A stretch of DNA of 35,436 nucleotides, from the NCBI GenBank assembly GCA_937873265.1, contig CALMVL010000044.1, positions 1,113 through 36,548 on the forward strand, in the 5' to 3' direction. This stretch comes from an uncultured Granulicella sp. (GTDB taxonomy: Bacteria > Acidobacteriota > Terriglobia > Terriglobales > Acidobacteriaceae). Below the pieces are notes generated by a model. That model ran no database searches. It was given only the letters and a program-made list of their open reading frames with translations, and had not been told where the DNA came from. How positions within the stretch are numbered: position 1 is the stretch's first letter; the number at the start of each line of letters is the position of its first letter. A program made the position numbers and the translations under genes. Positions 1-35,436 of the stretch are shown here, one piece after another.

Positions 1-1
1 G

Positions 2-298
2 GGGTGGGACGAGGCGACCAGCGTGGAATACCTGAAAACTCTGGCGATCTCGCGGATGTTCCTGGACAACATCGAGAATGTGCAGGCGAGCTGGGTGACG
101 CAGGGGCTGAAGGTGCTGCAGCTTGGACTGCGGTTTGGCGGCAATGATGTGGGCTCGGTGATGCTGGAAGAGAATGTGGTGAAGGCGGCGGGGACGAGTA
201 ACTGCACGACAGAGGAGGAGCTGCGGCGAATCATTCGGGATGCGGGGTTTCAGCCGGTGCAGCGGGATACGCTGTATCGGACGATGTATTTGAACTAG
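2..298 (+). CDS. mqnC: cyclic dehypoxanthinyl futalosine synthase MqnC, C-terminal fragment
   Basis: This is the last 98 residues of a gene that begins left of the window. The open frame runs in from the edge without a start. The fragment carries the MqnC-type C-terminal half: NIQASW-like NVQASWVTQGLK, then LGLRFGGNDVGSVMLEENVV, then a TEEELRRIIRDAGFQPVQRD tail. MqnC is a radical-SAM enzyme that cyclises dehypoxanthinyl futalosine in the futalosine pathway to menaquinone. The CxxxCxxC cluster motif would lie upstream and cannot be checked here. The downstream ICMT-family gene starts only 22 nt after the stop, so the two may be co-transcribed. The related radical-SAM enzyme MqnE is the main alternative, but the GGNDVGSVMLEENVV block fits MqnC better. 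Confidence 0.88.
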   Translation, partial: GWDEATSVEYLKTLAISRMFLDNIENVQASWVTQGLKVLQLGLRFGGNDVGSVMLEENVVKAAGTSNCTTEEELRRIIRDAGFQPVQRDTLYRTMYLN

Positions 299-320
299 CA
301 ATGGTGGGCGGGGAGCTCGG

Positions 321-890
321 ATGACGGCCGCGGGCGTGGGTTCGTTCTTGTACTGGACATGGGTGGCGTCCGAAGTGGGGATTCTGATCGGAACGCGCAC
401 GCGGCGGAGCACGGGTGAGGTGCGCGACCAAGGATCGCTGCTTGTGCTGTGGTTTTCGATCGGGGGGTCGATCGCGGTGGCGAAGACGACCGGCGCAATG
501 GTTGGGCCGACGATTGCCGGTGGCGCGTCCTGGGTCGCTTGGGCGGGAGTTTTGATGTTTGTGACCGGTCTGGCGGTCCGGTGGACGGCGATCCTGAGCC
601 TGGGCCAGTCGTTCAGTGCGAATGTGGCGATTCACTCGTCACAGACGCTGTATCGTCGGGGTTTGTACCGGTTTGTCCGGCATCCCTCGTATACCGGGCT
701 GGTGCTGATCTTCGTGGCGATCGGGCTGTCGACGCGCAACTGGGTAGGCCTGGTGATCATGGTGGTGATCCCGACTGCCGCGCTGCTGTACCGGATTGGC
801 GTGGAAGAGGCGGCGCTGACGGCAGCGTTTGGCGGCGAGTATGTGACGTATCGCCAGGATACGAAGCGGCTGATCCCTGGGTTGTACTGA
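321..890 (+). CDS. isoprenylcysteine carboxyl methyltransferase (ICMT)-family membrane protein
   Basis: A 189-residue integral membrane protein with about five hydrophobic segments. The C-terminal half carries the ICMT/PEMT signature: YRFVRHPSYTG (R120-H121-P122 with Y124) followed by a paired glutamate (E162-E163) and YVTYRQDTKRLIPGLY at the end. In the family these residues bind S-adenosylmethionine and position the methyl acceptor at the membrane face. Bacterial members have mostly unassigned lipid or small-molecule substrates, so no substrate is proposed. The start is supported by GGGGAG placed 5 nt before the ATG. It follows mqnC by 22 nt. Methylation of a quinone or lipid would be an attractive guess from this neighbour, but nothing in the sequence shows it. 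Confidence 0.8.
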   Translation: MTAAGVGSFLYWTWVASEVGILIGTRTRRSTGEVRDQGSLLVLWFSIGGSIAVAKTTGAMVGPTIAGGASWVAWAGVLMFVTGLAVRWTAILSLGQSFSANVAIHSSQTLYRRGLYRFVRHPSYTGLVLIFVAIGLSTRNWVGLVIMVVIPTAALLYRIGVEEAALTAAFGGEYVTYRQDTKRLIPGLY

Positions 891-1000
891 AGGGCCGAGG
901 CTGGGAACGGAGGCGCTCTCCGAGCACGACGGAGAGCTTCGGGCGGGAACGATGCTGGTGCGCTGGCGAGATCGAGCGGAGGGGATCCCGCCGGATCACG

Positions 1001-1006
1001 TAGAAT
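1001..1006 (+). promoter_or_regulatory. candidate -10 box (TAGAAT) for the GT2 gene
   Basis: TAGAAT matches TATAAT at five of six positions and lies 16 nt before the GTG start (43 nt before the alternative ATG). The same context CACGTAGAATCC recurs before the DUF1015 gene at 28613. No good -35 box is visible. Confidence 0.35.
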
Positions 1007-1022
1007 CCTGTAGACGCGCGAG

Positions 1023-2696
1023 GTGACGCTTCTGCGGGGTTGGACGGACATGCTGGGGACGGCGGTGCAGCTGGCTCCGAGGGGGCTGGGGCACTACTGG
1101 CGCTCGCATTATGGCGACAAGACCTTTGAACACCTGTACCGGTGGAACTGGTTCGACACGACACTGTTGATTCCCTACTTCTGCGTGATGCTGGTGCTCG
1201 CGTTCTATGGGATTCATCGGTATCAGCTGGTTTGGCTGTACTACCGGAACAGGAAGAACGAGGCGCGGTCGGCGGAGCCGCCGATGCGGTTTGCGGCGGG
1301 CGAGCTGCCGTTTTTGACAGTTCAGCTGCCGATCTTCAATGAACAGTTTGTGGTGAACCGGCTGGTGGATTCGGTTTGCCGGATTGAGTACCCGCGGGAC
1401 CGGTTTGAGATTCAGGTGCTCGATGATTCAACCGACGAGACGCGCGAGGTGGCGCGGGGTGTGGTGGAGCGATACGCGACGGGTTTCGGGGATCTGCCAC
1501 CGCAGCCGGTTCACTACATTCACCGGACGAACCGGCATGGGTACAAGGCGGGGGCGCTCGACGCGGGACTGCAGACGGCGAAGGGCGAGTTGGTGGCGAT
1601 CTTTGACGCGGATTTTCAGCCGCCGGCGGATTGGGCGATGCGGGTGGTGCACCACTTTGCCGAGCCGGGGATTGGGATGGTGCAGACGCGATGGACGCAC
1701 CTGAACCGGGATTACAGCTTTCTGACGCAGGTTGAGGCGATTCTGCTGGACGGGCACTTTGTGCTGGAGCATGGGGGGCGGTCGCGCGCCGGGGTGTTTT
1801 TCAACTTCAACGGCACGGCGGGAATGTGGCGGCGACGGGTGATCGGGGAGGCGGGTGGGTGGCAGCACGACACGCTCACCGAGGACACGGACCTGAGTTA
1901 CCGGGCGCAGCTGATCGGGTGGAAGTTCAAATACTTGCAGGATGTGGAGTGCCCAGCGGAGTTGCCGATCGAGATGACGGCATTTAAGACGCAGCAAGCG
2001 CGGTGGGCGAAGGGGCTGATCCAGACGGGCAAGAAGATTTTGCCGAGGGTGCTCGAGAGCGATGCACCGTGGCATACCAAGCTCGAGGCGTGGTACCACC
2101 TTACGGCGAATGTTAGCTATCCGCTGATGATCGTGCTCAGCGTGCTGCTCATGCCGGCGATGGTGATTCGGAGCTGGCAGGGATACATCCAGATGTTGCT
2201 GATTGATGTGCCGTTGTTTCTGGCGAGCACGGCTTCAGTATCAACGTTTTACCTGGTGAGTCAGAAGGAACTGCATCGAAAGACGTGGTGGAAGTCGTTG
2301 CCGTACATCCCGTTTGTGTTGGCTCTGGGCGGAGTTGGGCTAACGATCTCGAACACAAAGGCCGTGATGGAGGCGTTCTTTGGGGTGCAAAGCGCGTTTG
2401 CGCGGACACCGAAGTACAGCGTGAAGAAAAAGGGCGAGAAGAGTCAGGCAAAGGTCTACCGGAAGCGGCTGGGGTGGATGCCGTGGATGGAGTTGGCGAT
2501 CGGTGCGTATTTTCTGTGGACGGTTTGGTATGCGATCTCGACGGAAAACTACTTCACTGTGCCTTTTCTGCTGCTGTTTGTTTTTGGTTATTGGTACACG
2601 GGACTGCTGAGTCTGCTGCAGGGGCGGTTTGAGCGGGGCAGCGGCGCGACGGCTGGGCAGGAGATACATGAAAAGCCCTACCCGGCGGGAATTTAG
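1023..2696 (+). CDS. processive family 2 glycosyltransferase (cellulose synthase-like/CslA-like)
   Basis: A 557-residue membrane glycosyltransferase with a GT-A catalytic domain (about residues 95-330) between an N-terminal membrane segment and several C-terminal ones. The processive GT2 motifs are complete: D134-D135 in VLDDSTDE, D195-A-D197 in IFDADFQPP, T286-E-D288 in LTEDTD, and Q324-QARW. The blocks NRHGYKAGAL, FNFNGTAGMWR and GWKFKYL resemble plant CslA mannan synthases and bacterial relatives. The expected role is transfer of a hexose from a nucleotide sugar to a growing beta-linked chain or lipid acceptor at the inner membrane. The product cannot be read from sequence; beta-mannan, beta-glucan or an O-antigen-like chain are all possible. 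The start is GTG here; an ATG at 1050 is an alternative. The next gene starts 2 nt after the stop, suggesting one transcript. Confidence 0.9.
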   Translation: MTLLRGWTDMLGTAVQLAPRGLGHYWRSHYGDKTFEHLYRWNWFDTTLLIPYFCVMLVLAFYGIHRYQLVWLYYRNRKNEARSAEPPMRFAAGELPFLTVQLPIFNEQFVVNRLVDSVCRIEYPRDRFEIQVLDDSTDETREVARGVVERYATGFGDLPPQPVHYIHRTNRHGYKAGALDAGLQTAKGELVAIFDADFQPPADWAMRVVHHFAEPGIGMVQTRWTHLNRDYSFLTQVEAILLDGHFVLEHGGRSRAGVFFNFNGTAGMWRRRVIGEAGGWQHDTLTEDTDLSYRAQLIGWKFKYLQDVECPAELPIEMTAFKTQQARWAKGLIQTGKKILPRVLESDAPWHTKLEAWYHLTANVSYPLMIVLSVLLMPAMVIRSWQGYIQMLLIDVPLFLASTASVSTFYLVSQKELHRKTWWKSLPYIPFVLALGGVGLTISNTKAVMEAFFGVQSAFARTPKYSVKKKGEKSQAKVYRKRLGWMPWMELAIGAYFLWTVWYAISTENYFTVPFLLLFVFGYWYTGLLSLLQGRFERGSGATAGQEIHEKPYPAGI

Positions 2697-2698
2697 CC

Positions 2699-3076
2699 AT
2701 GCATGGACAGACACTGGTGGGGGCATTTTTTGCTGCATTGCTGGTTCCGGTGATTGGAATGGCGTTCTGCTGGCGAGCGTGGCGGAAGCGGGCGTATCCG
2801 GAGCGGAAACGACAACGGGTGGCGCATGCCGGGCTCGCCGTGGGCAGCGTTGCCGTGGTGTTTGCTGCGGCGCTGCCGGCTTTTGCGATGCTGCCGGTAC
2901 ACCTGCAGAGCGGCGCTTCGGAGATGCTGGCCGGGATAGGTATGGTGGCGGGGGTTGCGGCATGTCCGTTGGCGGCGGTGCTGCTGGGGTTCGGGTTCGG
3001 GTTGGAACGCTGGCTGGGAATGGCTTGTGTGCTGCTGGCATTGTCGGGCGATATGGCGATGCTGCTTGGCGCGTAG
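2699..3076 (+). CDS. small membrane protein of unknown function
   Basis: A 125-residue protein with about four hydrophobic segments (roughly residues 5-24, 45-66, 78-100 and 104-124) and a basic loop WRKRAYPERKRQR near residue 30, which suggests a cytoplasmic side. I do not recognise a family. It begins 2 nt after the GT2 stop codon, so it is probably translated from the same mRNA and could be an accessory to that glycosyltransferase. That role is inferred from position only. Confidence 0.6.
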   Translation: MHGQTLVGAFFAALLVPVIGMAFCWRAWRKRAYPERKRQRVAHAGLAVGSVAVVFAAALPAFAMLPVHLQSGASEMLAGIGMVAGVAACPLAAVLLGFGFGLERWLGMACVLLALSGDMAMLLGA

Positions 3077-3124
3077 CCGAACGTTCTCGCAATCGCGATC
3101 GAGGGACGACCAGGACCGCTCGGG

Positions 3125-3130
3125 TATGAT
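3125..3130 (+). promoter_or_regulatory. candidate -10 box (TATGAT) for the M24 peptidase
   Basis: TATGAT is five of six to consensus and ends 9 nt before the ATG at 3140. There is no Shine-Dalgarno between them, which fits a leaderless or almost leaderless transcript. The -35 is not evident. Confidence 0.4.
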
Positions 3131-3139
3131 GGGCACCTA

Positions 3140-4528
3140 ATGGAAACGATGGGGATGCGACGTATCGTGTGGGCGGTGTGCCTGCTACTGACGGCGGTAG
3201 CGGGATTGGGGCAAGCGCTCGAGTCGGTGCCTAAGGCGGAGTATCGGGCACGGCGCGTGGCGCTGGGCGGCAGAGTTCGGGGAGGGGTGGCTGTACTGTT
3301 TGCGGGTGAAGAGCCGCTGCTGGACTTCATGCCGTTTCGGCAGGATGCTGATTTCTACTATCTGACTGGTTGGACGGAGCCGGGAGCTGCGTTGGTGGTG
3401 ATCGGGCCGGGGCCGGCGACAACGGTGGCGCGCCTCGGGACGGAGGTGCCGGCGCATACCTACCGCGAGGTGCTGTTTCTGCCGGAACGCGACCTGGTGA
3501 TGGAAAAGTACACCGGCGCGAAGATGGATGCGAAGACTTCGGGTGTCGCGGCAATGACGGGAGTGGACGAGGTGCTGCCGATGAGTGCGCTGCCGGCAGT
3601 GCTCACTGATTTTCTGAAAGTGGACCGGATCGGCCGCGGGCGGTATGTGTGGACGCAGGGGAACGTAGCCGCCGCGAATGCAACGAAGACGCTGCTGGCG
3701 GCGATCTTCGGTCAGACGACGCCGCCTCCGGACAATGACGTGAGCACGCTGACGACCCAACTGCGAGAGGTAAAGTCACCGGCGGAGATTGCGCTGCTAA
3801 GAAAGGCGAGCGACGCCTCGATCAACGGCCAATTAGCGGGGATGCGAACGATCCGGCCGGGCGTGCGGGAACGGACGGTGGGGGCAATTGAGTTGGAAAA
3901 GATGATGGAGGAGGGCTGCGAGCGACCGAGCTATGCGCCGATCGTCGGATCGGGGCCGAATGCGACGACGCTACACTACGCCGCCAACTCTCGGGTGATG
4001 GAGAAAGGAGACGTGGTTGTGATCGATGAGGCAGGCGAGTACTCGATGTATGCCTCGGACATTACACGGACGATGCCGGTGGATGGGCACTTTACGCCGC
4101 GGCAGCGGGAGATCTACGAGGTTGTTCTGGGGGCGCAGCGGGCGGCGGCGGCAGCGTTTGTCGCTGGCAAGATGCGGCTGGGCAACGTAAACCAGCGCGG
4201 CCCGGAGGTGACCGACACGCTCGATAAGGTGGCGTATGACTACATCAACACGCACGGCAAGGATCTGCACGGGGAGCCGCTGGGCAAATACTTCCTGCAC
4301 GGGCTGGGGCATTCGGTAGGCATCGATGTGCACGACCCCTACGATCCGAAGGCGCCGATCGACAAGGGGTGGGTCTTTACAATCGAGCCGGGCGTTTACA
4401 TTCCGGAGGAGCAGATCGGCGTGCGTATCGAGGACGTCTTTTATGTGGATGAGCACGGTGCGCTTGTCGACCTGATTGCGAAGCTGCCGCATGAACCGGC
4501 TGACATCGAGTCGGCGATGCGGCACTAG
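3140..4528 (+). CDS. secreted M24-family Xaa-Pro aminopeptidase (PepP-like)
   Basis: A 462-residue protein with a signal peptide (MRRIVWAVCLLLTAVAG, cleavage probably after GQA near residue 26), an AMP_N-type N-terminal domain (residues 27-190) and a pita-bread M24 domain (about 215-450). All five dinuclear metal ligands are present: D296 and D307 (DEAGEYSMYASDITRT), H391 (GLGHSVGIDVHD), E416 (FTIEPGVYIP) and E431 (VRIEDVF). The family removes the N-terminal residue from peptides with proline at position 2, using Mn or Zn ions. The signal peptide places it in the periplasm or outside, unlike cytoplasmic PepP of E. coli, so it probably takes part in peptide scavenging. Alternative starts lie at codons 4 and 6. 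The next gene begins 11 nt after the stop. Confidence 0.9.
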   Translation: METMGMRRIVWAVCLLLTAVAGLGQALESVPKAEYRARRVALGGRVRGGVAVLFAGEEPLLDFMPFRQDADFYYLTGWTEPGAALVVIGPGPATTVARLGTEVPAHTYREVLFLPERDLVMEKYTGAKMDAKTSGVAAMTGVDEVLPMSALPAVLTDFLKVDRIGRGRYVWTQGNVAAANATKTLLAAIFGQTTPPPDNDVSTLTTQLREVKSPAEIALLRKASDASINGQLAGMRTIRPGVRERTVGAIELEKMMEEGCERPSYAPIVGSGPNATTLHYAANSRVMEKGDVVVIDEAGEYSMYASDITRTMPVDGHFTPRQREIYEVVLGAQRAAAAAFVAGKMRLGNVNQRGPEVTDTLDKVAYDYINTHGKDLHGEPLGKYFLHGLGHSVGIDVHDPYDPKAPIDKGWVFTIEPGVYIPEEQIGVRIEDVFYVDEHGALVDLIAKLPHEPADIESAMRH

Positions 4529-4539
4529 GAGCGGCCGCG

Positions 4540-4923
4540 ATGCTGGGCACACTGGTAGTGGTCGGAGCTGGTCTGGCGCTAGGATATGTTTTGGTGGTCG
4601 TGTGCGCGCTCGCGGCGACCATCGGAATCGCGGCTGCGGCCCCGCGATTCGTGGTGCGAGACCATTATCTGCGTCCAGGGTATAAGCTGCTGCACGAGGC
4701 GGCATGGACAGCTGCGTCGCTTGGGGGCGGCTTTCTCGCGGCAGCCGCGGTGGGATCGAGGCCGCTGGCGTGGTCGGCAGGTGCTGGATTGATAGCGGCT
4801 CTGCTGTTGATACTTTGGACGAACTCCTGGGAGGCACGGCAGCGCGGGTTGCCGCACCAGATTCTCATCACAGTGCTGACATGCGCCGGCGTGGCGGGTG
4901 GGGTGTTCTTGCGCGTGCGCTGA
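4540..4923 (+). CDS. small membrane protein of unknown function
   Basis: A 127-residue protein with about four hydrophobic segments (roughly 5-35, 55-75, 77-95 and 107-123). A Shine-Dalgarno AGGAG lies 9 nt before the ATG. It follows the M24 peptidase by 11 nt and is followed immediately by a strong terminator, so it is the last gene of this rightward run. I recognise no family and propose no function. Confidence 0.6.
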   Translation: MLGTLVVVGAGLALGYVLVVVCALAATIGIAAAAPRFVVRDHYLRPGYKLLHEAAWTAASLGGGFLAAAAVGSRPLAWSAGAGLIAALLLILWTNSWEARQRGLPHQILITVLTCAGVAGGVFLRVR

Positions 4924-4928
4924 GACAT

Positions 4929-4958
4929 AAAGAGGCCCGTCCGGAGACGGGCCTCTTT
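4929..4958. terminator. strong bidirectional intrinsic terminator
   Basis: A perfect 13-bp inverted repeat (4929-4941 with 4946-4958) around the tetraloop CGGA. The stem runs AAAGAGGCCCGTC and ends in TTT on each strand. It lies 5 nt after the stop of the + strand membrane-protein gene and 16 nt beyond the stop of the convergent outer-membrane gene, so it can serve both transcripts. Confidence 0.9.
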
Positions 4959-4974
4959 GTGCGGGGCTAACAGG

Positions 4975-5997
4975 TTAGAAGCGGATGCCGACCGTCACTG
5001 GGAAGTAGCCGGTGCGAGCGTTCGATGGTGGGTAGTCGCTATTCACAGAGTTCGTGCTGGCGCTGTTGAAGACCTCGACGTAGCGGGCCTCGGCGAAAAA
5101 GCGCTCCCCGGCAAAGCGGGATGCTTTGTAGGTGAAGCCGATGCCGCCGTTGATGCCGCCGGCGTTGTTGGAGTAGTTCTCGAGAGTTTGATTGGCCACG
5201 TACTCGTACGGACCATAGAAGTAGCTATACCCGACGGAGACCGTGGGCAGGGTGAAGTTGGTGATTTTGCGGTAGAAACCGCCGCCGACGACCACATATG
5301 CGCTGGTCTTGTCACCCTCGTGGAAGGTATATGTCGGGTTGAGGGTAAGCGACCACACGTGAGCGTTGCCATCCAGACCGTCGAAGTTTGTCGTTGTGCC
5401 AGTGGTTGGATTGGTCAGCGTTCCATACAGTGTGTTGAACACGTTGGTCTGGCTTGTGAGCGTGCCGCCAGTGATGCCGAAGTGATCGTAGTTGTACTCC
5501 GCCATGACGCCAAACTTACGGTTGAAGTTGATGCCTGCTCCGGCCTTGAAGCTGTAGCTCAGATCCGTGCGCTTCCCTGTAGCCCCGGTTGGCGTAGTGA
5601 ATCCAGCGCCGGCTTCAAAGGTGTAGCGGTTCGAACCATCGGCGTTGTGGCCGCGATCCTGATAACGCGGGCGTCCGTAACGGCGGCGCGGCGGCGGCTG
5701 CGTATCAGAGGAGGCACCCTCTGGAGAGAGATTGAAGCGTTCGGCGGCGGCGGAGTCCGGGGCCGCGCTGCTCAGATCGCTACTGGCGGCGCTGCTCGAG
5801 TAGTTCAGATCGGGTGTCGAAAGATCTACGGGAGCCTTTGCTTCGGCCAAAAAGTTGATCGTCTCCGGAGCTGCCGAGTTGACGGGAAGGGGCTGCTGCG
5901 CGTGAAGGGCAACGCCAGTTGCAACGGTGAACAGACCGGCGGTTGCGGCATACATCAGGCGGACGGCGAGACGTCGGGGAGTTTGGGAGGTTTGCAT
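4975..5997 (-). CDS. outer-membrane beta-barrel protein
   Basis: A 340-residue exported protein. It has a signal peptide (RRLAVRLMYAATAGLFTVATG, cleavage near HAQ-QPLP), then a Ser/Ala/Pro-rich linker of about 75 residues ending in a basic stretch (PPPRRRYGRPRYQ). A C-terminal beta-barrel of about 220 residues follows, with alternating strands such as YTFEAGAGF, KFGVMAEYNYDHFG and HVWSLTLNPTYTF. It ends TVGIRF, the terminal phenylalanine expected for BAM-dependent insertion. The open frame extends upstream to 6303, but I place the start at the ATG that precedes the signal peptide, with AAGGAG 11 nt before it. It resembles OmpA-like or porin-family beta-barrel proteins annotated in Terriglobia. 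Whether it is a porin or a structural protein cannot be read from sequence. Confidence 0.8.
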   Translation of the reverse strand: MQTSQTPRRLAVRLMYAATAGLFTVATGVALHAQQPLPVNSAAPETINFLAEAKAPVDLSTPDLNYSSSAASSDLSSAAPDSAAAERFNLSPEGASSDTQPPPRRRYGRPRYQDRGHNADGSNRYTFEAGAGFTTPTGATGKRTDLSYSFKAGAGINFNRKFGVMAEYNYDHFGITGGTLTSQTNVFNTLYGTLTNPTTGTTTNFDGLDGNAHVWSLTLNPTYTFHEGDKTSAYVVVGGGFYRKITNFTLPTVSVGYSYFYGPYEYVANQTLENYSNNAGGINGGIGFTYKASRFAGERFFAEARYVEVFNSASTNSVNSDYPPSNARTGYFPVTVGIRF

Positions 5998-6165
5998 CTG
6001 TGTTGAAGCTCCTTGGTGCACGTAAATCTCTGGTGCGATGAACCCGAACTGCACCATGTAGTTGCTGTATGAGACGCACGAGCGAGGCACTAGGACCACC
6101 TCATCGGCAGCGGACTCGATCCGAGCAAAAAAGAGAAGTAGAACGATGCGCCCGTTCGATGCTGC

Positions 6166-6181
6166 TCCACCTAAAGGTGGA
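6166..6181 (-). terminator. short inverted repeat directly after the rng stop codon
   Basis: TCCACCT and AGGTGGA (7 bp) flank two bases and abut the TAG stop of rng on the minus strand. There is no adjacent U-run; a TTTTTT tract lies only about 40 nt further on. It may be a weak terminator or an mRNA 3'-end protector. Confidence 0.3.
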
Positions 6182-9100
6182 CTAGTGGATGTCGAATTGC
6201 TCGGGATGGAGCGTCGGGTCGGACTTGACCAGGATGGTCTTGCCCACGAGCTCCTCCATCTCCTGGAGCCAGCGCGTGCCGGGGCTTTTGAGCTGCTTGA
6301 CAACTTCCGGGTTGACGCGGAGCATCACGTCACCGCGATCGAGGTGTTTCTGCATCTTCCGCATCTCGACGAAGATGTCGTTGCAAATGGTTACAGGCGA
6401 CTTGGTCATGCCGGTTCCCTGGCAGATCGTGCAGGTTGTCGAAAGCGTCCGCTCAAGGCTTTGCTTGACGCGCTTGCGCGTGATGGCGACCAGGCCAAAG
6501 TCATTGAATTGCAGGACCTTCGAAGGTGCGCGATCCTTTTTGAGCTCGTCTTCAAGGGCAGCCATGACGCGATTGCGGTTTTTGCGCTCGTCCATGTCGA
6601 TGAAATCAATGATGATGATGCCGCCGAGATCGCGAAGACGAATCTGCCGGACAATCTCGGGAATCGCGTCCAGGTTGGTCTTGACGATGGTGTCTTCGAG
6701 GCGCGCGGTCTTGCCGACGTACTTACCGGTATTGATGTCAATGGCGACCAAGGCTTCGGTCTGGTTGATCACGATCGATCCACCGGACTTGAGCCACACC
6801 TTCGAGCGCAGCGCTTTATTGATCTCTTCGGTGATGCCGAACTGCTCGAACAGCGGCGTGTCCTTGCTGTAGAGTTTGACGCGGCGGATGAGCGACGGCT
6901 GGAAACGTTGGAGGAAGCGAAGAATGCGCTCGTAATCGGTTTCGGTGTCGACCCAGATGGCGGAGAAGCTATCAGTTACCTGGTCGCGTAGGATGCGCTC
7001 GACGAGGTTGAGGTCGTGGTAGATGAGCGCGGGGCTTTTGGACGACTCAGACCGCTGCTTGATGTCGGCCCACAGATTGAGCAGGAAGCGAAGGTCGGAG
7101 CGGAGTTCCTCTTCGGTGGCTCCGGCTCCGGCGGTGCGAACGATAAATCCGCCCGAGGCGTCGCCTTTTTCGGACAGCAGGATCTCCTTGAGGCGGCGAC
7201 GCTCGCCGTCCGACTCGATTTTGCGGGAAACGCCGGTGTGGTTGACGGTGGGCATGAAGACCAAAAAGCGGCCCGGAAGCGCGATATGCGAGGTGATGCG
7301 CGCGCCTTTCTTGGCGATGGGCTCTTTCGCGATCTGAACAAGCACCTCCTGTCCTGGCTTCAGCAGATCGCTAATCGCGGGCAGGTTGGTGGTCTGCATG
7401 GAGGATCGGCCGTCGCGTCGGCCGGGGCGTGGGCTGCGGTCCGGATTGCGGTCGGGGCTGCCCGAGGCGCGGTCGAAGCCACCGGAGCTGCGGCCGCGGT
7501 CACGGCCACGGTTGTCGCCGCGGCGGCCAAAGTCGCGCCGGCTGTCATCACGGCGACGATGGTCGCGCCGTTCCGGCTCGTTGCCGGCCGAAGTGGCGGG
7601 CTCGGTACCCCGAGCGACAGCGCCGAACGAAGCTTCGGAGGTGTCGGTCAGATCGGCGGGAACGACGTCGTCGTCGGAGAGGGATGGATCGGTCGACGCA
7701 AAGTCTTCGTCTTCGAGTTCGTCCGCCTGGACGTAGAGGCCGTCGTGCGCGGCTTCCTCTTCTTCGAGGATCTCATCGTCGTCCATCTCGCCGGGCTCGT
7801 TGGGCTGCGTGATCTGGTCAATCGAAAGTTCACGGATCATGGTGCCAAGGTCAGCCACGCCCTCAAGTGTTTCCTGTTCGTATTCGGCAAATTCGTGAGC
7901 GCTCGCAAGCAGAGTTGGCGACTCAAACTCCTCGTCGTCGAGCACCTCTTCCTCGAGGGCGCCGTCGCCGGGGGCAAAGGAATGGAGGTCGTCTTCGCGC
8001 GACGTGGACGGGCGATGCGTTTCAGCAGACTCCGTCGACAGGGAGGCGGTTTCACCTTCCGTCAGGGCCGTAGGTTGGGCGGTGGCGCGAACTGCGGTCT
8101 CGTGCTGGATCGGAGCACTGGGTTCTGAGAACTCGCCCTCGGGCGGCGGGAGGGGCACTTCTGACAGCATCTCGCCCCCGGAGTTGATGGAGGTAAACTC
8201 GTGCCGAGGGCCTTCGGAATCGTGATCCGGGAAGAGTTCGACGGGCGGCTCGGCCTCCGGCAGATCGGTGTAGTTGTGAGGAGCTTCAAAATTCTCGGTG
8301 TGTAGGGGCGTGAGAGGGATATCAGGCTTGGGTGTTATGGTGTGGGCGCTCGAGAGCTCTGGCTGAGCGGAGATGGTACCTTGGCTCGCGTGCTCTTCGA
8401 GATCATCGACCGCAAGGGAGTTCGCGTCATCCGTAGGGGGCGCGCTCTGGCGATAGGTGCTGGGCGGGTTAGGGTCAAAGCGCAGGAATGCGGAGGCTTC
8501 GACCGGCTCGTATTCGGCAGTGGCCTCGGGTTGCGGCGCGGCCTCGTGCTCGATTTCGGCTGCGGGGACCTGCGATGGATCTGCTGCAGCAGCGAGCTCG
8601 GGGACCTCGCTCGGCACTGGAGCGACGCTCAAACCATCGGCGTCCGCGACAATGGACGGTGTGGGCGGCGCGACTTGCGCAGGAGCAGGACGAGGTGCCT
8701 GGGAGCGCGACTCGAAACGACTCTCAGAGCGTGGGGCGGACTGGGTTGCTGCGGCCCCACGCGAACGGCGTTGCAGGTTCTCACCGGGTAACACATCGCC
8801 ACCGTCCCATGCGCCAGGAAGGATGAACTCGGTCGAGGGCTTAGGGACGGATGCGGTCGGCGCGAGTACGGTGGCGTCCGCGGCGGACGCGGGACGATAC
8901 TTCGAGAGCGACTCGCCGGGAAGGATGACCGGCTCGCCAGCGGGCTCGATGTCGGCGACCTCGTCAAGCGTGGGGGTGGACTCCACACCGTAAAGCGAAC
9001 GGGACGGAGCGAAGCCACGCGGTGCCCGAGGCGCGCGCCGGTCACGATCACCGCGACCTCCGCGGCCACCATCACGGCTTCGGCCACCACGGTCCCCGCG

Positions 9101-10135
9101 ATCGCGATTCCGGTTCCGGTCGGAGTTGCCGTTCGAGGCCTCCCCGGAGGTTTGGAGTGGCTTACCTGACTGGCTGTTGTCGGCTTCAAGGGCGCTTCGC
9201 AGATCGGCTTGCGCATCGATATCGAAGGTTCCGACTGCCTCTGCTTCGGTTGTATCGAAGGCATCCGCCGGGCTGCTGAGGTTGTAACCTGGGTCGAAGC
9301 TGAGGGGTTCGTTCACCAAGCTGCCCGCCGGCTCGAAGCCAGTGGGTTCCATGTAGGTGTCTTGCTTCGCTCCGATCTCCGGGGCTACATCTTGACCAGT
9401 TGTTTGGCCAGGGCCGCGACCACGGCGACGGCCACGCCGACCACGCCAGCGGCGGCTGCCATCGGCAGCAAGCGCGCCTTCGCCGAGAGAACTGGCGTCC
9501 ATCGGCGAGCTCTCAGCGATGTCCCCGGTCAGGTCGAGGCTGCCTCCCTCGGGAGAGAACACACTCGATGGTGGGAGGCCTGGAAGTTCGGAGGTGACGC
9601 TGGGGCGACGGTCGCGGTTGCCCGAACGGTCGTCGCGGTTGCCGGATCGATCATCACGGCGACGGCCCCGGTCGCGACGATCGCCACCGCGATCCACGCC
9701 AGTGTCAGCGCTGGTACGGTCCGATCGTTCAGGAAGTCGGGACTCCCGCTCGGCTGAGCGGGCGATCTCGCTTTCAGCCGGACCGTTCTCGGGCGCTCCG
9801 GCAGTGCGGGCATCTTCCCGCCGCCGGTCATTTGCACGTGCGCCTTCACGGCCTTGGCCGCGCGAGCTGCTCCCGCCGGATTCAAAGTCGGCGGACTCGC
9901 CCGCTTCTTCTTCCATGAAATCAGTGATGTAGAGGAAGGCGTCGCGCTCGAGGCCGATATCCACGAAGGAGGACTGCATGCCTGGAAGAACGCGGGTGAC
10001 TTTGCCGTTGTAGATTGAGCCGGCTAAGGTGTATTCGTTCTCGCGCTCGTAGTAGATCTCGGCGAGTTCGTCATTTTCAACAATGGCGAGACGCGTCTCA
10101 TGCGGCGTGGAGGAGATGTAGATCTCTTTGGACAT
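6182..10135 (-). CDS. rng: ribonuclease E/G with a giant disordered insertion inside the S1 domain
   Basis: A 1317-residue endoribonuclease of the RNase E/G family, which cleaves AU-rich single-stranded RNA and matures rRNA. Residues 1-76 are the N-terminal strand and the first half of the S1 domain (GKVTRVLPGMQSSFVDIGLE, then FLYITDFM). The S1 domain resumes at about 918 (LPAISDLLKPGQEVLVQI) and runs straight into the RNase H-like and DNase I-like catalytic core. Catalytic aspartates are D1133 (AIDINTGKYVG) and D1177 (IIIIDFIDMD). The zinc-link cysteines are C1235 and C1238 (CTICQGTG). Without the insert the protein is about 477 residues, RNase G size, with no C-terminal scaffold. Residues 77-917 are low-complexity: Arg/Gly/Asp-rich blocks near 100-170, 230-250, 340-385 and 860-912, an acidic block around 700-820, and LPGE motifs at 403-454. 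The gene lies downstream of rodA in the mre cluster, after a 561-nt gap. Confidence 0.93.
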   Translation of the reverse strand: MSKEIYISSTPHETRLAIVENDELAEIYYERENEYTLAGSIYNGKVTRVLPGMQSSFVDIGLERDAFLYITDFMEEEAGESADFESGGSSSRGQGREGARANDRRREDARTAGAPENGPAESEIARSAERESRLPERSDRTSADTGVDRGGDRRDRGRRRDDRSGNRDDRSGNRDRRPSVTSELPGLPPSSVFSPEGGSLDLTGDIAESSPMDASSLGEGALAADGSRRWRGRRGRRRGRGPGQTTGQDVAPEIGAKQDTYMEPTGFEPAGSLVNEPLSFDPGYNLSSPADAFDTTEAEAVGTFDIDAQADLRSALEADNSQSGKPLQTSGEASNGNSDRNRNRDRGDRGGRSRDGGRGGRGDRDRRAPRAPRGFAPSRSLYGVESTPTLDEVADIEPAGEPVILPGESLSKYRPASAADATVLAPTASVPKPSTEFILPGAWDGGDVLPGENLQRRSRGAAATQSAPRSESRFESRSQAPRPAPAQVAPPTPSIVADADGLSVAPVPSEVPELAAAADPSQVPAAEIEHEAAPQPEATAEYEPVEASAFLRFDPNPPSTYRQSAPPTDDANSLAVDDLEEHASQGTISAQPELSSAHTITPKPDIPLTPLHTENFEAPHNYTDLPEAEPPVELFPDHDSEGPRHEFTSINSGGEMLSEVPLPPPEGEFSEPSAPIQHETAVRATAQPTALTEGETASLSTESAETHRPSTSREDDLHSFAPGDGALEEEVLDDEEFESPTLLASAHEFAEYEQETLEGVADLGTMIRELSIDQITQPNEPGEMDDDEILEEEEAAHDGLYVQADELEDEDFASTDPSLSDDDVVPADLTDTSEASFGAVARGTEPATSAGNEPERRDHRRRDDSRRDFGRRGDNRGRDRGRSSGGFDRASGSPDRNPDRSPRPGRRDGRSSMQTTNLPAISDLLKPGQEVLVQIAKEPIAKKGARITSHIALPGRFLVFMPTVNHTGVSRKIESDGERRRLKEILLSEKGDASGGFIVRTAGAGATEEELRSDLRFLLNLWADIKQRSESSKSPALIYHDLNLVERILRDQVTDSFSAIWVDTETDYERILRFLQRFQPSLIRRVKLYSKDTPLFEQFGITEEINKALRSKVWLKSGGSIVINQTEALVAIDINTGKYVGKTARLEDTIVKTNLDAIPEIVRQIRLRDLGGIIIIDFIDMDERKNRNRVMAALEDELKKDRAPSKVLQFNDFGLVAITRKRVKQSLERTLSTTCTICQGTGMTKSPVTICNDIFVEMRKMQKHLDRGDVMLRVNPEVVKQLKSPGTRWLQEMEELVGKTILVKSDPTLHPEQFDIH

Positions 10136-10420
10136 GGGTCTGTACTCTTTCTGCCCGGCCGATAGCGGCGCGGGCGAGGCAGAGGCACAGAGAGGGTCGC
10201 AGGCTGCGCCGGGCCGACAAGCGGCTACGGGCAGTTTACTCCGGTGGGTGGGCAGGTTCCTGGAACTGCGGCTCGGTGAACGACGATCGGTGCGGGTACA
10301 GACAACAGATCAGCCCGGCCGGCGCCGGAAAACAGCGCGGGACGGGTGGCACGTGGAGTATCGAAAACACGAGAGAACGCCTGGGGCGCGGGCACGCATG
10401 CGGAGTTTGTGACCAAAACA

Positions 10421-10438
10421 GCCTCATACGTATGAGGC
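10421..10438. repeat. 18-bp perfect palindrome, possible operator
   Basis: GCCTCATAC followed directly by its reverse complement GTATGAGGC, with no spacer. Such a continuous palindrome suits a dimeric DNA-binding regulator better than an RNA hairpin. It lies about 285 bp upstream of the rng start. No second copy was noticed in the window. Confidence 0.45.
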
Positions 10439-10508
10439 GGGGCCGTTTGCCGTCCGGATGCGGTCATTTGCCTGGAACCTGCCCGGCCAACGGAGTTTGA
10501 CGATCTCT

Positions 10509-10526
10509 GGCCGGCCGGCCTTTTTT
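10509..10526 (+). terminator. terminator-like GC block with T6 on the plus strand
   Basis: GGCCGGCCGGCC is self-complementary and followed by TTTTTT. It can also pair with CCGGCCA about 25 nt upstream (7 bp). Both flanking genes are on the minus strand, so no known plus-strand transcript ends here. Confidence 0.3.
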
Positions 10527-10696
10527 CTAAAATCGTTTGCCGCTCCCGGCGCCGTGCGCCAAAGGAAAGCGGGGTCGGTACGGATTGGCATCTACAGCCG
10601 TTCACGTCCCTGTTACATAGTATTGCACTAAAGTCGCTGCAAGCGCCAGAGTCGGTCCAGCTGGTCCGGTGCGAAGAGGGTGGGCGGCGGCTTGGC

Positions 10697-11800
10697 TCAG
10701 TTGACGAAGCGTCGCATGCGGACGTTCATGACGATGCCCAGCGCGAGAAAGGTGAAGAGGATGGATGAGCCGCCGTAGCTCATGAGCGGCAGGGGGATTC
10801 CCGTGACGGGCATGAGGCCGACGACCATGCCAACGTTGACCGCGATCTGAAACAGAAGCACAGCCACGATGCCCATGACCAGGAACGTGCCGGGCAGGTC
10901 CGAGGCGGTCTGCGCATTCTGGATGAGCCGGGTAAGAATGAGCAGGTAGAGCAGAAGAACGCCGATCGCGCCAACGAAGCCGTGCTCCTCGCAGAAGGCG
11001 GCGAAGATGAAGTCGGTGTACGGAATGGGGAGGAAGTCGCCCTGGGTCTGCGTTCCCCGGTTTGCGCCCTTGCCCCAGATGCCGCCGGAGCCGACCGCGA
11101 TGAGCGATTGGCGGATCTGGTAGCCGGAGCCGCGCGGGTCAGAGTCGGGGTTGAGGAAGGCGGTGAGCCGGGCGCGCTGGTAGGGCTTGAGCAGCTTGCC
11201 GGTGCTCCAGCCGATGCCGCCGACGAGCAAGATAGCGGCGAGCAGGACGCCGGCCTGCCGGATACGGAGTCCGCCCAGAAACAGACCGCAGACGAGGATG
11301 GGCAGGTAGGTGAGCGAGGTGCCGAGGTCTGGCTGGCGGAGTACGAGGATGAAGGGCAGGCCGACCAGGAGCGAGGCCTTGCCGATCTCCGGCCAGGTCA
11401 GGTCCCTGCCGACGACGCCCCAGAAGAATCGGGCTACCACCACGATCAGCACCAGCTTAACCCACTCGGACGGCTGGAAATGGATGCCGCCACCCAGGTT
11501 GATCCAGCGGCGGGCGCCCATGACCTTTGCGCCGACCAGTTTGACGGCGACAAGCGAGACGACGCTGATGATGTAGGCCGGTGTCGCGAGGTCGATCAGA
11601 CGGTGGTAGTCGATGAGCGAGACGAGAAACATGAGGCCGAGGCCGAAGGCCAGGAAGCCGGCCTGTTTGGCGTCGAAGCCGTGGAACTTGGTGTGGAGGG
11701 TTGCTGACTTGATCTCGACGACGCTGACCATTGACAGAACGAGGACGAAGCCGAGAAGGACCCAATCGAAGTCACGAAAGCGGGAGATTGTGCGAGCCAT
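10697..11800 (-). CDS. rodA: rod shape-determining protein RodA (SEDS peptidoglycan polymerase)
   Basis: A 367-residue polytopic membrane protein of the SEDS family with about ten hydrophobic segments. Family blocks are clear: GARRWINLGG...FQPSEWVKL, the LVLRQPDLGTSL loop, GSGGIWGKG, FLPIPYTDFIFA...EEHGF with the catalytically important aspartate, and the C-terminal GIPLPLMSYGGSS. RodA polymerises lipid II glycan strands together with the class B PBP2 encoded by mrdA. The ATG at 11800 (MARTISRF) is preferred over the TTG at 11833. The TTG lies inside a hairpin that ends the upstream gene, and a TACACT box sits 10 nt before the ATG. It belongs to the mreC-mreD-mrdA cluster but is separated from mrdA by about 2.8 kb carrying two unrelated genes. 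Confidence 0.95.
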   Translation of the reverse strand: MARTISRFRDFDWVLLGFVLVLSMVSVVEIKSATLHTKFHGFDAKQAGFLAFGLGLMFLVSLIDYHRLIDLATPAYIISVVSLVAVKLVGAKVMGARRWINLGGGIHFQPSEWVKLVLIVVVARFFWGVVGRDLTWPEIGKASLLVGLPFILVLRQPDLGTSLTYLPILVCGLFLGGLRIRQAGVLLAAILLVGGIGWSTGKLLKPYQRARLTAFLNPDSDPRGSGYQIRQSLIAVGSGGIWGKGANRGTQTQGDFLPIPYTDFIFAAFCEEHGFVGAIGVLLLYLLILTRLIQNAQTASDLPGTFLVMGIVAVLLFQIAVNVGMVVGLMPVTGIPLPLMSYGGSSILFTFLALGIVMNVRMRRFVN

Positions 11801-11810
11801 GGACCGCTTC

Positions 11811-11816
11811 AGTGTA
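11811..11816 (-). promoter_or_regulatory. candidate -10 box (TACACT) for rodA
   Basis: TACACT ends 10 nt before the rodA ATG on the minus strand, with no convincing Shine-Dalgarno between. Identical boxes precede mrdA and two esterase genes. rodA needs its own promoter because a hairpin separates it from the gene upstream. Confidence 0.35.
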
Positions 11817-11832
11817 TCGCCGCCCGGATGCA

Positions 11833-11866
11833 AGACCGCCCGAGCGGGAACGCACTCGGGCGGTCT
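11833..11866 (-). terminator. hairpin between the glutaminase-like gene and rodA
   Basis: A perfect 12-bp stem (11833-11844 with 11855-11866, AGACCGCCCGAG and its complement) around a 10-nt loop. It starts 22 nt past the stop of the glutaminase-like gene. No U-run follows on the minus strand, so it could be a Rho-assisted terminator or an attenuating structure. Confidence 0.5.
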
Positions 11867-11887
11867 GGGCTGCGCGGAGCCGTGGGG

Positions 11888-13993
11888 CTACTTTGCGGGG
11901 ACTGCGGCGCGCCTCCACTTGTCGGTGAGCTGCTTATCGGCAAGCGCCTTGATGAAGACGCCGCCGACGACGCTGCGGGCCTGAAAGCCGATCTGCTTGC
12001 CGGTTTTGGTGTCGTACCAGTCGGTGAGCGGGACGCGGGTCGGCGATTCGTTGATCCACAGAGCGATGGGATCCATGATGGCATTGAAGTCGGCCGGGTT
12101 GGAGGCGAGGGTTGCCGTCCACAGGGACCAATCCAGCTTGGTGTAGTCCGCGCGGCTGTCGAGCGGCAGGCCGTATTGATTGAGCTTGGTTTTGTAGAAG
12201 ATGATCTCGCTTTCACGCACAGACGGCGGGAAGAGGTTGTAGCCGAGGATCTGATCCCAGACCAGGTTGTATTTCTGGCTCCAGGTGTTGGGCGAATCGT
12301 ACGCGAGCTTGTAGTGGTCGCCTTCCTTGTCGAGGTCGATCCACTTGGCCGCGTAGCTGTGGGCGGTTTTCGAGTACTCGCGGGCCTCGGCGTCCTTGTG
12401 CAGGAGGCGGGCGAGATCGGCGTAGGCCTCGAGCGCGTCAATGGCCTTGAGGGCGAGATTGGCGTTGTGGGTGACGTGACCAGCGAAGTCGTCCGTGGTG
12501 AGCTGCTTTTCGGGGTCGAGGCCGTGATCTTTAAGAAACTGCGCCCACTGGGTCAGCTTCGGCCAATACTGGGCGGCGAGGTCGGCCTTGCCCTCGGCGC
12601 GAGCGACGGCGTCAATCATCAACAGCATGTTGCCGGACTCTTCGACCGGCATCTGGTTTTCTTCGGTCTTTTCACCCCCACCGTAGGTCTGGCCATTGGC
12701 GAGAGGGTAGGTGCCGAGATCGTGGGGGGAGAAGGGGAAACGCCAGCGGTTCGGAAGCGCGGTGTACTCCATCAGGGGGCGAAGCTCGGCTTCGAGAAGG
12801 ACGGGGTTGAAGAACAGAAAGAGCGGCGACGCGGGATAAAGAACGTCGACCGTGCCGATGCTTCCGTTCGAGAAGTTCTCCTTGCCGAAGACGAGCGGCT
12901 GGCCGTCAACATCGGCGACGAAGCCGTGCGCGGCCCAGGCCTGGCGGTAGGCGAGGATGCAGAGATTGGCGTAGTTCTGGCCGGCGGTGTGGACGAGATC
13001 GGCGGTGAGCGTGGTATCGAGCTCGTTGCCTCGCTGTTCAAGCGCCGGGAACTCACGTTCGGCCTGGTCCAGCATCTGTTCGGTCGTTTCTCCGTTGCGT
13101 TGCCAGTACGGCTTCAAATTGCGCTCGAGATATTGGATTGCGTAGCCCTCGGTATAGGAGACCAGAAGGTGCCGCGTCGCCGCATTGCCGGCGACGGTGT
13201 GGAAGAGCAGCTCGGTTGCGAGGTGCGCGTCGCCCCGGCCGACAATCGGCGAGGCGTCCATGGCGTCGGCCTTGGGCAGCATGCCGGTGGTGACGTAGGC
13301 GCCGTCGGGGGCGACGGAAGTTTCGCGAACGATCGCCGAAACGGATTCCTCGTCCTTGGGCACGGATAGGTGGAAGTAGCCCCAGTCGATGCGCAGGTCG
13401 TCGCCGGAGCGATTGAGCACGCGCTGCTCGCGGGAGCCAACGGAGAGCACGGTCTGCGTCTCGGTCTGGTTGCGCGAGTAGGTGACGGCTTCGCCGGGGG
13501 CATTTACGGCAATGATCGGACCGACGTCGAAGAGGACCGAAACATCGTTATGACTCTGGCCGTCGGTGGATTTAACGGTGAAGCTGACGTAGGTGACAGG
13601 GCGCGAAAGGAGGTCGAGATCCGACAGGATGGTTGGCGTGAAGAATACGAGATCGAGCTCCACGCCGCCGCCAGTGAAGCTGTAGCGTGTGTGCGTCGGC
13701 GTGACGGCGAGCGAGGTCTGCTGCATGGCGGGGATCTCGCGGGGGGAGCTGCCCATGAAGCGCATGGTTTTGCCGTCAACGCGAAGGAGGCCGGCGAGCG
13801 GCTGCGGCTTGCCTGTCCAGTGCACGGTATTGGAGGCCGTGAGTTCGTTCGTGTCGGACCAGATGGAGAAGTAGGGGTTGTGGGTGACCAGCGGAACGGC
13901 GGGGGGACGCAGCGGGCCTCCCTGCGGCGTTTGGGCGGAGAGTGCGACGGCGGTCGAGAGCAGGACGGCGGAGAGGAGAGATGGTGTGGACAT
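11888..13993 (-). CDS. secreted glutaminase A-like protein (DUF4965/DUF5127/DUF1793 architecture)
   Basis: A 701-residue exported protein with signal peptide MSTPSLLSAVLLSTAVALSA and cleavage near AQT. The mature part begins RPPAVPLVTHNPYFSIWSDTNEL, the usual N-terminus of fungal-type glutaminase A (GtaA) homologues. A beta-rich N-terminal domain (about 25-270) is followed by an alpha/alpha-barrel-like part with WAAHGFVADVDGQPLVFGKE, FPFSPHDLGTYPLANGQ, ENQMPVEESGNMLLM and a C-terminal DWYDTKTGKQIGFQARSVVGG. Family members occur in fungi, Bacteroidetes and acidobacteria. Only some have demonstrated glutaminase activity, so the substrate is uncertain and a glycoside-hydrolase-like role is possible. 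It interrupts the mrdA-rodA cluster, is divergent from the VOC gene, and is followed by a hairpin. Confidence 0.82.
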   Translation of the reverse strand: MSTPSLLSAVLLSTAVALSAQTPQGGPLRPPAVPLVTHNPYFSIWSDTNELTASNTVHWTGKPQPLAGLLRVDGKTMRFMGSSPREIPAMQQTSLAVTPTHTRYSFTGGGVELDLVFFTPTILSDLDLLSRPVTYVSFTVKSTDGQSHNDVSVLFDVGPIIAVNAPGEAVTYSRNQTETQTVLSVGSREQRVLNRSGDDLRIDWGYFHLSVPKDEESVSAIVRETSVAPDGAYVTTGMLPKADAMDASPIVGRGDAHLATELLFHTVAGNAATRHLLVSYTEGYAIQYLERNLKPYWQRNGETTEQMLDQAEREFPALEQRGNELDTTLTADLVHTAGQNYANLCILAYRQAWAAHGFVADVDGQPLVFGKENFSNGSIGTVDVLYPASPLFLFFNPVLLEAELRPLMEYTALPNRWRFPFSPHDLGTYPLANGQTYGGGEKTEENQMPVEESGNMLLMIDAVARAEGKADLAAQYWPKLTQWAQFLKDHGLDPEKQLTTDDFAGHVTHNANLALKAIDALEAYADLARLLHKDAEAREYSKTAHSYAAKWIDLDKEGDHYKLAYDSPNTWSQKYNLVWDQILGYNLFPPSVRESEIIFYKTKLNQYGLPLDSRADYTKLDWSLWTATLASNPADFNAIMDPIALWINESPTRVPLTDWYDTKTGKQIGFQARSVVGGVFIKALADKQLTDKWRRAAVPAK

Positions 13994-14034
13994 GGCGGGA
14001 CGGAGCTCCGGCTTGTAATCGGTTTCAGCGCTTG

Positions 14035-14040
14035 ATCATA
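14035..14040 (-). promoter_or_regulatory. candidate -10 box (TATGAT) for the glutaminase-like gene
   Basis: TATGAT on the minus strand, 41 nt before the ATG, with GGAG 11 nt before the start. It lies in the 118-bp divergent gap shared with the VOC gene. No clear -35. Confidence 0.3.
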
Positions 14041-14111
14041 CGCGAGCGTGTGGCGGTGCGGGCACGTGTTTCTGGTGACGAGCCGAAGCGTTGGCGCGTC
14101 CCGCTCATCCC

Positions 14112-14636
14112 ATGGGTATGGACAGGATCGCTCCGCAAACCCGTATCGGGCATGTTCACTTGAAGGTCGCCGATCTTGATCGCGCCCTCGGCTTTTATCG
14201 CGGTGTGCTTGGCTTCGACGTGATGCAGCGGGTGGGCAACTCAGCCGCGTTTTTATCAGCGGGCGGGTACCACCACCACATCGGCCTCAACACGTGGGAG
14301 AGTCGCGGCGGACCGGCCGCGCAACCGGGGACGACCGGGCTGTACCACCTTGCAATTTTGTATCCCACGCGTGCCGATCTGGCCGACGCGCTCCATCGGC
14401 TCCTGCGGGCGGGGGTTGCGCTGGACGGGGCGTCCGACCACGGTGTCAGCCATGCACTCTACCTTCGCGACCCGGACGGGAACGGCGTCGAGCTTGCCTG
14501 GGACACACCGAAGGAGACCTGGCCCCGCATGGCGGATGGCGAGCTGGGTATGGTCACGCGGCCGCTCGACCTCCACGCGCTGCTAGCTGAGGCACCGGCG
14601 ACGGGGGCGGGTACCGGGCCGCGCGATCTGGCGTAG
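14112..14636 (+). CDS. VOC-family extradiol dioxygenase-like protein (CatE/glyoxalase fold)
   Basis: A 174-residue vicinal-oxygen-chelate protein. It starts with IGHVHLKVADLDRALGFYRGVLGF, whose early histidine (H14 or H16) is the first metal ligand. It continues with GLYHLAILYP (second histidine) and ends in YLRDPDGNGVELAWD (glutamate ligand) and a TWPRMADGELGMVT tail. This fits the CatE-like catechol 2,3-dioxygenase group or an uncharacterised metal-dependent lyase. The open frame begins at a TTG at 14091, but I prefer the ATG at 14112; another ATG lies at 14118. It is the only plus-strand gene between 5 and 22.8 kb, divergent from the glutaminase-like gene and convergent with mrdA (12-nt gap). 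Confidence 0.8.
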   Translation: MGMDRIAPQTRIGHVHLKVADLDRALGFYRGVLGFDVMQRVGNSAAFLSAGGYHHHIGLNTWESRGGPAAQPGTTGLYHLAILYPTRADLADALHRLLRAGVALDGASDHGVSHALYLRDPDGNGVELAWDTPKETWPRMADGELGMVTRPLDLHALLAEAPATGAGTGPRDLA

Positions 14637-14648
14637 GGTTTCGGCGAG

Positions 14649-16694
14649 CTAGTTTCCGGTCGGCTCGGCTTCCGCAGGCGCGCGCTTTGTGGCCGCCTCG
14701 CCCGCCGCCGGAGGCGGGTTGATTGCAGGAGCCGGGACGGCCGGAGTTGCCGCGACCTCGCGCAGGTTGCCGGCGCGCAAGCGCTGCTTGTTGACGAAGG
14801 CGTCGATGACCTCCGCCGCCAGCTTGGCGGAGTTGTTTCCCCAGTTGCCGTGCTCCCACAGGACCGCCACGACGATATCCGGATTGCGGCGCGGCGCCAT
14901 GCCGACGAACCATGCGTTCGGGTCGGTCTTGTGGCCCTTGCCGGCGCGGGCGAGGGCGTCGTGACTCATCACCTGCGCGGTGCCGGTTTTGCCGGCGAAG
15001 TCGATTCCGTCGAGGTGCGCGATGTAGGCGGTGCCGATCGGGCTGGAGGTGACGTTGGCCATGGCATCGGTGATGGTCTGCCAGTTTTCCGTGGAGAGCG
15101 GGATAGTTTTGTCGCCAGATCCGGGAAAGGTCTCGTGGACCGCTTCGAGCTCCTGCGGGGGCACCTCGTCGGGGAAGACGACGTGGGGCCGCCGCAGAAC
15201 GCCGCCCGATGCAATGCCGCTGAGCGCCCGCGCGAGCTGCACGGGAGTCGCCGCGACCGCGCCCTGCCCGATGCCGACGGAGATCGTCTCACCGGCGTAC
15301 CACTTCTCGCGCTGGGTCTTGAGCTTCCACTGGGTCGACGGCATCGTCCCCGTCACCTCGTCCGGCAGGTCGATTCCTGTTTTCTGGCTTAGGCCGAGCG
15401 AGGTCGCGTACCGGGCGATGGTGTCGATGCCCAGGCGGTTCGCGAGCGTGTAGTAGAACGTGTCGCAGGAGTACGGGATGGCGGTGTGGATGTTGACGGG
15501 GCCGTGGTGACGGTCGCAGGCGAAGAAGTGGCCGTAGAAGGTTGCGCCGCCGTTGCACTGCACGTGCATGTCCTGCGCGACCCCCTCCTGCAGGCCCGCG
15601 ACGGACATGATGATCTTGAAGGTGGAGCCGGGGGCGAGTTGCGCCTGCGTGGTTTTGTTCAGCAGCGGATGGTCGGGGTTCGCGAGGATCTCGTTCCAAT
15701 AGGTTTTGGTGAGGTGCCCGGCGAACTGATTGGGATCGAAGGTGGGCCGCGACACCATCGCCAGCACCTCGCCGGTATGCGGATCGAGCGCGACCATGGC
15801 CCCGATTTTCCCCTGCATCGCGATCTCGGCCGCGCGCTGGATGTCAAGGTCGATGGTGAGCTTCAGATCCTGCCCCGGAACCGCGAGCGTCTGGCCGACC
15901 TCGCCCAGCTCTTTTCCGTGCGAGTTGACGACGATGTCGCGCGATCCGTCGGTGCCGCGCAGAACGGCGTCGTAGGTCGCTTCGACGCCGGAGCGGCCGA
16001 CCACGTCGCCGGGGTCATACATGGCATAGCGCGAGTCATTGAGCATCTGCTCGGAGACCTCGCCGACGTACCCGATGAGGTGGGCGGCGAAGCCGTCGCG
16101 GGGGTAGAGGCGGCGCTGCTCGTCGCGGGTTTCGAGCTCGGGCAGCTCGTCGCGGTGCGCGGCGATGAAGGCCTGCTCGTCGGGGTTGATGTCTTGCTTG
16201 ATGGGAACGGACTGGAACTTGGGCGCGGCCTCGAAGCGGCGAAGGAGAAGCTGCAACTGATCCAGAGGGAGATGGAGGCCCGCGGCGATGATCGGCAGAT
16301 CCGCCGCGATGTCGCGGCCGCTGTCGCGCGCCAGATAGCAGGTCACCGAGGGGTAGTTGTCGACCAGCAGCCGGCCCTCGCGATCGAACAGGCGGCCGCG
16401 TGGCGCAAGGATCGGCACCTTGCGGATGCGGTTGGCTTCGGCGAGCACGCGATAGTTCTCCGCGCCGACGATCTGGAGCCGCCACAGACCGGCGGCGAGC
16501 ACCAACAGGACGAGGAAGACAAAGTACTGCGAGGCGTGGAGCTTGCCGGGAGCGAGCTTTTCTTCCCTTGCCGAGAGCCTGGCGGCGAGGCGAGCGGACG
16601 GGCGCACCGGAGCCGGCTCGGCGATGTCGGGATCGCGCTGCCGTCGAACGAAACGACGAAGTGAGTGCAGCGGGTTCTGCCGCTGGGGAGGCAT
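14649..16694 (-). CDS. mrdA: penicillin-binding protein 2 (class B transpeptidase)
   Basis: A 681-residue peptidoglycan DD-transpeptidase. A cytoplasmic basic N-terminus of about 50 residues precedes one membrane anchor (about 55-72, YFVFLVLLVLAAGLW). Next comes the PBP dimerisation/pedestal domain (RIRKVPILAPRGRLFDREG, YPRDGFAAHLIGYVGEVSE). The transpeptidase domain has S357-TFK360 as the nucleophile motif, S409-C-D as the SxN-equivalent (SxD is common in PBP2), and K569-TGTA. It ends in a Pro/Ala-rich tail of about 45 residues. It cross-links the lateral wall together with RodA. mreD lies 44 nt upstream. A TACACT box sits 8 nt before the ATG and no Shine-Dalgarno is evident, so it may also have its own leaderless transcript. 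Confidence 0.95.
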   Translation of the reverse strand: MPPQRQNPLHSLRRFVRRQRDPDIAEPAPVRPSARLAARLSAREEKLAPGKLHASQYFVFLVLLVLAAGLWRLQIVGAENYRVLAEANRIRKVPILAPRGRLFDREGRLLVDNYPSVTCYLARDSGRDIAADLPIIAAGLHLPLDQLQLLLRRFEAAPKFQSVPIKQDINPDEQAFIAAHRDELPELETRDEQRRLYPRDGFAAHLIGYVGEVSEQMLNDSRYAMYDPGDVVGRSGVEATYDAVLRGTDGSRDIVVNSHGKELGEVGQTLAVPGQDLKLTIDLDIQRAAEIAMQGKIGAMVALDPHTGEVLAMVSRPTFDPNQFAGHLTKTYWNEILANPDHPLLNKTTQAQLAPGSTFKIIMSVAGLQEGVAQDMHVQCNGGATFYGHFFACDRHHGPVNIHTAIPYSCDTFYYTLANRLGIDTIARYATSLGLSQKTGIDLPDEVTGTMPSTQWKLKTQREKWYAGETISVGIGQGAVAATPVQLARALSGIASGGVLRRPHVVFPDEVPPQELEAVHETFPGSGDKTIPLSTENWQTITDAMANVTSSPIGTAYIAHLDGIDFAGKTGTAQVMSHDALARAGKGHKTDPNAWFVGMAPRRNPDIVVAVLWEHGNWGNNSAKLAAEVIDAFVNKQRLRAGNLREVAATPAVPAPAINPPPAAGEAATKRAPAEAEPTGN

Positions 16695-16702
16695 ATGTGT
16701 TC

Positions 16703-16708
16703 AGTGTA
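16703..16708 (-). promoter_or_regulatory. candidate -10 box (TACACT) for mrdA
   Basis: TACACT ends 8 nt before the mrdA ATG on the minus strand, inside the 44-nt mreD-mrdA gap. A clear -35 is missing. If real it would give a leaderless mrdA transcript inside the operon. Confidence 0.35.
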
Positions 16709-16738
16709 GACGGAGGACAGTGCCGGACGGTGGTCGAC

Positions 16739-17263
16739 TTACTCGATGTGCTTTGTGCGATCGAGCAGGAGAAAGATCGGCATCGCGACGACGGTGTTGA
16801 CTCCCGCGCGCAACAGCTCGTATGGCCACAGCAGCTGCTCGTGACTGAGACCTAGCAGGCGCTTCACGATCAGGAACAGGAGCAGGGAGTGTCCCAACGA
16901 GAAAAGAAAATTCATCAATACCCGGGTCGTCCACGCCTCCACGTCGACCTGTACGCCGATGGACGCGGCGATGTAGCCGATCACCGTGAGGCTCATGCCG
17001 TTTACGCCGATGGGCTGGCCGGTGAGCGCATCCGCGAGCAGACCGATAACCGCTCCGGTGAGCGCGCCGGAGATGGGCGAACGGCGTGAGACGGCGAAGA
17101 AGATGGTGATGAGCAAGGGAAGTTCGAGGATGGCGAGGCGGTAGTTGAACCTGGGCAGCAGCGCCTGCAGCACAACGGCGGCGAGAGGCACAAGGATGGC
17201 CACCGCGGGATTGAAGCTGTGCTCTTCGAGCTCGCGGCGCGAGGTGTAGCTGTGGGTGGTCAA
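16739..17263 (-). CDS. mreD: rod shape-determining protein MreD
   Basis: A 174-residue protein with about five membrane segments. Conserved features are the start RRELEEHSFNPAVAILVPL, RLAILELPLLITIFFAVSRR, the GAVIGLLADALTGQPIGVNG block and the C-terminal LWPYELLRAGVNT. MreD links MreC, MreB filaments, PBP2 and RodA in the elongation complex. The only plausible in-frame start before the conserved N-terminus is TTG at 17263; the open frame further upstream is antisense-like overlap with the mreC tail. It follows mreC by 40 nt and precedes mrdA by 44 nt. An out-of-frame 6-codon ATG frame ends at the TTG start (TTGA overlap), which could couple translation. Confidence 0.88.
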   Translation of the reverse strand: MTTHSYTSRRELEEHSFNPAVAILVPLAAVVLQALLPRFNYRLAILELPLLITIFFAVSRRSPISGALTGAVIGLLADALTGQPIGVNGMSLTVIGYIAASIGVQVDVEAWTTRVLMNFLFSLGHSLLLFLIVKRLLGLSHEQLLWPYELLRAGVNTVVAMPIFLLLDRTKHIE

Positions 17264-17303
17264 GGGTGGCGCTCGGTCATGGTGTGTGGGGCTTCGCGCA
17301 CGG

Positions 17304-18560
17304 TCAGGGCTCCGGGTTGGTCTGAGGCGGCGGCGCAGGTTGCGGAGGAGCCGCTCCACCGGGAGTGAGACTGGAAGCTGGTGGGGTTGCTCCGGGCGAG
17401 TAGCGATCGGAATGCAGGGTCGGCAGAGGCCGCGGCACGGCGCCGCCGGGTTCCTTGGCATCGGGGGTGCCGGGCGTGGCTTTGGGTTTCGCCGTAGCGC
17501 TCGGGTCCGCAGCGGGTGGGGTAAGACTCGGCAGGCGATCGGCGACGATCTCCGCGGCAGACCGCGCTTCCTCCTGCTTTTGCTGCTCCGCGGCAAGCCT
17601 GGCTGCCGCGGCTTCGGCAACCGCCTTCTCCGCTGCGGCGCGTGCGGCAGCGGTCGATGCGGCCGCAGTCGCCAGCTCGGCCTGCACACCGGCGGGCAGC
17701 TTCGGTTCGGTTCCCGTGATTACCAGGACTTCCTCCAGCTGAAACAGGTTTGCCGCCGGCTTGACGCGAAGGATCGTGTACGGCTGGTGTGTCGGATCAG
17801 GGACGATGGACTGGACGGTGCCCACGGGCAGACCGCGCGGAAAGATCTGGTCTCCTCCCGAGGTGAGCACCGGCTCGCCCGGCTTGATGCGGTCGTCCTG
17901 GGTGAGATTGGTGATCAGCACCTGACCCGCGGTCGAGCCACGCACGATGGCGCGGATGCGCGTGTTTGCCAGAATGACCCCCGCACCGGAGGTCTGATCG
18001 TTGATGAGCAGCACCTGTGCGGTGTGAGGTGCCGTGGCGGGAAAGATGTCGCGGATCTTGCCCACGATGCCATCGGGCGTGATGACCGGCATGTCGGCTC
18101 GCAGCCCGTCGGCCGCGCCTTTGTCGAGGTAGAGCACGCGAGAAAGATCCGATCCGCTGGTGCCTACCACCTGCGCGGCGACGGTGGAAGCGACGTAGTG
18201 TTCCTGAAACGCGAGTAACGCCTGCAACCGCTGGCCCTGGAGCGCGTCTTCGGCCAGCGCCGCTTGCCGGAGACGAAGCTGCGCCATCTGCTGCTCTAAG
18301 GCGACGTCCTGTTGACGGACGTTCCGCAGATCGATGTAGTTGGACCAGCCGAAGCGCACGATATGCCCGGCGAAGTGCACCAGGCGCTCGACCGGCGACA
18401 CCAGCCCCACCACCCACGAACGCGCCAGCGTCACGTTGCGGCTGTCGGCGGCGCCCGACTCCACCGGCCGGCGAATCTGCACGGCCAGGCCGATCGCCTG
18501 CACGACCAGCAGGCCGACGAGCACCAGGGCGTTCCGGAAGCGTGAGAGAAAAGAGTCCAT
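17304..18560 (-). CDS. mreC: rod shape-determining protein MreC with long Ala/Pro-rich C-terminal extension
   Basis: A 418-residue bitopic protein. There is one N-terminal membrane anchor (about 10-27, NALVLVGLLVVQAIGLAV), a coiled-coil segment (about 75-115, rich in Gln/Leu/Arg) and a periplasmic two-barrel domain (about 120-285) with GSDLSRVLYLDKGAADGL, GVILANTRIRAIVRGS and SGGDQIFPRGLPVG. About 130 further residues follow: an Ala/Glu helix-forming run (residues 285-340) and a Pro/Ala/Gly-rich tail (341-418). E. coli MreC is about 367 residues, so the tail is an addition. MreC scaffolds PBP2 in the elongation complex. mreB is not upstream; instead an esterase gene ends 68 nt before, so mreC is the first elongation gene here. 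Confidence 0.93.
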   Translation of the reverse strand: MDSFLSRFRNALVLVGLLVVQAIGLAVQIRRPVESGAADSRNVTLARSWVVGLVSPVERLVHFAGHIVRFGWSNYIDLRNVRQQDVALEQQMAQLRLRQAALAEDALQGQRLQALLAFQEHYVASTVAAQVVGTSGSDLSRVLYLDKGAADGLRADMPVITPDGIVGKIRDIFPATAPHTAQVLLINDQTSGAGVILANTRIRAIVRGSTAGQVLITNLTQDDRIKPGEPVLTSGGDQIFPRGLPVGTVQSIVPDPTHQPYTILRVKPAANLFQLEEVLVITGTEPKLPAGVQAELATAAASTAAARAAAEKAVAEAAAARLAAEQQKQEEARSAAEIVADRLPSLTPPAADPSATAKPKATPGTPDAKEPGGAVPRPLPTLHSDRYSPGATPPASSLTPGGAAPPQPAPPPQTNPEP

Positions 18561-18574
18561 CGGCCGTAGACTTC

Positions 18575-18580
18575 ATTATC
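18575..18580 (-). promoter_or_regulatory. candidate -10 box (GATAAT) for mreC
   Basis: GATAAT (five of six to consensus) ends 14 nt before the mreC ATG on the minus strand, in the 68-nt gap after the esterase gene. No clear -35; the upstream sequence is a GC-rich inverted repeat. Confidence 0.3.
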
Positions 18581-18628
18581 CCGCGAATGCGCGCCGGACC
18601 GCGGCGGTGGGCCGGCGCCCGGACCGCC

Positions 18629-20365
18629 TCAGTACACCCAGCTCCTGGTGTCGGCTGCGGGGGGAGCCGTATCGATCATGTGCCGGGTCATCTGCGGCAG
18701 CACACGCTCGATCCACTGCGCGTTATTTTGCTGCATGGTGTACTCGGGTGGACCGCCGGTGTAGCAGTGCGGCTCGCCTGGACCGTACTGAAACTGTGCG
18801 TCCGAATGCGGGCTGCGCGTTTTTTCGAGAGACTGCTGCAGCAGGTGGACGGCGTTGTTGAGAAAATAGGTGTCGCCGTCGCCGACCTGGACGTGAATCT
18901 TACCCTCGAGCTTTGGCCCCAGCGTGGCCCAGTCGCGCTCAAGCACCGCCGTGAGGTCCCAATGGTCGCGCCAGTACCCGACCACATCCTTGTGGATGGC
19001 GCCGGTCAGCGGGTCGATCACCTCCGCAGGGTACCCGTCCGGACCGACGGGGGAGAAGACAGCCTGCCAGATGTTCCATTGCTCGGTCGATCGTCCGTGC
19101 GTGCCCAGCACGTACTCATAGCGATATTCCGGACCGGTGTTGGCGATGACCGATCCGTCTGGCCTGCGATCGGCGGCGATGGGGACTTCGCCGAAGTCGC
19201 CACGACGCACGAATGCGTTTGTGTCGTTGTAGAGGTTGATGTTTTGGTAGGCGTGGAAGTCGACCGGGTCCGGGCATGCGGCCCACGTACCGTTGTACTG
19301 GTCAGGGTAGAGAACCTGGGTTGCGAGCGCCTCCCATCCGCCGGTCGAGCCGCCGAAGGTCGCCCGGGCCCAGCCCTGGCCGATGCCGCGAAACCGGCGC
19401 TCGATCTCCGGAATGAGCTCCTCGTTGATTGCTGCGCCGTACGGCCCAACGTTGGCGGAGTCGACCACGTAGGAGTCGTCGTAGAACGGATTTGCGTTCT
19501 GCACATAGAGCAGGATGACGCGCGGCAGGCGGCCTCCCGTCCAGTCTTCAAAGAACTGGTGGGCGCGCTTCGCCCGGGCCAGTTCCCTGCCCTCGAGACC
19601 CGGGGCCGGTGCGGTGCTGCGGAAGTCATCGGGACCGATCGTTGCGCGGTAGTGATCCTGGTAGACGACCAGCGGGTAACGGGCGGCGGGGTGCTCCTCG
19701 AAGCCGGCCGGCAGCAACACCCACGCGCCAAGAAACATATCGCGGCCCCAGAACCGGCTCAGTTGTTCACTGCGGAAGCGGATCCACTTCAGGTATTTTG
19801 CGGCGCCCGGGTCCTTGGTGGCGATGACCGCCGGGTCGAGGTCGGTTCCCTCAATGGCAGGAATCGTCCGATCCAGCGTTAGCTTCAGGGGCTGATGGGA
19901 GGCCGGGTCCAGATGCAGCATCACAGGCGCGTTATACGCATTGCCCGGTTTGCGTTCCCAGTGCTGGCCTTCGCCTTTGTCGGGCGGCAGCATCAGCGTC
20001 TTTCCGCTTGCCATGTGGAACGGCTCGTAGCGATTGAAGACAGCCTGGACCACGTAGTCGCCCGCGGGCAATGCCCGGAGGTTTGGCAGCGGGTATCCCA
20101 CGGTTGCGTCATCGACTACGATCGCCTGCCCCGGCGCGAGGTCGACCGCATCGACCCCGAACGCCTGCGCCGACTGGTAGGTCTCCTCCATTTGAAAGCG
20201 GGGTTCCGGGCCGTCCACGCCCCTGTCTCCTGGTTTCGCGATCACCAGCACCAGGTGCCCGTTAAGCGGCGCGGTCGAGGGTACGGTGATTTCGATGCGG
20301 AGCGGGATCTGGGCGGGGGCGGTCGCGGCAAGGGCAAAGACAGCAAACAGCAGAACCGGGCGCAT
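18629..20365 (-). CDS. secreted alpha/beta-hydrolase, putative esterase
   Basis: A 578-residue exported protein with signal peptide MRPVLLFAVFALAATAPA. An N-terminal beta-rich part of about 200 residues precedes an esterase-D-like alpha/beta-hydrolase domain. The nucleophile elbow is GGSTGGW with S340. The conserved surround includes YVQNANPFYDDSYVVDSANVG, a family block near residue 285, and a C-terminal histidine in GPGEPHCYTGG. The substrate is unknown; related proteins are annotated as putative esterases of the Fes/CE1 superfamily. A Shine-Dalgarno-like AAAGGT lies 5 nt before the ATG. It is the third gene of a leftward run of three esterases (43-nt gap) and is only distantly related to the other two. 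Confidence 0.8.
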   Translation of the reverse strand: MRPVLLFAVFALAATAPAQIPLRIEITVPSTAPLNGHLVLVIAKPGDRGVDGPEPRFQMEETYQSAQAFGVDAVDLAPGQAIVVDDATVGYPLPNLRALPAGDYVVQAVFNRYEPFHMASGKTLMLPPDKGEGQHWERKPGNAYNAPVMLHLDPASHQPLKLTLDRTIPAIEGTDLDPAVIATKDPGAAKYLKWIRFRSEQLSRFWGRDMFLGAWVLLPAGFEEHPAARYPLVVYQDHYRATIGPDDFRSTAPAPGLEGRELARAKRAHQFFEDWTGGRLPRVILLYVQNANPFYDDSYVVDSANVGPYGAAINEELIPEIERRFRGIGQGWARATFGGSTGGWEALATQVLYPDQYNGTWAACPDPVDFHAYQNINLYNDTNAFVRRGDFGEVPIAADRRPDGSVIANTGPEYRYEYVLGTHGRSTEQWNIWQAVFSPVGPDGYPAEVIDPLTGAIHKDVVGYWRDHWDLTAVLERDWATLGPKLEGKIHVQVGDGDTYFLNNAVHLLQQSLEKTRSPHSDAQFQYGPGEPHCYTGGPPEYTMQQNNAQWIERVLPQMTRHMIDTAPPAADTRSWVY

Positions 20366-20408
20366 CGATGACCTTTCGTGAGCGGACGGATGGGGAATGC
20401 AGGTGAAA

Positions 20409-21548
20409 TTACAGATTCGGCTGGAACAGCAACGGCGCGAAGTGGATCAGGTTGTCTCGCCAGACGAACGAGACGTGTGCTCCAGGGGTCTCGATCTCGG
20501 TAACGGGCAGCCCCTCACGCTTGAGCTGCGCGGCCAGCTTGCGATTGGCTTCGAGCAGGCCGTCCTCGGTGCCGCAGGCGATCCACAGCAGGCGCAGGTC
20601 GGCCGACTTCGGTGTGAGCAGCGGAAGTTCTTTCTGCAGATCGACCAGGTGCACCGCCGAGCTGAAGCCGCCGATATACGCAAATTTAGCGGTGTTGCGC
20701 AGGCCGACGGTGAGTGATTCGAGACCACCCATGGAGAGCCCCGCGATGGCCCGGTCTTCGCGCCGGGTTGAAATGCTGTACTGCGCCTCGACGCGCGGCA
20801 GCACCTCCGTCAGAAGCGCCTGCGAAAAAAGCTCGGTGTTGCGGTCGACCACCGGCTTTTGCTTCCACATATCGCCGATCGCGCCGTCGACGAAACTCAT
20901 TTCGCCGTAGCCGAGCGGCATCACCACGATCATCGGCCGGATCTTTCGTTGGGCCAGCAGGTTATCCAGAATGCGGTCCGCCTGAAGCGTTTGGGTCCAG
21001 GTATCGACGGTGTTCGACCAGCCGTGCAGGAGGTAAAGCACGGGGTACTTCGTTTGTGCGCGCGGGTCATAGCCGGGCGGCGTCCACACCAGGTACTCGC
21101 TCTGGTTTGCTGTGAGGCCCTTCACGACGGCCGTGGTGTAGCGGTGCCGGTGCAGCTCACCATGTGGGACGGGCTGCATGTCCCAGAGCTCCGGCGCGTC
21201 GCCGGGCACCTCGGCCTCGTCCCCGCGGTAGACGAGGTTGGGCGTGATGCCGAGCAGGTTGTTGGGGTCAAACTGCGGACGTCCATCGACGTCGAAGCGG
21301 TAGGAGTAAATCTCCGGCGCGAGCGGGGCGGTGGTGTAGGTCCAGACGCCATCCGCGCCCTTGTGCATGGGCAGCGGCTTTGGCGCGGTGTCGATGTTCA
21401 GCACCACCCCGGTCGCCGTGGGGTCCTCGTACCGAAATGTCAGGGTGTGGTCGGGGTTGGCCTGGTGGGAGTGGAGAGTGATGGGAGACTGCGCGCGAAC
21501 CGGGGAGAGCGCTGCAAGCGAAAGTCCAAACACGAGCACGTACTTCAT
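20409..21548 (-). CDS. secreted esterase, enterochelin-esterase/CE1-like (copy 2)
   Basis: A 379-residue exported protein. Signal peptide MKYVLVFGLSLAALSPVRA is followed by an immunoglobulin-like early-set domain (about 25-120, HTLTFRYEDPTATGVVLNI, DGVWTYTTAPLAPEIYSY) and then a Fes/CE1-type alpha/beta-hydrolase domain. The triad is visible: S272 in GLSMGG, D329 in CGTEDGL and H358 in PGAHVSFVW. Proteins of this layout include feruloyl and acetylxylan esterases as well as siderophore esterases, so the natural ester is not known. It is a close paralogue of the gene 40 nt upstream, sharing the blocks LLTEVLPRVEA, STRREDRAIAGLSMGGLESL and VWRDNLIHFAPLLFQ. Confidence 0.87.
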   Translation of the reverse strand: MKYVLVFGLSLAALSPVRAQSPITLHSHQANPDHTLTFRYEDPTATGVVLNIDTAPKPLPMHKGADGVWTYTTAPLAPEIYSYRFDVDGRPQFDPNNLLGITPNLVYRGDEAEVPGDAPELWDMQPVPHGELHRHRYTTAVVKGLTANQSEYLVWTPPGYDPRAQTKYPVLYLLHGWSNTVDTWTQTLQADRILDNLLAQRKIRPMIVVMPLGYGEMSFVDGAIGDMWKQKPVVDRNTELFSQALLTEVLPRVEAQYSISTRREDRAIAGLSMGGLESLTVGLRNTAKFAYIGGFSSAVHLVDLQKELPLLTPKSADLRLLWIACGTEDGLLEANRKLAAQLKREGLPVTEIETPGAHVSFVWRDNLIHFAPLLFQPNL

Positions 21549-21555
21549 AGCTGCG

Positions 21556-21561
21556 AGTGTA
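21556..21561 (-). promoter_or_regulatory. candidate -10 box (TACACT) for esterase copy 2
   Basis: TACACT ends exactly 7 nt before the ATG on the minus strand, the spacing expected for a leaderless mRNA. The same box with the same spacing lies before copy 1, so it may simply have been duplicated with the gene. Confidence 0.35.
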
Positions 21562-21588
21562 CCGGAGGGAACGAAGGCGGGAGTTCGG

Positions 21589-22743
21589 CTATGTCCCCTG
21601 GAACAGAAGGGGCGCGAAGTGGATCAGGTTGTCCCGCCACACCATCCAGGTGTGCATGCCGGGCGTCTCAATGGCGGTCACCGGCATGTCCTTCGACTTC
21701 AGGAAGGCGATGAAGTCCTGGTTGGGCTTGAGCAGCGCATCGGACGTGCCGCAGGCAATCCACAGCAGCTTCAGGTTCGCTGACTTGGGATTGAGCGCGG
21801 CGAGGCGCTCGCGATCGATGCTGGCCGCCGCCGAGGACAGGCCGATGACGAAGGCGAACTTATCGGTGTTGTTCAGGCCGGTTGACAGCGATTCCAGACC
21901 GCCCATGGAGAGCCCGGCGATAGCGCGGTCCTCGCGCCGTGTGGAGACGCGGTACTCCGCCTCGACCCGCGGCAGCACCTCCGTGAGCAGCGCCTTCGAG
22001 AAGGTGTCGGTGTTGTTGGCCACAACCGACGGCGTGCGCCAGTTACCACCGCCGCCCCGCACGAAACTCATATCGCCGTAGCCCAGCGGCATCACAACAA
22101 TCATCGGCTTGATTCTGCCGGCCGCAAGCAAGGAGTCGAGGATCAGATTCGCCTGCCCGACCGCCGTCCAGCCGGATGCCGCATCGGAGTAGCCGTGCAA
22201 CAGGTAGAGCACCGGGTACACCTTTTTTGCCTTCGGGTCGTAGTTTGGTGGCGTGTAGACGTAGAAGTCCGACTGGTTCTGCGGAAGTCCCCGCACCACT
22301 GCGCTCGTGTACAGGTGGTGATGCACTTCGCCGTGCGGCACATTCTGCGGCTCCCATGGCTGGGGTGTGTCGCCCGGCACGTCGATCAGGTTTGACAGGT
22401 TGAGCAGATTCGTCGTGAGGCGCGTGTTGTGGAGGTCCAGCCGCGGCCGGCTGTCCACCTCGAAATGGTAGCCGTAGATCTCGGGCGACAGCGGCTGACT
22501 TGTGACGGTCCAGACACCGTCGGCGTCCTTCTGCATCGGCACGTTGGGGCCGGCGCCTTCGAGCGCCAGCTCCGCTTTGATGGCATTTGCGTCCTGGTAG
22601 CGGAAGGTGATGGTGTGGTCGGCGTTCACCGTGGTGGACTGAAAGGGAGCAGCGGCCTGGGCGAACGCAATCTCGATTGGCATCACAGCTGGGATGGCAG
22701 AGGCGACGACGACGGCGGCAAGGAAGCGGAGAACGAGACGCAT
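21589..22743 (-). CDS. secreted esterase, enterochelin-esterase/CE1-like (copy 1)
   Basis: A 384-residue paralogue of the next gene. Signal peptide MRLVLRFLAAVVVASAIPAV with cleavage near AFAQ, early-set domain (about 35-130, HTITFRYQDANAIKAELAL), then the hydrolase domain with S279 (GLSMGG), D335 (CGTSDALL) and H364 (PGMHTWMVW). The open frame continues far upstream antisense to era. The start is placed at the ATG before the signal peptide, with TACACT 7 nt before it and no Shine-Dalgarno. It is the first gene of the three-esterase run and divergent from era (111 bp apart). The substrate is unknown; plant cell-wall or exopolysaccharide esters are plausible for a soil acidobacterium. Confidence 0.87.
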   Translation of the reverse strand: MRLVLRFLAAVVVASAIPAVMPIEIAFAQAAAPFQSTTVNADHTITFRYQDANAIKAELALEGAGPNVPMQKDADGVWTVTSQPLSPEIYGYHFEVDSRPRLDLHNTRLTTNLLNLSNLIDVPGDTPQPWEPQNVPHGEVHHHLYTSAVVRGLPQNQSDFYVYTPPNYDPKAKKVYPVLYLLHGYSDAASGWTAVGQANLILDSLLAAGRIKPMIVVMPLGYGDMSFVRGGGGNWRTPSVVANNTDTFSKALLTEVLPRVEAEYRVSTRREDRAIAGLSMGGLESLSTGLNNTDKFAFVIGLSSAAASIDRERLAALNPKSANLKLLWIACGTSDALLKPNQDFIAFLKSKDMPVTAIETPGMHTWMVWRDNLIHFAPLLFQGT

Positions 22744-22750
22744 GCCGGCC

Positions 22751-22756
22751 AGTGTA
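22751..22756 (-). promoter_or_regulatory. candidate -10 box (TACACT) for esterase copy 1
   Basis: TACACT ends 7 nt before the ATG on the minus strand. With an 18-nt spacer a CTGCCA (four of six) could act as -35. It would drive the esterase run and possibly mreC beyond it. Confidence 0.4.
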
Positions 22757-22842
22757 GCCTGCTGGCGCGGAGGCTGGCAGCGGAACTCTGGCGAGAGCCA
22801 GGCGAGAACCGAGCGATGTCCGTGGCAAGGGATGTGCGGGGC

Positions 22843-22848
22843 GATAAT
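22843..22848 (+). promoter_or_regulatory. candidate -10 box (GATAAT) for era
   Basis: GATAAT (five of six) ends 6 nt before the era ATG. No ribosome-binding site fits in between, so the transcript would be leaderless. No good -35 is seen. Confidence 0.4.
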
Positions 22849-22854
22849 AGCTGG

Positions 22855-23976
22855 ATGCCCTTTCGCTCCGGATTCGTTTCGATCGTCGGCCGTCCTAACG
22901 CCGGCAAGTCCACCCTGCTGAATGCGCTGCTGGGGCAGAAGCTGGCGATTGTAACCCACAAGCCACAGACGACGCGCACCCGCATCCAGGGCGTGCTTGA
23001 GATTCCGCTGCTGAAAAAATCGAAGGGCGAGCCGGGCCACCCGGCCGCACAGATCGTGCTGGTGGACACGCCCGGCGTTCACAAACCCGAGACCCAGCTG
23101 GATCGCCGCATGCTGCAGGAGGTGCAGGACGCCTTGGAAGAGCGCGATGCCGTTCTGTTTCTGGTGGACGCGACGCATCGCCTGCCGGGATCGCGCGATC
23201 TCGGCCGACCCGTTGATGCCGAGGGTCGGACCGAGTCGGAGACAGCGCGGCCAAAGAATTTCACCGCCCGCAAGCGCGACCTTTCCGCCGCCGAGGACGA
23301 ATTCGCGCTCTCGCTGGTGAAGCGCCTCGACTGCCCGGTGATTCTGGTTCTGAACAAGATCGATGCTGTCCCCAAGCAAGACCTGCTGCCGCTGATTGCG
23401 CACTGGAGTACGCTGCACAGATTTCGCGAGGTCGTGCCGATCTCCGCCCGCAAGAAGGAGGGGCTGGAGCTGCTGCTGAAGAAGGTGATCGAGGTGTTGC
23501 CCGAGGGCCAGCGCTATTTTCCCAAGGATCAGGTGACTGATCAGCCGGAGCGCTTCCTGGTCGCCGAGCTGATTCGGGAAAAGATTCTGCTGCTCACGGG
23601 CGAGGAAGTTCCCTACGCTGCCGCCGTCGTCGTCGAGCGATGGGAGGATCCGATGCCAGAGACGCGCAAGACCCGCGACGGCAAGCTGCCCGTCACCAAG
23701 ATTGCGGCCGCAATCTTTGTCGAGCGGACGGGGCAAAAGGCCATCGTCATTGGCCGCGCTGGCGAGATGCTCAAGCGCATCGGCACCGCGGCCCGCAAAG
23801 AGATCGAATCGATGTTGGGCACGCGGGTGTTTCTGGAGCTTTTCGTCAAAGTGCAGGAAGAGTGGCGCTCGAGCCGAGGCTTTGTGGAAGAGCTTGACTG
23901 GCGGCGGCAGCTCGACGACATCGCCGCGAAGCAGCAGGCGACCGAGCCCGGACCTGAGACGGAAGACATCCCCTAA
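22855..23976 (+). CDS. era: GTPase Era with expanded G-domain loops
   Basis: A 373-residue ribosome-assembly GTPase; most Era proteins have about 300. G motifs are G1 GRPNAGKST (12-20), the G2 threonine in KPQTTRTRI, G3 DTPG, G4 NKID and G5 SARK. The C-terminal KH domain, which binds the 3' end of 16S rRNA, follows (AAAIFVERTGQKAIVIGRAGEMLK, then LELFVKVQEEWR). Two extra loops explain the length: about 12 residues before G3 (LLKKSKGEPGHPAAQ) and about 36 residues after FLVDATH (roughly 109-146, charged and probably flexible), between G3 and G4. The ATG at 22855 (MPFRSGF) gives the normal Era N-terminus; the longer frame overlaps the divergent esterase and is rejected. Confidence 0.93.
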   Translation: MPFRSGFVSIVGRPNAGKSTLLNALLGQKLAIVTHKPQTTRTRIQGVLEIPLLKKSKGEPGHPAAQIVLVDTPGVHKPETQLDRRMLQEVQDALEERDAVLFLVDATHRLPGSRDLGRPVDAEGRTESETARPKNFTARKRDLSAAEDEFALSLVKRLDCPVILVLNKIDAVPKQDLLPLIAHWSTLHRFREVVPISARKKEGLELLLKKVIEVLPEGQRYFPKDQVTDQPERFLVAELIREKILLLTGEEVPYAAAVVVERWEDPMPETRKTRDGKLPVTKIAAAIFVERTGQKAIVIGRAGEMLKRIGTAARKEIESMLGTRVFLELFVKVQEEWRSSRGFVEELDWRRQLDDIAAKQQATEPGPETEDIP

Positions 23977-24029
23977 AGCGGGACTCGCCGAAACAAAGTT
24001 CGACGGAAGAACGAAGCGGTTTGGAGAAC

Positions 24030-25100
24030 TCAGCCGAAGATCCGGCGGAAAAACCGACCGATGCTATGAAAGATCCCGCCACTCTCTTCCGGTTTTGGCG
24101 GAGCGGGAGAAGTGACCTCAGCCGGAGGTGTTTGTGGGGGGGCGTTTGTCGGGGCAGGACTCGTGGCTGGCGCTCCCGGCACTGTTGCGATGCCAGGCTC
24201 TGGCCGGTTCACTCCCACCGCGGACGAACCCGCGCTCGCAGCTTCGGTAGCGTTGGCCGGCGGCGGCGTCATCCCCGCACCTTCATCCCTTCCCGCCTCG
24301 CCGTACGCCAGCGTCGCCCCTACCTGCGCATGGACCTGGCCGGCCGGAGCCTGCGGCACGGCGGAGCCTCCGGGCGTCAGACCCTCGCTCTCCGCAGCTG
24401 GAAACGGATGCTGCACCGCTGCCGCTTCTCGTGGCGACGATCCGCCGGCGACAGTGCCTCCTCCGCCAGTTCCCGCAAGCTCCTGAGGCGGTGTCACCGG
24501 CGGACAGCCACAGGGGGAGCTCTCGTGGTCGACCACTTCGCGTACGCTGCCCCGCTCGAAGAGGACGTGCTGCCCCGGCATGAGCTGGTAGCTCGCCCCG
24601 CCCAGCTGCTCACTCACGTCCAGCACCGGAGCGTTCGGGCCGCTATTGTCCACGCAGGTGTCGCCGTTGGTTACGACGCGAATTCCAAGATTCAGAAGGC
24701 CCGCTCGCGTAACACCCAATCGCAGATCCGGCGTCATCAGGACGTCTGTGGTCGAGACCGCCGTGTGCACCTGCATGGCACCGCGGTCCAGTCCGAGCAA
24801 CAGGGGCGCAGGAGCGCCGGGCGGCTTCGGTCCTGTGGTCACGTGCAGCACGCTGGTCGAGCACACCTGCACCTCGCCCCCGCGCTCGAGCCGCAGCTCA
24901 GCGGTTCGCTCTCGCGCGGTCACCGTTGCCGAACCATGTAGCACAGCTTCGCCGCCGCTCACCTCGAGCGCACCGGCGATCTGAGCGTCTTCCACCCGCA
25001 CGCGGCCGATGGGCGCTGCTTCCTGCGCGCGCAGAACGCCGCAAAACAGCAGGCCAAGGCACACCGGAGATCGTCCGAAGTTCACACGCTTAGCGTACAT
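24030..25100 (-). CDS. secreted FecR-like protein with Pro/Ala-rich linker and amphipathic C-terminal tail
   Basis: A 356-residue exported protein with signal peptide NFGRSPVCLGLLFCGVLRAQ. Residues 25-190 are beta-rich and FecR-like (GSATVTARERTAELRLERG, LGLDRGAMQVHTAVSTTDVL, SYQLMPGQHVLFERG). A short cysteine pair (SPCGCPP, about 205) follows, then about 130 residues rich in Pro, Ala, Gly and Thr. It ends GGIFHSIGRFFRRIFG, a basic-aromatic helix that could contact a membrane or a partner. I know similar layouts only as hypothetical proteins in acidobacteria; the function is unknown. It is not next to a sigma factor or TonB receptor, so a classical FecR role is unlikely. It starts 26 nt after trpG and is probably co-transcribed. 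Confidence 0.7.
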   Translation of the reverse strand: MYAKRVNFGRSPVCLGLLFCGVLRAQEAAPIGRVRVEDAQIAGALEVSGGEAVLHGSATVTARERTAELRLERGGEVQVCSTSVLHVTTGPKPPGAPAPLLLGLDRGAMQVHTAVSTTDVLMTPDLRLGVTRAGLLNLGIRVVTNGDTCVDNSGPNAPVLDVSEQLGGASYQLMPGQHVLFERGSVREVVDHESSPCGCPPVTPPQELAGTGGGGTVAGGSSPREAAAVQHPFPAAESEGLTPGGSAVPQAPAGQVHAQVGATLAYGEAGRDEGAGMTPPPANATEAASAGSSAVGVNRPEPGIATVPGAPATSPAPTNAPPQTPPAEVTSPAPPKPEESGGIFHSIGRFFRRIFG

Positions 25101-25126
25101 CCAGGCCTCCGGCCGCGCCGCACGTG

Positions 25127-25726
25127 CTACATGCGTAGGAAGTTCGCGATCATTTCACGGCCATGCTCCGTGAGCACGCTTTCCGGATGAAACTGCACGC
25201 CTTCGATGGGTAGATCGCGATGCCTGAGCGCCATGATCGTTCCCTCCCCGGTACCGGAAGCTACCCGCGCCGAGATCTCCAGCTCCTTCGGCAGACCTTC
25301 CTCGCTGACGATGAGCGAGTGATAGCGCGTGCACGTCGTCTGCTCCGGAAGGCCCGCGAAGATGGTTCGCCCGTCATGCCGGATCCGGCTGGTCTTGCCA
25401 TGCATCAGCGTGTCCGCCCGCACCACGCGGCCGCCGAACGCAGCACCGAGCGCCTGATGCCCCAGGCACACACCCAGGATCGGAACTGGCCGGGAGCGAG
25501 GCTCTTGGGCAATCCGCGCAAAATGCCGAATCAGCGGGATGGAGATCCCTGCCTGTTCCGGCGTGCAGGGACCGGGCGAGATCAGGATGCGCTCCGGACG
25601 CAGCTGCTCCACCTCCTCCGGCGTGACCTCGTCGTTGCGTCGGATCACCATCTCCGCACCGTGCTCGCCCATGTATTGCACCAGGTTGTAAGTGAATGAG
25701 TCGTAGTTGTCGAGGACAAAGACCAT
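25127..25726 (-). CDS. trpG: anthranilate/aminodeoxychorismate synthase glutamine amidotransferase subunit
   Basis: A 199-residue class I glutamine amidotransferase. It starts VFVLDNYDSFTYNLVQYMGE, has the oxyanion block ISPGPCTPEQAG, the nucleophile C87 in GVCLGHQALG, and H180 with E182 in GVQFHPES. It supplies ammonia from glutamine to chorismate for anthranilate (TrpE partner) or 4-amino-4-deoxychorismate (PabB partner). Sequence alone rarely separates TrpG from PabA, and many bacteria use one protein for both. No trpE or pabB lies in the window. A TAGAAT box sits 10 nt before the ATG. The FecR-like gene follows after 26 nt. Confidence 0.92.
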   Translation of the reverse strand: MVFVLDNYDSFTYNLVQYMGEHGAEMVIRRNDEVTPEEVEQLRPERILISPGPCTPEQAGISIPLIRHFARIAQEPRSRPVPILGVCLGHQALGAAFGGRVVRADTLMHGKTSRIRHDGRTIFAGLPEQTTCTRYHSLIVSEEGLPKELEISARVASGTGEGTIMALRHRDLPIEGVQFHPESVLTEHGREMIANFLRM

Positions 25727-25736
25727 CGCAGCCTAG

Positions 25737-25742
25737 ATTCTA
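25737..25742 (-). promoter_or_regulatory. candidate -10 box (TAGAAT) for trpG
   Basis: TAGAAT (five of six) ends 10 nt before the trpG ATG on the minus strand. No Shine-Dalgarno is present between, which suggests a leader of only a few nucleotides. Confidence 0.4.
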
Positions 25743-25800
25743 ACTCCCGGCGGGGTGACGGGGAGGCAACGAACGCCACGCCCGCGGCCTCCTACCCAGC

Positions 25801-26034
25801 ATGCTTCTCAACCCCAAACGCACGCAGCATTTCCTCGCGATGGTCCTGATCGGGGATGGCGTCATGGCTTTGATTCATCCCGCCCGCGACGCTCACGCGT
25901 GGAGAAAAGGGCCGAAACCATGGCGCGATCTGATGCACATGCTGAGCGAGCACCCAAACCTCACCCGCGCCATCGGTGCAACCCAACTGATCGGCGGGAT
26001 CTGGTGGGCACTCCAACAGGACAAAGAGGCTTAG
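25801..26034 (+). CDS. small membrane protein of unknown function
   Basis: A 77-residue open frame with an ATG start and two hydrophobic stretches (about 10-25 and 58-71, the second GATQLIGGIWWAL) around a basic, tryptophan-containing middle (HAWRKGPKPWRDLMHML). The composition looks like a genuine short membrane protein. I recognise no family. It is isolated on the plus strand, divergent from trpG and convergent with the VWFA genes (13-nt gap). No ribosome-binding site is obvious. Confidence 0.5.
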   Translation: MLLNPKRTQHFLAMVLIGDGVMALIHPARDAHAWRKGPKPWRDLMHMLSEHPNLTRAIGATQLIGGIWWALQQDKEA

Positions 26035-26047
26035 TTCGCACCCAGCG

Positions 26048-27175
26048 CTAGTTCCTTACTTTGCCTGAAGCCAGACCGTTATCGGGCTCGGCTCCTGCCA
26101 CTCTCGGGTAATATCCGGTTCGCGTTCGCACCTGCAACCGGCCGTACCCTTTGGCCTTGGCGTCCACGTGGATCTGCCGGTAGCCGCCATTGGTTGGCGG
26201 GTTTGTCGAGCGGTAGGCGATGCTGTACTGCGTCCGGATGTCTTGCGCCACCTCGGCCGAGATCGGATCGACCTCCTTGAGATTGCGCGGAAAGTACGCG
26301 ACGCCACCGGTCTGCTCGGCCAGAGTTTCCAGTACCCGCTTGGCATGGCGGGACTCCCGCTTATCGGTGTCCTCGCCGAATAGCAGACCGATGCAGTAGA
26401 TGACCGGGCCGTCATAGTCCTGGATTTTGCGGATGGCCTGCTCGAGGGATGCCGTCGAGGCATTGTCTTCGCCGTCGGTCACGATCAGCAGGACCTGCTT
26501 CGGATGCTTAGCGTTCTTGCTCAGGTAATCAGCGCTGGCAACCAGGGCGTCATACATTGCGGTTCCGCCGCTTGACTTGATGTAACCCAGCCCCTGTTGC
26601 AGCTTGGAAATATCGCTGGTGAAATCCTGGTCGATGAAGGGCTCCCAGGAAAAATCCACCAGAAACGCCTCGTCCTGCGGATTGGAGAGCTTGACCAGGT
26701 CCAGGGACGCCTGCTCGACTGCCTGGCGCTTGTCGTACATGGACCCCGAGCTGTCGATGAGGATACCCAGCGACACCGGCAGATCTTCGTGCCGGAACGA
26801 GTTGATCGTTTGCGGCACACCATCCTCGTAGACGTGAAACGCATCGCGGTTCAGGTCCAGCACCGATCGCCCACTGCCATCGAACACGGTGGCGTTCAGC
26901 CTCACCTCGTACGCGTTCTCGCGCAAGGTGTATTTGCCGGAGTCGCGCTCGATCGTTTCCTGAGCGGCGGCCTTGAGTCCCTGCGGCGGTACCGTCGCGG
27001 GCGCCGGACTTGGCTCCGCATCCGGCGACGGAATCGGATCCCGGTCGATGGTCAGCGCTGGTTGTCCAGATGAGGGAGGAACCCCGCTCGGTTGCTGCGC
27101 AACGCTCGCCAGGGGCATGCAGATCCATAGCAGCCAAACAGCCGGTTCGAAAGCCCTACTACTCCGATGGTGCAT
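26048..27175 (-). CDS. secreted VWFA-related protein (acidobacterial type), second of tandem pair
   Basis: A 375-residue exported protein. Signal peptide PAVWLLWICMPLASVAQQ is followed by a Pro/Ser-rich linker (about 28-75), a small beta domain with VFDGSGRSVLDLNRDAFHVY, and a von Willebrand factor A domain. The MIDAS metal site is complete: D141-S-S-G-S, the threonine in SSGGTAMYDA and the aspartate in VTDGEDN. It ends with the YRSTNPPTNGGYRQIHV and RTRTGYYPR blocks of the acidobacterial VWFA-related family. Such proteins are abundant in acidobacteria and their binding partners are unknown. It overlaps the upstream VWFA gene by 17 bp, so translation is likely coupled. No AAA+ ATPase neighbour of the MoxR type is present. 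Confidence 0.88.
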   Translation of the reverse strand: MHHRSSRAFEPAVWLLWICMPLASVAQQPSGVPPSSGQPALTIDRDPIPSPDAEPSPAPATVPPQGLKAAAQETIERDSGKYTLRENAYEVRLNATVFDGSGRSVLDLNRDAFHVYEDGVPQTINSFRHEDLPVSLGILIDSSGSMYDKRQAVEQASLDLVKLSNPQDEAFLVDFSWEPFIDQDFTSDISKLQQGLGYIKSSGGTAMYDALVASADYLSKNAKHPKQVLLIVTDGEDNASTASLEQAIRKIQDYDGPVIYCIGLLFGEDTDKRESRHAKRVLETLAEQTGGVAYFPRNLKEVDPISAEVAQDIRTQYSIAYRSTNPPTNGGYRQIHVDAKAKGYGRLQVRTRTGYYPRVAGAEPDNGLASGKVRN

Positions 27176-28250
27176 AGTACCCCTGGCGATTATGAACAGT
27201 CAGCGGCGGCAAGCCCGCTGGCGGCACCAGTCGCACCTTCAATTTACGCCAGTTCCCGTCCGCCTTCAGATTAGTCGGACGATACCCGACGACATACTCA
27301 TTGCGCAGCTCCGCGCTGATCCGCGACGCAATGTCGCCGAGATCCGCGATGTCGTTGACCCGGAAGAGCCGGCCGCCGGTCATCTCGCAAATATCATTGA
27401 GCAGCAGCGGCCCCAGTTGCTCCTCCTGCGTGTTCGCATACTGGTCAAAGATGCCGATCGAGTAGATCTGCACGTCGCTCTCGCGCACCACGCGTCGCAG
27501 TTCGTTTTCGGTGTACCGGCTGCGGTTGTCGCCGCCATCCGAAATCACCAGCAAGGCTTTACGATCGTACTTCGCCTGCTTGAGCTTGCTGACGCCGAGG
27601 TAGATCGCGTCGATCAGCGCCGTCCGATTCTGCGGCTTCAGCATAACCATGCGCGCTTCCACATCGTCGATTTCGGAGGTGTAGTCGACGATAACGGCCG
27701 GGCGGTCGTTGAACCCGACCACAAAGAATTCGTCTTGCGGGTTGGACGTTCGCAAAAATTCGCTCAGGGCTTTACGCGCCCGAACGAACTTGGACGACAT
27801 GCTACCGCTGAGGTCAAAGATGATCCCAATCGTTACAGGCGCGTCCTGGGTGGAGAAGCTCTTGATGACCTGTCCCTGATTGTTCTCAAACACCTGAAAG
27901 TTCTCCCGCTCAAGACCGGTCACCAAACGGTTCATGGGATCGGTCACGGTCATTGGCACCAAAACCAGGTTGACGTCGACGCGAATCTTCGCGTCCGTTC
28001 GCGAGGTTGCCAGGGCTGCCGCGTTGGATGCACCTTCGATGACCGGCTTCTTATCGTCTGCCGACTTGGCCGGCGGAGCGGGCGGCTGCGTGTGAATCTC
28101 CCCCAGGGGATTCTCCTGGGCGGCGCATTGCCGGCATCCGGACCCCAAGCCAAGGACGACTCCAACGACCAGCGCACGCAGCAGCAGAGCTTTCAGTTTT
28201 CCCCCGCCCCATCCGCCCGGGAGTCGGCCGTCCCGGCGAAGCTTAGCCAT
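27159..28250 (-). CDS. secreted VWFA-related protein (acidobacterial type), first of tandem pair
   Basis: A 363-residue paralogue of the next gene. The start at 28250 (MAKLRRDG) has AAGGAAGG 5 nt before it and puts a hydrophobic export segment (ALLLRALVVGVVLGLGSGC) close to the N-terminus; the open frame reaches 28310. The GSGC end is not a good lipobox, so signal-peptidase I cleavage near CAAQ is likelier. The family blocks are VDVNLVLVPMTVTDPMNRLV, the MIDAS site D146-LSGS, NRTALIDAI and ISDGGDN, and the ending KVRLVPP, then NRQGYYAPSE. The role is probably metal-dependent protein binding in the periplasm or outside. Its stop lies inside the start region of the next gene. Confidence 0.88.
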   Translation of the reverse strand: MAKLRRDGRLPGGWGGGKLKALLLRALVVGVVLGLGSGCRQCAAQENPLGEIHTQPPAPPAKSADDKKPVIEGASNAAALATSRTDAKIRVDVNLVLVPMTVTDPMNRLVTGLERENFQVFENNQGQVIKSFSTQDAPVTIGIIFDLSGSMSSKFVRARKALSEFLRTSNPQDEFFVVGFNDRPAVIVDYTSEIDDVEARMVMLKPQNRTALIDAIYLGVSKLKQAKYDRKALLVISDGGDNRSRYTENELRRVVRESDVQIYSIGIFDQYANTQEEQLGPLLLNDICEMTGGRLFRVNDIADLGDIASRISAELRNEYVVGYRPTNLKADGNWRKLKVRLVPPAGLPPLTVHNRQGYYAPSE

Positions 28251-28651
28251 TGCGCCCTTCCTTCTTTGCCTCATCATGTCCCCATGCCCGTCCCGCGATG
28301 CCGACCGCAACTCCTCTGCAGGATCGCGGATCCGTGCAGCTTAGCCTCATGCCCCTCAAACCACAAGCCTGACGACACTCTTAGAGGCAGAGTACACCGG
28401 CTTGTCCCGAGTTTCTCCCCGGAACTCACCAAAATAGAAGCATCGTCAAAAGCTTGCAAGGGTTAACTTTCACTGCCGCCGGCATGGCAGTTCCGCGCCG
28501 GGCTTCCGGCTGTCGGCTGCGACCAGCTCCGGCGTGGTTGGTATAAGGCACGAGCGCGTTGGCGGTCGCCTCCGGCGAGCTGACCGCCCCTCTCCACCGC
28601 TGCGGCGCCACGTAGAATCCCTAAAGACTGACACCGAGGACACCGCCCGCA
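28251..28651. other. 401-bp divergent intergenic region
   Basis: This lies between the VWFA pair (minus) and DUF1015 (plus). It should hold promoters for both directions. Visible are a TAGAAT box at 28613 for the plus side and an imperfect hairpin (GGCGGTC with GACCGCC, about 28561-28588). The part next to the VWFA genes is less GC-rich and includes a minus-strand TTGACG near 28445, but no -10 at a suitable distance. No RNA gene or small protein is recognised. Confidence 0.5.
28613..28618 (+). promoter_or_regulatory. candidate -10 box (TAGAAT) for the DUF1015 gene
   Basis: TAGAAT in the context CACGTAGAATCC, 33 nt before the ATG. A weak GAGG lies in the leader. No -35 match at 16-18 nt. Confidence 0.35.
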
Positions 28652-30070
<1,419 letters not shown>

Positions 30071-30190
30071 GGCAAGGATCGACGACCCGGGGTACATCCG
30101 GAAGGCTGACGACTCCAGGGGTTCTGAACGGACTCGTTTCGGCAAGTTATGTCGTTTCTCCTGCGTCGCCGGCCAGAGGTCACCAACCGA

Positions 30191-30196
30191 TACAAT
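30191..30196 (+). promoter_or_regulatory. candidate -10 box (TACAAT) for the amidase-GerMN-murI operon
   Basis: TACAAT (five of six, context CGATACAATC) ends 22 nt before the TTG start; AAGGAT in the leader could be the ribosome-binding site. No clear -35. Confidence 0.4.
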
Positions 30197-30218
30197 CACC
30201 AAGGATCACTGAATTGCC

Positions 30219-31223
30219 TTGAAGCCCGCCAGCAAGCTCACCCAAACCGCCGCCCTGTTCCTGCTCGCCGCGGCCGCGCTCCCCGCGCAAGCTCCACCCG
30301 TAACGCAGATCGCTCAAACAGCCCCAGCACCGCACCTGTACGTCAATCACAACAACCTGTTTCTCGATCCAGCGCACGGCGGCTCGGATGAGGGCGCACG
30401 CATCGGAGACCGCCTCCTCGAAAAAGACCTCACGCTCGCCTTGGCAAATCGCATCCGCACTCAGCTGGGCGATCAGCCGAATCTGAACCTCATCGTTACC
30501 CGCGAGTCCGAAATCCCCGGAGCGCCGGCCCCGGACCAGCCGGCCGCAGACCTCGGTTACAACAGCCGCGCAGGAATGGCCAACCACGCTCGCCCCTTCG
30601 GCTGCGTCCTGCTGCATGCGACGGCTGCCGGCTCTGGTGTGCATATTGTTACCTCCGAGCTCGCTCTCCCGGATCCCAATGCCCCGAGCACGCCCGGGAC
30701 ACCCTGGAACACCGCCCAAGCTATCTGGGTCGGCCAAAGCCTTCGCCTTGCGAACCAAATCGGCACCGCTCTGCAACACGCCGGGGTTCCCGTCTATCTC
30801 ACCCACGCTTCTGTCCGTCCGCTGGATTCGCTTACCTGCCCCGCTATCGCCATCGAACTGGCACCGCCCCGTCTCTCGGGCAATCCGTCCACCATCGCCG
30901 ACCCGAGCTACCAGCAACGCGTCGCAACGGCGATCGCAACCGGCCTGATCTTCTGGCGGAGCCATGCGGAACCCCTTCCTGCCGTGTCCGCCACAGCGCC
31001 AGCCGCGAAGCCCCCCGACCAGACCGCTAAACCGCAACCCGCGCAACCAAGCACACCAGCTACGCCTCCGGCTTCTAGGGAGAAGGCCACCCCGGATCCA
31101 GGCGCTCCAATTGTCCGCAGGCTGCCGACACAGCCCGATGCGCCCGTCATTCGTAGACCCCCGCCCACGTCCGAGCCGGAGCAGATGCAGCCGACGCCCC
31201 CGCCTCCAGGAGCTCAGCCATGA
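30219..31223 (+). CDS. exported N-acetylmuramoyl-L-alanine amidase (Amidase_3) with Pro-rich tail
   Basis: A 334-residue exported protein. Signal peptide KLTQTAALFLLAAAALPAQA leads to a zinc amidase domain (about 47-245). The metal ligands and catalytic glutamate can be followed: H53 in FLDPAHGGSDEG, E68 in LLEKDLTLA, H133 in VLLHATAAGSG and E213 in AIAIELAPP. The family cleaves the bond between MurNAc and L-Ala of the stem peptide. About 90 residues of Pro/Ala/Thr-rich sequence follow, perhaps a periplasmic spacer. The start is TTG; no ATG lies near the signal peptide. The next gene overlaps by 4 bp (ATGA), so translation is coupled. Confidence 0.85.
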   Translation: MKPASKLTQTAALFLLAAAALPAQAPPVTQIAQTAPAPHLYVNHNNLFLDPAHGGSDEGARIGDRLLEKDLTLALANRIRTQLGDQPNLNLIVTRESEIPGAPAPDQPAADLGYNSRAGMANHARPFGCVLLHATAAGSGVHIVTSELALPDPNAPSTPGTPWNTAQAIWVGQSLRLANQIGTALQHAGVPVYLTHASVRPLDSLTCPAIAIELAPPRLSGNPSTIADPSYQQRVATAIATGLIFWRSHAEPLPAVSATAPAAKPPDQTAKPQPAQPSTPATPPASREKATPDPGAPIVRRLPTQPDAPVIRRPPPTSEPEQMQPTPPPPGAQP

Positions 31224-31975
31224 AGCTCCGGCTTCCCCCTAACGCGTTTGAGCGTCTCAGGCTACCGTCCACCATCCCCCGCTACCAGCGCATTCTGTTC
31301 TGGTCGCTCGTCGGCGGCACCATCCTTCTTACCACCATCTTTCTCCGCGGATGCCAGCAGGCGCACGATCGCCTGTCCGCTCCCGCCGACAACACTCCCA
31401 TTGCCGCCCCGACCTCCGCAAGCGAGGAAGGAATTCCCGTCCTGCTCGCCAACGATGCGGACGGCTCGGTGTACGAGGCGACGCGCCGTTACGCGCTCCC
31501 GCAGGAGCCCACGACGCGCGCTCGCGCCCTGCTCGAACACCTCCTCAACGATTACAGCCTGCCCGACTCCAAACACCCGCTGCAGACTGGAGCCGCTGTG
31601 GACGACGTCTTCCTGCTCGCCCTTCCCATTACCAACCCACCAGCAGCCGCCGCGAGCTCCGGCATGCTGCCGAAGTCCACCGGCGAGGTCGCTGTTATCA
31701 ATCTGCGAGCTTCATTTGCCGAGAACCACCCGTCCGGCATCGAGGTCGAAGACCTTACCATCCGGTCGATGATCGGAACCCTGCACGCCAACATACCCGA
31801 CCTGATGGAGGTCCGCTTTCTGGTCGACGGCCAGCCCCGCGAAACCCTCGCCGGTCATGCCGACCTTCTACGCACCTACCCGGTCGACGACACGGCCATC
31901 CACCCCACCCAACCCTCGAACGACCTGGTGGGAGACGTCCCACAACCGGCATCCCAGCCCAGCCAGCAACCATGA
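31220..31975 (+). CDS. membrane-anchored GerMN-domain protein
   Basis: A 251-residue protein with one membrane anchor (about 27-44, LFWSLVGGTILLTTIFL) and a periplasmic GerMN domain (about 70-225). The domain shows VYEATRRYALPQEPTTRARALLEHLL, GEVAVINLRASFAENHPSGI and VRFLVDGQPRETLAGHADLL. GerMN domains were first seen in Bacillus germination protein GerM and also occur in non-sporulating bacteria, where they are often near peptidoglycan amidases. A wall-binding or amidase-assisting role fits its place between the amidase and murI. It overlaps both neighbours by 4 bp (ATGA), which indicates a tight operon. Confidence 0.85.
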   Translation: MKLRLPPNAFERLRLPSTIPRYQRILFWSLVGGTILLTTIFLRGCQQAHDRLSAPADNTPIAAPTSASEEGIPVLLANDADGSVYEATRRYALPQEPTTRARALLEHLLNDYSLPDSKHPLQTGAAVDDVFLLALPITNPPAAAASSGMLPKSTGEVAVINLRASFAENHPSGIEVEDLTIRSMIGTLHANIPDLMEVRFLVDGQPRETLAGHADLLRTYPVDDTAIHPTQPSNDLVGDVPQPASQPSQQP

Positions 31976-32856
31976 CTGCTGATTCCCTCACCATCGGCGT
32001 CTTTGACTCCGGCTTTGGCGGTCTCACCGTACTACGCGCCCTGCTCGCGCACGTGCCGGCCGCCAACTACCTCTACCTCGGCGATACCGCCCGCCTCCCG
32101 TACGGCTCAAAATCCCGCGAAACTGTCGCCCGCTACGCCGAATCCGCAACCCGCTTCCTTATAGAGCAGGGGGCGGATCTGCTGGTGATTGCTTGCAATA
32201 CCGCCACGGCCCTTGCCTTGCCGGAGATGCGCACGGCCTCGGCGCCCGTGCCCGTCTTCGGCGTTGTCCAGCCGGGGGCCGAAGCGGCGCGCGCCGCCAT
32301 TTCGCTCGGGCAGCGTTCTAACGGGGCTGCCGAGGTCCTCGTGCTCGCCACTGCCGCCACGGTCCACTCGCATGCCTATTTACATGCCCTGACGGACCTC
32401 GGCTTAACCGCGACCGAAAAGGCCTGCCCGCTGCTTGTTCCCTTGGTCGAGGAGGGCTGGCTCTCTGCCGCCGCGCATCCCGACCCCGTCGCCCGCGAAG
32501 CCGCCAACCTCCGCGAAGCGGTAACGCTCCAGATTCTTCGCATCTATCTCACCGAAGCTCTTTCGGACGCACCCCACGCCCGAACCCTGCTGCTTGGCTG
32601 CACCCACTACCCCCTGCTGCGGGCAGAGATCGAACAAACCCTCGCCGCGCTCGGTCGACCTCTCCGCATCATCGACTCCGCCGCAGCCACCGCTCAAGCC
32701 GTCGCCGTCCATCTTCGCTGTGCTCCTGTCGCCTCGGCCGCAACGCCTCGGTGCACGTTCTATGCCACTGATTCGGTCGAAAAGTTCCAGCGCCTCGGAC
32801 CCCACTTTCTCGGCCAGCCACTGCCGCACGTTCACCTCATCGACCTCGGTGGTTAA
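31972..32856 (+). CDS. murI: glutamate racemase
   Basis: A 294-residue cofactor-independent racemase that supplies D-glutamate for the peptidoglycan stem peptide. The catalytic cysteines are C75 in ACNTATALAL and C210 in LLGCTHYPLL. The substrate-binding blocks VFDSGFGGLTVLRAL and YLGDTARLPYGSKS are intact. The start is the ATG of an ATGA overlap with the GerMN gene; a much longer frame extends upstream in a different reading of that gene and is rejected. Together with the amidase and GerMN genes it makes a peptidoglycan operon. Confidence 0.95.
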   Translation: MTADSLTIGVFDSGFGGLTVLRALLAHVPAANYLYLGDTARLPYGSKSRETVARYAESATRFLIEQGADLLVIACNTATALALPEMRTASAPVPVFGVVQPGAEAARAAISLGQRSNGAAEVLVLATAATVHSHAYLHALTDLGLTATEKACPLLVPLVEEGWLSAAAHPDPVAREAANLREAVTLQILRIYLTEALSDAPHARTLLLGCTHYPLLRAEIEQTLAALGRPLRIIDSAAATAQAVAVHLRCAPVASAATPRCTFYATDSVEKFQRLGPHFLGQPLPHVHLIDLGG

Positions 32857-32897
32857 GTTGCGGAGCCTTGAAAGTAAGATAAAGCTCTGAGGTCCTC

Positions 32898-33275
32898 ATG
32901 CCCTTTCTGCTGAAGTCCGAACCAGACGCCTACTCCTTTGATGATCTTGTCCGCGACGGCGAAACTACGTGGGACGGCATCAAGAACCCTCAAGCCCTGG
33001 CCAACCTCCGCGCGATGAGGAAAGGCGAACGCCTCGTTGTCTACCACTCCAACACCGGTAAAGCCGCGGTAGGCACCGCCACTGTTGTTTCGGTCGATGC
33101 TGCGGACCCCAAGAACCCGCAGGTTCGCATTCGTTCCGGTAAGCCCCTGAAACATTCCAAGACCCTTGCGGAGATGCGCGCCTCGCCCCTCTTCGCAGAT
33201 TCCCTGCTCTTTCGTCAGTTCCGCCTTTCCGTTGTCCCCCTTTCCGACGAGCAGTATGACTGGCTGGTCAGCTAG
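32898..33275 (+). CDS. EVE-domain protein
   Basis: A 125-residue single-domain protein of the EVE family (PUA-like fold). It starts FLLKSEPDAYSFDDLVRDGETTWDGI and continues with KNPQALANLRAMRKGERLVVYHSN, the usual conserved core. EVE domains are thought to read modified bases in DNA or RNA, and some act in defence or in tRNA/DNA modification. This short stand-alone form resembles the widespread bacterial version with no known target. GAGG lies 5 nt before the ATG. It follows murI by 41 nt and may be read from the same transcript. No restriction or modification gene is near. Confidence 0.9.
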   Translation: MPFLLKSEPDAYSFDDLVRDGETTWDGIKNPQALANLRAMRKGERLVVYHSNTGKAAVGTATVVSVDAADPKNPQVRIRSGKPLKHSKTLAEMRASPLFADSLLFRQFRLSVVPLSDEQYDWLVS

Positions 33276-33391
33276 GCCGATCCACGCGTCCCGTCCCGAC
33301 TGGGACGCAGCGCATTGAAGAGTCCACCTTTAGCCGGATGATGGTACCTGCGCATCAACTCATGCGCTACAGCCTTCGCATCCAACTCGTC

Positions 33392-34264
33392 ATGACCTCC
33401 GACACTTTCCTCCTCGGAGGCGATCTCCCTGTTCACCGACTTGGGTACGGCACGATGCGCCTTGTCGGCGAAGGAGCCTGGGGCGAGCCGCCGATGGGTC
33501 GCGAAGCCGCCATCCGCCTCCTCCGCCGAGCCGTCGAGCTGGGAATCGATCTCCTCGACACCGCCGACGCCTACGGCCCGCACATCGCCGAAGAGCTCAT
33601 CGCCGCAGCTCTCTACCCGTATCCCGCTGGCCTCGTCATCGCCACAAAAGGCGGCCTCACCCGCACCGCGCCCGCCAAGTCCAAACCACTCGGCCGGCCT
33701 GACTACCTCGTCCAGTCCGTCGAGCTCTCCCTCCGCCGTCTCCGCCTGGAGCGCATCGATCTTTACCAACTTCACCGCATCGATCCCACCGTTCCGATCG
33801 AGGAGACCCTTGGCGCGCTCAAAGAGATGCAGCAGCAAGGCAAGGTCCGCCACATCGGGCTCTCCGAAGTGACACCCGAACAGATCGAGAAGGCGCAAAC
33901 AATTATTCCCATCGTCTCCGTCCAAAACAAGTACAACCTCATGGAACGCAAGTCAGAGCCCACCCTCAACTTCTGCGCGGAGCAGGGTATCGCCTTTCTC
34001 CCTTGGTACCCGCTCAATGCGGGCAAAGACAAGGGCCGCCTGGATGCCCCCGGGCACGCTATCGGCAACTTCGCCCGCGAACATGGGCTCACGGTCAACC
34101 AACTCTCTCTGGCTTGGCTGCTCCACCGCTCGCCGGTCGTCGTTCCCATTCCTGGCACCGGCGCTATCCCCCACCTGGAGGAAAATCTGAAGGCCACGGA
34201 GGTAGATCTCCCCGAGGCTACCTGGAAGGCCTTCGACCTCATTCTTGTCGCCCAGGCCGGTTAG
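33392..34264 (+). CDS. aldo/keto reductase
   Basis: A 290-residue NADPH-dependent oxidoreductase with a TIM barrel. The catalytic tetrad is complete: D56 and Y61 (LLDTADAYGPH), K86 (VIATKGGL) and H128 (LYQLHRID). The cofactor region near the C-terminus shows VVVPIPGTGAIPHLEENLKA. It resembles the bacterial YajO/YdbC-type group; the substrate is unknown. The open frame begins at 33338, but the ATG at 33392 (MTSDTFLLGGDLP) gives the normal family N-terminus. No ribosome-binding site is obvious. A small hairpin (GCGTCCC with GGGACGC, about 33290-33312) lies upstream. Confidence 0.87.
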   Translation: MTSDTFLLGGDLPVHRLGYGTMRLVGEGAWGEPPMGREAAIRLLRRAVELGIDLLDTADAYGPHIAEELIAAALYPYPAGLVIATKGGLTRTAPAKSKPLGRPDYLVQSVELSLRRLRLERIDLYQLHRIDPTVPIEETLGALKEMQQQGKVRHIGLSEVTPEQIEKAQTIIPIVSVQNKYNLMERKSEPTLNFCAEQGIAFLPWYPLNAGKDKGRLDAPGHAIGNFAREHGLTVNQLSLAWLLHRSPVVVPIPGTGAIPHLEENLKATEVDLPEATWKAFDLILVAQAG

Positions 34265-34658
34265 AGCACGCGCACAAGTAACCAACTTTCGGGGTCTGCG
34301 CCCAAGGCGCTGTGCACGACAGCCAAACGGGTGCTGAAACAGCGGGAACTCGGTCTCCTCGTCGGGGCAGGGGCCGCTCCGGCGAGGCAGGAATACCGCA
34401 GCGAAGTACAACAAGCCGAGCTTCATCTCGTGAGACCTTTGCGATGGTCGCAGCACCCCGGCTTCGCTCCTTCGATCTCGCCCCTTCCGCAGCGTCGGCC
34501 ACCTTGAAGCCTCCCTCGCCTACACCCAAGCGGCTCGTTCCGACCCTGACGCCCGACACATGTACGCGTCTCGCCTTAAACTCGGCGTCCGGGACTGCAC
34601 CGACCGCGTCGCGCTGCTATCCTTAGCCTCGGTTTCACCCCGAGGAGTCCACCGAACC
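34265..34658. other. 394-bp intergenic region before fabI
   Basis: Both strands carry open frames of 100 codons or so, but none resembles a protein I know and none has a good start signal. A TATCCT at 34618 could be the fabI -10 box, 35 nt before the start. No tRNA or riboswitch-like structure is recognised. A degraded gene is possible but not shown. Confidence 0.4.
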
Positions 34659-35429
34659 ATGATTGATATGAAGGGCAAAGTTGCCGTCGTTTTCGGCCTC
34701 GCCAACAAGCGTTCCATCGCCTACGCCATCGCCCAGAAGCTGGCCGAAGCCGGAGCCACCCTCGCCCTCTCCTACCAGTCGGAGCGCCTCCAGAAAGACT
34801 CCGAGCAACTCCTCGAAGACCTCGGCCAAAGAGACACCGGCCGCCTCTTCCAGTGCGACGTCTCCTCCGACGAGCAGATCGACCGAGTCTTCGCCCAGCT
34901 CAAAGACGCCTTCGGCCAGATCGACACCGTCGTCCACTCGATCGGCTTTGCGCCAAATATCAAGAACACCGTCCTTAACACCACCCGCGAGGACTTCCGC
35001 ATCGCCCACGACGTCAGCGTCTACTCGTTGATCGCGCTGGCCCGAGCCGCCGCCCCGCTTATGCCGCAGGGCGGATCTATCCTTACCCTCACGTATTACG
35101 GGGCGGAGAAGGTTTTTCCCAATTACAACATCATGGGCGTCGCGAAGGCCGCGCTCGAAAGCACGGTCCGCTACCTTGCCGCCGACCTCGGCCCGCAGAG
35201 TATCCGTGTGAACGCCATCTCCGCCGGCCCGATCAAGACCCTCGCCGCCCGCGGCATCTCCGATTTCACCCAGATCCTCAACGCTGTCGAGCAGCGCGGC
35301 CCACTGCGCCGCAACGTCGATCCCCTCGAAGTCGGCAACACGGCCCTGTTTCTTTCCAGTTCCCTCGCCAGCGGCATCACCGGCGAAACCACCTATGTTG
35401 ACTGCGGCTACAACATTACCGGCCTGTGA
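34659..35429 (+). CDS. fabI: enoyl-[acyl-carrier-protein] reductase (NADH) FabI
   Basis: A 256-residue short-chain dehydrogenase/reductase of the FabI type, which reduces enoyl-ACP in the last step of each fatty-acid elongation cycle. The nucleotide-binding start is VAVVFGLANKRSIAYAIAQ. It continues with VVHSIGFAP, the catalytic motif Y156-N-I-M-(3)-K163 and SIRVNAISAGPIKTLAARGI, and ends FLSSSLASGITGETTYVDCG. The length is typical. GAGGAG lies upstream of the ATG at 34659 (MIDMKGK); the second ATG at 34668 is possible. The frame open from 34560 has no family support. This enzyme type is the target of triclosan. The gene is complete, ending 7 nt before the window edge. Confidence 0.95.
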   Translation: MIDMKGKVAVVFGLANKRSIAYAIAQKLAEAGATLALSYQSERLQKDSEQLLEDLGQRDTGRLFQCDVSSDEQIDRVFAQLKDAFGQIDTVVHSIGFAPNIKNTVLNTTREDFRIAHDVSVYSLIALARAAAPLMPQGGSILTLTYYGAEKVFPNYNIMGVAKAALESTVRYLAADLGPQSIRVNAISAGPIKTLAARGISDFTQILNAVEQRGPLRRNVDPLEVGNTALFLSSSLASGITGETTYVDCGYNITGL

Positions 35430-35436
35430 CGATGCC

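Follow-up and report, generated by a model that had tools for sequence, protein, structure and literature searches.

The window, a stretch of 35,436 nucleotides, carries an ORF of 1317 aa on its minus strand (6182..10135) encoding an RNase E/G in which about 840 residues are lodged inside the S1 domain. The locus raises the question of whether this insert is real and, if so, what a segment of such length may do within the RNA-binding domain of an endoribonuclease.

The RNase E/G of the window and its divided S1 domain

Profile matches and the presence of the key residues place the protein in the RNase E/G family. Its catalytic core was matched by PF10150 at 1.4e-101 (340 bits, cut-off 25.5), TIGR00757 was passed with 472 bits (cut-off 325.95), and the ORF is the only PF10150 match in the window's genome, which is 73% complete. 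Residues 1–76 (9908..10135, minus strand) comprise the RNase H-like N-terminal strands and the first S1 half; residues 77–917 (7385..9907, minus strand) are the insert, predicted to be disordered from alignment, composition and structure prediction; and residues 918–1317 (6185..7384, minus strand) hold the second S1 half, the 5′ sensor, the DNase I-like/RNase H core, the Zn-link and the C-terminal small domain, as indicated by profile and phmmer matches and by invariant columns. In the phmmer alignment with E. coli RNase E (2vrt_A), residues 5–76 of the window's protein correspond to chain residues 4–76 and residues 917–1250 to 86–419, the insert standing opposite a gap of 9 residues. The first-pass annotation had the S1 domain break after FLYITDFM (residues 67–74) and resume some 840 residues later, at LPAISDLL (from residue 918), and this alignment bears it out; the coordinates then given, 7384–9907, agree with residues 77–917 to within one base. 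The plain loop was put at about 25 residues, which is slightly high, since the loops of the acidobacterial RNase E lineage measure 12–22 aa by the anchors used. The loop of the window protein is 847 by short-RNase G profile anchors.

Residues D1133, D1177, R1000, T1001, F57 and F67 are invariant in an alignment of 63 sequences (A1). By equivalence to E. coli residues, we take D1133/D1177 to be the catalytic Asp pair, R1000/T1001 to belong to the 5′ sensor and F57/F67 to be the S1 aromatic residues. Both Cys columns of the Zn-link are conserved at 90% or more in the same alignment, and the window protein has CTIC at 1235–1238. It stops directly behind the small/thioredoxin-like domain (C-terminal extension of −2 by the short-RNase G profile), and so lacks the disordered C-terminal extension of an RNase E with a C-terminal scaffold. 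An intact core and zinc-link, with the protein ending right after them, had indeed been described.

The two S1 halves were also expected to come together in the fold. In the predicted structure of a relative from the same order (L097, insert of 325 aa) they complete an S1 fold, and the model matched the E. coli S1 domain 1sn8_B across the insert (Z 9.1, 77/80 residues, 3.1 Å) and 4oxp (Z 17.1, 179/200 residues, 3.3 Å). The expectation thus holds for the relative; in the model of the window protein (residues 1–1200), the S1 blocks have pLDDT values of 43–59, a confidence too low to tell the fold. The absence of a fold from the Foldseek or VIA lists was not taken as evidence that it is absent.

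By its place in the tree, the enzyme is RNase G-lineage: it groups with short RNase G proteins and apart from the RNase E lineage, with a support of 100 for the deep split. The best NCBIfam match is PRK11712, at 481.6 bits below the equivalog cut-off of 594, and for this reason we use the name RNase G-lineage rather than RNase G. The earlier picture of an RNase E whose tail had moved was therefore abandoned, as the acidobacterial RNase E proteins whose scaffold is C-terminal form a separate paralogue lineage.

The E. coli RNase G gene (rng/cafA) lies near mreBCD, and the mre/rod linkage expected of this subfamily was found at the window locus. The next Pfam-identified gene upstream is rodA (FTSW_RODA_SPOVE; 10697..11833, minus strand), and Pfam matches further upstream identified mrdA/PBP2 (14649–16694), mreD (16739–17689) and mreC (17304–18560). 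Of the 87 S1-insert loci with enough flank, 75 also have RodA encoded upstream in the same orientation. The window enzyme thus resembles E. coli RNase G in its place near mre genes, in the lack of a C-terminal extension and in its best NCBIfam match; neither a long insert nor a scaffold role is known for E. coli RNase G. The stretch that separates rodA from the RNase gene contains a small conserved ORF or leader (10225..10467, minus strand). A covariation test for a structured RNA leader gave 15 pairs, of which only 2 changed on both sides; upstream of the RNase gene, Rfam gave no match at gathering and two sub-threshold matches at permissive E.

Distribution of the insert in Acidobacteriota

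S1 inserts were found in 100 acidobacterial proteins, encoded by 99 genomes, and range from 114 to 948 aa. An alignment of homologues had been proposed as a check, and it shows the position of the insert to be conserved across the Acidobacteriota group, with its length spread over this range. Within the genus the inserts measure 605–948 aa, and in each of the 36 measured members the reading frame runs through the insert uninterrupted. The genome of the window is an assembly of 343 contigs, 73% complete, which would leave room for a fault of sequencing, assembly or frame. The same architecture occurs, however, in 35 other genus members, G023 and G032 with genomes of a single contig among them, and also in named isolates, Edaphobacter lichenicola for example; its recurrence in these genomes refutes an artefact, whose probability we consider negligible.

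In the tree, all 62 insert proteins from Acidobacteriota fall together (SH-aLRT 83), and no short-loop protein lies among them. Another tree comprised 92 of 121 proteins, with the genus thinned; the tree of the 62 insert proteins was built without 32 loci of the genus, nine near-copies and L328, whose loop was unreliable, and took in 16 of 80 named loci. Among these 80, the loop was not measurable in five (L217, L231, L233, L245 and L251). Locus L228 is titled Rhodanobacteraceae, but its core identity of 92% and its insert of 780 aa led us to treat it as an acidobacterial MAG under a wrong label. Some relatives seemed to have long N-terminal extensions, a reading that was rejected: the start codon lies at or adjoining the core start in nearly all of those listed, and the extra frame was therefore taken as read-through in high-GC DNA.

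Composition and conserved islands of the insert

The insert (residues 77–915) contains 10.3% R, 0.6% K, 20% D+E, 9.2% G and 9.7% P, and the residues WCFIYVLN amount to 17.8% of it vs 35.9% of the core. In bins of 30 residues, 91–120, 151–180, 211–240, 331–390, 451–480 and 841–930 are net-basic, and all bins from 481 to 840 are net-acidic, with an acidic block at about 511–840 (7616..8605, minus strand). A search for tandem repeats in the insert found none. By composition and charge bins, the insert agrees with the charge-block disordered region of a BR-body scaffold. Like the C-terminal scaffold of RNase E, it is long and disordered, with Arg-rich and acidic blocks and short conserved motifs; unlike that scaffold, it is located inside S1 and not after the core.

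This composition would suit an arm that only binds RNA and forms condensates, in which specific partners would not matter. The genus inserts have Arg-rich, Lys-poor blocks (R/K 16.6, 35 genus loci) alternating with acidic ones, as in BR-body RNase E. Fixed islands and a class-wide motif, present in 73/73 same-class and 0/27 other-class inserts, would be superfluous for condensation driven by composition, and we regard such an arm as quite unlikely to be the whole explanation.

Genus conservation showed nine insert islands, all on the minus strand, to be under selection at the amino-acid level, as judged from codon variation. Synonymous codons vary in all 104 conserved non-Met/Trp insert columns of the genus, and there are four runs of at least 6 conserved columns, where shuffling the order gave 0.03 on average. 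Island 1 (residues 218–241, 9413..9484), GEGALAADGSRRWRGRRGRRRGRG, is basic and contains Trp; across the 36 genus sequences it matches the window at a mean of 0.97, with synonymous codon changes in 21/21 columns, and its RRWRGRR-type sequence occurs in 36/36 genus members and in 12 of 18 other members of the family. Island 2 is RAPRGFAP (residues 370–377, 9005..9028). Island 3 (residues 401–414, 8894..8935), EPVILPGESLSKYR, includes at 405–413 the motif LPGEx[LI]x[KR][YF], which a motif scan found class-wide, and island 4 (residues 443–456, 8768..8809), WDGGDVLPGENLQR, is a looser second LPGE copy. Island 5 (residues 541–566, 8438..8515) is EYEPVEASAFLRFDPNPPSTYRQSAP, and island 6 (residues 722–730, 7946..7972) is PGDGALEEE. 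Island 7 (residues 753–776, 7808..7879), EQETLEGVADLGTMIRELSIDQIT, has a short helix predicted with low confidence at 764–768; island 8 (residues 860–871, 7523..7558), RRRDDSRRDFGR, lies in a basic block before S1 resumes; and island 9, RSSMQTTNLPA (residues 910–920, 7376..7408), spans the insert–S1 junction. No insert island matched a published docking motif.

LPGEx[LI]x[KR][YF] was found in all 73 inserts of Terriglobia, a label for the same-class set that rests on named close relatives (Edaphobacter) and NCBI lineage, against a shuffled mean of 0. It occurs in none of the 27 inserts of other classes, nine of which have another motif, and a FERxxDD-type motif is found in part of the inserts of a neighbouring group. 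At the DNA level, the degenerate pattern of the LPGE motif was present in 82 of 101 class genomes (reversed control, 1/101), about once per genome. The possibility that the motif is common to other cell proteins was rejected, since all 30 loci checked among the matches in these 82 genomes lie inside the RNase ORF itself.

A tolerant loop at the surface that had lengthened neutrally would account for the wide variation in insert length, for the 461 of 847 insert columns in which the window residue is common to 20% or fewer of genus sequences, and for the 535 in which the commonest residue occupies no more than half of the rows. The purifying selection acting on the islands, the fixed LPGE motif and the absence of short members from the 62-protein group argue against a loop devoid of function, which is very improbable. 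A disordered insert had been noted in the first-pass annotation; the insert is real and predicted to be disordered, has short conserved scaffold-like islands, and occurs in proteins without a C-terminal scaffold.

A putative scaffold on the S1 domain

We propose, with a probability of about 0.6, that the protein is an RNase G-lineage endoribonuclease with a degradosome or condensate scaffold inside its S1 domain. The core would tetramerise like that of E. coli RNase E, and four scaffolds would therefore emerge from the S1 domains, where RNA enters. RNA would be held by the Arg-rich blocks, which with the acidic ones would drive self-association; condensate formation by the insert is inferred from composition. 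The islands may dock partner enzymes, so that RNA cut by the core would be handed at once to an exonuclease. The insert would take over the role of the RNase E C-terminal tail from a different attachment point.

The other RNA-decay enzymes of these lineages are consistent with this proposal. PNPase was over its cut-off in 35 of 41 relatives and the RNase J-type TIGR00649 in 38 of 41; RNase Y was over its cut-off in none of the 41. The draft genome of the window has only a PNPase fragment (profile 3–200, below cut-off). The scaffold would most likely sit at the RNA-entry domain of the only RNase E/G in lineages that have PNPase and RNase J and in which no RNase Y was found. PNPase is the first candidate partner because the PNPase of these lineages ends in an Arg-rich/acidic tail of its own: 105–134 aa with one Lys and 11–14 Arg in 11/11 genus genomes looked at, 49–55 aa in 7/7 same-order genomes and 9–13 aa in 2/2 others of the class. 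Tail and insert lengths correlate across clades (rho 0.83, n=20); within the genus the correlation is not clear (rho 0.52, p 0.10, n=11), and outside it rho is 0 (n=9). None of the 20 PNPase tails contains LPGE.

None of the 99 insert genomes has an RNase E-lineage paralogue, against 22 of the 56 genomes with a short-loop RNase G; the contrast is weak, since the sample was picked, with two-copy genomes fetched on purpose, and the insert side is one clade. Loss of RNase E alone does not call for an insert, because 34 of the 56 short-RNase G genomes have no RNase E-lineage gene among the fetched loci and still no insert. The idea of a C-terminal scaffold relocated with its motifs was rejected, as no insert motif was found in the C-extensions of the 10 acidobacterial RNase E-lineage proteins scanned (13 further extensions lie outside the scan). 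In 4 of these 10 C-extensions, an xWW sequence with basic neighbours lies at or near the end, which we presume to be like the Caulobacter PNPase motif.

Inserts of about 50–150 aa at the same S1 site are described for alpha-proteobacteria and plants in PMC4245959, and the position alone is therefore not new; the alignments of the window protein with E. coli and of L097 with 4oxp place the acidobacterial insert there. According to PMC4245959 and PMC5436854, one alpha-proteobacterial insert is partly visible in crystal 4OXP, and Wolbachia RNase E has an insert of about 50 aa in a protein of short total length. The Caulobacter crescentus insert (4OXP) is likewise charged and predicted disordered at this place, and Caulobacter RhlB binds an RNase E fragment holding it (PMC4245959). 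Unlike the published inserts, those found here reach 114–948 aa, belong to the RNase G lineage and have motifs of their own; the window protein, with about 840 aa, thus falls outside the alpha-proteobacterial and plant class, which is RNase E-lineage. Caulobacter RNase E also has a C-terminal scaffold, which the acidobacterial insert proteins lack. The chloroplast/plant enzyme Arabidopsis RNE shares a disordered S1 insertion, which its full activity requires as cited in PMC4245959, but a far shorter one. The claim of a distinct architecture is thus retained for size, exclusivity and motif content, and position has precedent in PMC4245959 and PMC5436854. Within the open-access literature searched, the size of the insert, its content and the fact that it is the protein's sole long stretch of disorder, in genomes that lack an RNase E-lineage paralogue, look new.

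These precedents also suggest an autoregulatory gate, in which the acidic block (about 511–840) beside the RNA channel would mimic RNA and shut the active site until displaced by RNA or a partner, the islands docking on the enzyme itself. In PMC4245959, the Caulobacter insert is partly helical and protrudes into the RNA site with acidic residues that could mimic RNA, and deletion of the Arabidopsis insert is cited as impairing the enzyme. The uniformly net-acidic bins of 481–840 would fit, as would the LPGE stretch, which is predicted with higher confidence than its surroundings in L097 (residues 171–190, motif 176–184; pLDDT blocks of 59–62 vs 34–46) and has a block of 52 in the window model (401–410). 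However, the second LPGE copy of L097 (221–229) lies in a block of only 41, and a gate does not need 300–950 residues, nor lengths of 605–948 within one genus; we consider it unlikely.

The scaffold has precedents in RNase E, where disordered regions with charge blocks drive the formation of BR-bodies and the coupling to PNPase (PMC10412687, PMC12691583). Extended to a whole clade of Acidobacteriota, the proposal is tentative, at somewhat under even odds: the degradosome scaffold for mRNA decay would run through the RNase G-lineage S1 domain, having arisen once beside the RNA entry and lengthened towards Terriglobia, and would replace the absent RNase E, docking partners through otherwise undescribed motifs (LPGEx[LI]x[KR][YF]; FERxxDD-type) together with the Arg-rich PNPase tail. 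Acidobacteriota are described as being among the soil phyla of bacteria with the highest abundance (PMC13362970). In a 2011 survey (PMC3071783), the Fibrobacteres/Acidobacteria group has an RNase E/G of 511 aa and no degradosome is predicted for it, so that the hub of RNA decay in an important group of soil bacteria may have been overlooked or misjudged.

The clade offers one orthologous gene with insert lengths graded from 114 to 948 aa, a near-invariant motif suited as bait, and insert-free neighbouring groups, which makes the need for C-terminal attachment of a scaffold directly testable, as well as whether a scaffold that sits on an RNA-binding domain links the capture of RNA to the recruitment of partners. 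Outside Acidobacteriota, an Anaeromyxobacter protein (L249) shares a long S1 loop, of 255 aa, differs in also having a C-terminal extension, of 104 aa, and occupies a separate place in the tree.

An insert inside the S1 domain of the RNase E/G

The RNase E/G gene of the window is an ORF on the minus strand (6182-10135), whose translation has 1317 aa. Its product is identified as an RNase E/G by a Pfam match to PF10150 at residues 953-1223 (E 1.4e-101) and is above the cut-off of TIGR00757; the top NCBIfam match is ribonuclease G PRK11712, yet under the equivalog cut-off, and the C-terminal thioredoxin-like domain PF20833, at 1234-1316, is slightly below its own (23.4 vs 26.8 bits). In the alignment to E. 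coli RNase E (2vrt_A), residues 5-76 correspond to 4-76 of the chain and residues 917-1250 to 86-419, so that about 840 residues occur where the E. coli enzyme has few. The first-pass annotation, which described about 840 disordered residues splitting the S1 domain at 7384-9907 and suggested a degradosome scaffold, had placed this insert correctly to within one base. The invariant alignment columns include F57, F67, K943, R1000, T1001, D1133 and D1177, and the Zn-link cysteines are almost invariant.

Whether the two S1 halves come together was examined in a structure model of L097, the RNase of a same-order relative with an insert of 325 aa (54-row alignment). The core was well predicted, with most ten-residue blocks above 85, and the insert poorly. 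After trimming of the long low-confidence stretches, VIA aligned 1sn8_B, the S1 domain of E. coli taken alone, with residues 39-434, which span the insert, at Z 9.1 and 3.1 A over 77 of 80 residues, and 4oxp (S1 plus 5' sensor) over 179 of 200 residues (Z 17.1, 3.3 A). Thus, the halves join in L097. In the AlphaFold2 model of the window's own protein, the S1 blocks reached only low confidence (pLDDT 43-59).

Distribution and ancestry of the insert enzymes

PF10150 matched in 58 of the 61 close genomes and in 256 of the 297 genomes sampled from the phylum; 120 loci and then 60 further ones were retrieved, and S1 loops and terminal extensions were measured with a profile from 12 short acidobacterial RNase G proteins. 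Three kinds of protein were distinguished: an RNase E-lineage set of 25 proteins, whose S1 loops measure 12-22 aa and of which 23 are extended at the C-terminus by 52-315 aa; short RNase G proteins with loops of 9-92 aa (excluding locus L328, whose loop measurement is unreliable); and 100 proteins from 99 genomes (two in genome G310) with inserts of 114-948 aa and C-terminal extensions of at most 1 aa. All 36 measured members of the genus, which lies at or near Edaphobacter (class Terriglobia) as judged by 93-94% core identity to named relatives, carry inserts of 605-948 aa. The insert is therefore kept in position across relatives and varies in length. This is a clade-wide architecture, in which the only long disordered region of an RNase G-lineage enzyme is inside S1.

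The measurable named loci from outside the Acidobacteriota have loops of 12-109 aa, except for L228, which is titled Rhodanobacteraceae but was treated as mislabelled (core 92% identical), and L249, an Anaeromyxobacter RNase E/G that combines an S1 loop of 255 aa with a C-terminal extension of 104 aa. Since L249 has both, the mutual exclusion of insert and extension is limited to the acidobacterial sample. L249 is possibly an independent case of an S1 insert.

In a catalytic-core tree of 155 proteins, 62 acidobacterial insert proteins formed one group (SH-aLRT 83), with proteins bearing 24-92-aa loops beside it and the RNase E lineage apart (support 100); inserts measure 114-313 aa in the early branches and 307-948 aa in Terriglobia. 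A 92-row tree under a better model likewise set the RNase E lineage apart. No RNase E-lineage gene was found in the 99 insert genomes, which have one PF10150 match each (two, both insert-type, in G310), vs 22 of 56 short-RNase G genomes, a non-random set in which two-copy genomes were chosen for retrieval; among the retrieved loci of the other 34 none was found either, and the contrast amounts to one clade.

In the window, mreC, mreD, mrdA and rodA precede the RNase gene, and a glutaminase A-type gene (GtaA_6_Hairpin; 11888-13993, minus strand) lies between mrdA and rodA of this rod-shape cluster. Where enough flank was available, a same-strand RodA precedes 75 of 87 RNase genes of the insert type, 7 of 18 short acidobacterial ones and none of the 9 of the RNase E lineage. 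E. coli rng also lies near mreBCD, and this linkage supports an RNase G ancestry of the insert enzymes.

In a table from 2011, the Fibrobacteres/Acidobacteria group is listed with an RNase E/G of 511 aa and no predicted degradosome (PMC3071783), and in the open-access literature searched we found no report of long S1 inserts in Acidobacteriota. Shorter ones are described in PMC4245959 (about 50-150 aa, in alpha-proteobacteria and plants) and PMC5436854 (about 50 aa, in Wolbachia RNase E). The insert first noticed in the window is real and more widespread than had been thought, but its position is not unprecedented; its size, exclusivity and motifs are without precedent as far as we searched.

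Composition, conserved motifs and possible function

Residues 77-915 contain 10.3% Arg, 0.6% Lys and 20% Asp+Glu, and order-promoting residues are half as frequent as in the core (17.8% vs 35.9%). AlphaFold2, run on residues 1-1200, gave 831 of them a pLDDT below 50. The insert is thus predicted to be disordered and patterned, which its composition supports likewise. Net-basic 30-residue bins are 91-120, 151-180, 211-240, 331-390, 451-480 and 841-930, and all bins in 481-840 are net-acidic.

The main rival explanation is that this acidic block acts as a gate closing the RNA channel, which we consider unlikely. The Caulobacter S1 insert, partly helical, is described as extending into the RNA site, and deletion of the Arabidopsis insert as impairing the enzyme; the same source reports that RhlB binds the Caulobacter RNase E fragment 1-274, which contains the insert (PMC4245959). 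Disordered regions of RNase E in which charge blocks alternate drive BR-bodies (PMC10412687, PMC12691583). A degradosome or condensate scaffold is the best-supported reading of the insert, with a probability of about 0.6.

Among 36 genus sequences, nine islands are conserved (residues 218-241, 370-377, 401-414, 443-456, 541-566, 722-730, 753-776, 860-871 and 910-920), while in 461 of 847 insert columns the window's residue is shared by 20% of sequences or fewer. Synonymous codon variation occurs in all 104 conserved non-Met/Trp island columns, which indicates selection on the amino acids. The motif LPGEx[LI]x[KR][YF] is present in 73/73 same-class inserts (Lys in 72), and was absent from shuffled inserts and from all 27 other-class inserts. 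Searched as a degenerate DNA pattern, it matched 82 of 101 class genomes (reversed control, 1/101), inside the RNase ORF in all 30 loci checked. Nine of the 27 other-class inserts (L134-L138, L180, L181, L339 and L352), from acidobacterial classes of a neighbouring group, have FER[VI]xDD[DE] in its place, followed in several by G(E/D)(M/L)LKD. RRWRGRR-type basic motifs occur in 36/36 genus and 12/18 other family members. The putative scaffold thus carries short motifs specific to each lineage.

The leader and the decay machinery

A leader that is strongly conserved in the genus (10225-10530, minus strand) lies between rodA and the RNase gene. The profile from 35 aligned genus sequences matched 35/35 genus loci, largely by construction, 10/18 in the rest of the family and 0/19 in the class beyond it. 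A CCGGCC/GGCCGG hairpin stands about 48-56 nt upstream of a conserved ATG (44/45), where a small ORF begins M[IN]ASG..TAPPQ; downstream, spacing is in frame in 42 sequences (one match doubtful, three divergent ones excluded). Neither third-position bias in this ORF nor an Rfam family for the leader was found. Possibly, the leader is translated and regulates the RNase gene.

Among 41 relatives, none had RNase Y above the cut-off and 35 had PNPase above its cut-off, which in the window's draft genome was found only as a fragment; 38, including the window's genome, had an enzyme of the RNase J type. A disordered-looking, Arg-rich, Lys-poor C-terminal PNPase tail measures 105-134 aa in 11/11 genus genomes examined, 49-55 aa in 7/7 same-order genomes and 9-13 aa in 2/2 other class members, and this Arg-rich/acidic tail contains EPNFNR in 10 of the 11 (loci among L356-L375). 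Across clades, a longer tail goes with a longer insert (rho 0.83, n=20), but within clades the correlation is not clear (n=11, rho 0.52, p 0.10; n=9, rho 0). Given the tail and these lengths, PNPase may be the insert's partner, as a first candidate and no more.

PNPase-docking motifs differ by lineage, being a beta-strand in E. coli, GWW in alpha-proteobacteria and RRRRRRSSA in cyanobacteria, as described in PMC12489471. Four of ten acidobacterial RNase E-lineage C-terminal extensions (L154, L160, L165 and L174) have RRLWW, KRHWW, KRRWW or RPLWW at or near the end, resembling the GWW motif.
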